From: Sulfitobacter sp. THAF37
GTDB lineage: Bacteria; Pseudomonadota; Alphaproteobacteria; Rhodobacterales; Rhodobacteraceae
Assembly: GCF_009363555.1 (NCBI RefSeq)
Contig: NZ_CP045372.1
Location: 1,178,001-1,242,000, forward strand
Length of the DNA stretch: 64,000 bases
Direction: 5' to 3'
A model generated the notes under the pieces. The model did no database searches. It worked only from the letters and a program-made list of their open reading frames with translations, and was not told the origin of the DNA. Position numbers and translations under genes: made by a program. Shown one piece after another: positions 1 to 64,000 of this stretch (the first letter of the stretch is position 1; the number at the start of each line of letters is the position of its first letter).

Positions 1-777
1 GTCGTCCCCATTTCCGGCCTTGCTGGCTGGCGGTTCCTGCAACGGACCTACGACACGCAGTTCGACACCTTTTCCAAGGGGGCCACGCTGCAGCGGGACG
101 CCGAGTATTTTCGGGAAAACATCGGGCAGGTACGCACGGCCGAAGACCTTACTTCGGACCGGCGCCTGATGACGGTCGCGCTCAGCGCATTCGGGCTGCA
201 GGATGATGTCGACAACCGGTATTTCATCCGAAAGGTCCTGGAGGAAGGTGTCACGAACGAAGACGCCCTCGCCAACCGTTTTTCGGACCCACGGTACCGC
301 GAGCTGTCCGAGGCATTTGGATTTGGGCCTGGAGAGTATCTGAAAACCGGTGAGGTCGATTTTGCAGAGGCGATTATCACCCGCCACCTGACCAACAGCT
401 TTGAGGTTGCGGCGGGTGAGCAGGACGCCAGCATGCGCGTGGCGCTCTATGCGCAGCGCGAACTGGCGGAGCTTGCCGGGGGGGACATGTCGAACGATGC
501 GAAATGGTTCACCGTGATGGGGGACCCGCCCATGCGGCAGTTGTTTGAAACCGCCTTCAACCTGCCCGCGGCACTGGGTCAGATCGACATCGACCAGCAA
601 TTGCAAGTGTTCAAGGATGCGGCGAAGTCGGTCCTGGGCAGCGATGATCTGAGCCTCTTTACGGCACCCGAGGCGCGCGATGACCTGATCACAAAGTTTG
701 TGGTGCGCGACCAGATCCGCAGTTTCTCGGCCGGGATGTCCGGGACGTCAATCGCGCTGACACTGTTGCAGGGCTAA
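1..777 (+). CDS. DUF1217 family flagellar-locus protein, 5'-truncated by window edge
   Basis: The frame is open from the first base, so the start lies outside the window; 258 codons are visible before the TAA. The first visible residues (G-W-x-F-L-Q-R-T-Y-D, then a run ending Y-F-R-E-N-I) and the later block around A-x-x-A-F-G-L and F-I-R-K-V-L-E-E-G are the hallmark of the DUF1217 family. No signal peptide can be judged. DUF1217 genes usually sit inside alphaproteobacterial flagellar clusters, as here beside fliI, but the molecular function is not established. It is convergent with fliI with a 24-base gap. Family call is confident; role in flagellar assembly is inference from context. Confidence 0.85.
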   Translation, partial: VVPISGLAGWRFLQRTYDTQFDTFSKGATLQRDAEYFRENIGQVRTAEDLTSDRRLMTVALSAFGLQDDVDNRYFIRKVLEEGVTNEDALANRFSDPRYRELSEAFGFGPGEYLKTGEVDFAEAIITRHLTNSFEVAAGEQDASMRVALYAQRELAELAGGDMSNDAKWFTVMGDPPMRQLFETAFNLPAALGQIDIDQQLQVFKDAAKSVLGSDDLSLFTAPEARDDLITKFVVRDQIRSFSAGMSGTSIALTLLQG

Positions 778-801
778 GCCGCGCCCGGTCCATCACAGGC
801 C

Positions 802-2148
802 TTACCGGGGTTTGCGTTGCGCAGCCTTGGCACGGCGAAAGATCAGTTCCAGCTGCCGGAAGCTGTTGGCGCATCCACCCGTTTCCGGTTTGGCCAGAAA
901 GGCGTCGAGTTCGGACCACAGAGCGACCGCCTGATCAACCTCGGCATCGGAGCCCTGCACGTACAGCCCGGCCCGAATCATCATCGCGTTCTGGTCGTAC
1001 AGGCCCAGCATCTTGCGGGTCTGCAACAACAGAGCGTTCTCAGATTCGCTGGCAGCCATTGGAAGGCTGCGGGAAACGGACTTCAACACGTCGATGGCGG
1101 GATACCGCCCGCGCTCGGCAATGGCGCGGTCCATCACGATATGTCCGTCTAGAACACCGCGCAAGATATCTGCGACCGGTTCATCCATGTCTGACCCAGC
1201 CACCAGAACGCTGAATATGGCTGTGATGTCTCCCTGGCCCTCTGCCCCCGGTCCGGCGCGTTCGCACAGGGACATGATGAGATGCGATGTGGAGGGGGGA
1301 TAGCCGCGCAGAACAGGTGCCTCGCCTGCGGCGACCGCGACTTCACGATGTGCTTCGGCAAACCGGGTGATGGAATCCATGAGCAACAGCACCGATTTTC
1401 CCTGATCTCGAAAATGTTCGGCCACGGCCATCGCGCTCCAGGCGCAGCGGCGGCGTTGCAGCGGGGACTGGTCGGATGTCGCGGTGACGATGACGGACCG
1501 TTGCAACCCAGCTTCGCCAAGCACTTCTTCGATGAAATGGCGCAATTCGCGCCCCCGTTCACCCACCAGCCCGATGACGACCACATCGGCCTCCATATGC
1601 CGTGCCAGATGACCCAAAAGGCTGCTTTTGCCTACACCGGATCCCGCAAACAGACCGACCCGCTGGCCTTCGACAATAGGAAGCAGCGTGTTGGTGACTG
1701 CCATGCTGGTTGCCACCCTTTCTCCCATCGGCCGCCGTTTGGCGGCAGGGGGTGGTGCGTTGCGCAGGTTGAGAGTGCGCGCCCCCGGAAGCAGGGGGCG
1801 ACCATCCAAGGGGCGCCCGGAAGGGTCGATGACCCGCCCGATCCAGGCATCGGAGGGAGCCAAGGTCGGGGCAGGCAGCAATACGGCACGGTCATTGAGC
1901 GCGATGCCATCCAGAGAGTCCTCTGGCAGGGTGACCAGAACGTCGCCCCGCAACTGGACGACTTCGGCCAGCAGCGGTTCGGCACCATCGCGCTGGATGG
2001 CGACGATTTCCCCGATCCGTGCGATCTGCGCCAGACCGGCGACATGGGCAACGCCACCCTCGACCCGGCAGACCCGCCCGACCGAACGCACCGGCGCGAG
2101 CCGGTCGATCAAAGCCCTCAATCCATCGAATTGTGCCGAAATTTCCAT
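802..2148 (-). CDS. fliI: Flagellum-specific ATP synthase FliI
   Basis: Cytoplasmic ATPase of the flagellar type III export apparatus, energising substrate unfolding and loading; partner of FliH and FliJ. The 448-residue protein has an N-terminal beta-barrel domain and the F1-type P-loop GSGVGKSS at about residues 169-176, followed by Walker B (LLLMDSITRFAEAHRE). The start chosen is the ATG at 2148 (MEISAQF), preceded by a GGGGAT-like ribosome site; a further in-frame start upstream would add 22 unlikely residues. It diverges from flgB across about 80 bases that contain a CtrA-like box. Length is normal for FliI. Confidence 0.96.
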   Translation of the reverse strand: MEISAQFDGLRALIDRLAPVRSVGRVCRVEGGVAHVAGLAQIARIGEIVAIQRDGAEPLLAEVVQLRGDVLVTLPEDSLDGIALNDRAVLLPAPTLAPSDAWIGRVIDPSGRPLDGRPLLPGARTLNLRNAPPPAAKRRPMGERVATSMAVTNTLLPIVEGQRVGLFAGSGVGKSSLLGHLARHMEADVVVIGLVGERGRELRHFIEEVLGEAGLQRSVIVTATSDQSPLQRRRCAWSAMAVAEHFRDQGKSVLLLMDSITRFAEAHREVAVAAGEAPVLRGYPPSTSHLIMSLCERAGPGAEGQGDITAIFSVLVAGSDMDEPVADILRGVLDGHIVMDRAIAERGRYPAIDVLKSVSRSLPMAASESENALLLQTRKMLGLYDQNAMMIRAGLYVQGSDAEVDQAVALWSELDAFLAKPETGGCANSFRQLELIFRRAKAAQRKPR

Positions 2149-2192
2149 GTGATCCCCGCCGAAGATGATCACCGTTTCTAAAGGAATCGGAG

Positions 2193-2207
2193 TTAAGCCT
2201 TGATTGA
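2193..2207. promoter_or_regulatory. Candidate CtrA box between fliI and flgB
   Basis: TTAA, seven bases, TTGA: one mismatch to the CtrA full site TTAA-N7-TTAA. It lies in the only spacer between divergent fliI and flgB, so it could serve either operon. The motif is short and degenerate, so a single site is weak evidence; the recurrence in the other flagellar spacers of this window is what supports it. Confidence 0.5.
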
Positions 2208-2230
2208 AATGCAACGAGGGAGAAGCCCCG

Positions 2231-2617
2231 ATGTTCGAGAATCTGGAAATATTCAGAATGTCCGCTGCACTGGCCAGGTACGGCGGACAAAAGCAGGCGG
2301 TTATCGCGCAGAACGTCGCAAACGCGGATACGCCCGGCTACCGGGCGCGCGATCTGCCGGCTTTTGATACCCTCTATACCCAGCGCGGCGCGTCAGCGGC
2401 ACAGAAAGCGACACGTGCAGGTCACATGAATGGTGCGCGCGAAGGGCAGGCCGCCCTTATCCCGGTCGAGGCCGGCGGGCAGGACTCGCCCAATGGGAAC
2501 CAGGTATCGCTTGAAACCGAAATGCTGAAATCGGTCGAAGCGAAACGGTCGCATGACCGGGCGCTGGCCATCTACAAATCGTCGCTGGGCATTTTGCGCA
2601 GCGCGATCCGCACATGA
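2231..2617 (+). CDS. flgB: Flagellar basal-body rod protein FlgB
   Basis: Proximal rod subunit exported through the flagellar gate. The 128-residue protein carries the rod/hook N-terminal signature A-x-N-V-A-N-A-D-T-P-G-Y at about residues 26-37 and has the short length typical of FlgB. The start used is the ATG at 2231 behind GAGGGAG; an earlier in-frame ATG at 2204 has no ribosome site. First gene of a nine-gene plus-strand operon reaching the first fliL-family gene. Confidence 0.95.
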   Translation: MFENLEIFRMSAALARYGGQKQAVIAQNVANADTPGYRARDLPAFDTLYTQRGASAAQKATRAGHMNGAREGQAALIPVEAGGQDSPNGNQVSLETEMLKSVEAKRSHDRALAIYKSSLGILRSAIRT

Positions 2618-2627
2618 GGGTGACAGG

Positions 2628-3020
2628 ATGAGCGATTTTTCCCAGGCGCTTGGCGTCTCCTCCAGCGGGCTGCGGGCGCAGGCAACCCGGCTGCGCCACC
2701 TTTCCGAAAACATCTCGAATGCGGATACGCCCGGTTATCGGCGCAAGACGATATCGTTTGAAGCGGCCCGAGGCTCTGGCGACAGCGTTGGACAGGTCAC
2801 GCCAGGCCGGGTCCGTCTGGACCGCGGGGAGCTTGAACTTATTCACGACCCAAGCCATCCGCTCGCGGATGAGACCGGTCATTACGAAGGCAGCAATGTC
2901 GACCTGCTGATCGAACTTGCCGATGCGCGGGAGGCGCAGCGCAGCTACGAGGCAAACCTCAAGATGTTCGAACAGACGAGAAAGATGTCATCGGGTTTGA
3001 TGGACCTGCTGCGGCGCTGA
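2628..3020 (+). CDS. flgC: Flagellar basal-body rod protein FlgC
   Basis: Rod subunit, 130 residues, with the N-terminal motif N-I-S-N-A-D-T-P-G-Y at about residues 28-37 and the C-terminal heptad helix (A-N-L-K-M-F-E-Q) shared by rod proteins. The ATG at 2628 follows GTGACAGG, ten bases after the flgB stop; upstream in-frame codons belong to flgB in another frame. Order flgB-flgC-fliE is the canonical rod operon. Confidence 0.95.
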   Translation: MSDFSQALGVSSSGLRAQATRLRHLSENISNADTPGYRRKTISFEAARGSGDSVGQVTPGRVRLDRGELELIHDPSHPLADETGHYEGSNVDLLIELADAREAQRSYEANLKMFEQTRKMSSGLMDLLRR

Positions 3021-3058
3021 TCCAGACCATTCCGAACATTTGAAAAAGGAGATCCAGA

Positions 3059-3346
3059 ATGGATATCAAAGGGCTTTCAGCCATCCAGAAGTATGCCGAA
3101 GCGAGACCGGCGACGGAACCCGGTGAAGGCGCGGCAACCAGTGGTGCGGTGCGCGGAGCGTTTCAGGATTTTGCCAGCACGCTGGCCCAGGCCGAAGAGA
3201 CCGCGAAGGCCTCTATGGTGGGCACCGCCGACCCACACGCGCTTGTCACGGCACTGGCCCAGACCGAACTGGTGGTCGAAACCGCCGTGACCGTCCGCAA
3301 CAAGGTTGTCGAAGCCTACCAGGAAATCCTGCGGATGCCCGTCTGA
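3059..3346 (+). CDS. fliE: Flagellar hook-basal body complex protein FliE
   Basis: Adapter joining the FliF MS ring and export gate to the proximal rod. The 95-residue protein shows the FliE C-terminal region A-L-x-Q-T-E-L-x-V-E-x-x-V-x-V-R-N-K-V-V-E-A-Y, including the conserved R-N-K-V...Y-Q-E-I-L-R-M-P-V end. A good GGAG ribosome site precedes the ATG. Its stop overlaps the fliQ start (TGATG), so translation is probably coupled. Confidence 0.95.
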   Translation: MDIKGLSAIQKYAEARPATEPGEGAATSGAVRGAFQDFASTLAQAEETAKASMVGTADPHALVTALAQTELVVETAVTVRNKVVEAYQEILRMPV

Positions 3347-3615
3347 TGCTTAATGAGGTCGTCTTCTTCGACACCCTGCGGCAAGGCATCTGGGTGGCGC
3401 TGATCATCTCCGTTCCGATCCTGACAGTTGCATTGCTGGCCGGGGTCGCCATCGGTCTGGTCCAGGCGCTGACATCAATACAGGAAATGACGCTGACCTT
3501 CGTCCCAAAACTTGCCGCCATCGCGGCGGTGTTCTGGGTGTCGATGGGGTTCATGACCCAAACGCTGGTGTCCTTCTTTCACGACCGCATCATCCCGCTG
3601 ATCATCGGAGGCTAA
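3346..3615 (+). CDS. fliQ: Flagellar export gate protein FliQ
   Basis: Small inner-membrane subunit of the FliPQR export gate. At 89 residues it has two hydrophobic segments (about 14-38 and 50-72) separated by the conserved Q-A-L-T-S-I-Q-E-M-T-L-T-F-V-P-K-L motif. fliQ lies apart from fliP (18616) and fliR (8271), as is usual in this group. Start overlaps the fliE stop by one base. Confidence 0.95.
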   Translation: MLNEVVFFDTLRQGIWVALIISVPILTVALLAGVAIGLVQALTSIQEMTLTFVPKLAAIAAVFWVSMGFMTQTLVSFFHDRIIPLIIGG

Positions 3616-3616
3616 T

Positions 3617-4327
3617 ATGGAAAATACGTCCTATACCACGTTGACCCGGCAGTCGGGCTTGATGCGGGAAATGCAGATTGTCGCAAACAACATCGCCAAT
3701 GCGGCGACGACCGGCTATCGCGCCGAGGGGCTGATTTTTTCGGAATACGTCAGACCCGTGGAAAACGGCGCGTCTTACTCCATGGGGCAAGGGAACATCT
3801 CGAGCACCTCTTTCGTACAGGGGGCGCTGACGCAAACCGGCAACCCCTTTGACATCGCGATTGAAGGTGACGGGTTCTTTCTGATCGAAACGCCGCAGGG
3901 CGAACGACTGACCCGCGGCGGAGCATTCTCTCCTTCGGCCAACGGGGATCTCGTGACCGGCGACGGTTTGCGCGTGCTCGACGCAGGGGGTGCGCCGATC
4001 TTTGTGCCGCCGGGTGTGGATATCGCCATTTCCGCCGATGGCACGCTCAGCGCGGATGGCGCGCCGCTTGGCCAGGTCGGCATTGTCCGTCCTGTCGATC
4101 CGCGGGGCCTGATCCGTGAGGATGGTGTGATGTTTCGCGCCGACGCAGGATTCGAACCCAGCCCCGATGCGCGGGTGCTGCAGGGTTTCGTCGAGAACTC
4201 GAACGTCAGCGCGATCAACCAGCTTTCCCGGATGATCCAGGTGCAGCGTGCCTACGAACTGGGACAGAGCTTTCTGGACGCCGAGGATGAGCGCGTGCGT
4301 GCCGCCCTCAAGTCCCTGATGACATGA
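3617..4327 (+). CDS. flgF: Flagellar basal-body rod protein FlgF
   Basis: Proximal rod subunit, 236 residues. N-terminal rod signature V-A-N-N-I-A-N-A-A-T-T-G-Y-R-A near residues 19-33, central F-D-I-A-I-E-G-D-G-F-F segment, and C-terminal E-N-S-N-V-S-A-I-N-Q-L-S-R-M-I-Q-V-Q-R-A-Y helix. The divergent V-R-P-V-E-N-G region and the L-S-R-M-I helix fit FlgF better than FlgG. Ribosome site GGAGG lies six bases before the ATG, itself just after the fliQ stop. Confidence 0.92.
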   Translation: MENTSYTTLTRQSGLMREMQIVANNIANAATTGYRAEGLIFSEYVRPVENGASYSMGQGNISSTSFVQGALTQTGNPFDIAIEGDGFFLIETPQGERLTRGGAFSPSANGDLVTGDGLRVLDAGGAPIFVPPGVDIAISADGTLSADGAPLGQVGIVRPVDPRGLIREDGVMFRADAGFEPSPDARVLQGFVENSNVSAINQLSRMIQVQRAYELGQSFLDAEDERVRAALKSLMT

Positions 4328-4345
4328 AAAAGAAGGAGATCGCCG

Positions 4346-5131
4346 ATGCGCGCCCTGAAAATCGCCGCGACTGGCATGTCGGCTCAGCAGATGCGGGTCG
4401 AGACAATTTCGAACAATCTCGCGAACATGTCGACCACGGGGTACAACGCGCGCCGGGCGGAGTTTGCGGATCTGCACTATCAGCAGGTGGCCCGTGCCGG
4501 GGCCGTGAATGCCTCTGATGGGACCGTGCTGCCGACTGGCGTGCAGCTGGGCCTGGGGGTCCGTCCCGCCGCCGTGTCCGTCTACCTCGCGCAGGGGTCC
4601 CTGTCGGCGACGGGCGGAGATCTGGATATCGCCATCGACGGCAAGGGCTTCCTCGAAGTCACGCTGCCCTCGGGTCAAGCGGCCTACACCCGTGACGGCG
4701 GGCTGAAGCGTACCGGTGAGGGGCTGATTGTCACCTCCGACGGCTATCCGGTAGCGCCCGAGATCGTGATCCCCGCCGACGCCCGCCAGCTGTCGATCAA
4801 CGGCGAAGGGGAGGTTTATGCCTATTTCGCGGATAATGCGGAGGGCCAGCTGCTGGGTCAGTTCAGCTTGTCCGGGTTCTCCAATCCGAAAGGCTTGGAA
4901 TCCCTCGGCGGCAACCTCTTTGCCGCAACCGAGGCTTCGGGTCCCGCCATCGTCTCTACCGCCGGACAGGACGGCTTGGGCAGTCTGCGACAAGGCTATC
5001 TGGAGGACAGTTCCGTCGATGCGGTACGCGAAGTCACCGAACTGATCGAGGCGCAGCGCGGCTATGAAATGAATGCCAAGGTGATCTCGGCCGCCGACCA
5101 GATGATGGGCGCGGCAACGCAGGTGCGCTGA
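4346..5131 (+). CDS. flgG: Distal rod protein FlgG
   Basis: Distal rod subunit that passes through the L and P rings. The 261-residue protein has R-A-L-K-I-A-A-T-G-M at the start, I-S-N-N-L-A-N-M-S-T-T-G-Y near residues 20-33, G-D-L-D-I-A-I-D-G-K-G-F centrally and the terminal V-T-E-L-I-E-A-Q-R-G-Y-E-M-N-A-K signature, all diagnostic for FlgG. AAGGAG sits seven bases upstream. The stop overlaps the flgA start (TGATG). Confidence 0.95.
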   Translation: MRALKIAATGMSAQQMRVETISNNLANMSTTGYNARRAEFADLHYQQVARAGAVNASDGTVLPTGVQLGLGVRPAAVSVYLAQGSLSATGGDLDIAIDGKGFLEVTLPSGQAAYTRDGGLKRTGEGLIVTSDGYPVAPEIVIPADARQLSINGEGEVYAYFADNAEGQLLGQFSLSGFSNPKGLESLGGNLFAATEASGPAIVSTAGQDGLGSLRQGYLEDSSVDAVREVTELIEAQRGYEMNAKVISAADQMMGAATQVR

Positions 5132-5547
5132 TGATCCGCTTTCTCCCTTTGTGTATCTTGTTCGCGATGCCGGCCCCGGCGGATACCGTCGTGCCGACCC
5201 GGACGATCCGGGCGCAATCGGTCATTGTCGATACGGATGTCACCCTGTCTGCGGCAGAGCTGCCGAACGGCTACACACGGATTGCCGATGTGGTCGGGCA
5301 GGAGGCCCGCGTCGCCCTGTATCCGGGTCGGCCAATCCGTGTTGACGATATCGGGCCACCCGCCATCGTGACGCGCAATCAACTGGTCGTCATCAATTTC
5401 TCCAGCAACGGCCTGCTGATCAGCACCGAGGGGCGTGCCCTGGAACGTGGCGCCGTGGGCGACCGGGTGCGCATCATGAACCTTTCGTCGCGCGCGACAC
5501 TCTTCGGGCAAGTCCGTCCAGACGGCACCATTCAGGTCAAGCAATAA
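5131..5547 (+). CDS. flgA: Flagella basal body P-ring formation protein FlgA
   Basis: Periplasmic chaperone for assembly of the FlgI P ring. The 138-residue product begins with a signal peptide (about residues 1-17, cleavage near PAPA-D) and is essentially one SAF domain: the segment R-T-I-R-A-Q-S-V-I and the later I-R-V-D-D-I-G-P-P-A and R-G-A-V-G-D-R-V-R-I-M-N motifs are typical. It is shorter than enterobacterial FlgA (about 220 residues), lacking the N-terminal domain, as is common in alphaproteobacteria. Confidence 0.9.
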   Translation: MIRFLPLCILFAMPAPADTVVPTRTIRAQSVIVDTDVTLSAAELPNGYTRIADVVGQEARVALYPGRPIRVDDIGPPAIVTRNQLVVINFSSNGLLISTEGRALERGAVGDRVRIMNLSSRATLFGQVRPDGTIQVKQ

Positions 5548-5557
5548 GGAAACCAAG

Positions 5558-6286
5558 ATGAATAGACTTGTATTGAGTCTGATTGCCCTGACCGCTGCTG
5601 CGGCCTGTGGGCGTAGCGATCATATCGGCAAGGCACCCTCCTTTACCGAACCGATGGAGTCGGCTGAACATGCGGCGATGATCTCGCCGGGGCTGCCCAT
5701 CCGTTTGGTAGAGGACCGTCCGGTCGATGCGTCGTCGCTATGGTCGGGAACGCGGGCGTCGCTTCTCGGTGACAGGCGCGCGGTCCAGCGCGGTGACATT
5801 CTCACCGTCGTGATCGAAATCGACGAAAAGGCCGAGATATCGAACGCCACGGACCGGTCCCGGTCTGGGTCCGAGGCGCTGGGCATTCCGGGCTTATTTG
5901 GCTTGCCGCAGCGGTTGGACCAGAAGCTGCCCGAAGGTGCTTCTTCGTCCGAGCTGGTGGGCATCAATTCGAACAGCACGTCTTCCGGCGACGGATCGGT
6001 CAAGCGCAAGGAAAAGCTGACCCTGCGTGTGGCGGCGACGGTTGTCGACGTGTTGCCCAACGGAGTATTGTCGATTGCAGGCTCACAGGAACTTCGGGTG
6101 AATTTTGAGCTGCGAGAACTGATGGTGACGGGCTACGTCCGGCCTGCGGATATCTCGCGTCAGAATGAAGTGACATACGACAAAATCGCATCGGCCCGCG
6201 TATCTTACGGCGGACGGGGCCAGATTACGGATGTCCAGCAGCCGCGGGTGGGCCAGCAGGTGCTGGACGCCGTTCTGCCATTCTGA
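5558..6286 (+). CDS. flgH: Flagellar L-ring lipoprotein FlgH
   Basis: Outer-membrane L-ring subunit, 242 residues. A lipoprotein signal ends at TAAAAC with the lipidated Cys at residue 17. Downstream features match FlgH: S-L-W-S-G near residue 60, G-D-I-L-T-V-V-I-E-I, a Ser-rich linker, and a C-terminal V-R-P-A-D-I-S-x-x-N-E-V segment followed by Y-G-G-R-G. It follows flgA by ten bases with AAGGAAA as ribosome site. Confidence 0.95.
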   Translation: MNRLVLSLIALTAAAACGRSDHIGKAPSFTEPMESAEHAAMISPGLPIRLVEDRPVDASSLWSGTRASLLGDRRAVQRGDILTVVIEIDEKAEISNATDRSRSGSEALGIPGLFGLPQRLDQKLPEGASSSELVGINSNSTSSGDGSVKRKEKLTLRVAATVVDVLPNGVLSIAGSQELRVNFELRELMVTGYVRPADISRQNEVTYDKIASARVSYGGRGQITDVQQPRVGQQVLDAVLPF

Positions 6287-6295
6287 GGAGCCGTC

Positions 6296-6793
6296 ATGTT
6301 GAGCAAGATCATTCCCGTCGTCCTGTTGCTAATCGGGTCCGGCGCAGGGGTCGGGGCCGGTATTTTCCTGCGCCCGCCCCCCGAGCCACCGACCGAAACA
6401 ATTGCGGAGACGACCGAAGAGGACCATGCAGAAGATCCACAGCCTGATCCCGACGCACCGGCGGCGGAGATGGAATACGTCAAGCTGAACAACCAGTTCG
6501 TCGTGCCCGTGGTCCAGGACAAGCAGGTCGCCGCGCTGGTCGTCATGTCGTTGAGCGTGGAGGTGCCGGAGGGGAACAAGGATGCGGTCTTTCGCCGCGA
6601 ACCCAAGTTGCGGGATGTCTTTCTACAGGTTCTGTTCGATCACGCCAACATTGGCGGGTTCAACGGCGCGTTCACCGATGGAAACAACCTTGCGGTTCTG
6701 CGCAGTGCCCTGCGCGATGTGGCGCAAAAGGCGCTGGGGAAGGAGACTGTCAAGGACGTGCTGATCCTTGAAATCGCACGCCAGGATTATTGA
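6296..6793 (+). CDS. FliL-family flagellar membrane protein (first paralogue)
   Basis: 165 residues: an N-terminal membrane segment (about 4-24), an acidic Pro-rich linker (to about 55) and a periplasmic domain beginning Y-V-K-L-N-N-Q-F-V-V-P-V and ending in a D-V-L-I-L-E-I-A-R-Q-D-Y strand. This layout and the end pattern are those of FliL-like stator-associated proteins. A second, more conventional FliL is at 15499-15984, so no symbol is assigned here. Last gene of the flgB operon; GAGGAG ribosome site. Three bases separate its stop from the opposite-strand gene. The specific role, perhaps L-ring or stator related, is unknown. Confidence 0.75.
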   Translation: MLSKIIPVVLLLIGSGAGVGAGIFLRPPPEPPTETIAETTEEDHAEDPQPDPDAPAAEMEYVKLNNQFVVPVVQDKQVAALVVMSLSVEVPEGNKDAVFRREPKLRDVFLQVLFDHANIGGFNGAFTDGNNLAVLRSALRDVAQKALGKETVKDVLILEIARQDY

Positions 6794-6796
6794 CGC

Positions 6797-7192
6797 TCAA
6801 AAGAGCGATTGGTCAATGGCCCGCAACAGCGCCTGTTTTGCCAGGCGCTGTTTCCTTGTGTCATGCGCGTCTGCCAGCAACTCATCGAGGACCAGCACCT
6901 TTCCGTAGGCCTTGCGCACTTTTGTCTGGTGATGCGCCTTGACCGCCAGCACGCGGGCAAGCTTCATGTTAAGGTCGGTTCTGGTTCGTCCCAGCCAGCC
7001 TTGCCATATCACGTCGGCGCCGAGCGACCGGTGGGTGTCGTCGGTGTTTTTTCGGGCCTCTTGCTCCATCTCGCCAAGGCGGGCCAGCTCTGTCCGCAGT
7101 GCGGTTTCTTCCGCTATGACTTGTTGCAGCTTTTGCTTTTCGCGATCATATCCGGCGCGGGTGATCCGGGCGAGCGTGGGCAGGTCTGTCAT
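6797..7192 (-). CDS. Coiled-coil flagellar-locus protein, possibly FliJ-like
   Basis: 131 residues, no signal peptide or membrane segment, rich in Lys, Gln, Glu and Arg. Long helices with coiled-coil character occupy about residues 15-50 and 80-128. It starts with ATGA overlap on the flhB stop, so it is the end of the flhA-fliR-flhB-coiled-coil operon. FliJ, the export chaperone-escort and FliI stalk, is a coiled coil of about this size and no other fliJ candidate is visible, but I see no residue signature that proves the identity. Treat FliJ as a hypothesis from size, structure and place. Confidence 0.6.
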   Translation of the reverse strand: MTDLPTLARITRAGYDREKQKLQQVIAEETALRTELARLGEMEQEARKNTDDTHRSLGADVIWQGWLGRTRTDLNMKLARVLAVKAHHQTKVRKAYGKVLVLDELLADAHDTRKQRLAKQALLRAIDQSLF

Positions 7193-8274
7193 ATCCGTCC
7201 CTTTGCCCGGTTGCGCATCGCCTCGGCAAATCGGATTGCGGCGGCGACGGCGCGATAGAATTCGGGCTCTATCTGATCACCGATGGCCACCGTGGCGTGA
7301 AGGCTGCGGGCCGTTGGCGGGTCACTGTGGATCGGCACGCCATGTTCTGCGGCCAGTTCCCTGATGGTACGGGCAACCTCGTCAACGCCCTTGGCCACGC
7401 AGACGGGCGCCTCACCGGGTAGCCTGCTCCATTTCAGGGCCACGGCGTAATGGGTCGGGTTTACCACCACCACGTCGGCAGTCGGCACATCGGCCATCAT
7501 CTGATTCTGCGCAATGGACATGGCACGCTGGCGACGCTCCTGCTTCAGATGTGGATCGCCCTCGGCCTGTTTGGTTTCATCCATAACCTCCTTTCGGGAC
7601 ATCCGGTTCTTGCGCAGGTGTTCGAAATGCTGCCAAACCGCGTCGATACCGCCGATCACGCCGGACACCAGGACCACGATAAACAGAAAGGCGACGCAGA
7701 GCTCCGCCAGCAGGGAGAGCACCAGGGTCGGCGAGGTCTGCAAGGCCCCCAGCATGTCTGGCAGGCGCAAACGGATAAAGATCGCGAGGCAGACGGAGTA
7801 GACGCAAAGTTTGGTGAAACTCTTGGCGAATTCGAACAGGCCGTTCCTTCCGAACTTGTTCTTCGCATTCGAGATCAGCGAAATCCGCGACAGCTTGGGC
7901 GCAAGTTTGGTCGGGGCGAAAACCAATGCGCGCTGGGCGACGATGGCCAGAATTACTGCGGCCGCCGGCATGGCAAAAAGCGGCGCGAGCCCCAGGACAA
8001 GCGACCCGAACAAGCCGCCAAGCACTGGCGCCGGCGCGCCGCCGAACGTCAGGTCGGCAAGGCCGGGGGCCTGGTCGATCATGACCATCAGTGCCGTACC
8101 GATGTGCCGTATCGAAGAAGGCCCGGCCATCAGCAGCGCCGCCAGCAGACCCGCGTAACCGGCCGCTGTCATGAGGTCTGTGGACTTGGCTATTTCGCCC
8201 TTTTTGCGGGCATCGAGAAGCTTCTGCGGCGTCGCCTCGAAAGACTTGTCGGTATCGTCGTCCTGACCGCTCAT
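7189..8274 (-). CDS. flhB: Flagellar export switch protein FlhB
   Basis: Inner-membrane gate component that switches export from rod/hook to filament substrates. The 361-residue protein opens with the FlhB motif D-K-S-F-E-A-T-P-Q-K-L-L-D-A-R-K-K-G, has four hydrophobic segments between about 35 and 210, and the autocleavage motif NPTH at residues 272-275 in its cytoplasmic domain. The ATG at 8274 overlaps the fliR stop (ATGA); a longer in-frame extension would be anti-conserved. Same operon as flhA and fliR. Confidence 0.96.
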   Translation of the reverse strand: MSGQDDDTDKSFEATPQKLLDARKKGEIAKSTDLMTAAGYAGLLAALLMAGPSSIRHIGTALMVMIDQAPGLADLTFGGAPAPVLGGLFGSLVLGLAPLFAMPAAAVILAIVAQRALVFAPTKLAPKLSRISLISNAKNKFGRNGLFEFAKSFTKLCVYSVCLAIFIRLRLPDMLGALQTSPTLVLSLLAELCVAFLFIVVLVSGVIGGIDAVWQHFEHLRKNRMSRKEVMDETKQAEGDPHLKQERRQRAMSIAQNQMMADVPTADVVVVNPTHYAVALKWSRLPGEAPVCVAKGVDEVARTIRELAAEHGVPIHSDPPTARSLHATVAIGDQIEPEFYRAVAAAIRFAEAMRNRAKGRI

Positions 8275-9041
8275 GGCTGTACTTTCAGCGGATTTGCCAG
8301 AAATGCGTCCAACGCGGACATCCAGGTTTCCAGCATCAGCGGCGACGCGACAGCCAGCAAGAACAGACCGCCGGCAGTGATCACCGGCGCGCCGACGAAG
8401 GCGACCATCAGCTGCGGCATCGCCTTGTTGATGGCCCCGAGCGCCAGGTTGTAAATGACTGAAAGGATCAGGAAGGGCGCGGCAAGGGTAAAGGCCAGCG
8501 AAAAGGCATGACGCACCTGGCCGACCCCCCATTCCGAAACCATCGAGCCCGATGGAAATGCACCCATCGGCAAGAGGTCATATGACAGGATGATGAACTG
8601 GGCGGCCTTGATGTGCAGTCCGGCGATGACCGCCAGCGCCAGTGCTGCCACGATCAGGATATAGCCCATGGCGGGCATTGGATCGGCAGCCGCCCCGCCG
8701 AGGATTTGCGAAAGAGATGTGGACTGCGCAGCGATGGAACCTGCTGTCTGAAGCGCCAGGATGAACATCCTGAGGCCAAGGCCAAGCAACACCCCGGCGA
8801 GCGTTTCGGTCAGAGAGAGCAGAATGAGTGCGTCCACAGTGATCGGCCGGCTCTGGATCGGTATCGCGGGGGCTACGACCAGTACGAAAGCCAGGATGAC
8901 CACCAGTTTGATCCGCATCGGCACAGTCTGTTCACCGAAGGCGGGCATCAAAGCCACCAAGGCGCCGACACGCAGGAACACGGCAAAGCCATGCCACAGC
9001 CATTCCTGTGCAATACCGAGAAGGTCCGCGATCTGGTCCAT
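8271..9041 (-). CDS. fliR: Flagellar export gate protein FliR
   Basis: Core subunit of the FliPQR export gate, 256 residues, with about six hydrophobic stretches. Recognisable FliR segments are F-x-R-V-G-A-L-V-A-L-M-P-A-F-G near residues 20-35 and N-L-A-L-G-A-I-N-K-A-M-P-Q in the C-terminal third. Its start overlaps the flhA stop (TGATG) and its stop overlaps the flhB start, showing coupled translation of flhA-fliR-flhB. Confidence 0.95.
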   Translation of the reverse strand: MDQIADLLGIAQEWLWHGFAVFLRVGALVALMPAFGEQTVPMRIKLVVILAFVLVVAPAIPIQSRPITVDALILLSLTETLAGVLLGLGLRMFILALQTAGSIAAQSTSLSQILGGAAADPMPAMGYILIVAALALAVIAGLHIKAAQFIILSYDLLPMGAFPSGSMVSEWGVGQVRHAFSLAFTLAAPFLILSVIYNLALGAINKAMPQLMVAFVGAPVITAGGLFLLAVASPLMLETWMSALDAFLANPLKVQP

Positions 9042-11125
9042 CAGGCGGCGACTACGCCGACCAGGGCGGGCCGCGCGTCCAGTCCGATTTCCTCAAACGA
9101 AAGGACCGGGTTCGAGACCCCCCGCGCCCGCATGACCGTGCGAAGGAACCTGCGCCGCCGCGTGCTTGTCACGAGAGCGGCGTGGATCCCCTTCTCGTTT
9201 GCATCGTTCAGTTTTTCTGATGCCTGTTCGGCAAGACGATTGAACAGATCCGGTGGCAGGGCAATGTCCAGGCCCCGGTCGCCATCGACCTGATAGGTGG
9301 CAAAGGTGTCTTCCCATTCCGGCGCCAACTGGATCAGTGGCAGGGTGCCGTCCGGCCGGCGCATCTCGGCGACCAGTTGGAAGCCCAGCCGTTGGCGGAC
9401 ATGTTCCACGATCGCTTCAGGCTGGGCGTTCTGGCCCCTTGCCTCTGCCGTGGCTTCGAGGATCAGGGGCAGGTTCCTGATCGAGACCTGTTCATCCAGC
9501 AACAGCCGGAGAACCGCATGCAAGACATCTATCGGGACCTTGTCGGGGATCAGTTCGTCCAACAGCTTGCGATTTGCCTCGGACCTTGCCGGGTCGGAAA
9601 TGTTGACCATCTCCGTCAGCGTCCGACGCAGAGATTTCAATGTCAGCAACCTGCTGAAATTGAGCTTTATCACCTCCAGCAGGTGCGTCGCCAGAATCTC
9701 CGTCGGAGTGACCAGTGTGACGCCTGCGATGGCGACCTCTTCCTGGTCCCTGGCGTTGATCCAGCGCGCCGGCGCGCCGTAGACAGGTTCCACCGTGTCG
9801 GTCCCCGGCGGCAGCACGCTGCGATCCTCCGGAGCAAGGGCGAGCACCTGATCAGGGTTCAGTTCGGCGCGCGCCTGCTCAACCCCCTGAATTCGCAGAA
9901 CATAGGTCCCCGTCGGAAGGCCGGGGTGGTCCGTCAGCCGGATTTCCGGCAGGATCAGCCCGAAGACCGAAGCGACATGTGTACGCATTTTCACGATGCG
10001 CGCGTCCAGCCCGGTGCCCGGGTCCAATACCATGTTCACGAGGTCGGGCGCGAATTCGACGTGGATATCGTCCAGTTCGAGGATGTCGCCCAATGACCTT
10101 TCTCGTGGGGCGGTCTCTGCCGGGGCGAGGTCAGGCTTGGCCACTGCGTCCCGCTTGTGCTTACGGTGCATTGTGTAGGCTGCGAGAGCCAAGGCGCCCC
10201 CCCCCAGCATGAAGGGCACGAAAGGCAGCCCCGGGAAAAGGCCGAAGGCCAGCATAAGCACGGCCACGGTCGCCAGGGCGGAAGGATGTTTGCCAAGCTG
10301 GCTGAACACCGCCAGATCGGTTGCACCCTGTGTCCCCCCGCGCGCCAGCAGCAGGGCCGATGCGATTGAGATTACAACCGCCGGTATCTGGCTGACCAAA
10401 CCGTCCCCGACCGTCAGGATTGCATAGGTTTCGAAGGCGGCGCCCATCGGCATTCCGTGCACGACGACGCCCATGATCAGTCCGGCGACCAGGTTGAGCA
10501 GCGTGATCAGAAGGCCCGCGATCGCGTCGCCTTTCACGAACTTCGACGCGCCGTCGAGCGAGCCAAAGAATGTGGTTTCCTGCTGTTCCCGCTCGCGCCG
10601 CTCGCGGGCTTCATCATGGGTAATTGCGCCTGCCGACATGTCGCTGTCGATCGCCATCTGCTTGCCCGGCATCCCGTCCAGTGCAAACCGCGCGCCGACT
10701 TCGGCCATGCGGGTCGCGCCTTTGTTGATGACCATGAAATTCACGATCAGCAGCACGCAGAAAACGACCAACCCCAGAAAGATCGAGCCACCCATCACGA
10801 ATTGCGCAAAGCTCTCGATGACGTTGCCTGCCGCATCCGTTCCGGTGTGGCCCTGCCCGATGATCAGCTTGGTCGAAGAGACATTGAGCGAAAGCCGCAA
10901 CATCAAAGAGGCCAGCAGGATCGTCGGGAAGGCCGAAAAATCCAGTGGTCGCTCGATAAACAGGGTCACTGTGAAAATCAGGATCGCCAAGGCAAAAGAC
11001 GCCGCCAGTCCGGTGTCCAGCACCCAAGAGGGCATGGGCAGGATCATCATCACGATCACTGCCATCAGCGCGATGGCCAGCAGGATCGTCGGGCTGAAAG
11101 CCGCCCGGAGGGATAGACTGTTCAT
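9041..11125 (-). CDS. flhA: Flagellar export gate protein FlhA
   Basis: Large inner-membrane export gate subunit forming the cytoplasmic nonameric ring. With the ATG at 11125 it has 694 residues, the normal FlhA length; a second in-frame ATG at 11161 would add 12 residues. The N-terminal half carries eight hydrophobic segments and the FHIPEP-type region R-M-A-E-V-G-A-R-F-A-L-D-G-M-P-G-K-Q-M-A-I-D; the C-terminal half is the soluble substrate-docking domain ending L-S-F-E-E-I. GGTGAG immediately precedes the chosen start. Confidence 0.95.
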   Translation of the reverse strand: MNSLSLRAAFSPTILLAIALMAVIVMMILPMPSWVLDTGLAASFALAILIFTVTLFIERPLDFSAFPTILLASLMLRLSLNVSSTKLIIGQGHTGTDAAGNVIESFAQFVMGGSIFLGLVVFCVLLIVNFMVINKGATRMAEVGARFALDGMPGKQMAIDSDMSAGAITHDEARERREREQQETTFFGSLDGASKFVKGDAIAGLLITLLNLVAGLIMGVVVHGMPMGAAFETYAILTVGDGLVSQIPAVVISIASALLLARGGTQGATDLAVFSQLGKHPSALATVAVLMLAFGLFPGLPFVPFMLGGGALALAAYTMHRKHKRDAVAKPDLAPAETAPRERSLGDILELDDIHVEFAPDLVNMVLDPGTGLDARIVKMRTHVASVFGLILPEIRLTDHPGLPTGTYVLRIQGVEQARAELNPDQVLALAPEDRSVLPPGTDTVEPVYGAPARWINARDQEEVAIAGVTLVTPTEILATHLLEVIKLNFSRLLTLKSLRRTLTEMVNISDPARSEANRKLLDELIPDKVPIDVLHAVLRLLLDEQVSIRNLPLILEATAEARGQNAQPEAIVEHVRQRLGFQLVAEMRRPDGTLPLIQLAPEWEDTFATYQVDGDRGLDIALPPDLFNRLAEQASEKLNDANEKGIHAALVTSTRRRRFLRTVMRARGVSNPVLSFEEIGLDARPALVGVVAA

Positions 11126-11276
11126 CTGCTCACCATGCGCGTGCGGCGTCGGGCGCGCCATGGAAGACAGGCCTGGGGGTATCTGGCATTCTGCGACTCC
11201 TCTCGGCCACTTCTGTGGCTGAAGGCACGCTAGATCGGTCTGGTTTATTTTCCGTAACCGCAAGACAGCGGCAGGA

Positions 11277-13538
11277 TCACTCTGTCGCTTCAGACCCGGA
11301 AAGCTGCAGGTCCGGCGCGCTCAGCAATTCCGAGAGGACCGCACGGGCGTTACCGCTTTCCTCCAGCGCCTCGACCGTCCTTGCCAGCATCCCCTCGCCT
11401 GTCGGATCAGCGGCGGTATTCTGGGCCGCCACTGCAGCGACGGGTCCAAAGATGGAGGGTTCTTCCGCAGACAGGGCATCCCAGTCATCCGCGAGCCAGG
11501 CGGTGTTGACTGCATCCTGCTCGCGGCCCGCGCGCAGATACAGGCGCCGCGCCTCATCAAGAGCGCCGGACATGCGCTGGGCTTCCGCGCGCAAGAGGTC
11601 CGCCTCCGCGCTGTCGAGGCCCAGCAGTGCCGACCGCGCCTGCGCGGGGCGTTCCAACCGTAACGCTATCCGCGCGGCGAGCATCTGGCGATCCCTGTTG
11701 ACCGGTTGATCTGGCAAAGTCTCGATAATTTCCCTGGCAGCGTGATCGAAGCCCAAGGCAAAATACCGTTCAGCGATTTTCATTCGCGTTGCGGGGGGGA
11801 CCCCGGCCAGTTGCGCCGGGGTTTGCCTGAACAAGTGCTCCAGAAATACAACCTCTTCGGCGGTTTCGGCGGTCTCGTTCAGCAATTGCGCGCGCAGGCT
11901 GGCCGAGGCGGTATCGTCCTTTTCCCCGCCCAAGGCTTGGAACGCATCAAAGGCTTGGTCAAACTGGCCGGACTTGGCGAGCGCAAGAACATGCGCGCGG
12001 CGTAATTCCGGCCCCAGCGCGGTCTCGCGTAGTTCCTGTGCGTAGGCCTCGATCAGACTGGCGGTTTCATGGCTGACGGGCTGATTGTCCCGCATCTGCG
12101 TATCGACCAGAGCGATCAGCGCTTCGGGCGACTGGGTGGTATTGTCCTCGATCACTTCTTTCAGTTGTGCCTTGGCCTCGTCTTTATTGCCTGCGTCCAG
12201 ATCGACCTGCGCCTGGGCAAAACGCCCGGCGGGGTCAAGCGGGTCGGGCAGCCGTTCAATGCTGCGCAGGGCCAGCGCGGCGGCCTCGGTATCGCCGTGT
12301 TGCAGCAAGCGGCGGCTCAGTTCAGGCGCAAGGAATTTTCTCAGGTGAGCCGGCAGCCGGTTCAGCGCCAGAATGGCCGGTGCCGGATCGAGCGCACCGG
12401 GAAGATCGAGACTTTGTTTCGCCAGGATCGCCCAGAGCGCGATATCGGTGCGACATGTCAGCAAAGACCGAAAATATTCGGCATTCGCCGCCCTGCCGTC
12501 CTCCAGTATTTCGGCGATTCCGACAAGCAGGGGGTTTTGCTGGGCAAGGCCCGGTTCCAGCATGAGGATCTGGTGCGCCTCTGCGCCAAAACCGTGATAG
12601 ATATAGATCTTGGCCAGATCCTCGGCCGCCTCCCGATCAAGCCTGTCGAATTCTCCGAACAGGCGCGCGCGGGCAATACCGACCTGAGAGTGAAAAGGAC
12701 CTTCGCCGCCCCAATCGGCGATCCCAACCTCGTCGTCTTTGGGGCAGGTCAGGCCGGTAATGGAGGTGCCGTCGTCCATCCCTCTGCCAGACCTTGGCAA
12801 GTCTGTGCTGTTGCTGATGCGAATGTTGCGGATGGCTTCTGGCAGCTCTTCTGGCAGGGGGGGGCCGTTTTCCAGATGCTCGTCCAGGCGCGAGGTTTCA
12901 CGTTGCAGTTGCGGCAGCGTCGGAAGGCTGAAGTTTCCGTCCTGCTGCAGGATGCCACGCGTCGCGGCGACGCCGATCTCCGTTGCCAGACGATCCTGAA
13001 CTTCGCTGATGAGGTCCAGCTCCTTGTCGGACAAAGCGTCCCGCTGCAGCGCGGTATCGACCTGCGGGCGTATCTCTTGGTCATTCCCCGCCGGTTGCGG
13101 GCGTTCAGATTCCCCTGTTGCCGCATCCTTCGTCGGCGCTGGGGACACTTCTTCGACCATGGGAAGTGCCGTTTCGACACCGGGGCTCAGGACGTCAATG
13201 GCCACATATTGGCGGCCCACCGCGAATGCCGCGACATTGCAATCGCAGCCGAGCGTGAGCGTGAGGGTATCGCCGGTCTGGGACAGGTTGGTAATTCGAT
13301 CCCTCGTGATCTTGTCGAATACAGTGGAGGCGTCAAAGCCATCGATGTGCCCGTTGAGACGCAGCACCAGTGTGGAGTCGGTTCTCTCCGCCTCCCAGGT
13401 GACGGTTTCGGCAAAGCTCGCGACAAGCCGGGTGAACCCCTCATGTTCACCGGATTGCAAGACCGAAGGCGCGGCACTGCCCGCACAGGGGAGCAGGCAG
13501 AAGCACAAGGCAAATAGGTAACGATAGAGACCGGGCAT
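11277..13538 (-). CDS. Large secreted repeat protein of the motility locus (possible MotC counterpart)
   Basis: 753 residues with a clear signal peptide (about 1-22, cleavage near GSAA). A region at about 30-120 looks like a beta-rich domain, followed by a Pro/Glu-rich linker; residues about 280-740 are almost wholly helical with repeated Leu/Ala patterns typical of TPR-like solenoids. It starts two bases after the motA stop, in an operon with motA, motE and a fliL. In rhizobia MotE chaperones a periplasmic protein MotC that acts on MotB; a secreted partner for the MotE here is expected, and this is the only candidate. That function is inference; sequence similarity to MotC was not visible to me. 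Confidence 0.7.
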   Translation of the reverse strand: MPGLYRYLFALCFCLLPCAGSAAPSVLQSGEHEGFTRLVASFAETVTWEAERTDSTLVLRLNGHIDGFDASTVFDKITRDRITNLSQTGDTLTLTLGCDCNVAAFAVGRQYVAIDVLSPGVETALPMVEEVSPAPTKDAATGESERPQPAGNDQEIRPQVDTALQRDALSDKELDLISEVQDRLATEIGVAATRGILQQDGNFSLPTLPQLQRETSRLDEHLENGPPLPEELPEAIRNIRISNSTDLPRSGRGMDDGTSITGLTCPKDDEVGIADWGGEGPFHSQVGIARARLFGEFDRLDREAAEDLAKIYIYHGFGAEAHQILMLEPGLAQQNPLLVGIAEILEDGRAANAEYFRSLLTCRTDIALWAILAKQSLDLPGALDPAPAILALNRLPAHLRKFLAPELSRRLLQHGDTEAAALALRSIERLPDPLDPAGRFAQAQVDLDAGNKDEAKAQLKEVIEDNTTQSPEALIALVDTQMRDNQPVSHETASLIEAYAQELRETALGPELRRAHVLALAKSGQFDQAFDAFQALGGEKDDTASASLRAQLLNETAETAEEVVFLEHLFRQTPAQLAGVPPATRMKIAERYFALGFDHAAREIIETLPDQPVNRDRQMLAARIALRLERPAQARSALLGLDSAEADLLRAEAQRMSGALDEARRLYLRAGREQDAVNTAWLADDWDALSAEEPSIFGPVAAVAAQNTAADPTGEGMLARTVEALEESGNARAVLSELLSAPDLQLSGSEATE

Positions 13539-13540
13539 CT

Positions 13541-14410
13541 CTACGCGGCCTCCTGCTTGACCGATTTCAGGGCCTCTTCAAGGTCAGAGAAGGTTGGCCG
13601 ACAATGCGATGGTGTGTTTTGCCGACCGACCTCGATGCAGATATTGGTCGCGTGATTGTGCAGGTTGGCTACCAATACTTCGCGGATCAAACGGTAGAAG
13701 TGCTGTTCGTCCTCGACCACGTCCTTGACCTTGGCGGCGAAGGGGCCGACCAGCCCATATGCTAGGAAAACGCCCAGAAATGTTCCGACCAGCGCGCCCC
13801 CGATCAGCTTGCCCAGGATTTCCGGCGGCTGGTCGATGGAGGCCATCGTCTTGATCACCCCGAGAACCGCCGCGACGATTCCAAGGGCGGGCAAACCGTC
13901 CGCAACCGTCTGCAAGGCATGGCTTGAATGCAGCGCATGGTGTGCGTTGGCATCCATCCGCTTCTCAAGCACTTCCTCGACCTGGTGCGGATCGTCGTAG
14001 TTCATCGACGCCGAACGCATCGTATCGCAAATCAGCGCAATCGCCTCCTTGTCCGTAAGGATTCGCGGATATTTGGAAAAGATGGATGACTCTGCCGGTG
14101 CCTCGATATGTTCTTCGATGGCGACGGGGTTCTGGCGGGCCAGCCGGATCAGCTCGAAAAGAAGGCAAAGCAGATCGCGGTAGTCTTCGTGCTTCCACTT
14201 CGGGCCTTTGAATACCTTCCCCACATCCTTTAGCGTATGTTTGACGGCCCCGCCGTCGTTGCTGATCAGAAACGCTCCGACTGCCGCGCCGCCGATCATC
14301 ATCATTTCGAATGGCAGCGATTTCAGAATGATGCCCATTTTGCCCCCGGCAGCGAGATAGCCGCCGAAGACCATGACAAAGATCGTGATGATGCCAATGA
14401 TACCGATCAT
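13541..14410 (-). CDS. motA: Flagellar motor stator protein MotA
   Basis: Proton-channel stator subunit, 289 residues, with four membrane segments: two near the N-terminus (about 1-24 and 30-50) and two around 185-235 in the block A-L-G-I-V-A-A-V-L-G-V-I-K-T-M-A...G-G-A-L-V-G-T-F-L-G-V-F-L-A-Y. The intervening cytoplasmic loop is charged and would contact FliG. The ATG at 14410 with GGGGGAAGC upstream is chosen over a longer in-frame start. Its partner motB lies 12 kb away. A weak GCAA-N7-TTAA element sits about 50 bases upstream. Confidence 0.95.
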   Translation of the reverse strand: MIGIIGIITIFVMVFGGYLAAGGKMGIILKSLPFEMMMIGGAAVGAFLISNDGGAVKHTLKDVGKVFKGPKWKHEDYRDLLCLLFELIRLARQNPVAIEEHIEAPAESSIFSKYPRILTDKEAIALICDTMRSASMNYDDPHQVEEVLEKRMDANAHHALHSSHALQTVADGLPALGIVAAVLGVIKTMASIDQPPEILGKLIGGALVGTFLGVFLAYGLVGPFAAKVKDVVEDEQHFYRLIREVLVANLHNHATNICIEVGRQNTPSHCRPTFSDLEEALKSVKQEAA

Positions 14411-14491
14411 GATGCTTCCCCCGGAACAGATTCCATTTCGACCGAACTGCGTGGACCATCGCAAACAGGTGTTAAGAATCCCTCAGCCGGA

Positions 14492-15100
14492 TCAGGATTT
14501 CGGCGCATTCGCGTTGCGTCCGGCAAGGATCACGCTGATGGAATAGGCCGTCTCGGGTGACAGCCCGGCGAGGACGGCGGCGGCTGCATCAGGCCGCATG
14601 CGCCCCAGGAAACCTGCAGCGAAATCAGGTTCCATCGTTTCGAACAATGCGGCGGCGTCTTTGGGTTTCATATTCTCATACACTGTCGTCAGCCGGGCCA
14701 GATCGTCCTCGGCCGCGCCATCGGCAAGGGCCAGTGTGCGGCGCAGGTTTTCCTCCATTTCCGCCAGGGCTTCCATCCGACGCGCTATTTCCTCATCCGC
14801 GACGGAAAGCGCCTTGCCGCGCATCTCGATCTGTTCTTCGCGTTCTGCAACGCGCGCCTCACGCTCCTTCAGCGCGGCCAGTAACCGCCCGAGCCCGACC
14901 CGGTCCATCTTGTCGGGCTCTCCGGCGGGCGCCTGTGGTGCCGTGCCCTGTTCGGAAGCCTGTTGGAGGGGCAAAACGGCCTCTGCCACCGCCGATCCGG
15001 CGCCCGGTCCCAACCTCAGGATGGCAGAGCTGGCCAGCAGCGCGGCGATGATTGTGATGGTGCCCCGACCGGGCGCGGCCCGTTTCAAGCGGACTTTCAT
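14492..15100 (-). CDS. motE: MotE family motility chaperone
   Basis: 202 residues: basic N-terminus, one membrane or signal segment (about 15-35), a Glu/Arg-rich coiled coil (about 65-130) and a compact C-terminal domain resembling the MgtE N-terminal superfamily fold, with the phrases Y-E-N-M-K-P-K-D-A-A-A-L-F and M-R-P-D-A-A-A-A-V-L-A-G-L. This architecture is that of MotE, a periplasmic chaperone needed for motility in rhizobia. It precedes motA by about 80 bases and its start overlaps the stop of the gene upstream (ATGA). Confidence 0.8.
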   Translation of the reverse strand: MKVRLKRAAPGRGTITIIAALLASSAILRLGPGAGSAVAEAVLPLQQASEQGTAPQAPAGEPDKMDRVGLGRLLAALKEREARVAEREEQIEMRGKALSVADEEIARRMEALAEMEENLRRTLALADGAAEDDLARLTTVYENMKPKDAAALFETMEPDFAAGFLGRMRPDAAAAVLAGLSPETAYSISVILAGRNANAPKS

Positions 15101-15489
15101 GCTGACCCTCCAACCCGGTGTCGTGTGAACATTGGCTCGGACGGTTTCGGCGGCACCTCTGCCGACGCCGCCTTTGCCGGTGCCTCAGGGGGCGGTGGCG
15201 GCGTGTTTGGAATGTCGTGCAGCGACGCCATTTGCAGTTCCAGCTTTTGCGCACTGTTTTCTGCCCGCTCGGTCAACGCGGTGAGCGTCGACGCCGATTG
15301 GTTCGCCGCTTCCTGCGCTGCGGTCAGGGTCTTGTTCAGATCGTCCACTTGCGCGGACAGCACTGCGACGGCACCGCCCACCCCTTTTTCCAGGTCGTTG
15401 AACCTGTTCAGCCGTCGGCCCAGTACGAAACAGTAGAACCCCGCGCCCAGGGCACCGGATGCCAGCAGAATATCAGCGATCAATTCCAT
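15097..15489 (-). CDS. Small membrane-anchored coiled-coil protein of the motility operon
   Basis: 130 residues. One N-terminal membrane segment (about 4-24) is followed by a helical coiled coil (about 28-92) rich in Ala, Gln, Leu and Asp, and a Pro-rich tail with a run of five prolines. No catalytic motif. It lies between fliL and motE with a nine-base gap and an ATGA overlap, so it is made with them and probably acts in the inner membrane around the stator. I do not recognise a named function. Confidence 0.7.
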   Translation of the reverse strand: MELIADILLASGALGAGFYCFVLGRRLNRFNDLEKGVGGAVAVLSAQVDDLNKTLTAAQEAANQSASTLTALTERAENSAQKLELQMASLHDIPNTPPPPPEAPAKAASAEVPPKPSEPMFTRHRVGGSA

Positions 15490-15498
15490 TTCCGCTCC

Positions 15499-15984
15499 TC
15501 AGTTCAACACAAATTCCATGATCAGCAGATCGTTCACATGACCTTGCCCCGTCACCACCTGTACCCGGCGCAGCATCTGGGCGCGCAACCGCGTCAGCGC
15601 GGCGGGGTCTTCTATGTCCGCGACCTCCAGCGCCCGCAGGTAGGAATTGAGCACGTCCGTCACGCGCGGCAGCAGCTTCTCGACTTCCGGCTGCGATTCG
15701 GGCGACGTCTCCAGGTGTGCGCGGAACTTCAGATGCTGATTCTGACCGGCACCACGCAGGGAAACGACCAAAGGCTCTACAGCGACATACGCGACGTCCG
15801 CGCTCGGGGCCTTCTGCGCTTCAGGCGCCGCATTTTCATGAGGGTCGGTGCCGAGAATCAGGCCCGACCATGTTGCATAGAAACCGCCACCCGCCCCGGC
15901 GAGGCCGAGCAATATTCCCAGCAACAGGGGCAACTTGGAAGCCTTTTTCGGCGGCGCTTCGGGTTCTTCTTGTGGCTCGGACAT
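15499..15984 (-). CDS. fliL: Flagellar basal body-associated protein FliL
   Basis: 161 residues with a cytoplasmic Glu/Pro-rich head, one membrane helix (about 19-42) and a periplasmic FliL domain: Y-V-A-V-E-P-L-V-V-S-L near residue 70, K-F-R-A-H-L-E-T, a long helix with L-L-P-R-V-T-D-V-L-N-S-Y-L, and the terminal strand V-N-D-L-L-I-M-E-F-V-L-N. FliL forms rings around stator units and tunes torque. It heads the minus-strand operon fliL, coiled-coil protein, motE, motA, and diverges from fliF over 121 bases containing a CtrA-like box. Confidence 0.92.
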   Translation of the reverse strand: MSEPQEEPEAPPKKASKLPLLLGILLGLAGAGGGFYATWSGLILGTDPHENAAPEAQKAPSADVAYVAVEPLVVSLRGAGQNQHLKFRAHLETSPESQPEVEKLLPRVTDVLNSYLRALEVADIEDPAALTRLRAQMLRRVQVVTGQGHVNDLLIMEFVLN

Positions 15985-16030
15985 GATCTTTCCAATTCCT
16001 GGGTCGATCCCGTCTATAGCCCCGTTTGCA

Positions 16031-16045
16031 CTAACCGATTGTTAA
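16031..16045. promoter_or_regulatory. Candidate CtrA box between fliL and fliF
   Basis: CTAA, seven bases, TTAA, one mismatch to the CtrA full site. It lies about 47 bases upstream of the fliL start and 60 bases upstream of the fliF start, in the only spacer available for promoters of two opposing flagellar operons. This is the best placed of the five boxes in the window. Confidence 0.6.
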
Positions 16046-16105
16046 GCCAGATCGTTCATTGCTGTCCCCGGTGTCGGCAGAACGCATGACAGGACGGAGG
16101 CAAAT

Positions 16106-17740
16106 GTGCAGCAAGTACTGAATGTCTGGACGGGGCTGGAATTGCGCCGTCAGATCATCGTGATCCTCGCGACCGTGGCGATGTTTTTTGCGGTTCTCGC
16201 CATGTCCCGCATGGCGACGCAACCCAGCATGACTCTGCTCTATGCCGGGTTGGACAGCGGTGCCGCGGGTGATGTCGTCCAGGCCCTTGAACAACGCGGT
16301 GTCGCGTTCGAGGTGCGTGGCGAGTCCATTTTCGTCGATTCGAGCGAAAGGGATCAGCTGCGCCTGACCCTGGCCAGCGAAGGATTACCGGCAAACGGCA
16401 ATCGCGGCTATGAACTGCTGGACAGCCTGACCGGCTTTGGCACCACGAGCCAGATGTTCGATGCCGCTTACTGGCGTGCAAAGGAAGGCGAGCTTGCCCG
16501 CACAATCGTTGCCAATCGCCAGATTGCGATGGCGCGGGTTCACATTGCGTCCACCGGGTCGAATCCATTCCAGCGGGGTGTCACCCCCAAGGCGTCGGTG
16601 TCGCTCACGCCGAACGGTGGCCAGATCTCGGCGGCGCAGGCTAAGGCGGTGCGCTATCTGGTGTCTTCCGCCGTTGCCGGTCTTTCGCCCGACGATGTAG
16701 CGGTGATCGATGCGAACGGCGCGTTGCTTGGCCAGGCGGACGACGCCCCCCCGGCCATCGGCGGCGATGACAAGGCGCAGGTTCTTCGCAATCGTGTTCA
16801 ACGACTGCTGGAAGCGCGTGTCGGCTTTGGCAACGCTATCGTCGAGGTCAGCGTCGATACCGTCACCGAAAGCGAAGCGATTCGCGAACGCGTCTTCGAC
16901 CCGGATGGTAAGGTCGCAATCAGCACGGACACGGAAGAACGCAGCAACAGCTCTTCCGATGCAGGCGGTGGCGATGTTACCGTGGCCAGCAATCTGCCGG
17001 ATCAAGAGGGGGGCGCGGGCGGCGAAAACTCGTCTTCGCAGAACACGGAGACCCGTGAGCGGGTCAATTACGAAGTGTCCGAGACGGAGCGGGAGATTGT
17101 TCGCGCGCCCGGTGCCATCAAACGCGTGACCGTCGCGGTGTTGGTCAACAACACAACGACCACGAACGATGCGGGAGAACAGGTCACTGAACCTCGTGAC
17201 GAAGCGGAGATGCAGGCTCTGCGCGAACTGGTGTCCTCAGCGGTCGGCTACGACGAGGCCCGCGGCGACATTATCACCATCAAGTCGATGGCGTTGCAGT
17301 CTGTGCCGGTAGACGGCACCGGTGCGCAAACCTCTTTGTTTGGCGGCATCGACATCGATCTGATGTCGGCCATCCAGATGGGGATCCTGGCCCTTGTCAC
17401 CCTCATTCTCGGCCTTTTCGTGGTCCGTCCGGTGCTGTCCCGCCAGGCCGGTCCCGCACCGGGCCCTGTTGCAGCTCTGCCTGCTGCCGCTCCCGCAGAG
17501 ACCGGCGATGGCGCATCTGTCCTGTCAGGCGAGCTGGCGGACGAGAGCTACGATTTGCCGAACCTGCAACTTGGCGGCGAATCAGGAGGCGAGTTCGCGC
17601 CGTTGTCAGATCTGCCGATGATGGGTGGCGGCCCGTCAGAAGACCCGGTTCAGCGTCTGCGCGACATGATCGGCGAGCGCCACGAGGAAACCGTGGAAAT
17701 CCTGCGCAGCTGGCTGGAAGAAAATGAGGAACGCGCCTGA
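16106..17740 (+). CDS. fliF: Flagellar MS-ring protein FliF
   Basis: Builds the MS ring, the base of the motor. 544 residues: first membrane helix at about 15-34, ring-building motifs L-L-Y-A-G-L-D near 50 and Y-E-L-L-D...R-A-K-E-G-E-L-A-R-T-I near 95-130, second membrane helix at about 422-442, and a cytoplasmic tail ending D-P-V-Q-R-L-R-D-M-I...I-L-R-S-W-L that is the FliG-binding helix. The start is GTG at 16106 with GGAGG seven bases upstream (an ATG overlaps it out of frame). A FliG partner is implied but no fliG follows. Confidence 0.95.
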   Translation: MQQVLNVWTGLELRRQIIVILATVAMFFAVLAMSRMATQPSMTLLYAGLDSGAAGDVVQALEQRGVAFEVRGESIFVDSSERDQLRLTLASEGLPANGNRGYELLDSLTGFGTTSQMFDAAYWRAKEGELARTIVANRQIAMARVHIASTGSNPFQRGVTPKASVSLTPNGGQISAAQAKAVRYLVSSAVAGLSPDDVAVIDANGALLGQADDAPPAIGGDDKAQVLRNRVQRLLEARVGFGNAIVEVSVDTVTESEAIRERVFDPDGKVAISTDTEERSNSSSDAGGGDVTVASNLPDQEGGAGGENSSSQNTETRERVNYEVSETEREIVRAPGAIKRVTVAVLVNNTTTTNDAGEQVTEPRDEAEMQALRELVSSAVGYDEARGDIITIKSMALQSVPVDGTGAQTSLFGGIDIDLMSAIQMGILALVTLILGLFVVRPVLSRQAGPAPGPVAALPAAAPAETGDGASVLSGELADESYDLPNLQLGGESGGEFAPLSDLPMMGGGPSEDPVQRLRDMIGERHEETVEILRSWLEENEERA

Positions 17741-18339
17741 TGTCGCTCAGTCATCTATACAGTGATTTCCGCAATGCGGGCCAGAACCAGACGGATGCAG
17801 AAGGGCAAGAGGATGAGAGCTTCGAAGAGGCGAACCTTGCCGCATTCGAGAATGGCTATCAGGCCGGTTGGGACGATGCGACGAACGCGCACCAGAACGC
17901 GCAGCAAAAGGCGGTGTCGGAGCTGTCCCAGACCATTCAGGACATGTCGTTTACCTACCACGAAGCCTTCGCCGGTCTCAGCGTTGCGATGCGCCCGATT
18001 CTGGAGGCCATTGCCACCAGATTGCTGCCCGACGTCGCGCGGATCGCGCTCAGCGCGCAAATTGTCGCCGAGGTCGCGACTCTGGCCAAAGACCAGAGCG
18101 GCGCGATTTTTGAGATTACCGTAGCCCCCGATGCCCTTCCGGTCATGGAAGAGATTGCGGCCCGTTTTCCGAAGCTGCCGTTCCGCTTCCTTGGCGATGC
18201 GGAGTTGACGGGCGGCCAGGCCCTGATCGCAGCAGGACAGATCGAGCGAGAGATCAACCTGGATGCGGTGCGCCAAAGTATCGCCGAAGCCGTCGAGGCG
18301 TTTTTCGAACAGACCGAGAGAGAGCTGGAAAATGGATGA
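17740..18339 (+). CDS. fliH: FliH-type flagellar assembly protein
   Basis: 199 residues, cytoplasmic. An acidic N-terminal segment with A-F-E-N-G-Y-Q-A-G-W-D-D-A (about 34-47, the FliH GxxxG-type stretch) leads into a coiled coil and a C-terminal alpha/beta domain with R-L-L-P-D-V-A-R-I-A-L and G-Q-A-L-I-A-A-G-Q-I-E-R-E-I-N-L-D, as in FliH/SctL regulators of the FliI ATPase. Position between fliF and fliN supports this. Start overlaps the fliF stop (TGATG) and the stop overlaps fliN. Identity by architecture and place rather than strong motif. Confidence 0.8.
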   Translation: MSLSHLYSDFRNAGQNQTDAEGQEDESFEEANLAAFENGYQAGWDDATNAHQNAQQKAVSELSQTIQDMSFTYHEAFAGLSVAMRPILEAIATRLLPDVARIALSAQIVAEVATLAKDQSGAIFEITVAPDALPVMEEIAARFPKLPFRFLGDAELTGGQALIAAGQIEREINLDAVRQSIAEAVEAFFEQTERELENG

Positions 18340-18619
18340 GACCACCGCAAACCCTGCCGCTGACCCTGCCAACCCATTCACCGCCGTCCCGATAGAGGTG
18401 ACTGTCTGCGTCGGCAAGGCGCGTCCGTTGATCCGGGACCTGGTCATGTTGGGCGAAAACACCGTCCTTTCTCTTGACAGCAAGGTGGACGATCCGGTCG
18501 ATCTCTATGTCGGCGAACGGCTGATCGCGCGCGGCCTGCTTGAGGAAAAGGAAGACGACCCCACTGGTCAATTGGTGGTCCGCCTGACGGAAATTGTGGA
18601 TCTGAAGAGCGGCCTGTGA
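18332..18619 (+). CDS. fliN: Flagellar motor switch protein FliN
   Basis: C-ring subunit, 95 residues, consisting of one SpoA (surface presentation of antigens) domain: V-P-I-E-V-T-V-C-V-G-K-A, L-G-E-N-T-V-L-S-L-D and D-P-V-D-L-Y-V-G-E-R-L-I-A-R-G. The ATG at 18332 lies within the 3' end of fliH (8-base overlap), with AGAGAGCTGG upstream. Overlaps fliP by four bases. No fliM is in the window. Confidence 0.93.
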   Translation: MDETTANPAADPANPFTAVPIEVTVCVGKARPLIRDLVMLGENTVLSLDSKVDDPVDLYVGERLIARGLLEEKEDDPTGQLVVRLTEIVDLKSGL

Positions 18620-19353
18620 CGGGATGGCGGCCTGTTCTCCTGCTGATTGTGGCGGGCCTGTTCTTGGTGCCAGCTGGTGTCCAAGCACAGGATTTGTCGA
18701 TTTCGCTCGGTGAGGATGGCTCGCTTTCCGCCCGGACGATCCAGCTTTTTGCGCTGATCACCGTTCTCAGCCTCGCGCCCGGCCTGGCGATCATGATCAC
18801 CTGCTTTCCCTTTATGGTGACGGTACTTGCCATCCTGCGGCAAGCCATCGGGCTGCAGCAGTCGCCGCCGAACATGCTGATCGTCAGTCTCGCGTTGTTC
18901 ATGACCTATTTCGTGATGGAACCCGTATTTACCGCCGCCTGGGAAAACGGCATCCGGCCGCTTACAACTGAAGAAATAGATGCGGAGACTGCGTTTGAGC
19001 GGGCGATCGACCCATTTCGTGGTTTCATGGCAGGACGACTTGACCCGGATACCTTCCTGGCCTTGGCGGAACTCCGGCCTGACACCCGTGCCGCGACACC
19101 GACCGCCGAAGCACCCCTTTCTTTGCTGGTGCCGAGCTTTCTGTTGTCCGAGATTTCCCGTGCTTTCCAGATCGGATTTCTCGTTTTTCTACCTTTTCTC
19201 ATCATCGACCTGGTGGTCGCGGCTATCCTGATGTCGATGGGTATGATGATGGTACCGCCCGCTATTGTGTCTTTGCCTTTCAAGCTTGCCTTTTTCGTCG
19301 TCGCCGACGGGTGGAGCCTGATTGCAGGCAGTCTGGTACGCAGCTATTTCTGA
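18616..19353 (+). CDS. fliP: Flagellar export gate protein FliP
   Basis: Core gate subunit, 245 residues. A cleavable signal peptide (about 1-24, GVQA-Q) is followed by four membrane segments. Diagnostic stretches are L-F-A-L-I-T-V-L-S-L-A-P-G, V-T-V-L-A-I-L-R-Q-A-I-G-L-Q-Q-S-P-P-N and the C-terminal L-V-P-S-F-L-L-S-E-I...F-Q-I-G-F-L...M-M-M-V-P-P. GTG start overlaps the fliN stop as GTGA. Confidence 0.96.
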   Translation: MTGWRPVLLLIVAGLFLVPAGVQAQDLSISLGEDGSLSARTIQLFALITVLSLAPGLAIMITCFPFMVTVLAILRQAIGLQQSPPNMLIVSLALFMTYFVMEPVFTAAWENGIRPLTTEEIDAETAFERAIDPFRGFMAGRLDPDTFLALAELRPDTRAATPTAEAPLSLLVPSFLLSEISRAFQIGFLVFLPFLIIDLVVAAILMSMGMMMVPPAIVSLPFKLAFFVVADGWSLIAGSLVRSYF

Positions 19354-19403
19354 AAATTCCCAACCAGCTTGACCCAATTCAGCCGGACATCTGCGCCCCG
19401 GGA

Positions 19404-19418
19404 TTAAGCCCGCCGTAA
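19404..19418. promoter_or_regulatory. Candidate CtrA box upstream of the polytopic membrane protein
   Basis: TTAA, seven bases, GTAA, one mismatch to the CtrA full site, about 100 bases before the ATG at 19518 in the 164-base spacer behind fliP. If real it would tie the unidentified membrane protein to the flagellar regulon rather than to chance insertion. Confidence 0.45.
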
Positions 19419-19517
19419 CCGCCCGCAGCCATAGACTGCCGCCGGGTGTCCGGGTTTCGAGTGGGGTTTCATGTCGTCGAAAATTCTTGCCTGTCGGCAG
19501 AACTGTCCGGGTGCGGC

Positions 19518-20696
19518 ATGATCCGCACCGTCTTGCTGGCATCGGGCTGGATGGCCCTATTTGCCGTGCTGTCGACGACCCTGGAAAGGCCGGCTCTTGG
19601 CCATGCGTTTGGGGCGTTGGCTCTCGCCGAGGGCTTGGCCAGCCTTATGATGGCCGGCCTTTTCAAAGCAAGGCAGGCCGGCACGCTCAGTTGGCACGAC
19701 GCTCTGGAAAGGTTTCTGATGCGCTGGGTCGCAGCCTGCGCCATCTTTCTTGGTGCCCTGATTGGCGAGGCGTTGCCACTGTTTTCGGGCCAACCTTTGT
19801 TGCTGATTGGCGCGCTGGGCCTGGCACTGTGTATCGGCGCGCTGCATATCGTTGAGACCTACGGCAGGTCGCTCGCCGGACCGGTCCCAGTGTTTCCATG
19901 CCTTCGGTTGGCAATTCTGGCAACGATTGTGTATTTTTCACGACCGTTGGCTGTTGTTGATGCCAATGCGGTCGTCGGGTTGGCCGGGGCGACGGGCCTC
20001 GTCATACTTTTGATCCAGGGTCGTGGCCCTTGGCATGTGATGCTGCAATCGCCGCCGGAGCCTGCCCGGCCCGCTTCGCATGGTGCTCTTGATCTTTCCG
20101 CCGTCGGCCTGCGGATTGTGGACCTTCTGATCCTGCCATTTCTCCTGCCAGCTCCCGCAGCCATCGGCTATCTGTGCGCACGGGCGGTTGCCATAGCAGT
20201 CGAAGTCCCGCTTATGCTCCTGAAACAGAAGTCCTTTCGCGCCTTCGACAACGTCGAGGTGGGACCGGCAGGCTTTAATAATCTGGCGGCGAGGTTGAAC
20301 CTCGGCATGCTGCTTGTCGGCGGTGGCGTCGGGATGGGCGTCATCGCATTCGCACCCTATTTCGAAAGAGTCGCAGGGGCGCCTGTTGCGGAGTTCCGAG
20401 AGGTTCTGCCCCTTCTTGTCATGGCTCAGATGGGTCCGGCGCTTTTCGGCGCGGCGGATCTATTGTTGGAGCGTGCAGGGTGGCAGCGCGATGTATTCGT
20501 GACCCGCACCATCGGGATTGTTGGCGTTTGCGCTTTGGCAGCGGCTCTTGACCCTGACACCGGCGCAGCCCTTGCACAGATCGTTGTCGGGCTGCACCTC
20601 GCGCTTGGGGCGGTAATGGCGTCAATCCTCGCCTGGCGAACGGGTATCTGGCCAGGACTGACAGCGTTGCTATTCCGCCAAATCAGGCTGCTCTAA
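19518..20696 (+). CDS. Polytopic membrane protein, possible polysaccharide/lipid flippase-like, in flagellar locus
   Basis: 392 residues from the ATG at 19518 (an in-frame GTG at 19446 would add 24 non-hydrophobic residues). Ten or more hydrophobic helices fill the protein with only short loops. The general look, with a central L-L-K-Q-K-S-F-R loop and paired helix groups, recalls Wzx/MATE-type exporters, but I cannot point to a defining motif. It follows fliP, has a CtrA-like box upstream, and its stop shares the sequence CTAA with the flgI stop on the other strand. Function unknown. Confidence 0.65.
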   Translation: MIRTVLLASGWMALFAVLSTTLERPALGHAFGALALAEGLASLMMAGLFKARQAGTLSWHDALERFLMRWVAACAIFLGALIGEALPLFSGQPLLLIGALGLALCIGALHIVETYGRSLAGPVPVFPCLRLAILATIVYFSRPLAVVDANAVVGLAGATGLVILLIQGRGPWHVMLQSPPEPARPASHGALDLSAVGLRIVDLLILPFLLPAPAAIGYLCARAVAIAVEVPLMLLKQKSFRAFDNVEVGPAGFNNLAARLNLGMLLVGGGVGMGVIAFAPYFERVAGAPVAEFREVLPLLVMAQMGPALFGAADLLLERAGWQRDVFVTRTIGIVGVCALAAALDPDTGAALAQIVVGLHLALGAVMASILAWRTGIWPGLTALLFRQIRLL

Positions 20697-21793
20697 CGGA
20701 CGACGAATTCCGCGTGCAGGGCGCCAGCTGCCTTGATGCTCTTCAGGATGTCGATCATGTCACGCGGCGACACGCCCAATGCATTCAGTCCAGCGATCAC
20801 TTCTGACAGAGAGGTGCCTTCCCGTACTTCGGCCAAACCGATGCCAGGTTCTTCCTGGATGGCGGCATTGGTGCGCGGCACGACAACGGTTTCCCCTTCA
20901 GAAAAAGGGTTCGGCTGCACCACGATCGGGGTCTCCTGAATGCGCAGGGTCAGGTTGCCCTGGCTGACGGCTACCCGGCTGATGCGCACATCTTCGCCCA
21001 TCACGATGGTACCGGACCGTTGATCGACGACAACCCGGGCCTTGCGCTCGGGCTCCACTTCGATGTTTTCGATCCGGCCAAGCGCATGCGCCACAGAGCG
21101 CATCTGTGTTGCCGGTACATCCAGTTGCACCGTCCCGCTGTCGAGCATGACCGCGACTTGTCGTCCGAAATTCCGGTTGATGGCCTGCTCGATCCGAGCG
21201 GCAGTGGTGAAATCGGCTTCGCGTAGGGCCAGCCGAAGCTCCGAAAGGGAACCGAGCTGGAAGGCGATCTCCTTCTCGACCCGGGCGCCTGACGGGATCA
21301 CCCCCGCGGTGGGAACGCCCTGCGTCACACGACCGGCGTCTCCTTCGGCCGTGGCGCCGCCCGCGATGATCGTGCCTTGAGCCACGGCATATATCTCGCC
21401 GTCTGCGGCATTGAGCGGCGTCATGACCAGCGTACCACCCATCAGGCTCTTTGCGTCGCCAATCGCAGAGACCGTTACATCGACCTGCCCGCCTGCACGT
21501 GCGAAGGGCGGTAGCGCCGCCGTGACCAAAACCGCCGCGACGTTCTTGGGGCGGAATTGCTCTCCGGTGACGTTAACGCCCAGCCGTTCAAGGATGTTGG
21601 TCATGATGTCTTCGGTGAAGGGCGCGTTGCGCAATCCATCGCCGGTCCCGTCCAATCCGACCACCAGACCATATCCGACCAGGTCGTTGCCGCGGACACC
21701 GCCGAAGTCCACCAGATCCTTGATCCGCACGGGGCCCGCCTGCGCAACGGCGGTGCACATCAGCAAAGCGCAAAGGGACATGATCAGCCGCAT
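20693..21793 (-). CDS. flgI: Flagellar P-ring protein FlgI
   Basis: Periplasmic P ring around the rod, 366 residues. Signal peptide about 1-19 (cleavage after AVAQA), then the highly conserved FlgI start R-I-K-D-L-V-D-F-G-G-V-R-G-N-D-L-V-G-Y-G-L-V and V-G-L-D-G-T-G-D. The C-terminus contains L-N-A-L-G-V-S-P-R-D-M-I-D-I-L-K-S-I-K-A-A-G-A-L. The ATG at 21793 overlaps the flgL stop; a GTG one codon upstream is also possible. Last gene of the flgE-flgK-flgL-flgI run. Confidence 0.96.
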   Translation of the reverse strand: MRLIMSLCALLMCTAVAQAGPVRIKDLVDFGGVRGNDLVGYGLVVGLDGTGDGLRNAPFTEDIMTNILERLGVNVTGEQFRPKNVAAVLVTAALPPFARAGGQVDVTVSAIGDAKSLMGGTLVMTPLNAADGEIYAVAQGTIIAGGATAEGDAGRVTQGVPTAGVIPSGARVEKEIAFQLGSLSELRLALREADFTTAARIEQAINRNFGRQVAVMLDSGTVQLDVPATQMRSVAHALGRIENIEVEPERKARVVVDQRSGTIVMGEDVRISRVAVSQGNLTLRIQETPIVVQPNPFSEGETVVVPRTNAAIQEEPGIGLAEVREGTSLSEVIAGLNALGVSPRDMIDILKSIKAAGALHAEFVVR

Positions 21794-22806
21794 CACAGGA
21801 AGTTCACGATGCTGAGTTGGGACATGCGGACGGTCACGGAATAAAGGCTCTGCAATTGGAACTGCGCTTCCTCCAGGCGTGTCGCTGCTTCGAACGGATC
21901 AATGGAGAGCAAGGCCGATTTCGTGTACTCAAGGCTCGTCAGTTCGGCCGCATTGCGGGCGGTAATCTCGTCAATCCGCGCCTCGGCATATCCCACACGC
22001 GATTGAAGGGAGATCAGGTCGTCCTGAGTGAAGAGCATCGCCTTTCCTACCTTTGAAAACAGGTCTTTCTGATCCGCTCCGGTCATCGCGAAGGACGGAT
22101 CGTCGGCCAGTGCCGCGACTGCCGTCAGGCGGAGGGAATCTCGCAGTTCGGGCGCGGTGGCGTTCACATCCAGGGTCACCGCCTCTGTCAGCGACAGCTG
22201 AAAGGGGGCCAATGCATCCGCCGCGCCGACATAGGCACTGGCGGCAAAACCTGCAGGATCGTCGAACCAGGCCTGCGCTGCCGCAAGCATGTCGTCGGGT
22301 GTGGTCGCCCCGGCCATCGCGGACGATAGCGACGTCAGAAGGGTATCGACATCGACCAGGGGCGCGCGGTCGGTCGCCGTGCCGGAAAACATGTGCCGCC
22401 CGGCAATCTGCGCGTTCAATCGACCGACGATCCCGCCAAGCGCATTGCGTGCTTCCGATGCCGTGGTCGAGGCAGAAGGGCCGTTGGTGTTGGTGCCGGT
22501 TGCCAGCAGGCTGGCGGACAGATCCTGCGTGATTTCGCCAATCTGGCCCAGACTGGTCTGCATGGCACCGGCGTAGTGCGCCGCTTCGGCAGTGGCGACG
22601 GAATAGCCCGAAAGTGTCGTCATCTTGCGTTCGATATCGGTCAGATAGCTGTAGTTCCCCGCCAGCACCTTGCGGGTGTCCGAGATCTGCCCGCTGGCAA
22701 GCTCCGCGGTCAGACGATTGATGTCCTGTTTCAAAGCCACGTTGCGGCGGCGCTGGGTGTAGGATACGGCCAAGTCCCCGATCGAAGCATTCATCATATC
22801 GTTCAC
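21793..22806 (-). CDS. flgL: Flagellar hook-associated protein FlgL (HAP3)
   Basis: Hook-filament junction protein, 337 residues, flagellin-like: N-terminal helices with L-K-Q-D-I-N-R-L-T-A-E-L-A-S-G and C-terminal helix R-V-G-Y-A-E-A-R-I-D-E...E-A-x-x-x-L-E-E-A-Q-F-Q-L-Q-S-L-Y. GTG at 22806 overlaps the flgK stop as GTGA and has GAGG just upstream; ATG codons three and four residues in are alternatives. Gene order flgK-flgL supports the call. Confidence 0.88.
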   Translation of the reverse strand: MNDMMNASIGDLAVSYTQRRRNVALKQDINRLTAELASGQISDTRKVLAGNYSYLTDIERKMTTLSGYSVATAEAAHYAGAMQTSLGQIGEITQDLSASLLATGTNTNGPSASTTASEARNALGGIVGRLNAQIAGRHMFSGTATDRAPLVDVDTLLTSLSSAMAGATTPDDMLAAAQAWFDDPAGFAASAYVGAADALAPFQLSLTEAVTLDVNATAPELRDSLRLTAVAALADDPSFAMTGADQKDLFSKVGKAMLFTQDDLISLQSRVGYAEARIDEITARNAAELTSLEYTKSALLSIDPFEAATRLEEAQFQLQSLYSVTVRMSQLSIVNFL

Positions 22807-24257
22807 ATCCTCAGAAGGGTTTGCATCATCTCATCGACAGTCTCGATCACGCGTGCATTCGCCGCATAGGCGCGTTCGATAAGCATCAGACGCTGAATTT
22901 CCGCATCCGAATCGACCCCGTCGGCCAGTTGTCTTTCGGTCAGTTCCGTCAGCCGGGAGGTGGCAAAACTGAGTATCTGCTCGGCATTGGTGCGGTCGGC
23001 TCCGATGTTGGAGGCCAGGGTCGCGGCCAGCGACATGGCTCCGAAAGACTGGCCGCCAATGCCACCACCCGTCACCGGGCGCGGATCGTTCAACGCCTGT
23101 GAAAAAGCCTGCAATAGCGTGGCATCGCCCGCATTCCCTTGAACGACCGCGTTCATCCCGTCGCGGATGCGCCAGGCCTCACCCCCCTGCTGGGGGTCTA
23201 CGGCGGAATTTACGGACAACCGCTGTGCAAGCCCCACGGTATCCAGGGGGTCGAGCGGCGCACCGCCGTCGGTAAACAGACCTGCATCGCCCGCCCCCAG
23301 CGTGGGGTCCACCGCCGGGTCTTCGAAGCGTTCGATCAGGTCGCGCGCGAGAGTGTCCAGCTGGGCCTGGGCGGCTACGCCGTGTTCGTCGCGTATCGCG
23401 AACTGACCGGCAAGCGCACCGCCGCGCAGGGCGCCGCGGTCGCTGTCGGTGCGTACGGACTGCCCGTTGACTGTGAGGCCTGACAAGGTGCCGTCCGCAA
23501 GGCTCATGTGGGGCGTGACCACGTTGACCGGTTCGAAGCCGATGACCGCCGCCGTGCCGTCGATCAGTACCGCGCCACCGGTCGAGTAGAGCGCGATCTG
23601 GCCATTGTCGCGAGGTACCTCCCGAACCGGTGCCAATGTGGCGATCCGGTCCACGACCTGTTGCCGCTGATCCTGCAGGGTGGCAGTGTTGCCCCCCTGG
23701 ACCTGTAGGGCAGTGATCTGGGTGTTGAGTTCCACCACATGTTCCAGGGCGATGTTCAGCTCGTCCACCATGCGCGCGATATTCCGGTCGGCATCGCCCC
23801 GCGCGGCCTGGACACCGGCGGAAGCATCCCGGAGGCCGGTTGCCAGGTCGCGCGCGGCTCCGACCGAGGCCACCAGCCGTTCCGGTGCGTCGGGCCTGCT
23901 GGCCGCTGAGATCAGGCTGTTTTCGAACCCGGCAATACGGGCAGACAGCGACGCCGGATCGTCTGGCGTCCCGATGAGGGTCTCGAACCTTGTATGGAAT
24001 TGGACCCGGCTGTCCGCGTGGGTCTGATCTGCCTCTGCCATCCTGCGATCCGAAGCGAGGGCGGCGTCCATGATCCGCACGACTCCGTCGATCTGGACAC
24101 CGCTGGCGCCGCCCGTCGCCTGGGTGGACAGTGCCAGCACCCGGCGGGCATATCCGGGGGTGAGGGCGTTGGATATGTTGGAAGAAACAACCTCCGCGCC
24201 GCGGCTGGCTGCCCGCAGGCCGGACATGGCGTTGGTCAACGCGCCGGAAATGGTCAT
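22803..24257 (-). CDS. flgK: Flagellar hook-associated protein FlgK (HAP1)
   Basis: First junction protein on the hook, 484 residues. It shows the axial-protein N-terminus A-M-S-G-L-R-A-A-S-R-G-A-E-V-V-S-S-N-I-S-N-A-L-T-P-G-Y-A-R and the C-terminus L-M-L-I-E-R-A-Y-A-A-N-A-R-V-I-E-T-V-D-E-M-M-Q-T-L. The middle variable region includes A-L-Q-V-Q-G-G-N-T-A-T-L-Q-D-Q-R, a common FlgK segment. GGGGAG precedes the ATG. Shorter than enterobacterial FlgK but normal for the group. Confidence 0.93.
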   Translation of the reverse strand: MTISGALTNAMSGLRAASRGAEVVSSNISNALTPGYARRVLALSTQATGGASGVQIDGVVRIMDAALASDRRMAEADQTHADSRVQFHTRFETLIGTPDDPASLSARIAGFENSLISAASRPDAPERLVASVGAARDLATGLRDASAGVQAARGDADRNIARMVDELNIALEHVVELNTQITALQVQGGNTATLQDQRQQVVDRIATLAPVREVPRDNGQIALYSTGGAVLIDGTAAVIGFEPVNVVTPHMSLADGTLSGLTVNGQSVRTDSDRGALRGGALAGQFAIRDEHGVAAQAQLDTLARDLIERFEDPAVDPTLGAGDAGLFTDGGAPLDPLDTVGLAQRLSVNSAVDPQQGGEAWRIRDGMNAVVQGNAGDATLLQAFSQALNDPRPVTGGGIGGQSFGAMSLAATLASNIGADRTNAEQILSFATSRLTELTERQLADGVDSDAEIQRLMLIERAYAANARVIETVDEMMQTLLRM

Positions 24258-24299
24258 GATAGGTCTCCCCTAGGGATTGGTGATCAAGCCCGCACGGTA

Positions 24300-25607
24300 T
24301 CAGCGTTTGATGTTCGTGGTTTCCTGCAGCATCTCGTCCACGGTCTGGATCACCTTGGCGTTTGAGGAATATGCCCGTTGTGTCTGGATCATCGAGGTGA
24401 GTTCACCCGCTACATCGGTTGAGGATTCTTCGAGTGCGAAGGCCAGGATGTCACCGGTGGGGCCGTCGCTGGCGTCCCACAGAAAGAAGGAGCCGCTGTC
24501 GACCGACGGTTGGTAGGTCTGGCTGTCCAGCGCCACCATCCCGTTGGGGTTGGGCAGATCGACCAGCGGCACCTGATAGATCGTGCGGGTGATTCCGGTG
24601 TCGAAGTAGGCATGCACGTAGCCGTTCGCGTCGACCTCCACGCTGGTCATATTCCCGACAGGCGATCCATCCTTGGAGATGGATACCGGTGCAAATGCAT
24701 CTGACAGCTGCGTGATCCCGTCGCTTTCACCGATCTGGCCGATGTCGATTTCGATCGGACCGCCTGCAACGTCAACGATCAATTGCCCGGTCGCCGGATC
24801 GTAGGGACCACCGCTGACCGTGGTCACCGACGCGAGCGTGCCGCCGGCTGTGCGATCGTCCGCAAAGGTCAGGATGTATTCACCAATCACCGTACCCGCC
24901 GGTTCCGTTGCGGAATCGGTCATGGTCACGGTCCATTCGTTTGACGACCCAGTGGCCGGGACCGTCGGCGTGAAAGTGACGTTGATGTTCTCGGAGGTGC
25001 CGAGGTTGTCAAAATACTCGACCGACAGGTTCTGGGTATCACCCGGTGCGCCTGCATCGGTGTCGGTTGCGGGCAGGTTGACGCCCAATGTCATGCTGGT
25101 CGTCGGTTCGCCCGAGAATTGGTTCACGTTGATCTGCACGGGCTCCAGGCCGTCTGCGGTATCACGCGGAAAATTGGGGATCGTCCCGTCCGGTTGGGCA
25201 GGCCAGCCCAGCAACACCAGGCCGGAACTGGACCGTAGATATCCTTCGGAGTCGGTTCTGAACGATCCGGTCGTGGTGAGCATCATGGAAGTCGCCCCAT
25301 TGCCCACTTCGACCTCCGTCGCCTGGGTCACTGGCAGAAAGCCGCGGCCGCGCACGGCCAGGTCGGTGGCATTCGACGTCGATACCAGCGGGCCGCGTTG
25401 GTCAATCAGGCGCTGCGTGTTCGCGCGGACGCCGCCGGCGGAATAGGTGCCGCCGCGGGAAGAAATCACCAGTGACTCGAACTCCGTGCTCACACGCTTG
25501 TATCCGTATGTCGAGGAGTTCGCGATGTTGTCAGAGATGGACGCAAGGCGCGTTGCATTCGCCTGAAGCCCTGCCACCCCTGCGTTGAGCGAAGATGAAA
25601 TTGTCAT
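24300..25607 (-). CDS. flgE: Flagellar hook protein FlgE
   Basis: Hook subunit, 435 residues. N-terminus I-S-S-S-L-N-A-G-V-A-G-L-Q-A-N-A-T-R-L plus I-A-N-S-S-T-Y-G-Y-K-R, and C-terminus T-S-M-I-Q-T-Q-R-A-Y-S-S-N-A-K-V-I-Q-T-V-D-E-M-L-Q are typical of FlgE. The central portion is Thr/Gly/Asp-rich and variable, as expected for the exposed hook surface. The ATG at 25607 follows AAAGGCG; the longer in-frame start lacks support. A CtrA-like box lies about 60 bases upstream. flgD, the hook cap, is not in the window. Confidence 0.93.
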   Translation of the reverse strand: MTISSSLNAGVAGLQANATRLASISDNIANSSTYGYKRVSTEFESLVISSRGGTYSAGGVRANTQRLIDQRGPLVSTSNATDLAVRGRGFLPVTQATEVEVGNGATSMMLTTTGSFRTDSEGYLRSSSGLVLLGWPAQPDGTIPNFPRDTADGLEPVQINVNQFSGEPTTSMTLGVNLPATDTDAGAPGDTQNLSVEYFDNLGTSENINVTFTPTVPATGSSNEWTVTMTDSATEPAGTVIGEYILTFADDRTAGGTLASVTTVSGGPYDPATGQLIVDVAGGPIEIDIGQIGESDGITQLSDAFAPVSISKDGSPVGNMTSVEVDANGYVHAYFDTGITRTIYQVPLVDLPNPNGMVALDSQTYQPSVDSGSFFLWDASDGPTGDILAFALEESSTDVAGELTSMIQTQRAYSSNAKVIQTVDEMLQETTNIKR

Positions 25608-25667
25608 AGACACGCCTTTCTGCTGCATCGGTCAGTCAAAGTCTGCCCGCTTGTACGCAGCGTCGGC

Positions 25668-25682
25668 TTAACGGCGCGCTAA
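25668..25682. promoter_or_regulatory. Candidate CtrA box upstream of flgE
   Basis: TTAA, seven bases, CTAA, one mismatch to the CtrA full site, 60 bases upstream of the flgE start in the spacer behind motB. It could drive the flgE-flgK-flgL-flgI transcript. Confidence 0.55.
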
Positions 25683-25712
25683 CAGATAAAATTCCCCATA
25701 TTCCTGCCCGGC

Positions 25713-26564
25713 TCAGTTGCGCGGTACATCGCGAAGCAAAATGATCTCGATCCGGTTGTTTCGGTTTGCCATCGGGTCCGCCACAACCGGTGCCCTGTCG
25801 GCGTGGCCTGTCACCCGTCGTATGCGTCGCGGCATGACACCGTTATCCTCCAGAAGGGTGCGCATGCCAGCCGCGCGCTGCGCCGACAGCTCCCAGACCG
25901 GGCTGTCCGCCAGCACAATCGGGTTGGCCCGCACATGCGCGCCCACGGCGATCTTGTTGGTCACGGTCTTTACGGTTCCGGCAATCAGCGCGGCCAGATC
26001 CCTCAGGATCTGATTCGGGACATTGCTGTCCTTCTGGAACAGAAACACGTCGTCCAGATCGAACAGTTCGATCACCAGCCCTTCGTCGGTGATGCGGGTC
26101 ACGATATGCCGCTTGGCGTTTTCCATCACCAGGCTCTCGCCCCCCATGCCCTGAAGCTGCGCGTCAAGATCGCGAAACCGTTGTTCTTCGATCTCGGACG
26201 CCTCTGCATCGGGGGTATTGCCGCTATCGCCCCGGGCCTTGTCATCGCGTGCCGCATGTTGCGCGGTCGATCCGGTCCCCTCTTTGGGCAACGTCATCTC
26301 GGAAAAGATGCTCTCGCCACCGAAGGCGCCGTTGCCGCCGCCGGAAACCCGGTTAATCGGGATCGTCGGAGAAAAGTAGTCCGCGATTCCCTTCCGTTGT
26401 TGTTCCGTTGTCGCGTTCAGCAGCCACATCAGCATGAAGAAGGCCATCATTGCGGTCACAAAATCCGCATAGGCGACTTTCCAGGCGCCCCCATGGTGCC
26501 CGCCGCCGCCGACGACCTTCTTTCGCTTGATGATGATTGGCTGCGCATTTGTTTGCGCACTCAT
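25713..26564 (-). CDS. motB: Flagellar motor stator protein MotB
   Basis: Peptidoglycan-anchored stator subunit, 283 residues. A basic N-terminus with I-I-K-R-K-K and a His/Gly patch is followed by the single membrane helix Y-A-D-F-V-T-A-M-M-A-F-F-M-L-M-W-L, where Asp34 is the expected proton-binding residue. The C-terminal OmpA-like domain has L-S-A-Q-R-A-A-G-M-R-T-L-L and V-T-G-H-A-D-R...N-R-N-N-R-I-E-I. AAGAGGTGG precedes the ATG. It begins the minus-strand flagellar run and is far from motA. Confidence 0.95.
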   Translation of the reverse strand: MSAQTNAQPIIIKRKKVVGGGGHHGGAWKVAYADFVTAMMAFFMLMWLLNATTEQQRKGIADYFSPTIPINRVSGGGNGAFGGESIFSEMTLPKEGTGSTAQHAARDDKARGDSGNTPDAEASEIEEQRFRDLDAQLQGMGGESLVMENAKRHIVTRITDEGLVIELFDLDDVFLFQKDSNVPNQILRDLAALIAGTVKTVTNKIAVGAHVRANPIVLADSPVWELSAQRAAGMRTLLEDNGVMPRRIRRVTGHADRAPVVADPMANRNNRIEIILLRDVPRN

Positions 26565-26609
26565 CTACACCACCTCTTTTCACCCGCGACCATGGGTAGT
26601 GGCAGAGCT

Positions 26610-26624
26610 TTACGGACTGTTTAA
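26610..26624. promoter_or_regulatory. Candidate CtrA box upstream of motB
   Basis: TTAC, seven bases, TTAA, one mismatch to the CtrA full site, about 45 bases upstream of the motB start in the 106-base spacer that closes the flagellar locus. Confidence 0.5.
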
Positions 26625-26670
26625 CAGGTCAATTTGTTGGGAAATTCGGCTGCGATCAGGATGTGCCGGA

Positions 26671-27561
26671 TCAGGGCAGGCGGCGCCGTGCCGCCAGCCG
26701 CAGCTGCTTTTGCCGCTCCCGAAACCGGCCCTTGTCCAGATCGCTGGTCCGGTCAAAGCAGTGATGGCAGCTTACGCCTTCTTCGTATTCGGGACGGTTG
26801 CGGTCCTCGGGCAGGATCGGCTGCCGGCAGCCGTGGCACAACATGTGCGGCCCCTCGCTCAGCCCGTGGCCGACACTGACCCGTGCATCGAAGACAAAGC
26901 AGTCGCCCTGCCACGCACTCTCTTTTTCCGGCACCTCCTCAAGGTACTTCAGGATACCGCCTTTGAGATGAAAGACATCTTCGACACCCTGGCCCAGAAG
27001 GTAGTTGGTCGATTTCTCGCAGCGGATTCCGCCGGTGCAGAACATCGCGACCTTCTTGTTGTGAAAGCGGTGCTTGTTGGCCTCCCACCAGGCGGGAAAT
27101 TCACCGAAGCTCTCGGTTTCGGGATCGATTGCGCCCTCGAAGGTGCCGATCGCGACCTCGTAGGCATTGCGTGTGTCAATCACCGCGACCTCGGGATCGC
27201 GGATCAGGTCGTTCCAATCCTGTGGATCGACGTAGTTTCCGACGCGGGCGCGCGGGTCGACGTCCGGCTGGCCCATGGTCACGATCTCGCGCTTCAGGCG
27301 GACCTTCATCCGGGGAAAGGGTGGCGTTTCCGACGTCGCCAGCTTCCACTCCAGGCCGTCGCAGCCGGGCAGGGACCGCAGGTGGGCGATCACCGCGTCG
27401 ACGCCCGCACGCGGGCCTGCGATTGTGCCGTTCACGCCTTCCTGTGCCAGCAGCAGCGTGCCCTTCACCCCTTGCGCCAGGCACAGATCCAGCAGCGCGG
27501 GCCTGAGCGCGGCGGGGTCCTCGAAGCGGGTAAAGTGGTACAGGGCGGCGATGGTGTGCAT
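26671..27561 (-). CDS. trhO: tRNA uridine(34) hydroxylase TrhO (rhodanese family)
   Basis: Oxygen-dependent hydroxylation of U34 in tRNA, the first step to (m)cmo5U. The 296-residue protein has an N-terminal ferredoxin-like domain (V-K-G-T-L-L-L-A-Q-E-G-V-N-G-T at 32-46), a rhodanese domain with V-I-D-T-R-N-x-Y-E near 128-135 and the active-site loop CTGGIRC with Cys175, then a Cys-rich tail (C-H-G-C...C-H-H-C) that could bind metal. This layout is the YceA/TrhO family. It diverges from pncA with 90 bases between the starts. Confidence 0.93.
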   Translation of the reverse strand: MHTIAALYHFTRFEDPAALRPALLDLCLAQGVKGTLLLAQEGVNGTIAGPRAGVDAVIAHLRSLPGCDGLEWKLATSETPPFPRMKVRLKREIVTMGQPDVDPRARVGNYVDPQDWNDLIRDPEVAVIDTRNAYEVAIGTFEGAIDPETESFGEFPAWWEANKHRFHNKKVAMFCTGGIRCEKSTNYLLGQGVEDVFHLKGGILKYLEEVPEKESAWQGDCFVFDARVSVGHGLSEGPHMLCHGCRQPILPEDRNRPEYEEGVSCHHCFDRTSDLDKGRFRERQKQLRLAARRRLP

Positions 27562-27651
27562 GGATGCGGAAATAGGCCCGAGGGGGGCTGTTGCGCAAGG
27601 GGGTGCTGCGGTAAAAGGGGCCCCGTATCAACTCAGAACCGGAGTGACCCG

Positions 27652-28245
27652 ATGCAGGCCCTGATCGTGATCGACGTGCAAAAGGATTTCTGCCCCGGCG
27701 GCGCGCTGGAGGTGCCAGAGGGCGACGTGATCGTGCCGGGCATCACCGATTTGATGGCGGATTTCGATGCCGTGATCCTGACGCAGGACTGGCACCCGGC
27801 GGGACATTCGTCTTTCGCCAGCGGCCATGCCGGTCGCGCGCCATACGAAGTGACGCAGATGCCCTACGGCCCGCAGGTGCTCTGGCCCGATCACTGCATT
27901 CAGGGCAGCCTTGGCGCCCAGTTTCACGGTGGGCTGGCGCAGGACCGCGCAGACCTGATCATTCGCAAGGGGTACAACCCCGCCATCGACAGCTATTCCG
28001 CCTTTTTCGAGAATGATCACAAGACGCCCACCGGGTTGGAAGGGTATCTCAGGACCCGCGGTATCAACGCGTTGACCATGGTGGGGCTGGCGCTGGATTT
28101 CTGCGTCCATTTTTCTGCGGTGGATGCGGCCAGGCTGGGATTCGACGTGACTGTCCGGCAGGATCTCTGCCGCGCGATCGACCTTGACGGGTCGCTGGAT
28201 GCAGCGCGGCGCGCCATGACCGAAAACGGCGTGACCCTCGCCTGA
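27652..28245 (+). CDS. pncA: Nicotinamidase PncA
   Basis: Hydrolyses nicotinamide to nicotinate and ammonia in NAD salvage. 197 residues of the isochorismatase fold with catalytic Asp8 (V-I-D-V-Q-K-D-F), Lys106 (I-R-K-G-Y) and Cys151 (L-D-F-C-V), and metal-site residues in D-W-H at 46-48. Start is the ATG at 27652; the open frame extends far upstream only as antisense of trhO. pncB, the next enzyme in the route, is at 29760. Convergent with the MarC gene, 14 bases apart. Confidence 0.95.
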   Translation: MQALIVIDVQKDFCPGGALEVPEGDVIVPGITDLMADFDAVILTQDWHPAGHSSFASGHAGRAPYEVTQMPYGPQVLWPDHCIQGSLGAQFHGGLAQDRADLIIRKGYNPAIDSYSAFFENDHKTPTGLEGYLRTRGINALTMVGLALDFCVHFSAVDAARLGFDVTVRQDLCRAIDLDGSLDAARRAMTENGVTLA

Positions 28246-28259
28246 GCGTCGGCACGGGC

Positions 28260-28907
28260 CTAGTTCAAAGGACTTTCTGAACTTGCGAGGTTGAGAAGCC
28301 CCAGCGCCTCCAGCCCGCCCAGGGTCGAGTCCACCGCGACCGTCGCCAGCACGATGCCCATCACCCGGCTGATCACGCTGGACCCGGTCGTGCCGATCAG
28401 TCTGCCGATCTTTGACGCCAGCAGCAAAAGCACAAGCGTCAGGAACAGCACCAGCACCAGCAGCGCGCCGGTGATCACCTGATCGACGACCGGATTGCTG
28501 TGATTATCCGTCAGGATGACGATGGCCAGCATCGCGCCGGGTGACGCGATAGAGGGCATCGCCAAGGGAAAGACGGCCCCGGCCAGATGGTCACGCTCCG
28601 CGCTGGCGACTTCCTGCTCTGGCTTGCTGTCACCAAAGATCATGGTCAGCGCAAAGAGGAACAGGATCAATCCCCCCGCGACCTGAAATGACCCCAGCCG
28701 CAGGCCAAGGGCCTCCAGCAGGAACTGACCGGCGATCAGGAACGCCAGCAGCACCACACCTGCCACCAGCACGGCCCGCAGGGCAAAGCTGCGATGCAGC
28801 GACTTGGGCACATGGGCCGTTGCATAAAGAAAGATGGGTATGCTGCCGATGGGGTCGATGACCACCACCAGAGTTATCAGTTCACGGATCAGGTTCTGCC
28901 AGTCCAT
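28260..28907 (-). CDS. MarC family integral membrane protein
   Basis: 215 residues with six hydrophobic helices. The segments V-V-V-I-D-P-I-G-S-I-P-I-F-L near the first helix, F-P-L-A-M-P-S-I-A-S-P-G-A-M in the middle and the C-terminal I-S-R-V-M-G-I-V-L-A-T-V-A-V are the MarC (UPF0056) pattern. Substrate and role are not established for the family. The ATG at 28907 (MDWQNL) is chosen; the upstream in-frame extension is Cys/Pro-rich and unlikely to be protein. Confidence 0.9.
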   Translation of the reverse strand: MDWQNLIRELITLVVVIDPIGSIPIFLYATAHVPKSLHRSFALRAVLVAGVVLLAFLIAGQFLLEALGLRLGSFQVAGGLILFLFALTMIFGDSKPEQEVASAERDHLAGAVFPLAMPSIASPGAMLAIVILTDNHSNPVVDQVITGALLVLVLFLTLVLLLLASKIGRLIGTTGSSVISRVMGIVLATVAVDSTLGGLEALGLLNLASSESPLN

Positions 28908-28998
28908 TGGCGGGGGCTTTCCGGGTTTGCATTGACGGGTGCAACACAGGCTTACCGGGAATGGGCACGATACGAAACGGCAAAGCGGTGCTGGGCGC

Positions 28999-29679
28999 CT
29001 AAAGTCCGTCGAAAATCGGCTTTCCGTTGGCAAAAATCCCCCGCACCAGGCGGAGTTTGCCCGCAATCTGTGGGCGATCCCTGAATTGATCGTTCGACAG
29101 CACGGGCAAGTTGTGATCGCGGGCATATTTCAACAGAAAGGCGTCGGCCTCTGTTCCCGCCGGGTAGACGATGACCCGGTTTTGCGGCAGGTCCAGTGCC
29201 TTTGCGAATGTCTTTTCTGTCAGGCTCCGGTCCTTCAGGTGGTGGCGTGACGATGCATCGAGAAACACCAAAGGCGCCCAGCCCCGGTTCAACAGGGCGC
29301 TGACCACCAGCCGCAGGCTGGCCAGCTCCGCGACGTCGCCGTCCCAGTACAGGACATTGGTGCCGTCGATGACGATGTTCTTGCGATCTGTCGACTTTTC
29401 TTTGGCGGGTAACGTCGTCTGTGGGGCAGGCGTGCCGTTTGACCGTCGCCACCTTGAGAGCAGCAGCGAGATCAGCACATACCCGGCAGCGGCGCACCAG
29501 AGCGGTGCGTTCTGGCGTTCCAGTGGATAGGAAAGCGACACGAGTCCGGCCAGCGCGGCCGAAGCAAAAAGTGTCAGCCCGGGTGCGAGCACCAGACAAC
29601 GGATATAGCCGAGGGTGGCCAGGCAGAAGAGAACCGGCAGCAGAAGGTGCGCCAGGCTCAATCCGGAAAGAAACTCCAT
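28999..29679 (-). CDS. Membrane-anchored NYN/Zc3h12a-like ribonuclease domain protein
   Basis: 226 residues. Residues 1-76 hold two or three hydrophobic helices; after a short linker the segment N-I-V-I-D-G-T-N-V-L at about 101-110 opens a PIN-like NYN domain, with acidic Asp105 and the later L-S-N-D-Q-F-R-D-R-P motif typical of the Zc3h12a-type RNase subfamily. The catalytic domain would face the cytoplasm. Substrate unknown. Ninety-one bases upstream of the MarC gene on the same strand; diverges from pncB. Confidence 0.8.
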   Translation of the reverse strand: MEFLSGLSLAHLLLPVLFCLATLGYIRCLVLAPGLTLFASAALAGLVSLSYPLERQNAPLWCAAAGYVLISLLLSRWRRSNGTPAPQTTLPAKEKSTDRKNIVIDGTNVLYWDGDVAELASLRLVVSALLNRGWAPLVFLDASSRHHLKDRSLTEKTFAKALDLPQNRVIVYPAGTEADAFLLKYARDHNLPVLSNDQFRDRPQIAGKLRLVRGIFANGKPIFDGL

Positions 29680-29759
29680 GATCTCCCAACCTTGTCTTTG
29701 GCCTTGCCCCTGTCATGCAGTCTTTGCCACAAGGGTGCAGTAATTCTGAGGAAATTTTG

Positions 29760-31052
29760 ATGGTTGATATCGCAACCCGTGTCTGGAACCACAAGTGGAA
29801 GATTGACCCGATCGTCCGGTCTCTGATCGACACGGATTTTTACAAGCTGCTGATGTGCCAGTCAATTTTCCGGAACAAGCCCGACACGCAGGTCACTTTT
29901 TCGCTGATCAACCGCTCCGATCATGTGCCCCTGGCCAAGCTGATCGACGAGGGTGAGCTGCGCGAGCAACTCGACCATATCCGGTCGCTCAGCCTCAGCC
30001 GCGGGGAAAGCACATGGCTACGGGGCAATACGTTCTATGGAAAGCGGCAGATGTTCCGCCCCGACTTCATGGAATGGTTCGAGGGTCTGCGCCTGCCGCC
30101 CTACCATCTGGAACGGCGGGGCGACCAGTACGAGCTGACGTTCGAGGGAAAGTGGCACGAGGTCATGCTGTGGGAGATTCCCGCGCTCGCCGTGCTGATG
30201 GAACTGCGTGGCCGCGCGGTGCTGGACACGATGGGCCGGTTCGAGCTTCAGGTGCTCTACGCGCGTGCCATGACCCGCGTCTGGGAAAAGATCGAGGAGC
30301 TGCGCAAGATCCAGAACCTGTCTGTCGCCGATTTCGGCACCCGCAGACGGCACAGTTATCTCTGGCAGGACTGGTGCGTTCAGGCAATGCAGGAAGGCCT
30401 GGGCCGCGCTTTCACCGGCACGTCGAACTGCAAGATTGCCATGAGCCGTGAAATGGAGGCGATTGGCACCAATGCGCATGAGTTGCCCATGGTCTACGCC
30501 GCCTTGGCAGAGGACAACGCGGCACTGGCGCAGGCGCCCTACGATGTCTTGTCGGATTGGCATGAAGAGCATGACGGCAATCTGCGGATCATCCTTCCCG
30601 ACACCTATGGCACCAAGGGGTTTCTGGACAACGCGCCCGATTGGCTGGCGGGCTGGACCGGCATCCGCGTGGACAGCGGCGACCCGGTGAAGGCTGCACA
30701 GATCGCCATAGACTGGTGGAAATCGCGGGGCGAGGACCCTTCACAGAAACGGGTCATCTTCAGTGATGGCCTGGACGTGGACAAGATGCGGGAACTGCAC
30801 GAGAAATTTGCTGGCAAGGTGAATGTCTCCTTCGGGTGGGGAACGCTTTTGACGAACGATTTCAGAGGTCTGGTGGAAGAAGATGCGCTCGCGCCCTTCT
30901 CGTTGGTCTGCAAGGCGGTGGCGGCAAACGGCAGGCCGACGGTGAAACTGTCGGACAACCCCAACAAGGCGATGGGCCCGGCGGAAGAAATCGAGCGTTA
31001 CAAGCGGGTCTTCAATGTCACCTCGCAAGAGGCGCAGGCGGTGGTGGTCTAG
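29760..31052 (+). CDS. pncB: Nicotinate phosphoribosyltransferase PncB
   Basis: Converts nicotinate and PRPP to nicotinate mononucleotide, using the nicotinate made by PncA. 430 residues; motifs I-D-T-D-F-Y-K-L-L-M-C-Q near residue 22, F-G-T-R-R-R-H-S near 203 and I-R-V-D-S-G-D-P-V-K near 302, and G-W-G-T-L-L-T-N-D near 360 match the family. Start is the ATG at 29760 behind TGAGGAA; an in-frame ATG 15 codons upstream has no ribosome site. Confidence 0.95.
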   Translation: MVDIATRVWNHKWKIDPIVRSLIDTDFYKLLMCQSIFRNKPDTQVTFSLINRSDHVPLAKLIDEGELREQLDHIRSLSLSRGESTWLRGNTFYGKRQMFRPDFMEWFEGLRLPPYHLERRGDQYELTFEGKWHEVMLWEIPALAVLMELRGRAVLDTMGRFELQVLYARAMTRVWEKIEELRKIQNLSVADFGTRRRHSYLWQDWCVQAMQEGLGRAFTGTSNCKIAMSREMEAIGTNAHELPMVYAALAEDNAALAQAPYDVLSDWHEEHDGNLRIILPDTYGTKGFLDNAPDWLAGWTGIRVDSGDPVKAAQIAIDWWKSRGEDPSQKRVIFSDGLDVDKMRELHEKFAGKVNVSFGWGTLLTNDFRGLVEEDALAPFSLVCKAVAANGRPTVKLSDNPNKAMGPAEEIERYKRVFNVTSQEAQAVVV

Positions 31053-31061
31053 ATGCCCGCG

Positions 31062-31997
31062 CTACTTTGGCGTGGTGACATTTCGCATCGCTTCGTTCAT
31101 CTGGCGTTCACGCCAGATGATCAGCAACCCGCCGCCAGACAGCAGGAATGCGCCGGGAAACAGCTCCTCCCAAGGCGCTTCGCCGTAAAATAGCCACCCC
31201 AGGACAAAGGCCATCGGGATGCCGAAATAACTGAACGGCGCGAGGTTGCTCTGTTCGGTCATCCGGTAGGCGGTGACAAGCAGAAGGACCGCGAACCCTC
31301 CGAGGCCGCCCATCGTGGCGATCCATATGACGTCGGCGGTATCGCGGAGCGGGGTGAATCCCCCCGTTGCCAGCGCCAGGGTCAGCGCCCCCAGCGCGGC
31401 GACACCGGTGGAGTAGAGGTTGATCAGGGCTGTCGGGGGTCCTTCGTCCATCATCCTTGCGGTGACCGCTGTCAGCGCGTAGCACAGCGCCGCCCCCAGC
31501 GGGAGAAGGGCAGACAGGGAGAAGGTATCGCGCCCGGGGCCCACGATCATGATCACCCCGCCGAATCCGATCAGGACGGCGGCCCAGCGCACCAGCCCGA
31601 CCTTTTCTCCCAGCAGGGGCACGGCAAGGGCGGTGACAAAGACAGCGTTGGCATAGGAAATGGTCGAGGCGGTAGCAAAGGTCAGCAGACCGAGAGAGAG
31701 ATAAAAGAAATACTGCGCGAAAGTGAGGATCAGACCGCGCAGCATCGCGAGCTTCCATTGCCGCATTCGCATGCTGCGTCCCTTGGCGTGCCAGTCACGC
31801 GAGGTCCACAGCACCAGCATCGCCGGAATCAGGCCTACGACGTTGCGATAGGCCGACAGTTCGGCGGCGCTGTAGTCTTCTGACAGGTGCTTGATGATCA
31901 AACCCATGCCGTCGAACAGCAGCAGAGCGAGCAGGGAATAGAGAATCGCGAGGGTTGTGCGGCTCAAGGCTGCGGCTCCGGGCATACTGGCATTCAC
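31062..31997 (-). CDS. DMT superfamily (EamA) transporter
   Basis: 311 residues with ten predicted membrane helices in two EamA repeats (about 15-150 and 165-300). Typical phrases are L-S-A-Y-R-N-V-V-G near the first repeat and A-P-F-S-Y-F-G-I-P-M-A-F-V-L-G-W-L-F-Y-G-E near the end of the second. Probably a small-metabolite exporter; substrate not predictable. The start is uncertain: GTG at 31997 or ATG at 31985, neither with a strong ribosome site. Confidence 0.85.
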   Translation of the reverse strand: MNASMPGAAALSRTTLAILYSLLALLLFDGMGLIIKHLSEDYSAAELSAYRNVVGLIPAMLVLWTSRDWHAKGRSMRMRQWKLAMLRGLILTFAQYFFYLSLGLLTFATASTISYANAVFVTALAVPLLGEKVGLVRWAAVLIGFGGVIMIVGPGRDTFSLSALLPLGAALCYALTAVTARMMDEGPPTALINLYSTGVAALGALTLALATGGFTPLRDTADVIWIATMGGLGGFAVLLLVTAYRMTEQSNLAPFSYFGIPMAFVLGWLFYGEAPWEELFPGAFLLSGGGLLIIWRERQMNEAMRNVTTPK

Positions 31998-32167
31998 TGC
32001 CTGTTATGCGCCTGACATAGCCCCGGGGCCAGCGGAAATGGGGACTTGTCCGCCGGAGCGGGCTGGCGCCCATGCTCTGCGCGTTCAGGAAGCTTTGATA
32101 CGCTGCGCGATCGAGGCATGATCCGTCGTGAATGAGCCTTGCCTTGCGCCGGGTGAAATGCGACACA

Positions 32168-32362
32168 GGTTGCGCTTGGTGTTCCCGCAAGCACCCGTTT
32201 GGGTGTGGAACCGAACAGGGAATTCCGTAACGGCTGCAACGCCCGAAGCGGAAGCCGCCCCCGCGACTGTAAGCGGAGAGCCTGCGCCCAACGCGCCACT
32301 TGACCAGCCGGTCGGGGAAGGCGGGCAAAGGCATCGACCCGTGAGCCAGGAGACCTGCCAGG
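32168..32362 (+). ncRNA. Cobalamin riboswitch
   Basis: Classic cobalamin aptamer elements occur in order: a GTTCCCGCAAG...GGAACCGAACAGGGAATTCCG region, the CCGCCCCCGCGACTGTAAGCGG core (32255-32276), GCCACT at 32295-32300, CGGGGAAGGC, and GAGCCAGGAGACCTGCC at 32343-32359. It lies about 50 bases upstream of cbtB, whose AAGGAG ribosome site follows. Binding of cobalamin should turn off the cobalt transport and probably the following cob genes. The preceding bases 31998-32167 hold its promoter region; I saw no clear gene there. Confidence 0.95.
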
Positions 32363-32410
32363 CATGTGAAACGCTAACGGGCCGTCGGGTGTGACGGTAA
32401 GGAGAAGACC

Positions 32411-32578
32411 ATGACTACATTGACTGCCAAGTCGCTGGGCACCAGCCGCGTTGTTCCCGCGGTTTTTGCCGCCGCGTTGGGCATTGCCCTGATCACCTTG
32501 ACCGGGCACGTACAGGCTGCCGCGCTGCATGATGCCGCACATGACGTGCGCCATGCGACAGGGTTTCCCTGCCACTAA
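32411..32578 (+). CDS. cbtB: Cobalt transporter subunit CbtB (55 residues)
   Basis: A small gene directly behind the riboswitch: ATG at 32411 after AAGGAG, TAA at 32576. One membrane helix (about 14-38) is followed by the C-terminal His motif H-D-A-A-H-D-V-R-H-A-T-G-F-P-C-H, which is the CbtB signature and presumably binds cobalt. CbtB and CbtA together are a predicted B12-regulated cobalt transporter in bacteria lacking ECF-type CbiMNQO. cbtA follows after 179 bases. Confidence 0.92.
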   Translation: MTTLTAKSLGTSRVVPAVFAAALGIALITLTGHVQAAALHDAAHDVRHATGFPCH

Positions 32579-32757
32579 CCTGAAGGGTGCGCGGACCGGG
32601 CGATAGCGGACCTCAAGGTGACGCTCGTCCGGCCCAATGGTAAGCAACGCAACGCGTGCCGACCCGTTTATCAGTTTGGAACGCTGCCCTAATCCGGCGG
32701 CGTGTTCGTATTGATAGCAACTCGTCGCCTTGTGCTGAAACATGTATAGGATGTGTC

Positions 32758-33450
32758 ATGACGTCACGGATTCTGATTTCCGCCCTTTTCGCCGGGGCTC
32801 TTGCAGGTGCGATCATCGGCCTGCTTCAATTGATCTTTGTGCAACCTGTTCTGCTGCATGCCGAGCTCTATGAGAGCGGCGAGTTGGTGCATTTTGGCGC
32901 TGACCCGGTCAGCGCCCATCCGGCCCTGCCGGGTTTCGACCTGATGCGGGACGGGCTGAGCGTGATTTTCACCATGCTGACCTACACCGGTTACGCGCTG
33001 ATCCTCGTGGCCGCGATGAGCTTTGGCGAGGACCGTGGCGCGCGGATCGACGGGCGCTGGGGTATCCTCTGGGGTGTTGCCGGTTTCGTGGCCTTCCATC
33101 TGGCCCCCGGCTTTACCCTCGCCCCGGAGGTGCCCGGCGTCGCCGCCGCCGATGTGGCGCTTCGGCAGATCTGGTGGTTCGCCACCGCGATCAGCGCCTG
33201 CGTCGCGCTCTGGCTTTTGGCGTTTGGGTCAAATTGGGCGGCCTGGGGTGCTGCGGCCTTGCTTCTGGCGGCGCCGCATCTGATCGGCGCGCCGGAGCCG
33301 GAAAGCTTTACCGGCCCCGTCCCGACCGAGATCGGCGCGCTTTTCGCCGCGCGGGCGCTGGGCATCGGTCTGGTGGCCTGGGTGCTGTTGGGGTCCTTCG
33401 CGGGCTACTTCTGGCAGCGCGAAGCGGAACATGCCACGCAGACCGTGTGA
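32758..33450 (+). CDS. cbtA: Cobalt transporter subunit CbtA
   Basis: 230 residues with about five to six membrane helices: A-L-F-A-G-A-L-A-G-A-I-I-G-L-L-Q near the start, then W-G-I-L-W-G-V-A-G-F-V-A-F-H-L-A-P-G-F-T-L-A-P-E-V-P-G, the conserved CbtA block with a His in the membrane. ATG at 32758 is used, dropping 34 unlikely upstream residues. Partner of CbtB in cobalt uptake for cobalamin synthesis. Confidence 0.93.
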   Translation: MTSRILISALFAGALAGAIIGLLQLIFVQPVLLHAELYESGELVHFGADPVSAHPALPGFDLMRDGLSVIFTMLTYTGYALILVAAMSFGEDRGARIDGRWGILWGVAGFVAFHLAPGFTLAPEVPGVAAADVALRQIWWFATAISACVALWLLAFGSNWAAWGAAALLLAAPHLIGAPEPESFTGPVPTEIGALFAARALGIGLVAWVLLGSFAGYFWQREAEHATQTV

Positions 33451-33457
33451 CAGTGCG

Positions 33458-33955
33458 ATGAACAGAACGCTTGCACTTTTCGTGATCGGGCTGATCTTCG
33501 GTGGTGGTCTCGGGTTTGCCTTCGCGGCAGGTAACGGGATCACCTTCGACGGCCACGACCATGCCAACCCGCATCATCACGCGGGCACGGATCATGGCGG
33601 CATGGAACATGCGGCGCTTCACGAGACGCCGATCGAGGTTGCGGCAGAAGCTGCGCCGAACCTGAAAATCACGGTCGAACCCGACCCGATGGCAGGCTAC
33701 AATCTGCACGTGATGGTGGAGAATTTCGAATTCTCGCCCGAAAACGCCAGCCGTGATCACCAGCCCGGTCAGGGCCATGCGCATGTCTATGCCAACGGTG
33801 TCAAGCTGGGGCGCATTTATGGGCCCTGGGTGCATTTGGATGACCTGCCGGAAGGCGAGGTCGAGATCGCGGTGACGCTGAACAGCAATGACCATCACCC
33901 GCTGATGGTTGATGGCGACCGGGTCTCGGCCAGAACCGTAGTGGAGGTTGAATGA
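33458..33955 (+). CDS. His-rich periplasmic protein of the cobalt region
   Basis: 165 residues. N-terminal signal or anchor (about 4-24), then a His-rich stretch at about 30-55 (G-H-D-H-A-N-P-H-H-H-A-G-T-D-H-G-G-M-E-H) and a beta-rich domain with Y-N-L-H-V-M-V-E-N-F-E-F-S-P-E-N and H-A-H-V-Y-A-N-G-V-K. Seven bases after cbtA and overlapping the next gene (ATGA), so it is made with the cobalt importer. Histidine clusters suggest periplasmic Co2+ capture or delivery; this is inference, and the family was not recognised by name. Confidence 0.7.
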   Translation: MNRTLALFVIGLIFGGGLGFAFAAGNGITFDGHDHANPHHHAGTDHGGMEHAALHETPIEVAAEAAPNLKITVEPDPMAGYNLHVMVENFEFSPENASRDHQPGQGHAHVYANGVKLGRIYGPWVHLDDLPEGEVEIAVTLNSNDHHPLMVDGDRVSARTVVEVE

Positions 33956-34326
33956 CCGCAACACTTTACGTCTGCACCACCTGCCGCGCCGGTGAGGTGC
34001 TGGAAGAAGACGCGCCGCGCCCCGGCGCCCTGCTGCACGCCGCGCTGACCGAAGCAGATAGCCCTGAGGGTGTCGAGGTTGTCGGCGTCGCCTGCCTGTC
34101 TGCCTGTTCACAGGGCGCTGCGGTCGCGCTGTCGGAGCCGGGCAAATGGACCTACGTCTATGGCCGCCTTTCCGTGGCCGATGCCCCCGACATCCTGACC
34201 GGCGCCGCGGCTTATGCCGCGACGTCGGATGGCCTTGTCCCCTGGCGCGAGCGCCCGGTGATCTTTCGCAAGCAGAGCCTTGCGCGTGTTCCCCCCTTTA
34301 CCCTGCCTTTGGAGGCCGCCGAATGA
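33952..34326 (+). CDS. DUF1636 family protein (first copy)
   Basis: 124 residues, cytoplasmic. Cys8-x2-Cys11 (Y-V-C-T-T-C-R) and Cys48-x3-Cys52 (A-C-L-S-A-C-S), followed by K-W-T-Y-V-Y-G, is the DUF1636 pattern, reminiscent of thioredoxin-like [2Fe-2S] or metal-binding folds. DUF1636 genes cluster with cobalamin genes, but the biochemical role is unknown. ATGA overlaps on both sides couple it to the His-rich protein and cobW. A second copy is at 46936. Confidence 0.85.
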   Translation: MTATLYVCTTCRAGEVLEEDAPRPGALLHAALTEADSPEGVEVVGVACLSACSQGAAVALSEPGKWTYVYGRLSVADAPDILTGAAAYAATSDGLVPWRERPVIFRKQSLARVPPFTLPLEAAE

Positions 34327-35357
34327 ACGACCTGAGCAAAATTCCCGTCACCGTGATTACCGGCTTCCTGGGGGCGGGCAAAACGACTTTAATACGACAC
34401 CTGATGACCAACGCCGGTGGCCGACGACTGGCTGTGCTGGTGAACGAGTTCGGCACCGTGGGCGTCGATGGCGATATTCTGAAATCCTGCGCGATCCCAG
34501 ATTGCCCCGAGGAAAATATCGTCGAACTGGCGAACGGGTGCATCTGCTGCACGGTGGCGGATGATTTCATCCCGACGATCGAGGCGCTGATGGCGCTGCC
34601 CACGCGGCCCGATCACATTCTGATCGAAACCTCCGGGCTGGCCCTGCCCAAGCCGCTGCTCAAGGCCTTCGATTGGCCCGCGATCCGCTCGCGGATCACC
34701 GTCGACGGCGTGATTGCGCTGGCCGATGCCGAGGCCGTGGCGGCGGGCCGCTTCGCACCGGACGAGGCGGCGGTGGATGCACAACGGCTGGCAGACGACA
34801 GCCTGGATCACGAGACCCCGCTGTCCGAGGTGTTCGAAGACCAGATTTCCTGCGCGGATATCATCCTGATGTCCAAAGCCGATCTGGCCGGTGAAGAGGG
34901 TCTCGCCAAAGCGCGCGAGATCATCGAGGCGGAAAGTCCGCGGCCGATCCGCATCTTGCCCATGTCCGAAGGGGTGATCGACCCCAAAGTGGTGCTGGGC
35001 CTGAACGCGGCCGCCGAGGACGACCTGGCCGCACGCCCCTCGCATCATGATGGCGCGGATGACCACGAACACGACGATTTCGAAACGATCGTTGTGCCGA
35101 TGCCCGAGATCGAGGACACCGATGCGCTTGTCGCGGCAATCGAGAAGCTGGCGACCGAACAGCATATCCTGCGGGTCAAAGGCTATGTCGCGGTCAAGGG
35201 CAAGCCGATGCGCCTTCTGGTCCAGGCCGTGGGCGCGCGGGTGCGGCAACAGTTCGACAGGCCCTGGGGCGCCGATCCCCGGCAGGGCCACCTGGTGGTG
35301 ATCGCGGAACACGACCACATCGACACCGCTGCCATCCGGGGCGTTCTGGGGGCCTGA
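34323..35357 (+). CDS. cobW: CobW, GTPase of the cobalamin region
   Basis: G3E-family GTPase implicated in cobalt delivery. 344 residues: P-loop G-F-L-G-A-G-K-T at 14-21, the metal-site motif N-G-C-I-C-C at 71-76 (Cys73, 75, 76), T-S-G-L (switch), S-K-A-D-L (NKxD type), an H-H-D-G-A-D-D-H-E-H-D-D metal-loop and the C-terminal CobW_C domain. Start is the ATG at 34323 overlapping the upstream stop. Directly precedes cobN, the chelatase that inserts the cobalt. Confidence 0.96.
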   Translation: MNDLSKIPVTVITGFLGAGKTTLIRHLMTNAGGRRLAVLVNEFGTVGVDGDILKSCAIPDCPEENIVELANGCICCTVADDFIPTIEALMALPTRPDHILIETSGLALPKPLLKAFDWPAIRSRITVDGVIALADAEAVAAGRFAPDEAAVDAQRLADDSLDHETPLSEVFEDQISCADIILMSKADLAGEEGLAKAREIIEAESPRPIRILPMSEGVIDPKVVLGLNAAAEDDLAARPSHHDGADDHEHDDFETIVVPMPEIEDTDALVAAIEKLATEQHILRVKGYVAVKGKPMRLLVQAVGARVRQQFDRPWGADPRQGHLVVIAEHDHIDTAAIRGVLGA

Positions 35358-35361
35358 TTTC

Positions 35362-38300
35362 ATGCACGTCGTCTTTCGCGAAAGCCACGGGCTGGAGGAT
35401 AGCGAAACACCGTTCGATCCGGGCCAGACGCCTGCGGATCTGGTGGTGCTTTCGTTTTCCGACAGTGATCTGGGCGCTTTCGCGGCAGGCTGGCACCGTG
35501 GCGGCGGACCAGAGGGCAAGCTGCCCACGTTGCGGTTGTGCAACCTTGTGGCGCTGCGGCATCCGGCATCGGTGGACAATTACGTCGAACAGACGCTGAC
35601 GGGGGCCAAGGGCATACTGATCCGGCTGATCGGTGGCGAGAATTACTGGCCCTACGGCATCATGCAGATTCAGGATTTCGCGCGGCGCAACAATATCGCG
35701 CTGGCGGTGCTGCCTGCGGATGGGCGCGAGGATCCGGCGCTGGACGCCCATTCAACCTTGCCCGTGTCGACCCTGCGGCGGTTGTCGCATCTGTGCGATG
35801 CGGGTGGGGCAGTCGCGGCACAGGCGGCACTGGCGCAACTTGCGCTGGCTGCCGGGTTCTATGCAGGGCCGGTTCCGGGCAGCAAGACGGTGCCGGTCTG
35901 CGGCTTCTACGATCCTGACAAAGGGGTCATTCCATTTGCCGATGTCACCGGCGACATGGTCGCGGTGACGTTCTACCGCAGCTACCTGACGGCTGCCGAT
36001 ACCGCCCCGGTGGATGCGCTGATTGCTGCGCTGCGTGACCGGGGCTTTACTGCCGTCGGCCTGTTCGTGCCCTCGCTGAAAGCCGAAGCTGGCCGTAAGT
36101 TTCTGGATGAGACGCTTGCGCGGCTGGAACCTTGCGCCATCGTCAACGCGACAGCCTTCTCAGGGCGGGGGGAGGATGGCCAATCACCTCTTGATACGCC
36201 GGGTTGCCCTGTCTTTCAGGTGGCTTTGTCCACCGCGCGTCAAAAAGATTGGGCCGAGGCAGAGCGCGGCCTGTCGCCCGCGGATCTGGCCATGCATGTT
36301 GTGCTGCCGGAAGTTGACGGTCGGGTTTTTGCCGGGGTCGTCAGCTTCAAAGCGCCGGAAAAGAAAGATCCGCATTTGCAATACTCGCGCTTTGCGCACC
36401 GGGCGAACGCCGAGCGGATCAATGCGGTGGTGGATCGGGTGGCGGGCTGGCACCGGCTGGCACGGACCCCGGCGGCAGACCGCAAACTGGCGCTGGTCTT
36501 GTCGACCTATCCGGGGCGCGACGACCAGATCGCTCATGCGGTGGGGCTGGATGCGCTGGCCTCGGTCGAAGACATGCTTCTGACACTCGCCGATGCGGGC
36601 TACGCCGTAGAACCCGCCATTGGGTTTGGCAAGTCACTGAGCCACAATACAATTTCCTGGCCCGCTAATGGTGACATGTCATATTTGACATGTCTTCCCG
36701 ACACCCTGTTGAAAGAGCTCAATACGGTCTGGGGGCCAGTCGAAGATGATCCGTTGTACCGCGATGGCGCCTTTCACTTTCCCGCGCAGCACTGCGGAAA
36801 CGCGCTCGTTGCGCTGCAACCCGAGCGGGGCAGCATCGCGGCGCGTGACACGGACTATCACGATCTCGCCCGCGTTCCGCGCCACTCCTATGTGGCCTTT
36901 TACCTCTGGCTGCAGTCACAAGGCATCGACGCATTGGTTCACATCGGCGCGCACGGCACGCTGGAGTGGTTGCCGGGCAAGGCGGTGGCGCTGTCCGGGG
37001 AGTGTTGGCCGGAGGTCCTGACCGGGCCGATGCCGGTGATCTATCCCTTCATTGTCAACGACCCGGGCGAGGCCGCGCAGGCCAAGCGGCGTATCGGCGC
37101 GGTGACGCTTGGCCATCTGCCGCCGCCGATGAAGGGCAGCGAAACGCCGCAGGCGCTGTTGCAACTGGAACGCCTTCTGGACGAATACTCCACTGCCGAC
37201 GGGCTGGATCCCGCCCGGCGCGACCGGCTGATCGAGACCATTCGCTCCGAAGCGCAGGCCGCCGGAGTGGAGCAAGACCTGGGCCTTGATGACGCCACCA
37301 GCGCGGTCGAGGCGATTACCCGGATCGACCGCTTCGTCTGCGACATCAAGGAAAGCCAGTACGGCGACGGGCTGCATATCTTCGGGATGGGGGAGGGCGA
37401 AAATGTCGGCCTGCTGGCTGCGCTCGACGGTCGTCGGGTCGCGTCAGGGCCGTCCGGTTCGCCGTATCGGGGGCGGTCCGACGTGCTGCCCACGGGTCGG
37501 AACCTCTATGCCGTGGATCCCCGCAGCGTGCCGACCCGTGCCGCCCATGCACAGGGCGTGAAGCTTGCCGAAGAGCTGATCCGCCGCCACTTGCAGGACC
37601 AGGGCGATTATCCGCGCGGCCTGGTCGTTGACCTTTGGGGGTCCGCCACGATGCGGACCGCCGGAGAAGAGATCGCGATGGCGATGCATCTGGCCGGTCT
37701 TGCCCCGAAGTGGGATGCAGGGTCCGAACGCGTGTCCGGCTTCGAGGTGCTTCCGCTGACACTGCTGAACCGGCCTCGCATCGACGTGACCTTGCGGGTC
37801 TCCGGATTGTTCCGGGATGTGTTTCCGGGACTGTCTCAACTCTTCGAAGCGGGCGCCGCCGCCCTGGCCGAGCGGGAAGAAGCGCCCGAGATGAACCCCT
37901 ACCTGACCCGCACGCCGCGTGTCTTCGGCCCCAAGCCGGGGCTTTACGGCATGAACATGGAGGCGGCGATGCTCGACTACTCGGACGCGGGCCGCGACGC
38001 CGCGGGCGAAGCCTGGCTGAAAGCCTCGGAATGGGCGATCGACGCGCGGGGGGAGGCCCGCCAGGACCGAGGGGCGCTGGAGGCACGGCTGCAGGGCGCC
38101 GACGGTTTCGCCCATGTTCAGGACCTGATGGAAAGCGATGTGCTGCTGGCCTCGGACTACGCCAGTCACGAAGGCGGCTTTGCTGCCGCGATGGCCTACC
38201 TCGGTGCGGCACAACCCGCCCTGTACCATGTCGACAGCACGGTCATCGGCGCCCCCCGCGCCCGTACCATGGCCGAGGAAATCGCCCGCGTGGTCCGCGC

Positions 38301-38604
38301 ACGCGCGGCAAATCCCGACTGGGCCAGCGGCATGATGCGCCATGGTTTCAGGGGGGCGGCCGAAGTGGCCGCGACACTGGACAATCTGGCCGCCTTCGCG
38401 CATCTCACCCGGGCCGTGCCAGCGCATCTTTTCGACCTATATTTCGATGCGACCCTGGGCCGGGAGGATTTGATGGACTTTATGAAACGCGAAAACCCCG
38501 AGGCGCTTGATCAGATCCGTGCCCGTTTTGCGGCGCTGCGGGACGCGGGCCTTTGGGTCACTCGGCGGAATTCGATTTCGGCGCAGCTGGATGCCGCCGA
38601 ATGA
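35362..38604 (+). CDS. cobN: Cobaltochelatase subunit CobN
   Basis: Large subunit of the aerobic ATP-dependent CobNST chelatase that inserts Co2+ into hydrogenobyrinic acid a,c-diamide. 1080 residues, on the short side for CobN. Family blocks seen: I-R-L-I-G-G-E-N-Y-W-P-Y-G near 90, H-I-G-A-H-G-T-L-E-W-L-P-G-K near 530 (the catalytic region), E-N-V-G-L-L-A-A-L near 678, and V-V-D-L-W-G-S-A-T-M-R-T near 757. cobS and cobT are not here. An unusual AT-rich palindrome lies inside at 36672-36695. Confidence 0.96.
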   Translation: MHVVFRESHGLEDSETPFDPGQTPADLVVLSFSDSDLGAFAAGWHRGGGPEGKLPTLRLCNLVALRHPASVDNYVEQTLTGAKGILIRLIGGENYWPYGIMQIQDFARRNNIALAVLPADGREDPALDAHSTLPVSTLRRLSHLCDAGGAVAAQAALAQLALAAGFYAGPVPGSKTVPVCGFYDPDKGVIPFADVTGDMVAVTFYRSYLTAADTAPVDALIAALRDRGFTAVGLFVPSLKAEAGRKFLDETLARLEPCAIVNATAFSGRGEDGQSPLDTPGCPVFQVALSTARQKDWAEAERGLSPADLAMHVVLPEVDGRVFAGVVSFKAPEKKDPHLQYSRFAHRANAERINAVVDRVAGWHRLARTPAADRKLALVLSTYPGRDDQIAHAVGLDALASVEDMLLTLADAGYAVEPAIGFGKSLSHNTISWPANGDMSYLTCLPDTLLKELNTVWGPVEDDPLYRDGAFHFPAQHCGNALVALQPERGSIAARDTDYHDLARVPRHSYVAFYLWLQSQGIDALVHIGAHGTLEWLPGKAVALSGECWPEVLTGPMPVIYPFIVNDPGEAAQAKRRIGAVTLGHLPPPMKGSETPQALLQLERLLDEYSTADGLDPARRDRLIETIRSEAQAAGVEQDLGLDDATSAVEAITRIDRFVCDIKESQYGDGLHIFGMGEGENVGLLAALDGRRVASGPSGSPYRGRSDVLPTGRNLYAVDPRSVPTRAAHAQGVKLAEELIRRHLQDQGDYPRGLVVDLWGSATMRTAGEEIAMAMHLAGLAPKWDAGSERVSGFEVLPLTLLNRPRIDVTLRVSGLFRDVFPGLSQLFEAGAAALAEREEAPEMNPYLTRTPRVFGPKPGLYGMNMEAAMLDYSDAGRDAAGEAWLKASEWAIDARGEARQDRGALEARLQGADGFAHVQDLMESDVLLASDYASHEGGFAAAMAYLGAAQPALYHVDSTVIGAPRARTMAEEIARVVRARAANPDWASGMMRHGFRGAAEVAATLDNLAAFAHLTRAVPAHLFDLYFDATLGREDLMDFMKRENPEALDQIRARFAALRDAGLWVTRRNSISAQLDAAE

Positions 38605-39728
38605 CCGCGCCGGTGGTGAAGGGATACTGCCCCGGCGCGTTGCGTCCGATGATGTCGGGTGACGGTTTGGTCGTGCGCGTCCGGCCTTTCAACGGGCGGC
38701 TGCGTCGGGCGCAGGCCGACGGGATCGCGACGTTGGCCGCGGCCCACGGCAACGGTTTGATCGACCTGTCGAGCCGTGGCAACATCCAGATACGCGGCGT
38801 ACGCGAAGACAGCCATGACGCACTGATCCGGGGGCTCACTGCCATGTCGCTGGTCGATGCCGACGCCGAGATCGAAAGCCGGCGCAATGTGCTCGTGACC
38901 CCTTTCTGGCAGACCGGTGAGGAAACGAACGGCTTTGCCGAGGACGTCACCGTTGCGCTGTCGTCGCCTGATGCGCCGCAGCTTCCCGGCAAGTTCGGCT
39001 TTGCCGTGGATACCGGTCGCGCACCTGTGTTGCAGAACGCCTCTGCCGACATCCGGCTCGAAAGGGATGCGGGCGGCGGGTTGATCCTTGTCGCGGATGG
39101 TTTCGACAAGGGCAAACCCGTCGCATCCGATACGGTGGTCGCCGAGGCGATGGCGCTGGCTGAATGGTTCATGACAGCGCGCGGTGAGCACAGGCGCATG
39201 GCTACGTTGATCGCGGCGGGTGTCGCCCTGCCCGAAGGTTTCTTCGTCCCGCGCCAGCGTCAGGTCTATGCGCCGCGGCCCGGCTATACGCCGCTGGGGG
39301 CGATGGTTGGTCTGGCCTTTGGGCAGTTGGAGGTCAAGACATTGGCCAGTCTCGCCAAACAGGGCGGTCTGCGGATGACGCCCTGGCGGATGCTGCTGGT
39401 GGAAAGCGCCCGCAAGTTGCCCGAGATCCGGGGGCTCATCACCGATGCCGACGACCCTCTGCTGAGGGTCGTGGCCTGTACCGGTGCACCGCGCTGTGCG
39501 CAGGGCCTTGCCCGGACCCGGACCATGGCGCGCACCCTTGCGGCCCATGTGCCGCCCGGCAGCTTTCTGCACATGTCCGGCTGCGCCAAGGGATGCGCAC
39601 ATCCCGGCCCCGCCCCATTGACCGTGACAGCGACGCGAGAAGGTTTCGACCTGATCCGCAGGGGGCGCGCCGACGACGACCCCGACGTGGCGTCGCTTTC
39701 TTCCGAAGAGATTATCAAGGCGATCTGA
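38601..39728 (+). CDS. cobG: Precorrin-3B synthase CobG
   Basis: Oxygen-dependent monooxygenase converting precorrin-3A to precorrin-3B, the marker of the aerobic pathway. 375 residues, nitrite/sulfite reductase-like halves, with the 4Fe-4S ligands Cys293, Cys299, Cys328 and Cys332 (C-T-G-A-P-R-C...C-A-K-G-C). N-terminal G-D-G-L-V-V-R-V-R-P and S-R-G-N-I-Q-I-R-G are family motifs. The ATG at 38601 overlaps the cobN stop (ATGA). Confidence 0.95.
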   Translation: MTAPVVKGYCPGALRPMMSGDGLVVRVRPFNGRLRRAQADGIATLAAAHGNGLIDLSSRGNIQIRGVREDSHDALIRGLTAMSLVDADAEIESRRNVLVTPFWQTGEETNGFAEDVTVALSSPDAPQLPGKFGFAVDTGRAPVLQNASADIRLERDAGGGLILVADGFDKGKPVASDTVVAEAMALAEWFMTARGEHRRMATLIAAGVALPEGFFVPRQRQVYAPRPGYTPLGAMVGLAFGQLEVKTLASLAKQGGLRMTPWRMLLVESARKLPEIRGLITDADDPLLRVVACTGAPRCAQGLARTRTMARTLAAHVPPGSFLHMSGCAKGCAHPGPAPLTVTATREGFDLIRRGRADDDPDVASLSSEEIIKAI

Positions 39729-40358
39729 ATGCCCCACAGCTACATCACCGATGGCGCGGAGATTTACCGCCAGTCCTTTGCCACGATCCGGTCCGAGGCG
39801 GCGCTGTCCCGGTTTACCCCCGAGGAGGAGATCGTCGCGGTCCGAATGATCCATGCGGCGGGGATGGTCGGGCTGGAAGATCATGTGCGCTTTTCACCCG
39901 GCATGGCCATCGCCGCACGGGCTGCACTGGAAGATGGCGCACCGATCCTCTGCGACGCCTATATGGTCAGCGAGGGCATCACCCGAAAACGGCTGCCCCG
40001 CGAGAACGAGGTGATCTGCACTCTGCGCGATCCGCGTGTGCCGGACATGGCCGCCGAGATGGCCAACACCCGCTCCGCCGCCGCGCTCGAACTCTGGCGC
40101 CCGCACCTGGCCGGGGCGCTGGTGGCCATCGGCAATGCCCCGACGGCGCTGTTTCACCTGCTCAACATGCTCGAAGACCCGGACTGTCCGCGCCCGGCAG
40201 CGATCATCGGTTGCCCGGTCGGCTTTATCGGTGCGGCGGAAAGCAAGGACGCGCTGATGGCCGATCTGCCGGTACCCTCGATGATCGTGAAGGGGCGATT
40301 GGGCGGTTCCGCGATCACTGTCGCGGCGGTGAACGCGCTCGCCAGCAGGGTGGAATAG
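39729..40358 (+). CDS. cobH: Precorrin-8X methylmutase CobH
   Basis: Moves a methyl group from C11 to C12, giving hydrogenobyrinic acid. 209 residues, no gap after the cobG stop. Recognisable motifs: I-Y-R-Q-S-F-A-T-I-R-S-E-A near 11-23, V-R-M-I-H-A-A-G-M with the catalytic His near 43, and G-N-A-P-T-A-L-F-H-L near 133. Confidence 0.95.
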   Translation: MPHSYITDGAEIYRQSFATIRSEAALSRFTPEEEIVAVRMIHAAGMVGLEDHVRFSPGMAIAARAALEDGAPILCDAYMVSEGITRKRLPRENEVICTLRDPRVPDMAAEMANTRSAAALELWRPHLAGALVAIGNAPTALFHLLNMLEDPDCPRPAAIIGCPVGFIGAAESKDALMADLPVPSMIVKGRLGGSAITVAAVNALASRVE

Positions 40359-40360
40359 GC

Positions 40361-41098
40361 ATGGGCAGGATTATCTGTGCGGGTTTGGGTCCCGGTGATC
40401 CAGATCTGATGAGCGTGAAATCGGATCGCATGATCCGGGGTGCACGCCACGTCGCGTATTTCCGCAAGAAGGGCCGGGCAGGACAGGCCCGGACCATCGT
40501 GCGCGACATGTTGCGCGACGATGTGGTGGAATACCCCATGGAATACCCCGTCACCACCGAGCTGCGCTTTGACAGCGCCGAATACCGCGACCTCATGGTC
40601 GATTTCTACGCCGAATGGGCCGACCGCCTTGCCGCGCTGGCACAGAAGCACGAGGTCGTCGTGCTGTGCGAGGGCGATCCGTTTTTCTACGGCTCTTTCA
40701 TGCACCTGCACACCCGTCTTCAGGGCCGGGCAGAGGTAGAAGTCCTGCCGGCAATCCCCGGCATGGTGGGCTGCTGGAACGCGCTGGACATGCCCTTTAC
40801 CTGGGGGGACGACGTGATGTCCGTCCTGATGGGCACGTTGCCGGATGCCGACCTGCTGGCGCATATGGAACGGGCGGATGCGCTGGTGATCATGAAGACC
40901 GGGCGCAACATGCCGCGGGTGCGCGCCGCGTTGGAAAAAACGGGGCGTCTGCAGGACGCCTGGCTTGTTGAAAAGGGGACCATGCCCGGTCAGCGCATCG
41001 CCCGACTGGCCGAGGTCGATGACGACGATTGCCCCTATTTCGCGATCGTGCTGGTCCACGGCCAAGGCCGCCGACCGGAGGCGGAGCCCGCGCAATGA
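40361..41098 (+). CDS. cobI: Precorrin-2 C(20)-methyltransferase CobI
   Basis: SAM-dependent methyltransferase of the tetrapyrrole methylase superfamily, 245 residues. Starts G-R-I-I-C-A-G-L-G-P-G-D-P-D-L-M, with L-C-E-G-D-P-F-F-Y-G-S-F near 105 and V-L-P-A-I-P-G-M near 130. The presence of the Y-F-R-K-K-G-R-A-G-Q segment and length favour C20 specificity. Start at 40361, two bases after the cobH stop. Confidence 0.94.
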   Translation: MGRIICAGLGPGDPDLMSVKSDRMIRGARHVAYFRKKGRAGQARTIVRDMLRDDVVEYPMEYPVTTELRFDSAEYRDLMVDFYAEWADRLAALAQKHEVVVLCEGDPFFYGSFMHLHTRLQGRAEVEVLPAIPGMVGCWNALDMPFTWGDDVMSVLMGTLPDADLLAHMERADALVIMKTGRNMPRVRAALEKTGRLQDAWLVEKGTMPGQRIARLAEVDDDDCPYFAIVLVHGQGRRPEAEPAQ

Positions 41099-41829
41099 CG
41101 GGGTGGGTCGCCATTGCCGGGCTGGGTCCCGGGCGCGACGATCTCGTGACACCCGAGGTCCAGGCCATGCTCGCCGATGCGACGGATGTCATCGGCTATA
41201 TCCCTTATGTGAAGAGGGTCGCCCCCCGAGACGGGTTGCTCCTGCACCCGACCGACAACCGGGTCGAGATCGACCGGGCAACCCACGCCCTGCAGCTCGC
41301 CGCGGAAGGGCGTCGGGTGGCTGTGGTGTCCGGCGGTGATCCCGGTGTCTTTGCCATGGCCTCCGCCGTGTTCGAGGCCCTGGAAGGCAATCCCAGCTTT
41401 GCAGATACCGACATTCGCGTATTGCCCGGTATTACCGCGATGCTCGCTGCCGCTGCTCGCGCAGGGGCGCCGCTGGGGCACGATTTCTGTGCGATCAACC
41501 TCAGCGACAATCTCAAGCCCTGGGCGGTAATCGAACGTCGCCTGCGGCTCGCCGCGCAGGCAGATTTCGCGATGGCGTTTTACAACCCCCGGTCCAGATC
41601 ACGGCCGCACCAGTTCGGCGACGCGCTGGCGATCCTGCGCGAGGAATGCGCCCCTGATCGGCTGATCACCTTCGCCCGCGCCATCAGCCGCCCCGACGAG
41701 GCGCTGAGGACCGTGACATTGGCAGAGGCCACGGCCGAGATGGCGGACATGCAGACGGTGGTGCTTGTGGGTAATTCGGAAACACGCAAGGTGGGGCGGT
41801 ACGTTTACACGCCGCGGTCGGTGTCTTGA
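41095..41829 (+). CDS. cobJ: Precorrin-3B C(17)-methyltransferase CobJ
   Basis: Ring-contracting methyltransferase, 244 residues. A-I-A-G-L-G-P-G-R-D-D-L at the start, the CobJ-type G-Y-x-P-Y-V near 38, V-S-G-G-D-P-G-V-F-A-M-A near 80, and F-Y-N-P-R-S-R-S-R near 160. ATGA overlap with cobI. Its last 25 bases overlap the 3' end of cobK on the other strand. Confidence 0.95.
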   Translation: MTGWVAIAGLGPGRDDLVTPEVQAMLADATDVIGYIPYVKRVAPRDGLLLHPTDNRVEIDRATHALQLAAEGRRVAVVSGGDPGVFAMASAVFEALEGNPSFADTDIRVLPGITAMLAAAARAGAPLGHDFCAINLSDNLKPWAVIERRLRLAAQADFAMAFYNPRSRSRPHQFGDALAILREECAPDRLITFARAISRPDEALRTVTLAEATAEMADMQTVVLVGNSETRKVGRYVYTPRSVS

Positions 41830-42551
41830 CCCAGCCAGTCCATCACCTGATCCACGTCATGCGCGACATTGTCGCCAGGCAGAACGGGACGGTCAGCCAT
41901 GATCACCGGCAGCTTCAGCCCTCGGGCGGCGTCCAGCTTGGCGCGGGCACCGGCGCCTCCCGCGTTCTTGCACAGAACATGGGTGATGCGATGTTCCCGC
42001 AACAGGGTCGTATCCCCGGTCAGGGTAAAGGGGCCGCGCGCGACGACAACCGTCGTGTGTGGCAACGGCAGCGGCGCGTCGGGCGGATCGACCAGGCGCA
42101 GCAGGTAGTGATGTTGCGGCCGCGCGGCGAAGAGGCCGATCTGCTGCTTGCCGATGGCCAGAAACACGCGGCACGGCGCATCGGGCAGGGCACCGGGCAA
42201 ATCCTCGACCGTGGGGACGGTCTGCCAGTCGTCTGCAGGACCCGCCGCCCAGGCGGGCCGTTCCAGCCGGATCAGCGGCCTGCCGGTCGCGACGGCGGCG
42301 GCATGGGCGTTGCGGCTCATCCCGGCGGCGAACGGGTGTGTGGCGTCGATAACATGGGTGACGGAGTGGTCTTTCAGATACCTTTCCAGCCCTGCCACAC
42401 CGCCGAAGCCGCCGATCCGCCGGGGCAGCGGTTGCGGCAACGGCGACCTCGTCCGTCCGGCATAAGAGAATGTGGCGTTCAACCCGGCCTGCGCAAGGCG
42501 ACGGGCCATCTCGCTCGCCTCGGTCGTGCCGCCCAGCAAAAGGATGTGCAT
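41805..42551 (-). CDS. cobK: Precorrin-6A reductase CobK
   Basis: NADPH-dependent reduction of precorrin-6A to 6B. 248 residues, opening I-L-L-L-G-G-T-T-E-A-S near residue 3-13 and containing V-I-D-A-T-H-P-F-A near 95 and F-L-A-I-G-K-Q-Q near 135, all CobK/CbiJ motifs. The only cob gene on the minus strand. The ATG at 42551 is chosen over one eight codons upstream because AAGGAT lies nine bases before it; its CAT overlaps the ATG of cobL in a CATG tetranucleotide. Confidence 0.94.
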   Translation of the reverse strand: MHILLLGGTTEASEMARRLAQAGLNATFSYAGRTRSPLPQPLPRRIGGFGGVAGLERYLKDHSVTHVIDATHPFAAGMSRNAHAAAVATGRPLIRLERPAWAAGPADDWQTVPTVEDLPGALPDAPCRVFLAIGKQQIGLFAARPQHHYLLRLVDPPDAPLPLPHTTVVVARGPFTLTGDTTLLREHRITHVLCKNAGGAGARAKLDAARGLKLPVIMADRPVLPGDNVAHDVDQVMDWLGQDTDRGV

Positions 42552-43734
42552 GTTGGGTGATCCTTGGCTCAGCATCGTGGGAATGCCGCACGATACCGCA
42601 GCGCATCTGTCGCCCGCAAGTCAGGCTGCGATTGATGCTGCCGAGGTGATATTCGGCGGGCCACGCCATCTTGAGCTGATGGGCGCCGGTGCGCGCGGGC
42701 AGGCTTGGCCAGTTCCGTTCACGGTCGAACCGGTACTGAATGCGCGTGGTCGTCGGGTGGTCGTCCTTGCCTCGGGCGATCCGTTCTGGTTCGGCGCGGG
42801 CGGCAGCCTGTCGGTGCATCTGGATCCGGGCGAGTGGCGTGTGCTGCCTACCGCCTCGACCTTTTCGCTGGTGGCCGGGACCCTGGGCTGGCGGCTGGAA
42901 GACGTCACCTGCCATGGCCTGCACGCCGCACCCATCGGTCAGTTGCGCGGTGCGCTTGCGCCGCACGCGCGGCTCATCTGCCTGATGCGGGACGGCGCGG
43001 CACCTTCGGAACTGGCGCAATGGCTGACTGACCAGGGGGCGGGTGCAGCACAGCTCATTGTGTGCGAGCGTATGGGCGGGCCGGAGCAGCGCATCCGCCA
43101 AGGTACAGCCGGGGATTTCAGTCTCAGTGATGTGGCCGCCCCTGTTGCTGTTGCCGTCGCACTGCCTGAAAATGTCGGTCTGCCGCGCAGTGCGGGCCTG
43201 CCGGATGACCTTTTTGCCAATGACGGCCAAATCACCAAGCGTCCCGTGCGGGCACTGACACTATCGGCGCTTGGTCCCCGTCCGGGAGAAGTGTTGTGGG
43301 ATATCGGCGCCGGGTCCGGCTCGGTCTCAGTCGAGTGGTGCCTTGCGGGTGGCCAAGCGGAAGCGTTCGAACAACATGCAGAGAGGGTCGCGAACATTGT
43401 GACAAACGCCGACCGGTTCGGGGTCTCTCATCGTCTGACGGTGCGCCATGGGGATGCCGCCGCGCTGATCGCGGACCGCGCTGCGCCTGATGCCGTCTTT
43501 GTGGGTGGCGGCGGCAGTGACGCGTTGTTCGATGCATTGCTCGAAACCTTGCCCAAGGGCACGCGACTGGTGGCCAACGGCGTCACGCTGGAAACCGAAG
43601 CACGGCTCGCCCGCCTGCAGGCCGAAAAAGGCGGCAGCCTGCTGCGGGTCGAACTGGCCGAAGCCACCCCGCTGGGGCGGATGCGCGGCTGGCAACCGCT
43701 GCGCCCGGTGGTGCAATGGAGTGTCACGCTGTGA
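42550..43734 (+). CDS. cobL: Precorrin-6Y C5,15-methyltransferase (decarboxylating) CobL
   Basis: Fusion of CbiE (about residues 1-195, starting W-L-S-I-V-G-M and containing V-V-L-A-S-G-D-P-F-W-F-G) and CbiT (about 220-394, with V-L-W-D-I-G-A-G-S-G-S-V-S-V-E-W as the SAM-binding loop); methylates C5 and C15 and decarboxylates. 394 residues, normal for CobL. ATG at 42550 follows AAAGGATGTGC; an ATG two codons upstream is also possible. Starts head-to-head with cobK with no spacer. Confidence 0.95.
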   Translation: MLGDPWLSIVGMPHDTAAHLSPASQAAIDAAEVIFGGPRHLELMGAGARGQAWPVPFTVEPVLNARGRRVVVLASGDPFWFGAGGSLSVHLDPGEWRVLPTASTFSLVAGTLGWRLEDVTCHGLHAAPIGQLRGALAPHARLICLMRDGAAPSELAQWLTDQGAGAAQLIVCERMGGPEQRIRQGTAGDFSLSDVAAPVAVAVALPENVGLPRSAGLPDDLFANDGQITKRPVRALTLSALGPRPGEVLWDIGAGSGSVSVEWCLAGGQAEAFEQHAERVANIVTNADRFGVSHRLTVRHGDAAALIADRAAPDAVFVGGGGSDALFDALLETLPKGTRLVANGVTLETEARLARLQAEKGGSLLRVELAEATPLGRMRGWQPLRPVVQWSVTL

Positions 43735-44099
43735 GGGTCGTCGGCATCGGATTTCGCGCAGCTGCGGATCTGGCCAGCTTGCAGGATGTATTGCAGCAGG
43801 TATTGCAGATTGCGGATGTCACCGGGATTGATGCCGTGGCAACAGAAGCGGCCAAGGCGCGAGAGCATGTCTTTCGCGAATTTGCGCAGGTGCTGGGTGT
43901 GCCGGGCCTGGGCGTCACGACACGGGATCTGGGTCAGATGATCACCCCGACACAATCGGAACGAATAAAGGACAGGTTTGGCACCGGGTCTCTTGCCGAA
44001 GCGGCGGCGCTGGTCACTGCCGGCCCCGAAGCCCGTTTGGTTGCACCGCGGGTCGTCTCGCGCGATGGTATGGCCACGGCGGCCCTTGCGGAAAGTTGA
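43731..44099 (+). CDS. cobE: CobE/CbiG C-terminal family protein
   Basis: 122 residues from the GTG at 43731, which overlaps the cobL stop (GTGA). [11 protein letters not shown] at the start and T-P-T-Q-S-E-R-I-K...[11 protein letters not shown] near the middle match the small CobE / CbiG C-terminal domain. In the aerobic pathway CobE is needed but its precise step is unsettled. Placement between cobL and cobM agrees. Confidence 0.85.
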
Positions 44100-44109
44100 G
44101 AGGGAATAC

Positions 44110-44895
44110 ATGACGGTTCATTTCATCGGTGCCGGACCGGGTGCGCCCGACCTGATCACTTTGCGGGGGCGCGACCTGATCGCGGCCTGTCCGGTGTGCC
44201 TCTATGCCGGGTCGCTGGTGCCCGAGGCGTTGCTGGCCCATTGCCCCGAAGGTGCGCACATCGTGAACACCGCGCGGATGTCGCTCGACGAGATCGTCGA
44301 GGAGATTACCGCCGCCCATGCGGCGGGTCATGACGTCGCCCGGCTGCATTCAGGCGATCTTTCGGTCTGGTCCGCCATGGGAGAGCAACTGCGCCGGTTG
44401 CGGGCGCTGGATATTCCCTATGATGTCACGCCGGGCGTGCCGTCCTTTGCCGCTGCCGCTGCGGCACTGAACGCGGAACTGACCTTGCCGGGTGTCGTGC
44501 AATCGGTGGTGCTGACGCGCACCTCGGGCCGCGCGACCGCGATGCCGGAGGGCGAAGCATTGGAGAATTTCGCGCGCACGGGCGCGACACTTGCCATCCA
44601 CCTGTCGGTCCATGTGCTGGAAAAGGTGGTGGCCGACCTGACACCGCACTACGGCGCGGATTGTCCGGTGGCCGTTGTCTGGCGCGCAAGCTGGCCGGAC
44701 CAGCGCGTGGTCAAGGCGACCCTCGCAACCCTGCGCACCGCCATCGGAGAAGAGATGGAGCGGACGGCGCTGATCCTTGTGGGTCATGCGATCGGGGCAG
44801 AGGATTTCGGCGAAAGCAGGCTTTACGCGGGCGATTATGACCGCCGGTTCCGGCCTGTCGGGACCGACCCCCGGTTCCCGGAGACGGCGGAATGA
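44110..44895 (+). CDS. cobM: Precorrin-4 C(11)-methyltransferase CobM
   Basis: SAM-dependent methyltransferase, 261 residues, starting [18 protein letters not shown] and with the CobM-specific L-Y-A-G-S-L-V-P-E near 36, [12 protein letters not shown] near 78 and V-L-T-R-T-S-G-R-A near 135. AGGGAA precedes the ATG. The stop overlaps cobB (ATGA). Confidence 0.95.
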
Positions 44896-46214
44896 TTCCG
44901 CCGGGTCTGATGATCTCTGCCCCCTCGTCGGGGACGGGCAAGACCACGCTGATGCTGGGGCTGCTTGCTGCTTTCCGGGCACAGGGTCTGAACGTGCAAC
45001 CCTTCAAGAGTGGACCCGATTACATTGATCCCGCATTTCATACGGCAGCGTCTGGAATGGCGTCCTATAACCTCGACAGCTGGTCCATGAACCGGTCCGT
45101 GATCGACGGGCTGGTGGGCAATGCCGACGGTGCGGATATGATCCTGGCAGAAGGGTCGATGGGCCTGTTCGATGGCGTGGCCATTCCAGGGGCCTGCGGC
45201 AATGGGGCCAGCGCCGACATCGCGGCGCATCTGGGGTGGCCGGTGGTGCTGGTGCTGGATGTGTCCGGCGCGGCGCAATCCGTTGCGGCAACGGCACGCG
45301 GGTTTCGCGACATGCGGCCCGATGTGACGCTGGCGGGGGTGGTGCTGAACCGGGTGGCCTCGCCCCGACACGAAACGCTGGTGCGTGCGGGTATGGACCA
45401 GGTGGGCATTCGGGTGCTCGGCTCGCTTCCCCGGCAGAAGGGGGTTGAACTGCCCGAGCGTCACTTGGGGCTGGTACAGGCGGGCGAGCAGGAGAACCTG
45501 CCGCAAATCCTTGCAGACGCAGCCGCATTCATTTCCGAACATGTCGATCTGGAGGCTTTGCGCACCGCGGCAGCAGGAACATTGTCAACCGCGCCGCCAC
45601 CGGCAAAGATTGTCCCGCCGGGCCAGCGGATTGCGCTTGCACAGGACAATGCGTTCGCTTTTGTCTATCCGCATCTGCTGGCCGGGTGGCGCGCCGCCGG
45701 AGCCGAAGTGATCCCCTTTTCGCCGCTGGCGGATGAGGCACCTGATCGCGGGGCCGATGTCTGCTGGTTGCCGGGCGGATACCCGGAACTGCATGCGGGC
45801 AAGCTGGCTGCGGCAGAGACCTTCCGCACCGGAATTATTGAGTTCGCGCGGTCAAAGCCTGTTCACGGCGAATGCGGGGGTTACATGGCGATGGGTGCCG
45901 GGTTGGTAGACAAGGACGGCAGTCGGCACCGTATGGTAGGATTGCTGGGGCTGGAGACATCCTTTGCCAAGCGGAAAATGCATCTGGGCTACCGCAAGGC
46001 GGACCTGAATGCAGCGATTCCGGGTCACACCATACGGGGGCGTCTGCGTGGGCATGAGTTTCACTACGCGACCATCCTCGAAGAGCCCGACGCGCCGTTG
46101 GCCCGCATCACCGACAGCAACGACCTTGAGGTGCCGGAAACCGGGTCGGTCCGCCGGTTCGAAGGCGGCGGCGTGGCAACCGGTACGTTCTTTCATATGA
46201 TCGGTGACGGCTGA
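44892..46214 (+). CDS. cobB: Hydrogenobyrinic acid a,c-diamide synthase CobB
   Basis: Glutamine- and ATP-dependent amidation of the a and c side chains, giving the CobNST substrate. 440 residues: N-terminal ATPase with S-S-G-T-G-K-T-T-L near 11-19 and D-Y-I-D-P-A-F-H near 45, and a C-terminal class I-like glutamine amidotransferase domain with H-G-E-C-G-G-Y-M (catalytic Cys near residue 327). The stop overlaps the cobA start (TGATG). Confidence 0.95.
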
Positions 46215-46939
46215 TGAGCGGTTTTGTTTCTTTCGTGTCCTCTGGGCCCGGCGACCCGGAGCTGCTGACGGTCAAGGCTGTGGACCGTTTGCAAAAGGCC
46301 GAGGTGATCCTGTTCGACGACCTCAGTTCAGGTCCCATTCTGGAACATGCCAATCCGGATGCCGATCTGATCGGCGTGGGTAAACGGGCGGGACGGGCAT
46401 CACCGAAACAGGATCATGTCAGCCGGGTTCTGGTGGACCACGCCGCCGCGGGGATGCGCGTCGTGCGGCTCAAGTCCGGCGACAGCGGCATGTTCGGTCG
46501 GCTGGAGGAAGAGATCACCGCGCTGCACGCCGCCGGGGTTCCGTTCGAGATCATACCCGGCGTGACGTCGGCCTCCGCAGCGGCTGCGGCGGCCGGAATA
46601 CCGTTGACCCGGCGGCTGACGGCGCGACGGGTGCAATTCATCACCGGCGCGGATGTCACCGGCGGGCTGCCATCAGACGTGAACATGTCGGCGCTGGCCG
46701 ATCCATTGGCCACGACGGTGATCTACATGGGCAAGCGGACTTTTCCCGATCTCGCGACCCGGCTGATGGAGCGGGGACTGCCCCCGGACACGCCTGCGAT
46801 GCTCGCCGAGGCGGTATCGACCCCTGCCGAAAAGATGCAATGGTTTACCATTGCCACCCTGGCGACCTACCTTGAAACGACGACCAGCACGACGCCGGCG
46901 CTGATATTCTACGGCGCACTGGCGGAGCCTGGGCCATGA
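46214..46939 (+). CDS. cobA: Uroporphyrinogen-III C-methyltransferase CobA
   Basis: Methylates uroporphyrinogen III at C2 and C7 to precorrin-2, the entry step. 241 residues; S-G-P-G-D-P-E-L-L-T-V-K-A near 8-20, L-K-S-G-D-S-G-M-F-G-R near 86-96 and P-G-V-T-S-A-S-A-A near 117. Lacks the CysG oxidase/chelatase domain, as expected for a dedicated cobalamin enzyme. ATGA overlap with the second DUF1636 gene. Confidence 0.95.
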   Translation: MSGFVSFVSSGPGDPELLTVKAVDRLQKAEVILFDDLSSGPILEHANPDADLIGVGKRAGRASPKQDHVSRVLVDHAAAGMRVVRLKSGDSGMFGRLEEEITALHAAGVPFEIIPGVTSASAAAAAAGIPLTRRLTARRVQFITGADVTGGLPSDVNMSALADPLATTVIYMGKRTFPDLATRLMERGLPPDTPAMLAEAVSTPAEKMQWFTIATLATYLETTTSTTPALIFYGALAEPGP

Positions 46940-47253
46940 CCGTCTACGTCTGCGGGTCATGCCCTGATGGTCCCGCCGTGCTGGACGCCGTGCGGCGCGG
47001 CCTGCCTGATGAAGATGTGCGTCGGATCGACTGCATGTCGGGGTGCACCCGGCCCCAGACTGTCGCCTTTCGGGAGATGGGCAAGGTTGCCTATCTGTTC
47101 GGCGACATCACGACCGATGACATTGGCGATCTGCGCCGCTTTGCAACACTCTACTCTGCCTCTTCAGACGGCACGTTTGCCGATGCCCGCGTCCTGGGTG
47201 GGCTGCGGATGAAAGCCATCGCGCGGATACCGGGAAACGCATCATGGAGCTGA
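46936..47253 (+). CDS. DUF1636 family protein (second copy)
   Basis: 105 residues. Cys6-x2-Cys9 and Cys33-x3-Cys37, then V-A-Y-L-F-G-D-I, gives the same Cys spacing and closing motif as the copy at 33952, but the two differ widely elsewhere. It overlaps cobA by four bases and cobF by ten, so it is translated as part of the cob operon. Function unknown; a thiol or iron-sulfur protein serving cobalt or redox steps is a guess. Confidence 0.83.
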   Translation: MTVYVCGSCPDGPAVLDAVRRGLPDEDVRRIDCMSGCTRPQTVAFREMGKVAYLFGDITTDDIGDLRRFATLYSASSDGTFADARVLGGLRMKAIARIPGNASWS

Positions 47254-47984
47254 CCCTGATCGGCATCGGCACCGGAAATCCGGCGCATCTGACGCTGCAG
47301 GCCATCCGGGCGATCAATGCGCAGGACCTGATCCTTATTCCGCGCAAGGGCGCGGGCAAGGATGATCTGGCAGAACTGCGCCATGTCATCTGCGATGAAG
47401 TGCTGACCAACGAGGCCACCCGGATTGTTGAGTTCGATCTGCCGGTGCGCGACGAGCAGACCGCCAACTATCGGCAACGGGTCAATGACTGGCACGACGC
47501 GATTGCCGACGCCTGGAAGGCGGCGATGGCAGAGCACCCCCAGGCGGCGCGGGTGGCGCTGCTGGTCTGGGGCGATCCGTCGCTGTACGACAGCACCCTG
47601 CGGATTGCCGCGAGGCTGGATCCGGCACCAGGGGTGCATGTGATCCCCGGCATCACCTCGTTGCAGGCCCTGACGGCGGCCCATGCGATCCCGATCAACG
47701 ACATCGGCGCGCCCTTCCTCGTGACGACCGGACGACGGTTGCGGGACGAGGGCTGGCCCGCAGGCGCCGATACGCTGGCGGTAATGCTGGACGGCGGCTG
47801 CGCCTTTACCGACATCGACCCGAAAGGGGTGCATATCTGGTGGGGGGCCTATGTCGGCATGGCAGAAGAGATAATCTGCGAAGGGCCTCTGGCCGAGGTG
47901 TCCGACCCGATCGTGCAGATGCGCGCCGAAGCGCGGCAACGGCACGGATGGATCATGGACATCTACATCCTGCGGCGGCGTTAA
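47244..47984 (+). CDS. cobF: Precorrin-6A synthase (deacetylating) CobF
   Basis: Methylates C1 with loss of acetate, a step specific to the aerobic pathway. 246 residues; L-T-L-I-G-I-G-T-G-N-P-A-H-L-T at the start, L-I-P-R-K-G-A-G-K-D-D-L-A-E-L-R near 31-46 (CobF-specific) and L-V-W-G-D-P-S-L-Y-D-S-T near 109. Last gene of the region; its TAA is read on the other strand as the arfB stop (TTAA). Confidence 0.95.
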   Translation: MELTLIGIGTGNPAHLTLQAIRAINAQDLILIPRKGAGKDDLAELRHVICDEVLTNEATRIVEFDLPVRDEQTANYRQRVNDWHDAIADAWKAAMAEHPQAARVALLVWGDPSLYDSTLRIAARLDPAPGVHVIPGITSLQALTAAHAIPINDIGAPFLVTTGRRLRDEGWPAGADTLAVMLDGGCAFTDIDPKGVHIWWGAYVGMAEEIICEGPLAEVSDPIVQMRAEARQRHGWIMDIYILRRR

Positions 47985-48403
47985 TCCATCCGATCGACCT
48001 TGCCGCGGAGGGCTTTGATCTCTCCCCTGACCTTCTTGGATTTCAACCGCCGTTTCTTGGACCCCAGGGTGGGGCGCGTGGGGATGCGGCGCTTGGGCGG
48101 TGTCACAGCCTTTCTGATCAGTTCGGCCAGGCGGTCGCGGGCGATTTCCCGGTTCCGGGCCTGGCTGCGCGTCTCGTCGCACTGCAGGATCAGGGCACCC
48201 TCGTTCGTCCAGCGGCGTCCGGCGAGGCGGCGCAGGCGGGTCTTGACGGGACCGGCCAGGGAGGGCGACGTCGCGGCTTCAAAGCGGAGTTCAACGGCTG
48301 TTGCCACCTTGTTGACGTTCTGGCCGCCCGGACCCGAGGAGCGCACGAAGTTTTCCGTGATCTCCCAGTCCTGGATTGTGATGGTATCCGTGATCCTCAG
48401 CAT
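47981..48403 (-). CDS. arfB: Alternative ribosome-rescue factor ArfB (peptidyl-tRNA hydrolase)
   Basis: Releases peptides from ribosomes stalled without a stop codon. 140 residues: the catalytic GGQ motif at 26-28 within S-S-G-P-G-G-Q-N-V-N-K, no codon-recognition domain, and a basic C-terminal tail (K-K-R-R-L-K-S-K-K-V-R) that inserts in the empty mRNA channel. The ATG at 48403 is the family start but has only a weak ribosome site. Upstream on the same strand lies a terminator-like hairpin and an unusual leader (48440-48640). Confidence 0.93.
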   Translation of the reverse strand: MLRITDTITIQDWEITENFVRSSGPGGQNVNKVATAVELRFEAATSPSLAGPVKTRLRRLAGRRWTNEGALILQCDETRSQARNREIARDRLAELIRKAVTPPKRRIPTRPTLGSKKRRLKSKKVRGEIKALRGKVDRMD

Positions 48404-48442
48404 TTTGGTATCTTTGCATCTGGCGCGAGTGAATTGAACATG

Positions 48443-48470
48443 AAAAGGGCCGCCCCGGTCGGAGCGGCCC
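48443..48470 (-). terminator. Intrinsic terminator upstream of arfB (possible attenuator)
   Basis: GGGCCGC and GCGGCCC arms (48447-48453 and 48464-48470) with extra inner G-C pairs; on the minus strand the stem is followed by TTTT. It lies 40 bases before the arfB ATG and just after the leader ORF region, so on the minus strand it would stop leader transcripts before arfB. On the plus strand it is followed by AATTTT and is 460 bases past cobF. Confidence 0.7.
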
Positions 48471-48553
48471 AATTTTCGGTTTGGCGAATGGTTTCAGGAG
48501 GTGGGTCGGTTAGACCGTCTGTCCACTCGGGATTTCAGCTGCCAGGGGCTGCC

Positions 48554-48610
48554 CTAGCAGGAGGTCCTCCGAGCTGTTCCGACACCTCGCTCCAATACCT
48601 TTCTTGACAC
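48554..48610 (-). CDS. Putative 18-residue leader ORF with near-perfect Shine-Dalgarno
   Basis: GTG at 48610, TAG at 48554-48556; peptide VSRKVLERGVGTARRTSC. The preceding 15 bases (48626 down to 48612, TAAAGGAGGTGATCC) complement the 3' end of 16S rRNA almost fully, with AGGAGG seven bases before the GTG, an ideal spacing. No other start in the window has such a site. Translation is likely on these grounds, but the peptide is unrecognised and may matter only as a leader for arfB or as part of a small RNA. A 68-codon overlapping frame (48535-48741) is less likely. Confidence 0.4.
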   Translation of the reverse strand: MSRKVLERGVGTARRTSC

Positions 48611-48740
48611 TGGATCACCTCCTTTACATTTGTTGAACTCACCCTGAGGTTTGCACAGGTTCTTGTAATCTCAAAGCGATTTTTTTCGGCAGGCGTGATC
48701 CTGCGGCGCGGCTGCGCCGCACGCGATTCATTTTTGGGCA

Positions 48741-48779
48741 TGGGGGACCTTGTCCCCCAAACCCCCTGAGTATTTCAGG
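48741..48779. repeat. REP-like double hairpin behind the transporter gene
   Basis: TGGGGGAC-CTT-GTCCCCCA (48741-48759, perfect 8-base arms) followed by CCTGA-GTATT-TCAGG (48765-48779). Similar G-run palindromes followed by CCCCCAAACCCCC-GAGTATTT and an AAAGAAG tail are, from memory, common between genes in roseobacters. It lies 15 bases past the stop of the opposite-strand transporter gene, so it may act in transcript end formation. No second copy was noticed in this window. Confidence 0.5.
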
Positions 48780-48794
48780 CATAAAGAAGTCTGG

Positions 48795-49415
48795 TCACGC
48801 CCTTTCGGTCAATCGGGCCGTGATGAGCCGGAACGGGATCAGCGCGACCAGGGCGATGGACAGTTTCACCGCCCAATCCGCGACTGCGAGCGAAACCCAG
48901 AGCGGGGCCATGGGGCCCGCACCAAGGAGAGGCAGAGTTTCGGCTGCCCAGGACACATCTGTCGCCGGGTGGAGAAAGCTGAGGTTGCCCGCAAATGCGA
49001 TTGAGAAAAACAGCGCGGTGTCGATGCTGCTGCCCACCAGCGTGCTGACCAGCGGCGCGCGCCACCATTTCCCGCCACGCAAGGCGGCGAAGACAGAGAC
49101 GTCGATCAGTTGGGCTACGAGGAATGCGACGCCTGAGCCGATGGCGATGCGCCATGTGACCAGCGGACCGAATTCACCCATGATCTGCGTGCCGATCAAC
49201 GAGCAGACAAGGCCCACGACGAAGCCGACCATGACCACCCGGCGCGCGGCGGCGGCGCCATAGACGCGGTTCATGATGTCGGTGACCAGAAAGGCCAGAG
49301 GATAGGTGAAGGCCCCCCAGGTCAGCCATTGGCCAAAGAGAAACTGTACGAGGATATTCGAGGCCACGACGATGGCGGCCATGGCGATGATGCCGGGAAG
49401 ATAGGTGCGTGTCAT
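48795..49415 (-). CDS. Queuosine precursor transporter family (VUT/YhhQ) membrane protein
   Basis: 206 residues, six hydrophobic helices. F-T-Y-P-L-A-F-L-V-T-D-I-M-N-R-V-Y-G near residues 35-52 and F-L-V-A-Q-L-I-D-V-S-V-F near 97 with L-V-G-S-S-I-D-T-A-L-F-F-S-I-A-F are the COG1738/YhhQ pattern. Family members import queuosine precursors (preQ0/preQ1). The ATG at 49415 removes 17 unsupported residues. Tail ends just before the REP-like element. Confidence 0.88.
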   Translation of the reverse strand: MTRTYLPGIIAMAAIVVASNILVQFLFGQWLTWGAFTYPLAFLVTDIMNRVYGAAAARRVVMVGFVVGLVCSLIGTQIMGEFGPLVTWRIAIGSGVAFLVAQLIDVSVFAALRGGKWWRAPLVSTLVGSSIDTALFFSIAFAGNLSFLHPATDVSWAAETLPLLGAGPMAPLWVSLAVADWAVKLSIALVALIPFRLITARLTERA

Positions 49416-49508
49416 GTTTGAACCGTTTTTTGCAAGGGTGCGGCGACTTGGTCCGGATGATCCCACCCGGACAGGGGGCCTCTAATCGTAATGTGGCGGC
49501 CTTGCAAG

Positions 49509-50393
49509 CTATTTGGTGAGAACGAATTCGACGATCTGGGTGCGTTGAATCGGCAAAAAATTGTCGTCCGACACTGTTGTGACGCGGGTGGCGCCAGAAT
49601 TATCGCGCCAGAGGCTGATGGATTCCAGGTTGTCGAAACGGCCGACGGAAGAGGTAAAGAGCGTCGTTTCGCCCCAATCCGCTGCGGTTGGGTCGAACCG
49701 GCGGATGCGGCTGCGAAATCCCAGCGGTGTGACTGTCCGTTCCAGCAGGTAGAGCAGCCCGTCCGCGTCGAAGTCCGCGCCGACAGGGCGGAACGGGCCG
49801 CGTCTGGGGATGCGAAAGGCGGTCTGCCAGCGCAGGCCGTCAAATGTGAAGACTGCGTATCCCGTCTGCCGTGAGGCGCTGCTTTCCGGGATTGCGAAGA
49901 CTGTGCCGTCGGGGTCGACCGCCAGGGCTTCGAGCCCGCTGTTGTCCGGAAGACCCGCGAAATCGGGATGGTCGGGAAGGCGGTGGGTCGCCCCGGTGGC
50001 GAGATTCACCTTGCCGACCCGGTGAAGATGCTCAAAAGAGACATAGACCGTCCCGTCAGGGCCGATAGCCAAGCCCTCAGAGTCTGCCGCATTGCCTTTG
50101 GCGAGCGTGCCGTCGACCCTGGTAAGCGGTCTGTGGCCGAGTGTTTGAACCGCTGTGATCCGCCCCGCGTCGCGGATCAGGCGAATCCGGACCAGCATTG
50201 ACCGATCGGTTATCAAATAGGCGCTCTGGCCGTCGGCGCCCACCTCCAGCCCTGAGAACCCACCGAACCAGTCGTCCGGTTGGGTCCAGTTGACGCTGGA
50301 AACCAGGCGCAAGGTCTCGGCCCGTGCGAGACACGCACAGGCCAGGACCATCGCGATGGACAGCAGGATCAGTCTTCGAGGACGGATTTGCAT
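49509..50393 (-). CDS. Secreted esterase-like phytase-family beta-propeller protein
   Basis: 294 residues with a signal peptide (about 1-25, ARA-E). Repeated blocks such as G-G-F-S-G-L-E-V, D-S-E-G-L-A-I-G-P-D-G-T-V-Y-V-S-F-E and N-S-G-L-E-A-L-A-V-D-P-D-G-T indicate a six-bladed propeller of the phytase-like esterase family. Substrate unknown. The start lies 25 bases inside the mepA 3' end, so the two are probably co-transcribed. Confidence 0.8.
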   Translation of the reverse strand: MQIRPRRLILLSIAMVLACACLARAETLRLVSSVNWTQPDDWFGGFSGLEVGADGQSAYLITDRSMLVRIRLIRDAGRITAVQTLGHRPLTRVDGTLAKGNAADSEGLAIGPDGTVYVSFEHLHRVGKVNLATGATHRLPDHPDFAGLPDNSGLEALAVDPDGTVFAIPESSASRQTGYAVFTFDGLRWQTAFRIPRRGPFRPVGADFDADGLLYLLERTVTPLGFRSRIRRFDPTAADWGETTLFTSSVGRFDNLESISLWRDNSGATRVTTVSDDNFLPIQRTQIVEFVLTK

Positions 50394-51307
50394 TGCGCCG
50401 GCAGGTCAGCCAGCACCAGTTCGCGCCGGGGCTTGGGTGCCGGGGCGTTCGGGTCGCGTTTCTTGGGCGGTGGCGGGTTCAGGATGTTCTGTTGCCATTG
50501 CACCGCATCGGCGCAGCCGTCACCGGGGGGCGGCGGTGCCTGGTTGACGCAGCCGCGCACCCCATTGGGACAGGCAAGACGCACATGGAAATGATAGTGG
50601 TGGCCGTACCACGGTCGAATTTTCCGCAGGTAGCTGCGGTCGCCCTTTTCATCCGCACACATCTGCACCTTGGCGCCGGGAAAGACAAAGATCCGCTCGA
50701 CGCGCGGATCTTTGGCCGCAGCCTTCAGGATATTGTGGTGCGCCTGGGTCCAGGAACTGTTCACATAGGCCCCGTTGGCGCGTCGCATCGAGATGGAGGA
50801 AATGCTCTCGCGCTGCTGTCGGCTCAGCGACAATGACTTGGGCGGCAGCATCCAGATGTCGGCGTCCAGCCCGATCTGGTGACTGCGATGCCCGGTCAGC
50901 ATGGGGCCGCCGCGCGGCTGGCTCAGATCACCGACGTAAAGCCCGGCCCAGCCCGGTTGAGTCGCGGCATAGGCCGACAGTTTCTTGACCATGTCTATGG
51001 TTTCTGGATGCGCCCAGTTCCGGTTGCGCGACAGGCGCATGGCCTGCCAGGTAGGGCCGGTTTCGGGCAGCTGGGCACCCCCGGCCATGCAGCCCTTGGC
51101 ATAGCTGCCAAAGGCTGCGCTGGATTGCGAGGAGGCAAAGCTTTTTGCGCCGAAGAGCCTTTTCGCTTCGACGTTGGATAGGGCACCGCCGGAAGAGCCG
51201 ATGGTGGGCAGGACTTCAGGTGCGCCGCTGATGTCGCGCGACCCACCGCCGCAGGAGGCGAGGGCAAAGGCGAGCGCGGCGGTTCCAAGAATTCGGGTCA
51301 GCATCAT
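50369..51307 (-). CDS. mepA: MepA-type (M74) murein endopeptidase, lipoprotein
   Basis: Penicillin-insensitive DD-endopeptidase cutting peptidoglycan cross-links. 312 residues. Lipobox L-A-S-C with Cys19, and zinc-site pattern His140-x2-His143-x6-Asp150 (G-H-R-S-H-Q-I-G-L-D-A-D) with H-Y-H-F-H (His239, His241), whose spacing equals that of the MepA family. A Pro/Lys-rich C-terminal tail follows. ATG at 51307 overlaps the stop of the MFS gene (ATGA). Confidence 0.92.
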   Translation of the reverse strand: MMLTRILGTAALAFALASCGGGSRDISGAPEVLPTIGSSGGALSNVEAKRLFGAKSFASSQSSAAFGSYAKGCMAGGAQLPETGPTWQAMRLSRNRNWAHPETIDMVKKLSAYAATQPGWAGLYVGDLSQPRGGPMLTGHRSHQIGLDADIWMLPPKSLSLSRQQRESISSISMRRANGAYVNSSWTQAHHNILKAAAKDPRVERIFVFPGAKVQMCADEKGDRSYLRKIRPWYGHHYHFHVRLACPNGVRGCVNQAPPPPGDGCADAVQWQQNILNPPPPKKRDPNAPAPKPRRELVLADLPAQCKSVLED

Positions 51308-52677
51308 TCTGCAAAATCTCCGTTTGGCTTGACCCATGCTAACAGGATCAACCCGAGGATGAACAGCCCCACAACGGGGGTGATCCCCAGTCTCTGGCTG
51401 CCGGTCAGGTCGCTTGTGACCGCGATCAAAGCCGGCGCGAGAAAAGAGGTCGCCTTGCCCGACAACGCGTAGAGGCCGAAGCTTTCGGTCATGCGGGCCG
51501 GGTCGCCCTGGCGTGTCAGCATGTTGCGCGAGGATGCCTGTAGCGCGCCGCCTGCCGCGCCGATCAAGGCCCCGGCGAGGTAGAATGAGATGTCGGGCAG
51601 GGCGGAGCCTTGGCCGACATCAATGCCCAGCACCGAGGTCGGCGTGAGCGAGATGATCAGCACTGCGGTCAGGATCAGCGTAACGCAACAGAAAATGATG
51701 ACGGGCATTGGTCCCACGCGCCGGTCCACCCGCCCGCCGACCCAGCAGAACACTGCGCCCGCGACCGCGGCAAGGATGCCGAAGATTCCGATGTCGATGA
51801 TGCTCCAGTTCAGGACGCCCAGGGCGTAGATGCCGCCGAAGGTATACATCCCGTTCAGCGCGTCGCGGTAGAACATGGACGACCCGAGGTAGGCCAGCAG
51901 AGAGGGGTGACGCGGCAGGTTGCGCAGGGTGCGCCCGAGATCCGACAGCCCTTTTCCCAGCTGATACTGCCTTGCGTCCGCTTTGGGCATATCGCGCGTA
52001 TAAAGGAAGAACGGGATCATGAAGACCACGAACCAGGCCGCTGTCAGCGGTCCGACGATACGCGTGTCTGCCCCTGTTGTCGGGTCGAGGCCGAAGAGTG
52101 GCTTCAGCCCCGCCATCGTCCGACCGGTGTCGCCTGCCTGGAACAGACCGACCATCAGCATCAGCGCGACCACGCCGCCGACATAGCCAAAGGCCCAGCC
52201 CGACCCGGAAATGCGGCCCCGTTCGCCGGGATCCGGGTCCAGCTCCGGCAGGTAGGAATTGGTGAAGATCGTGGCAAATTCCATTCCGATCAGGCCGATG
52301 CCGAAAAAGAACAAAGCCCAGAGGATTGAGAAATCCTGCGGCGCTGTCCACCAGAGCGCGCCGGATCCGATCACATAGAGTGCCGAAAACAGCCAGATCC
52401 ACGGCATGCGCTTGCCCGAACTGTCGGCAATGGCCCCCAGGATCGGAGCCAGCACCGCGATCAGGATGCCGGTCGCGGTCAGCCCGTAGCCCCAGTAGGC
52501 CTGCGCCTGCGCCTTGGCCGCCTCTACCGCCATACCGTCGGCCACCAGCGCGCGGGTCGCCGTCTGTGCGAAGTAGGGGCCGAAGATGAAAGTCAGCATC
52601 AGCGTATTGTAAGGCTGACTGGCCCAGTCGAAGAAATACCACCCCCAGATCCGCTTGCGCTGTGTGATGTTCGTCAT
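51304..52677 (-). CDS. MFS transporter, UMF1/Atg22-like
   Basis: 457 residues with about twelve membrane helices. Y-F-F-D-W-A-S-Q-P-Y-N-T-L near residues 14-26 is the hallmark of the UMF1 family, and the region I-T-Q-R-K-R-I-W-G-W precedes it. Y-L-P-E-L near 150 also fits. Substrate unknown. First gene of a three-gene minus-strand unit with mepA and the phytase-like protein. Confidence 0.88.
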   Translation of the reverse strand: MTNITQRKRIWGWYFFDWASQPYNTLMLTFIFGPYFAQTATRALVADGMAVEAAKAQAQAYWGYGLTATGILIAVLAPILGAIADSSGKRMPWIWLFSALYVIGSGALWWTAPQDFSILWALFFFGIGLIGMEFATIFTNSYLPELDPDPGERGRISGSGWAFGYVGGVVALMLMVGLFQAGDTGRTMAGLKPLFGLDPTTGADTRIVGPLTAAWFVVFMIPFFLYTRDMPKADARQYQLGKGLSDLGRTLRNLPRHPSLLAYLGSSMFYRDALNGMYTFGGIYALGVLNWSIIDIGIFGILAAVAGAVFCWVGGRVDRRVGPMPVIIFCCVTLILTAVLIISLTPTSVLGIDVGQGSALPDISFYLAGALIGAAGGALQASSRNMLTRQGDPARMTESFGLYALSGKATSFLAPALIAVTSDLTGSQRLGITPVVGLFILGLILLAWVKPNGDFAE

Positions 52678-52769
52678 GGCCGCCCCCGTTTCCGCTGCGG
52701 AAGGATAGAGCAGGAAGGTGCAGCCACCGCAAGAATTGCTTTGCCGTTGCCCATTTCCGGCGGTCAATG

Positions 52770-52789
52770 TTGCAAGATTTCCTTTGCAA
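52770..52789. promoter_or_regulatory. Possible operator: two TTGCAA hexamers upstream of the BLUF gene
   Basis: TTGCAA occurs twice, starts 14 bases apart, in the 167-base divergent spacer between the MFS gene and the BLUF gene. Each hexamer is itself a palindrome. A repeated dyad of this kind is a plausible regulator site, but no regulator gene is adjacent. Confidence 0.3.
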
Positions 52790-52844
52790 TCCCAAGGGGC
52801 TGACTTATCTGTCGCGACACGATTGAAAGATAGAAAGACAAGAC

Positions 52845-53171
52845 ATGATCCGCCTGCTCTATTTCAGCACTGCGAAACCCAATCTCGAACCGGCTGAAAT
52901 CGACAGCATCGTGGCGATATCCCAGACCAACAACGAAAACCGCGACATCACCGGCGCGCTGACCTACAACGGGCGGAACTTCTGCCAATTGCTCGAAGGC
53001 GACGAGATTGCCGTGCGTGACCTGGTCGAAGTCATCCGGAACGACAATCGCCATAGCGGATTCAAGATCATTGACGAGAAGCGGATTGAAGCCCGGGCAT
53101 TCGACGGTTGGTCGATGAAGCGGGTCGAGAACCTCGATTTTTCCAGCGTCATCAATGCGATGAGCGCCTAG
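52845..53171 (+). CDS. Single-domain BLUF blue-light photoreceptor
   Basis: 108 residues, only a BLUF domain binding FAD. Tyr6, Asn30, Gln48, Trp89 and Met91 fall at exactly the spacing of AppA Tyr21, Asn45, Gln63, Trp104 and Met106, so photochemistry should be intact. No output domain, so it must signal by protein contact. Its stop shares CTAG with the stop of the convergent thioesterase gene. AAAGACAAGAC precedes the ATG. Confidence 0.93.
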   Translation: MIRLLYFSTAKPNLEPAEIDSIVAISQTNNENRDITGALTYNGRNFCQLLEGDEIAVRDLVEVIRNDNRHSGFKIIDEKRIEARAFDGWSMKRVENLDFSSVINAMSA

Positions 53172-53719
53172 TCCGTCAGCGCATCAGGCATCGGCGGCCA
53201 GGGACGCAGCGCCTCGGTTCGGCACCACTCCACGATCCACGAGGGCATTTCCGGCGAAACCGCCTGCTGGCCCATCGCGTTCAGCAGCCTCTGCGGCGGA
53301 ACGATCCCGTTGCTGTCCGTCACCGCGGCGCGGTACAGAACGTGGCTGGCACATTCGCCATTGGACTTCCACATGCTCTGCTCAAGATAGATGAACCGGT
53401 CGTCCCAGCATACCGCGCGGCTGCGCATCTCGAACCGCTCGAACCCATGGATACGTCGGCGAAAGCGCGTGGATGACCCGGCCATGGTCAGCCCCCAGCG
53501 TTCGCGCCGCAGCACCGCGATCAGCCCGGCCCGCTGCGCCATGGCGCTGCGCCCGATGTCATAAAGCGACAACGCCCGACCATTGTTCAGCTCCAGCCAG
53601 AAATCCAGGTCGTGCGGCCAGCACATATGCCGGCTGACGTGCGTTTCAGTGAGTGTCGAAAACGTCGGCTGTCGCGTGGCCTTGATCACATGCCAGAGGA
53701 CGCGGGCAAATGGGAACAT
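53168..53719 (-). CDS. Hotdog-fold acyl-CoA thioesterase family protein
   Basis: 183 residues. V-S-R-H-M-C-W-P-H-D-L-D-F-W-L-E-L-N-N-G-R near residues 28-48 with Y-D-I-G-R just after is the pattern of the THEM6/YbgC-like thioesterase group, where the Asp and the N-N-G-R turn shape the active site. Starts at 53719 behind AAGGAG; the open frame extends a further 160 codons upstream without support. The substrate is unknown. Confidence 0.82.
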   Translation of the reverse strand: MFPFARVLWHVIKATRQPTFSTLTETHVSRHMCWPHDLDFWLELNNGRALSLYDIGRSAMAQRAGLIAVLRRERWGLTMAGSSTRFRRRIHGFERFEMRSRAVCWDDRFIYLEQSMWKSNGECASHVLYRAAVTDSNGIVPPQRLLNAMGQQAVSPEMPSWIVEWCRTEALRPWPPMPDALTD

Positions 53720-53842
53720 GGGCGATCTCCTTTGTACCCGAAGTGCAAAATCGTCCTCCAGCGTCAACCGCGACCTCGCGGCACTCTTGAGTCTTTGACC
53801 GTCTGCGCTTACCTCTGCGTGAACGATTAAAGAGGGCCGCAG

Positions 53843-54130
53843 ATGACTTCGTTGTTCCAGATCCTGATGTTGTTGCTGAACATCGTGTATTTCATCGTGA
53901 TCGCCCATGTGATCATGTCCTGGTTGATCAACTTTCAGGTGCTCAATCTGCGGCAGCCGCTGGTGGCGCAGATCTGGGACGGTCTGAACCGGCTGCTGGA
54001 GCCCGTGTATTCGCGCGTGCGCCAGATCATTCCGCCGATGGGGGGGCTGGACCTTGCGCCCCTGATTGTGCTGATTGGTGTCGCGGTCGTGCGCATCATT
54101 CTCGTGAACAACGCCGCCGCGTTCTACTGA
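53843..54130 (+). CDS. YggT family membrane protein
   Basis: 95 residues with two hydrophobic helices (about 4-28 and 66-88) and the family motif V-I-M-S-W-L-I...R-L-L-E-P-V-Y-S-R-V-R-Q-I-I-P-P-M-G-G-L-D-L-A-P. YggT proteins are widespread inner-membrane proteins linked to osmotic stress and cell division contexts without a fixed role. GAGGG precedes the ATG. Confidence 0.93.
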   Translation: MTSLFQILMLLLNIVYFIVIAHVIMSWLINFQVLNLRQPLVAQIWDGLNRLLEPVYSRVRQIIPPMGGLDLAPLIVLIGVAVVRIILVNNAAAFY

Positions 54131-54228
54131 CCCGCCGATTTGCGACCTTGTGCGGCTGATCGGGGTTGTCCCCCCTTTGCGGCTGTGGGATTCTGCAGGG
54201 CATAGCAAATCATCCGACAGGGTTCTTC

Positions 54229-56283
54229 ATGACTGCCACCGAACCGGGCGCGGCCGCGCTGCTACGTGATGTCTTTGGCTTTGACGCCTTTCGGCCCGGC
54301 CAGCAGGAAATTGTCGAAGCTGTTACCGCGGGCGAAAACGTGCTGGCGATCATGCCGACGGGCGGCGGCAAGTCCCTGTGCTTCCAGATGCCCGCCCTTT
54401 TGCGCCGGGGGGTGACGGTGGTTATCTCACCGCTGATCGCGCTGATGCGCGACCAGGTCCGCGCCCTTCAGGAGGCCGGGGTCGGTGCCGGCGCCCTGAC
54501 CAGCGGTAACACCCCGGAGGAAACGGATGCGGTCTGGCAGGGGCTGGAGGCGGGCACGCTGCGGCTGCTCTACATGGCGCCCGAACGTCTGGCGGCAGGG
54601 TCGGTGACCGGGATGCTGCGCCGGGTCGGCGTCAACCTCATCGCGGTGGACGAGGCACATTGCGTCAGCCAGTGGGGTCACGATTTTCGCCCCGACTACC
54701 TGCGCATCGGCGAGCTGCGGCGCGCGCTGGCTGTGCCGCTTGCCGCCTTTACCGCGACGGCGGATGCCGAGACCCGGACCGAGATCGTACAGAAGCTGTT
54801 CGATGGGCAGTCGCCCCGCGCCTTTCTGCGCGGATTTGACCGGCCCAACATTCACCTGGCCTTTGCCGCCAAGAACAAGCCGCGCGACCAGATCTTGAAC
54901 TTTGCTGCCGCCCGGCCGGGTCAATCCGGCATCGTCTATTGCGGCACCCGTGCCAAGACCGAAGGCCTTGCGCGGGCACTGAACCAGGCCGGGCGCCGCG
55001 CGATCCACTACCACGGCGGGATGGAAGCGGAGGACCGCCGCATCGCCGAACGCCAGTTCCAGCAGGAAGACGGCCTGATCGTCTGTGCCACGGTCGCTTT
55101 CGGCATGGGTGTGGACAAACCCGATATCCGTTGGGTCGCCCATGCGGACCTGCCCAAGTCGATCGAGGCCTATTATCAAGAGATTGGCCGCGCGGGCCGC
55201 GACGGGGCCCCGGCAGAGACGCTGACGCTTTTCGGTCCCGACGACATCCGCCTGCGCCGGTCCCAGATCGACGAAGGGCTGGCCCCGCATGAGCGCCGCG
55301 CGGCGGACCACGCGCGGCTCAACGCGTTGCTGGGTCTGGCAGAGGCGCTGACCTGCCGCCGCAAAAAGCTGCTGTCCTATTTCGACGAACACGACGTGCC
55401 CTGTGACAACTGCGATCTCTGCGACTCGCCGCCCGAGGTCTTTGACGGCACCGTTGCGGTCCGCAAGGCGCTGTCGGCGATCCTGCGCACCGACGAATGG
55501 TTCGGCGCCGGGCATCTGATCGACATTCTGCTCGGTGTCGAAACTGACAAGGTACGGGCGCGGGGCCACAACAGCCTGCCGACCTTTGGCGTCGGCGGCG
55601 AATACGACCGTCGCCAGTGGCAGGCGGTCTTTCGCCAGATGATGGGCCACGACCTGATCCGCCCGGACCCGGAACGCCATGGCGCCCTGCGAATGACGGA
55701 CGCCGCGTTGCCGATCCTGAGGGGCGAGGCGGAGATCATGCTGCGCCGCGATACCATTACGGCGGCAGGCGGTTCACGCCGTCCCGCGGTCAAAACCATG
55801 GTAAGCGAAGAGGACGCGCCGCTGTTGTCCGCGCTCAAGGCCAAGCGCCGCGCCCTTGCCGAGGCGGCCAAGGTCCCGGCCTACATCATCTTTACCGACC
55901 GTACCCTGATCGAGATGGCTGAGACGCGGCCCCGTGACCTGGACGGCATGGCACGTATCGCTGGCGTGGGGGCCAAGAAGCTGGAGAACTACGGCGCTGA
56001 ATTCCTGCGGGTCATCAACGGTGAGGCCGAGCAGATGCATCCCACCCGGCGCAAGCTGGCGGGGCGCAGCGCGGGGTCCGTTTACGACAAGCTGTTGCAG
56101 GTGCAGGCCGACCTCGCGCGGGGTGAAGGTGGCACCGAGAAACCGATGAGCTGCTCGGCCTCTCAACTGGCCAAGGTCGCGCAGTTGCACAACCCCGACG
56201 ACGCCGCTCTGGTACGCCTGCTGGGGGACCGCCGCGCCGAACGGTTCGGCGCGGCATTCCTCGATATCCTTTCGGAGAGGTAG
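54229..56283 (+). CDS. recQ: ATP-dependent DNA helicase RecQ
   Basis: 3'-5' helicase of recombination and repair. 684 residues: P-loop T-G-G-G-K-S at 44-49, D-E-A-H at 141-144 followed by C-V-S-Q-W-G-H-D-F-R (aromatic-rich loop), motif VI Q-E-I-G-R-A-G-R-D-G, a zinc site R-R-K-K-L-L-S-Y-F...C-D-N-C-D-L-C near 395-422, a winged helix and a C-terminal HRDC domain (about 530-610). ATG at 54229 is the family start (M-T-A-T-E). Confidence 0.97.
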   Translation: MTATEPGAAALLRDVFGFDAFRPGQQEIVEAVTAGENVLAIMPTGGGKSLCFQMPALLRRGVTVVISPLIALMRDQVRALQEAGVGAGALTSGNTPEETDAVWQGLEAGTLRLLYMAPERLAAGSVTGMLRRVGVNLIAVDEAHCVSQWGHDFRPDYLRIGELRRALAVPLAAFTATADAETRTEIVQKLFDGQSPRAFLRGFDRPNIHLAFAAKNKPRDQILNFAAARPGQSGIVYCGTRAKTEGLARALNQAGRRAIHYHGGMEAEDRRIAERQFQQEDGLIVCATVAFGMGVDKPDIRWVAHADLPKSIEAYYQEIGRAGRDGAPAETLTLFGPDDIRLRRSQIDEGLAPHERRAADHARLNALLGLAEALTCRRKKLLSYFDEHDVPCDNCDLCDSPPEVFDGTVAVRKALSAILRTDEWFGAGHLIDILLGVETDKVRARGHNSLPTFGVGGEYDRRQWQAVFRQMMGHDLIRPDPERHGALRMTDAALPILRGEAEIMLRRDTITAAGGSRRPAVKTMVSEEDAPLLSALKAKRRALAEAAKVPAYIIFTDRTLIEMAETRPRDLDGMARIAGVGAKKLENYGAEFLRVINGEAEQMHPTRRKLAGRSAGSVYDKLLQVQADLARGEGGTEKPMSCSASQLAKVAQLHNPDDAALVRLLGDRRAERFGAAFLDILSER

Positions 56284-56289
56284 TTCCGT

Positions 56290-56907
56290 TCAGGCCGCAG
56301 TCGGTACGTCGGGCAGGTCGCTCTCGTACGCCTCTAGCCGCGCGGTCGAAGGTCGATCCTGACACCGGTCGACCCAGTCGCGGATCGCCGGGATGTCGGG
56401 CACCAGCTGCGGCGCAAAGGTGAACGCGGAAACAAGCAGCAGGTCGGCGGCACTGAAATGATCGCCCATCAGGTAGGGTTGGTTGGTCAGCGCGTCGGTC
56501 AGCCGTTGGTACATCTCTTCCAACCCCCGGAAGGTCGCCTGAAGGGCCGGATGGTCGATCCCGGCGAAGTTGCAGAATAGCACCGGCTCCACCACATTGC
56601 CGTAATAGGCGAGCCAGCTCAGGTAGGAACCGCGCCTCGGGTCGCCGACTGAGACGCCGAGCGGGCTGTCGAAAAGGTCGGTGAGATAAAGAATGATAGC
56701 GTTGCTTTCGCGGATCAAGACACCGTCATGGACCAGCAGGGGCACCTTGCCCTCGGGATGCGGGTTCGCCGGATCCGGCGCGCCCTCGCCGCCCCGGCGG
56801 ACAAGGCCGACAATGCGGACATCGACCCGGTCGAGGACATCCATTTCCATCAGCAGGCGCACGATGCGGGAGGACCTGGTGCGCGGTCCGTGGTAGAGGG
56901 TGAGCAT
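56290..56907 (-). CDS. Glutathione S-transferase family protein
   Basis: 205 residues. Thioredoxin-like N-terminal domain (L-T-L-Y-H-G-P-R-T-R-S-S-R near 2-14, V-P-L-L-V-H-D-G-V-L-I-R-E-S-N-A-I near 55-71, the glutathione-binding cis-Pro and E-S motif) and an all-helical C-terminal domain with L-M-G-D-H-F-S-A-A-D-L-L near 147. AAAGGA precedes the ATG. Substrate unknown. Confidence 0.92.
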   Translation of the reverse strand: MLTLYHGPRTRSSRIVRLLMEMDVLDRVDVRIVGLVRRGGEGAPDPANPHPEGKVPLLVHDGVLIRESNAIILYLTDLFDSPLGVSVGDPRRGSYLSWLAYYGNVVEPVLFCNFAGIDHPALQATFRGLEEMYQRLTDALTNQPYLMGDHFSAADLLLVSAFTFAPQLVPDIPAIRDWVDRCQDRPSTARLEAYESDLPDVPTAA

Positions 56908-57076
56908 GGTATTTTCCTTTCAGTTGCGCATTTGGTTGCGTCCTGCATTCCTCATAGCGCCCAGTCGCGACAGTTTCTGTCAGTAGGAGCCGCAGCGCGC
57001 CCGCGGAAAATGTCCGGTGCTTTCTGGACGTTCCGGCCACCGCAGGTTAGGTCCGGTGCAAACCAAGGGGGTGCCG

Positions 57077-57856
57077 ATGCTTGTAGTGATTTCGCCTGCC
57101 AAGAGACTGGACTGGGACACGCGCGACGTGCAGACGACCGAACCCGGATTTCAGGAGGACGCCGTGCGGCTGGCCAGGACCGCGCGCAACCTGACGCTGG
57201 GCAAGCTGAAGGACCTGATGGATCTGTCTGACGACCTCGCGCGGTTGAACAGGGACCGTTTCCAGGCATTCGCAGATGCCCCGGCGGCGGATATCACGCG
57301 CCCCGCGGCGCTGGCTTTTGCGGGTGACACCTATCAGGGTTTGGAAGCCGGTAGCCTTGATGCGGACGAAATGGATTGGGCGCAGGACCATCTGCGCATC
57401 CTGTCGGGGCTTTATGGCGTTTTGCGGCCCTTGGATGCAATCCAGCCCTACCGCCTGGAAATGGGCAGCAGGCTGAAGACGCGGCGCGGGGGCAACCTGT
57501 ATGACTATTGGCGCGATACCCTGTCAAAGGCGCTTAACGCGCAGGCGGAGGTCGTGGGGACCGACGTGCTGGTCAATTGCGCCAGCCAGGAATACTTCGG
57601 TGCGGTCGCCCCGAAAGCCCTGCGTCTGCGGGTGATCACCCCGCAATTCATGGAAGAAAGAGGCGACGGAAAAGGGCCGAAGATCGTAAGCTTCTTTGCC
57701 AAGAAGGCGCGGGGGGCGATGGCCCGTTTCATTATTCAGAACCGGTTGACCGACCCCAAGGCGATCCGTGACTTCGATACCGGCGGCTATGTCTGGCAAC
57801 CCGACGCTTCGACGCCGGAAAAGCCGGTCTTCGTACGTCCCTACACGACCTCCTGA
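57077..57856 (+). CDS. yaaA: Peroxide stress protein YaaA
   Basis: DNA-binding protein that lowers free iron during peroxide stress in E. coli. 259 residues, starting L-V-V-I-S-P-A-K-R-L-D-W near 2-13 and containing F-A-G-D-T-Y-Q-G-L near 79, L-R-I-L-S-G-L-Y-G-V-L-R-P-L-D near 108 and N-C-A-S-Q-E-Y-F near 168, typical of DUF328/YaaA. ATG at 57077 after AAGGGGGTGCCG. Its last 16 bases overlap the convergent histidine-kinase gene. Confidence 0.95.
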   Translation: MLVVISPAKRLDWDTRDVQTTEPGFQEDAVRLARTARNLTLGKLKDLMDLSDDLARLNRDRFQAFADAPAADITRPAALAFAGDTYQGLEAGSLDADEMDWAQDHLRILSGLYGVLRPLDAIQPYRLEMGSRLKTRRGGNLYDYWRDTLSKALNAQAEVVGTDVLVNCASQEYFGAVAPKALRLRVITPQFMEERGDGKGPKIVSFFAKKARGAMARFIIQNRLTDPKAIRDFDTGGYVWQPDASTPEKPVFVRPYTTS

Positions 57857-60006
57857 TCCGGCAAGGGGGGCAGCATCCCCGGTCCATGTGCTGTGACGAT
57901 CCGGGAGATGATGTCGTTCTTGCGCAGGGGCTTGGTCAGGTAATGGTCCAGTCCGGCTGCAAGGATCCCCTTGTCATCGCCTTCCATCGCGTGTGCCGTC
58001 AGGGCAACGATGGGCACATGCCCACCCGTCTCTGCCTCGATCCTGCGGATTGCCCGGGTCGCCTGTTTGCCGTCCATGCCGGGCATCGAGATGTCCATGA
58101 AGATCAGATCAGGTGCAGTCTTGCGATACAGCGCCACAGCCTCCTCCCCGTTGTTGGCAAAGGTCAGATCCAGGTTCAGGGTACCGGTCATCTTGCGAAA
58201 GACCAGTTGGTTGGTCCGGTTGTCCTCTGCCGCGAGAATGCGCATTGGGCGCAGCGCCGCCATCGCGCCGGGCGGCGGGCCCTTCGCGCTGAACGCGGCA
58301 AGCTGTGTGAGCAGTTCAGCCCTTGGCACGGGCTTTTGCAGCACCCCCTGGATCAATCCACGAGCGGGGTCCTGCTCCGCCTGGTCGGGGTTGGAGCTTA
58401 GCAGGAGGATCGGTCCATCGTAACCTGAGCCGCGAAGGGCGCGCGCCAGTTCCATTCCGTCCATGTCCGGCATGTTGTGGTCGGTCAGAACCAGATCGAC
58501 CTGTGGCGTCATCCTTTCCAGGGCTTCGGGGCCGCTCGAACAGGCCGTTACCTTGATCCCCACCTGTCTGAGCTGACGTTCCAGGATGGTGCGGTTCGTC
58601 GCGATGTCGTCCACGATCAACACGTGACCCACATTCTGCGGCAGCCTGGCGACCTGATCCGGCGCGACCGATCCCGTCGGCATGGTCAGATCGAATCCGA
58701 AACAGGCGCCTTCCCCCTCCTGGGAAGTGACCCAGACCTTGCCGCCCATCATCTCGACCAGTCTCTGGCAGATGGTCAAACCAAGGCCGGTGCCGTCGAA
58801 CTGTCGATTGCGTTCGTTTTCGACCTGGTGGAATTCGCCGAAGATATGCGCGATCTGATCCTCCGCGATGCCTATCCCGGTATCCTCCACGGTGATGTGA
58901 AGGCGGTTCGCCTGCCCGTCCGGATCGGGCACACCCGTCACGCGGATCAGCACATGGCCGGATGGCGTGAACTTGATTGCGTTGCCGACCAGGTTCGTCA
59001 TCACCTGCCGGATGCGCCCCGGATCACCAACCAATTGGGTGGGCATGAAGATGTCGTAATCCAGCACGAGGTTCAGCCCCTTGGCGCGCGCTTGTGACTG
59101 CAACAGCATCATGACCTCGTGGATCGCCCGTTCCAGATCGAAAGGTTCCGGGTAAAGGTCAAGCTTCATCGCCTCGATCTTTGAATAATCCAGAACGTCG
59201 TTGATGATGACAAGCAAAGCCTCGCCGGAACTCTTGATCGTCTGGACGTAGAGGCGCTGTTCCTCTGTCAGTTCCGTTTCGCTCAGGACATCCGCCATGC
59301 CCACGACGCCGTTCATCGGGGTGCGGATCTCGTGGCTCATGTTGGCAAGGAACGAAGACTTGGTCCGCGTCGCACTTTCCGCCTCGGCGCGGGCTTTCTC
59401 CAGCTGCTTTTCGTATTGAATCGTCGCGGTGATGTTGAGGCCCAGCGTAATCATGTCGCCGCCCGCGCCACGCTGGTCCAGAAGCTTGATATACTCGTTG
59501 TTCCACAGGCGGATCACCTTGGGTTCAGGCGCCGGGTCCTGCAGGCGGGCAGTCATCATCCGGCGCCATTCCAACGGTGACAGACCTTCGGTGTTCACGA
59601 TCCCCTCATCCGTCAGAACCTGCAGAATCGTGACGTAGTTCACGCCGGGCGCCACAAGGTCCAGTCCGTCGAAGATCGACAGATAGGCCTGGTTCGCCAT
59701 GATCAGCTCGTTGTCGCCGTTGAACAGGGCGAACCCGTCGCTGATGGTTTCGATGGACTGCCACAGCCGCCGTTCGGTCAGCGCGATCTTGCGGTTGGCC
59801 GCAAAGAGGTCGGATTTGACGCGCTGGTTTTCGCCTCTGATCGTCTCCACCTCCGCGCGGGTCTCGACGATCTCTTCCGAGAGCTGCTGGGCATGCAGGC
59901 CCAGCTTGCGATTGGCGGCGAAAAGTTCCGCCTGTTTGAGTTCGAGCTTCCGTTCCGCCGCAAGGCGGTTGCGCCGCTCTTCGGTCAGTTTACTGGCAAG
60001 GTTCAT
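57841..60006 (-). CDS. PAS-domain hybrid sensor histidine kinase with two receiver domains
   Basis: 721 residues, cytoplasmic. N-terminal coiled coil (about 5-80), PAS domain (about 84-195), HisKA with phospho-acceptor His225 (N-M-S-H-E-I-R-T-P-M-N-G), HATPase (N-A-I-K-F-T near 342, D-T-G-I-G-I near 375, G-T-G-L-G-L near 405), then receivers with Asp509 (L-T-D-H-N-M-P-D-M-D-G) and Asp638 (F-M-D-I-S-M-P-G-M-D-G). No membrane helix or HPt. The first in-frame start is TTG at 60012; the ATG at 60006 is preferred. The signal sensed is not predictable. Confidence 0.93.
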   Translation of the reverse strand: MNLASKLTEERRNRLAAERKLELKQAELFAANRKLGLHAQQLSEEIVETRAEVETIRGENQRVKSDLFAANRKIALTERRLWQSIETISDGFALFNGDNELIMANQAYLSIFDGLDLVAPGVNYVTILQVLTDEGIVNTEGLSPLEWRRMMTARLQDPAPEPKVIRLWNNEYIKLLDQRGAGGDMITLGLNITATIQYEKQLEKARAEAESATRTKSSFLANMSHEIRTPMNGVVGMADVLSETELTEEQRLYVQTIKSSGEALLVIINDVLDYSKIEAMKLDLYPEPFDLERAIHEVMMLLQSQARAKGLNLVLDYDIFMPTQLVGDPGRIRQVMTNLVGNAIKFTPSGHVLIRVTGVPDPDGQANRLHITVEDTGIGIAEDQIAHIFGEFHQVENERNRQFDGTGLGLTICQRLVEMMGGKVWVTSQEGEGACFGFDLTMPTGSVAPDQVARLPQNVGHVLIVDDIATNRTILERQLRQVGIKVTACSSGPEALERMTPQVDLVLTDHNMPDMDGMELARALRGSGYDGPILLLSSNPDQAEQDPARGLIQGVLQKPVPRAELLTQLAAFSAKGPPPGAMAALRPMRILAAEDNRTNQLVFRKMTGTLNLDLTFANNGEEAVALYRKTAPDLIFMDISMPGMDGKQATRAIRRIEAETGGHVPIVALTAHAMEGDDKGILAAGLDHYLTKPLRKNDIISRIVTAHGPGMLPPLPDQEVV

Positions 60007-60141
60007 CTGCAATCCGAATGGCCTGAGTCCGGGTCTGACGTAATCTGCGCAACCTTGGTGAACATCGGGCTAACGAATGCACAGCCTTGCCGGGAATCGG
60101 ATGCCATGCGACCATGTCCCTATTTCCAATAGGAGTTTGTC

Positions 60142-63100
60142 ATGTCGATTTTTCGCGTCCTGCGTTTGTCCTTTGTGATGCTATGCCTGATGGTCGGGCA
60201 GCTATCGGCCCAGTCGACCGTGCCGGAGCACAGGTTCCTGTTTTCGCGCGACGTGGATTTCTACGGCTCTGACCTGACAAACCTGTTCGATACAACTCAG
60301 GACGCTTGCCAGCGTGCCTGTTCGGCGCAGCAGGCATGTGTGGCCTTTACCTTCAACGCGCGGTCCAATTCGTGTTTCCCGAAGTCTGCCGTTTCGGACC
60401 GGCAGCCCTACGATGGCGCGATGTCGGCGCGCAAAATCGTGACGGACCCTGCCGTTCTGGCCGGCGCCCCGACGCGCGCCGCGGATCTTTCGTTCCTCGA
60501 CCCAAGCGATTTCGACGACGCCCGCGCATTGGTCTTCAGCAACGCGCGCCGCTTTTCGTTTGACTCCGAAACCGCCGATGACCTGATTGCCGCCATGGCC
60601 TCAGCGCAGCAGTCCGGCGATATTGAACGGGCGCTCGGCTGGGCGGGCAAGGCTGTTGCCGCAACCGATCGCGCCGATCTGTGGGCCCGTTTGGGGCGGC
60701 TGTCCTTGACCCGGGCGGAGCAATTGCGCGGCGCCGACCGGACCGAGCGCAGCCGCGTGGCGCTGCGCGCGGCGACGAACGCCTATCTGCGCGCCGATAC
60801 CCCGGCACTGCGGGCCGATGCCCTGACGGTGATGGCGCAAGCTCTGGAGGAAAACCGTCGCGGCCGCGACATGATCCCGGCACTGCGTCTGGCGCTCGCC
60901 GCGGCCCCGCGTGAAGAACTGGAGACCGCGCTTGACGATGCCATCGGAAAATACGGCTTCCGCATCACCGAGCATCGGGTCGACAACAACGCCGCCGCCC
61001 CGCGTATCTGTGCGGAATTCTCCGAGAAACTGGTCCAGGCGGGGCAGGACTACGAACCGTTTGTCCGCATCGACGGACGCGGGCTGGCAGTGCAGGCGGA
61101 GAACAACCAGCTTTGCATAGATGGGGTCGAGCACGGCGCGCGCTATGAAGTGACCTTTCGTGCTGGCCTCCCGGCGCAGAGCGGCGAGACACTGCACAAG
61201 GATGTGCGACTGGCGCTCTACGTGCGTGACCGCGACCCGCTGGTCCGATTTCCGGGCCGCGCCTATGTTCTGCCCCGTGCAGCCGATGCGGCGCTGCCGG
61301 TCGAGACGGTCAACGTCACCGAGCTGGATCTGGTGTTGCACCGGGTCAGCGACCGCAACCTTGTGCGCACCATCCGCGAGAACTATTTTGGCCGACCGCT
61401 CAGCCAGTATGAGGCACGACAGTTCTCAACCGAACTGGCACAGGAAATCTGGCGCGGCAAAGGCGAGACCCGCAACGAGCTGAACGAAGACATGACCACG
61501 CGCCTGCCAATGGGTGATGTGCTGATGGGCCAGCCTGCGGGCATCTATACGCTCAGCGCCTCTGTGCCCGGGCAGGACCCTTATGACAATCCGGCGGCGA
61601 CGCAGTGGTTCGTGCTGTCCGACCTGGGCCTGTCGAGCTGGTCGGGCGTCGATGGGATGCAGGTCGCCGTGCGCAGTCTGGCCGACACGGCCCCGCGCGG
61701 GGGGGTCCGGCTGAACCTGATCTCGCGCGCCAACGCGGTGCTGGGCGAGGCAGTAACCGATGAAAATGGGTTTGCCAGCTTTGCCCCGGGTATCACTCGC
61801 GGATCCGGTGCCGCGGCACCCGCACTGCTGATGGCCGAGGATGGCGCTGAGGATATCGCCTTTATGCCGCTGACGGACCCGGCCTTCGACCTGTCCGACC
61901 GCGGCGTGGAGGGCAACCCGCCCGCCCCACCCATCGACACCTTCCTGACCACCGATCGCGGTGCCTACCGCGTGGGCGAGACGATCTATGCCACCGCACT
62001 CACGCGCGACGGACAGGCGGCGGCCATCACCGGTCTTCCGGTAACTGCTGTCCTCAGGCGACCCGACGGTGTGGAGTATTCCCGCCACCTCAGTCAGAAC
62101 CCGATGGCAGGCGGCCATGTCTTTGCGCTGCCCCTTGGCGGTGACGTGCCACGCGGCGCCTGGCGCATCGACATCATGTCCGATGTGGACGCCCCTGCGC
62201 TGGCGAGTCAGACCGTCTTGGTAGAAGACTTCCTGCCGGAGCGTCTGGATTTCGAAATGACGCTGCCCGATGTGCCGTTGCGCCTGCGCAGCGCCCCGCC
62301 CCTGCGGGTCGAGGTGCGGTATCTTTTCGGTGCCCCGGGCGCCGACCTGCCGATGCGCGGCGACCTGCGTCTGCGGGCCACGCGATCCCTGCCGGGGTGG
62401 GACGGCTACCGTTTCGGCCCGCATGACGCGTCCTTCGGCACCCGCACAACGGCGCTGGAGGATACGGTGACGGACGCGGCCGGCACCGCGACCCTGCCGC
62501 TTGCCTTTCCTGCGCTCGACGAAGACCCGGTGCTGCCGCTCGAGGCCGAAATCATCCTCCAGGTTTCCGAGGGTTCGGGCCGTCCGGTAGAACGGCGTCT
62601 GACCAAGCCCGTGACGCCAGAGGCGACGATGATCGGCATCAAACCCCGGTTTGAGGGCACGTTGCCCGAGGGCGCGGAGGCAGCATTCGACCTGATCGCC
62701 GTCGCGCCCGATGACAGCGCCGCTCCGATGCAGGTGCGCTGGACCCTGAACAAGGTCGAGACCCGCTATCAATGGTACCAGCAATACGGCGATTGGCAGT
62801 GGGAGCCGACGGTCCGCCGTATCCGTGCGCAAACTGGTGACGCCATGCTGGGCGCCGACCCCATCCAGGTCAGCGCCCCGACCCAATGGGGCGAATACGA
62901 GCTGGTCGTCGAACGCACCGACGGGCCATACGCGGTGTCCTCGGTGCAGTTCACTTCGGGCTGGTATGGCGGAGATGGAGAGATCGACACGCCCGACCGG
63001 CTGGAGATGTCGCTGAGCGGCGAAACCTTCGCGGTCGGCGATCCGGTGAATGTCCGCCTGCTGGCAGGTGGCGACGGTGTTGCGATCCTGACGGTGCTGT

Positions 63101-64000
63101 CCAACCGCGTGATCGACCGCAAGGTTGTCGCCGTGACCAAGGGTGAGAATACCGTGCCCCTGACCGTGACAGAGGACTGGGGCAGTGGCGCCTATGTGAC
63201 GGCATCGGTCCTGCGCGGCATGGATGTGTCGGCGGGGCTGAACCCGGCCCGCAGTCTGGGCCTCGTCCACGCGGCGGTGGCACCGGGGCCGAAGAAACTG
63301 AATGTCGGTTTCGACGCGCCGGATGTGGTGGATGGCCAGGCCGGGACCCTGCGCGCGACCGTGCTGGTTGAGGGCGTGCAACCTGGCGAGACGGCATATG
63401 TCACGCTTGCCGCCGTGGACCAGGGGATCCTGAATCTCACCCGCTTTGACCCGCCGGACGTGGCTGGTCATTACTTTGGCCAGCGCCGGCTGGGTGTCGA
63501 AATGCGCGACGTCTACGGCCGTTTGATCGACGGCATGAACGGTGCGATGGGTGCGGTCCGCTCGGGCGGCGATGCCTTTGGCGGCACGCAGGTGCAATCA
63601 CCCCCGCCGACCGAGGACCTGATGGCCTTTTTCGCCGGGCCGGTGCCGGTTGGGCCCGATGGCCGGGCAGAGGTCGAGATCATCAAGCCGTCCTTCAACG
63701 GCACCATCCGTCTGATGGCCGTGGCGTGGTCGGAAACCGCGGTGGGCGATGCCGATACCGACGTGGTCGCCCGTGATCCCGTGGTGGTCAGCGCATCCTT
63801 GCCGCGCTTTCTGGCGCCGGGTGACGACAGCCGCCTGTTGCTCGAATTCGTCCATGCCGAAGGGCCGGCGGGCGACATGCCGCTGACGGTGATGGCCGAC
63901 GCCGCTGTGTCACTGGGCGAGGTGCCCCAGACTGTCAGCCTGTCGCAGGAGGGCGCAACTCGCGTAGAGATCCCCGTCACAGGGCGGGAAATCGGCGATC
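60142..64000 (+). CDS. Alpha-2-macroglobulin family protein with PAN domain, 3'-truncated by window edge
   Basis: Open from the ATG at 60142 (AGGAG upstream) to the last base: 1286 codons seen, no stop. Signal peptide about 1-23 (LSAQ-S). Residues about 38-85 form a PAN/Apple domain with Cys56, Cys60, Cys66 and Cys78. Then a helical region, macroglobulin-like beta domains, and near residue 1090 the block A-A-V-D-Q-G-I-L-N-L-T-R-F-D-P-P-D...R-R-L-G-V-E-M-R-D-V-Y-G-R-L-I-D-G typical of bacterial A2M. Bacterial A2Ms trap proteases in the periplasm, often beside penicillin-binding protein 1C; the thioester region would lie beyond the window. Confidence 0.93.
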   Translation, partial: MSIFRVLRLSFVMLCLMVGQLSAQSTVPEHRFLFSRDVDFYGSDLTNLFDTTQDACQRACSAQQACVAFTFNARSNSCFPKSAVSDRQPYDGAMSARKIVTDPAVLAGAPTRAADLSFLDPSDFDDARALVFSNARRFSFDSETADDLIAAMASAQQSGDIERALGWAGKAVAATDRADLWARLGRLSLTRAEQLRGADRTERSRVALRAATNAYLRADTPALRADALTVMAQALEENRRGRDMIPALRLALAAAPREELETALDDAIGKYGFRITEHRVDNNAAAPRICAEFSEKLVQAGQDYEPFVRIDGRGLAVQAENNQLCIDGVEHGARYEVTFRAGLPAQSGETLHKDVRLALYVRDRDPLVRFPGRAYVLPRAADAALPVETVNVTELDLVLHRVSDRNLVRTIRENYFGRPLSQYEARQFSTELAQEIWRGKGETRNELNEDMTTRLPMGDVLMGQPAGIYTLSASVPGQDPYDNPAATQWFVLSDLGLSSWSGVDGMQVAVRSLADTAPRGGVRLNLISRANAVLGEAVTDENGFASFAPGITRGSGAAAPALLMAEDGAEDIAFMPLTDPAFDLSDRGVEGNPPAPPIDTFLTTDRGAYRVGETIYATALTRDGQAAAITGLPVTAVLRRPDGVEYSRHLSQNPMAGGHVFALPLGGDVPRGAWRIDIMSDVDAPALASQTVLVEDFLPERLDFEMTLPDVPLRLRSAPPLRVEVRYLFGAPGADLPMRGDLRLRATRSLPGWDGYRFGPHDASFGTRTTALEDTVTDAAGTATLPLAFPALDEDPVLPLEAEIILQVSEGSGRPVERRLTKPVTPEATMIGIKPRFEGTLPEGAEAAFDLIAVAPDDSAAPMQVRWTLNKVETRYQWYQQYGDWQWEPTVRRIRAQTGDAMLGADPIQVSAPTQWGEYELVVERTDGPYAVSSVQFTSGWYGGDGEIDTPDRLEMSLSGETFAVGDPVNVRLLAGGDGVAILTVLSNRVIDRKVVAVTKGENTVPLTVTEDWGSGAYVTASVLRGMDVSAGLNPARSLGLVHAAVAPGPKKLNVGFDAPDVVDGQAGTLRATVLVEGVQPGETAYVTLAAVDQGILNLTRFDPPDVAGHYFGQRRLGVEMRDVYGRLIDGMNGAMGAVRSGGDAFGGTQVQSPPPTEDLMAFFAGPVPVGPDGRAEVEIIKPSFNGTIRLMAVAWSETAVGDADTDVVARDPVVVSASLPRFLAPGDDSRLLLEFVHAEGPAGDMPLTVMADAAVSLGEVPQTVSLSQEGATRVEIPVTGREIGD

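Follow-up and report, generated by a model that had tools for sequence, protein, structure and literature searches.

A probable Rhodobacteraceae relative of the CC2171 RNA, with a conserved 18-codon reading frame, between a yhhQ-type gene and arfB in Sulfitobacter

The locus and its relatives

On the minus strand of the window, by which we mean the whole 64,000-nucleotide stretch of Sulfitobacter sp. THAF37 contig NZ_CP045372.1 that was analysed, a candidate small RNA (sRNA) gene lies between a transporter gene with a PF02592 domain, which we take to be yhhQ, and arfB (PF00472) (Table 1). It appears to be an independent gene some 200 nt long, extending from near 48640 to 48443, with the start site near 48640 inferred from the sequence. 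Conservation suggests that the RNA has its own promoter, namely the block CTTTGCG...CCTGTGCAAC, kept in 29 distinct same-genus upstream regions, together with a TTTGA-like element in the upstream consensus of 42 other family loci, and the terminator is kept in the alignment of 30 same-genus loci. The first-pass annotation had described most elements of the locus, and the sequence agrees with it: a complement of the 16S rRNA 3' end, TAAAGGAGGTGATCC, is present at 48626-48612 upstream of an 18-codon ORF with its GTG at 48610 and TAG at 48556-48554, two anti-Shine-Dalgarno (anti-SD) segments, ACCTCCT (48565-48559) and CACCTCCT (48503-48496), lie downstream, and the terminator hairpin follows at 48470-48443. 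Elsewhere in the window, a cobalamin riboswitch (32160-32376, plus strand, 111.9 bits) is the sole Rfam match above cut-off.

Table 1. Features of the candidate RNA gene and its neighbours (window coordinates)
Feature	Positions	Strand	Detail
yhhQ-type transporter, upstream neighbour outside the RNA	48795..49415	-	PF02592 Vut_1, 105.3 bits
Promoter-like region	48647..48675	-	-35-like TTTGAG 48675-48670; -10-like near 48652-48647
Extended Shine-Dalgarno AAAGGAGGTGATCCAG	48610..48625	-	complementary over 16 nt to the 3' tail of this genome's 16S rRNA
18-codon ORF VSRKVLERGVGTARRTSC	48554..48610	-	GTG at 48610, TAG at 48556-48554; codon-19 stop in 98/99 family loci
P2, start-codon hairpin	48589..48614	-	UCCAGUGUC (48614-48606) / loop AAGAAA / GGUAUUGGA (48597-48589); GUG within stem
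P3, stem CUCGG / CCGAG around P4	48522..48573	-	own-partner vs swapped-arm scores
P4, hairpin across the stop codon	48537..48560	-	two-sided pair changes
3' anti-SD arm CACCUCC	48497..48503	-	able to pair with GGAGGUG (P1)
Intrinsic terminator GGGCCGCUCC-GACC-GGGGCGGCCC-UUUU	48443..48470	-	stem 48470-48461 / 48456-48447; four T 48446-48443
arfB, neighbour outside the RNA	47981..48403	-	PF00472 RF-1 domain, 79.3 bits; ATG at 48403

The element is widespread among close relatives. A DNA search matched 34 of 35 same-genus genomes, the window's own being excluded, and a covariance model built from 30 same-genus loci found the RNA in 94 of 120 genomes of the family (93 of 119 genera), with one match in each. 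Across the class, the same model under strict filters matched five of 385 genomes, all from the window's own family; named matches of the same type include Ruegeria and Salipiger. The family set used for the comparisons below comprises 99 loci, with L002, L005, L031, L032 and L125 left out.

Kinship to a known RNA emerged from a lax Rfam scan, in which the window aligns with CC2171 (RF01867) from the first to the last model position (1-159) at 32.3 bits (E=2.9e-5), short of the gathering score of 75 bits. It has the CC2171 5' block CAACAA..AAAGGAGGUGAUCCAGUGUC and a GC-rich 3' terminator hairpin like that of CC2171. The pattern AAAGGAGGTGATCYAGTGTC, allowing at most one mismatch, is found in 51 of 385 genomes of the class, and its reversed control gave no match. 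An exact scan of named genomes returned at least 119 stretches; among the matches listed (80 titles), two bear gammaproteobacterial labels, with ORFs that look different, four say only Proteobacteria or Pseudomonadota, and the others carry alphaproteobacterial names. In other alphaproteobacterial groups, RNAs that carry the CC2171 5' block do reach the cut-off, among them 11 of 18 chosen loci. At E<=0.001, RF01867 itself has matches in 61 of the 289 genomes of the class that were scanned, nine of them above cut-off, and only in Caulobacter among 14 control genomes. The window element thus appears to be a distant, Rhodobacteraceae relative of CC2171 that stops short of formal membership.

Some further observations concern the wider set of matches. 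Six genomes (G047, G074, G194, G278, G305 and G312) hold more than one RF01867 match at E<=0.001, which makes paralogues possible. Viral matches fell on 12 contigs, and several of these matches represent long phage ORFs that have a strong SD, not this RNA. On four viral contigs (L251, L254, L255 and L247) the neighbour of the RNA gene is a phage integrase or recombinase: PF00589 in L251 and L254 (in L247 below cut-off) and PF00239, Resolvase, in L255. In three of them (L251, L254 and L255) the gene also stands close to the end of the contig, an arrangement which suggests that mobile elements integrate at it. One locus, L048, also carries an alphaproteobacterial tmRNA (2723-3020, minus strand), some 1.2 kb away from its CC2171 RNA.

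Initiation region, reading frame and fold

The complementarity to 16S rRNA reaches 16 nt when it is measured against the tail of the same genome (GGCTGGATCACCTCCTTTCT), and it includes the G of the GTG start codon. Within the window, the 14-mer AAAGGAGGTGATCC has three matches with up to two mismatches, against 0.29 expected, and this site alone is exact; in the available 4.26-Mb genome sequence there are three exact copies. Besides this site, one lies antisense to the 3' end of a 16S gene, and the other is outside 16S at G000:C1:1175067-1175080 (minus strand), 2.9 kb before the window. An antisense or degenerate 16S copy was considered for the site itself and rejected, since the plus strand flanking 48612-48626 bears no further 16S sequence, whereas in L214 the 16S sequence goes on. 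The commonest change in the SD is C to T at 48612, seen in 11 of 30 same-genus loci. Loci L036-L184 were selected by the SD motif, so that SD counts there say nothing on its conservation, while their stop-codon counts are unaffected.

Covariation between the RNA and 16S through the start codon found no support among 51 genomes tried, of which six yielded a 16S tail. Nor do predicted folding costs single out the SD as locked. Opening the 16-nt site costs between 7.4 and 13.0 kcal/mol (predicted group medians), less than the -28.4 kcal/mol predicted to be gained in the duplex with the 16S tail, which favours engagement of the ribosome. Opening the SD core is predicted to cost 4.9, 6.0 and 5.0 kcal/mol in native contexts against 4.4, 5.0 and 5.2 in base shuffles (at most 12 loci per group). 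Accessibility is therefore not below that of shuffled contexts, except in Bradyrhizobium, where the predicted SD-core median is 10.6 kcal/mol (12 loci) against 5.7 in the shuffles. With costs so near those of the shuffles, a special locking of the SD has no energetic support, and it is unlikely on these predictions that the fold by itself keeps ribosomes off. The Bradyrhizobium-type loci (L087, L089, L094, L150, L151 and similar ones) have a 14-codon ORF, VSxxKRCHLAGIAR, and a GGUGAUCC/GGAUCGCC pairing, and on these predictions their SD core would open clearly less readily.

Codon 19 is a stop in 97 of the 99 family loci with a simple anchor and in 98 when one shorter SD spacing is allowed (L034), the exception being L020, which stops at codon 23; stops in the other frames are scattered over the same 99 loci. 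All three stop codons are used (TAG 60, TGA 24, TAA 14), yet TGG, which is one step from both TAG and TGA and could pair in P4, does not occur (Fisher p 2e-13, or 1e-8 on 61 cluster representatives, kinship being handled by clustering alone). Of 100 distinct loci outside the family, 79 have their frame-0 stop after 18-27 codons, compared with 14 and 12 for the other frames, and 13 more have it after 14 codons. The 18-codon ORF is thus very probably translated, with both its frame and the position of its stop under selection.

The RNA also appears to be structured, being more stable when folded than 200 of 200 shuffles (z -4.1). Covariation, which the first-pass annotation had suggested looking for among Rhodobacteraceae, is found for P4 and P3. 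In P4, which spans the stop codon, eight of nine pairs show two-sided changes in 97 family rows and six of nine in 30 same-genus loci, the former alignment having been fitted to the structure and the latter not. P3 scores 14.37 with its own partners against 11.93 (sd 0.27, maximum 12.75 of 200) with 3' arms swapped among 99 loci, and 14.62 against 12.36 (sd 0.34, maximum 13.30 of 300) in 69 divergent loci. In P2, which holds the start codon, 96.6% of the cells of 97 distinct rows are paired, and one of the nine pairs has a two-sided change. P1, the pairing of the SD with CACCUCC, has 98.1% of cells paired; its changes are mostly pairing-preserving and are one-sided only, because the SD itself hardly varies.

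Outside the family, a different set of helices is found. Helix H1, which is also drawn in the Rfam structure, joins ORF codons 3-5 to the segment before the terminator and scores 14.73 with its own arms against 12.72 (sd 0.23) with swapped arms in 94 loci (seven of 101 loci lacking a found terminator were dropped); for 46 non-consensus arms the values are 12.58 and 11.46, reached in none of 1000 draws. In the family, H1 is not detectable (8.87 own against 9.05 swapped in 27 loci, 11.30 against 11.53 in 70). Helix H2, between the SD/start arm and a CUGGAUC inside the ORF, is clear for consensus arms (14.29 against 11.10, sd 0.27, with codon-shuffled regions in 74 loci), shows weak covariation for non-consensus arms (20 loci; value reached by 10 of 1000 draws) and gives a mixed picture when unrestricted (104 loci; at most three of 60 shuffles as good in 40 loci, median z 1.15). 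As H1 crosses H2, the two would form a pseudoknot or be alternatives. A look-alike of the 16S tail within the ORF, CTGG[AG]T followed closely by CCTC, occurs in 25 of 94 loci outside the family against 0.5 (maximum 3) after codon shuffling. Since H1 is not detectable in the family and the family's 3' CCTCC arm is rare outside it, the two forms share the 5' block, the ORF and the terminator and not one fold; what they may have in common is a 3' or internal segment that folds over the initiation region.

Gene neighbourhood and possible roles

Of 89 family loci with 1.2 kb or more of sequence on the downstream side, 71 have a same-strand arfB that starts within 450 nt and nine have it farther away; in the other nine it was not found. 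Three of the five displaced loci inspected (L003, L011 and L020) have an ORF on the opposite strand between the RNA and arfB, alike in all three, and outside the family none of 108 loci has arfB in the 0.7-8 kb available per locus, a set that does not count L125, a same-genus locus with arfB. The upstream yhhQ is linked in 94 of 97 family loci, at least as tightly as arfB, so that the linkage of arfB looks like general synteny. Just upstream of arfB, a TAnnnT box is found in 23 of 68 close-behind starts against 3.6 in shuffles, an enrichment that makes a start of its own likely for arfB in some family members; an SD-like motif precedes 12 of the 68 (5.5 in shuffles), 34 have neither, and the window's own arfB upstream region has no exact TAnnnT box. 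In 22 of the 23 upstream regions with a box there is no SD-like motif, and arfB may be leaderless there.

The promoter-like conservation, the terminator, the intervening opposite-strand ORFs, the lack of arfB outside the family and the recovery of the RNA in most family genomes together argue for an independent gene. That the element is translated, structured and independent is in each case read from comparison, and we are highly confident that it is an independent, translated relative of CC2171. The first-pass annotation had offered, as one of its two readings, a small RNA with anti-SD motifs, and this is the closer of the two; the second anti-SD arm is kept in the family, but the first, at the stop codon, is shared by only two of 30 same-genus loci (L001 and L002).

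As to what the RNA does, the best explanation overall, and one that we consider somewhat more probable than not, is a free-standing translated CC2171 relative that engages ribosomes and acts in trans. Most likely, it would serve as a regulatory RNA that engages ribosomes, or as a small mRNA, and would work in trans. The RNA would recruit 30S subunits through pairing with the 16S tail; its start codon lies within hairpin P2, its SD could be masked by the 3' CACCUCC arm, and an initiating ribosome would open both the hairpin and the arm, with the fixed stop codon inside P4 setting how far the ribosome travels. The open or closed state could then report ribosome supply through exposure of the 3' arm or through the lifetime of the RNA, which would act in trans and not on arfB. 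Such a ribosome-supply switch is a tentative proposal, and it is with similar reserve that we rank a trans-acting RNA switched by its own translation ahead of a small mRNA, an anti-SD sRNA, a 30S decoy and an arfB leader.

The small-mRNA explanation, in which the tiny peptide is the product that matters and RNA structure only tunes its synthesis, fares best among these others. It is consistent with the kept frame and stop position and with recurrent peptide patterns, MSR..LERGVGT within the family and, in other groups, MSHCH...TWI.AS; the second codon specifies Ser in 98 of 99 family loci, three more synonymous codons being used for it, and across codons 6-12 changed cells are synonymous in 86 cases and non-synonymous in 29. 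Against it, codons 13-18 change as if the amino acids were unconstrained (eight synonymous types against 8.1 expected), the whole of the 19 codons gives 21 synonymous single-step codon types against 18.3 expected, which points to limited amino-acid conservation, and the peptides differ strongly from group to group. Moreover, the TWI found outside the family coincides with the CUGGAUC that is able to pair with the SD/start arm, so that RNA pairing may account for some of the conservation seen in the peptide. With the stop fixed and codons 13-18 free to change, the act and place of translation seem to weigh more than the end of the peptide, and a peptide as the product that matters is conceivable without being likely.

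Less probable still is an essentially non-coding anti-SD sRNA that acts in trans, whose CACCUCC would pair with the SDs of other mRNAs while the ORF is incidental. The arm that it calls for is well kept in the family, where [CT]CTCC stands in 91 of 99 rows (a script count that misses rows cut by its parser). A strongly selected stop codon does not fit an incidental ORF, however, and a CCTCC arm of the family type is present in just three of 93 loci outside the family. The first-pass annotation had proposed comparison with models of known anti-SD sRNA families, and no related Rfam family scores above cut-off, with suhB/mmgR at 13.1 of 41 bits and RcsR1 at 15.9 of 60. We regard an anti-SD sRNA of this kind as unlikely, and the trans-acting, translated RNA remains our preferred reading.

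Two explanations turn on the 16S complementarity in itself. A 30S decoy would hold the subunit through the 16S tail and so limit initiation elsewhere, and it draws on the full 16-nt complement, on a predicted duplex of -28.4 kcal/mol and on the first ten letters of the SD, which all 30 of the loci L001-L030 and 26 of the 28 loci L185-L212 have kept, both sets having been chosen without this motif. The exact 16-mer is kept in only 18 of the same 30 same-genus loci, though (and in 21 of the 28), and in the one A-start genome with a 16S tail (G049) the 16S base is C, so that the match cannot run through the start codon there; a decoy also has no need for an ORF with a conserved stop. We give it a low probability. 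Hardly better placed is a class-wide riboregulator acting on the ribosome, a translational counterpart to 6S RNA that would capture 30S subunits and, through its conserved frame and stop, serve as a short timer, its look-alikes of the 16S tail (the 3' CACCUCC, and CUGGAUC..CCUC within the ORF in part of the other groups) closing the RNA when ribosomes are scarce. Here the SD would mirror the single-stranded tail at the 3' end of 16S rRNA.

Last, a cis-acting leader or attenuator of arfB, which the first-pass annotation had offered as control of that gene, can point to the close same-strand arfB of most family loci, to the 34 of 68 arfB upstream regions that lack a box or SD-like motif of their own and to the window's own arfB, which has no exact box, but with arfB not found or displaced in part of the family, separated by an opposite-strand ORF in some loci, found at none of the loci outside it in the sequence available there, linked no more tightly than yhhQ and preceded by its own box in 23 of 68 cases, the element is probably no arfB leader and we judge this explanation very improbable.

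Comparison with known RNAs

CC2171 is said to have been reported originally by Landt in 2008. The Caulobacter transcript CCNA_R0051 may be CC2171, to judge from a gene-number offset. CCNA_R0051 is reported as a 209-nt RNA with its own promoter that rises 4.4-fold with mitomycin C, a response marked as not specific (PMC6237742), and is given as G1 in PMC5988900. Among other reports, one predicts CC2171 as an sRNA of Mesorhizobium huakuii (MH_s33; PMC5596092), another includes it in a table of Rfam families whose structures were improved (PMC11701678), and a Caulobacter profiling study describes newly found intergenic ncRNAs, which may or may not include CC2171, as not translated (PMC4117421). 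Our searches of the literature on anti-SD sRNAs, arfB leaders, CC2171 and Caulobacter sRNAs returned no functional study of the element. Little was thus found on CC2171 in the literature searched, and its Rhodobacteraceae form, present in most sampled genomes of the family, is missed by the Rfam cut-off; what stood as a 'small RNA, function unknown' entry becomes a testable question, namely what conserved translation of a small RNA achieves if the latter half of its peptide is dispensable.

The window element resembles CC2171 in the 5' block, in a short ORF that starts from GUG, in a terminator placed after the stop and in having no fixed neighbour across groups. It differs in its score, less than half of the gathering threshold, and in its fold, as the closing helix of the Rfam model, UCAUUGUC/GACAAUG, was not found in the Rhodobacteraceae form, which has the 3' CACCUCC arm, P3 and P4 in its place. 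Rfam types RF01867 as an sRNA, and its output names no ORF.

Other alphaproteobacterial RNAs share single traits with the element. RNAs of the CcsR/cuckoo type in Rhodobacter carry CCUCC motifs and so share the anti-SD motif, which here lies behind an ORF with a strong SD of its own. The likeness to Pos19 of Rhodobacter sphaeroides (PMC5036791) is that of a small RNA with a short ORF, and the same likeness extends to rnTrpL/peTrpL of Sinorhizobium; rnTrpL, however, is a leaderless tryptophan attenuator according to PMC10117765, whereas in the element described here an extended SD precedes the ORF and the gene downstream is not the same from group to group.
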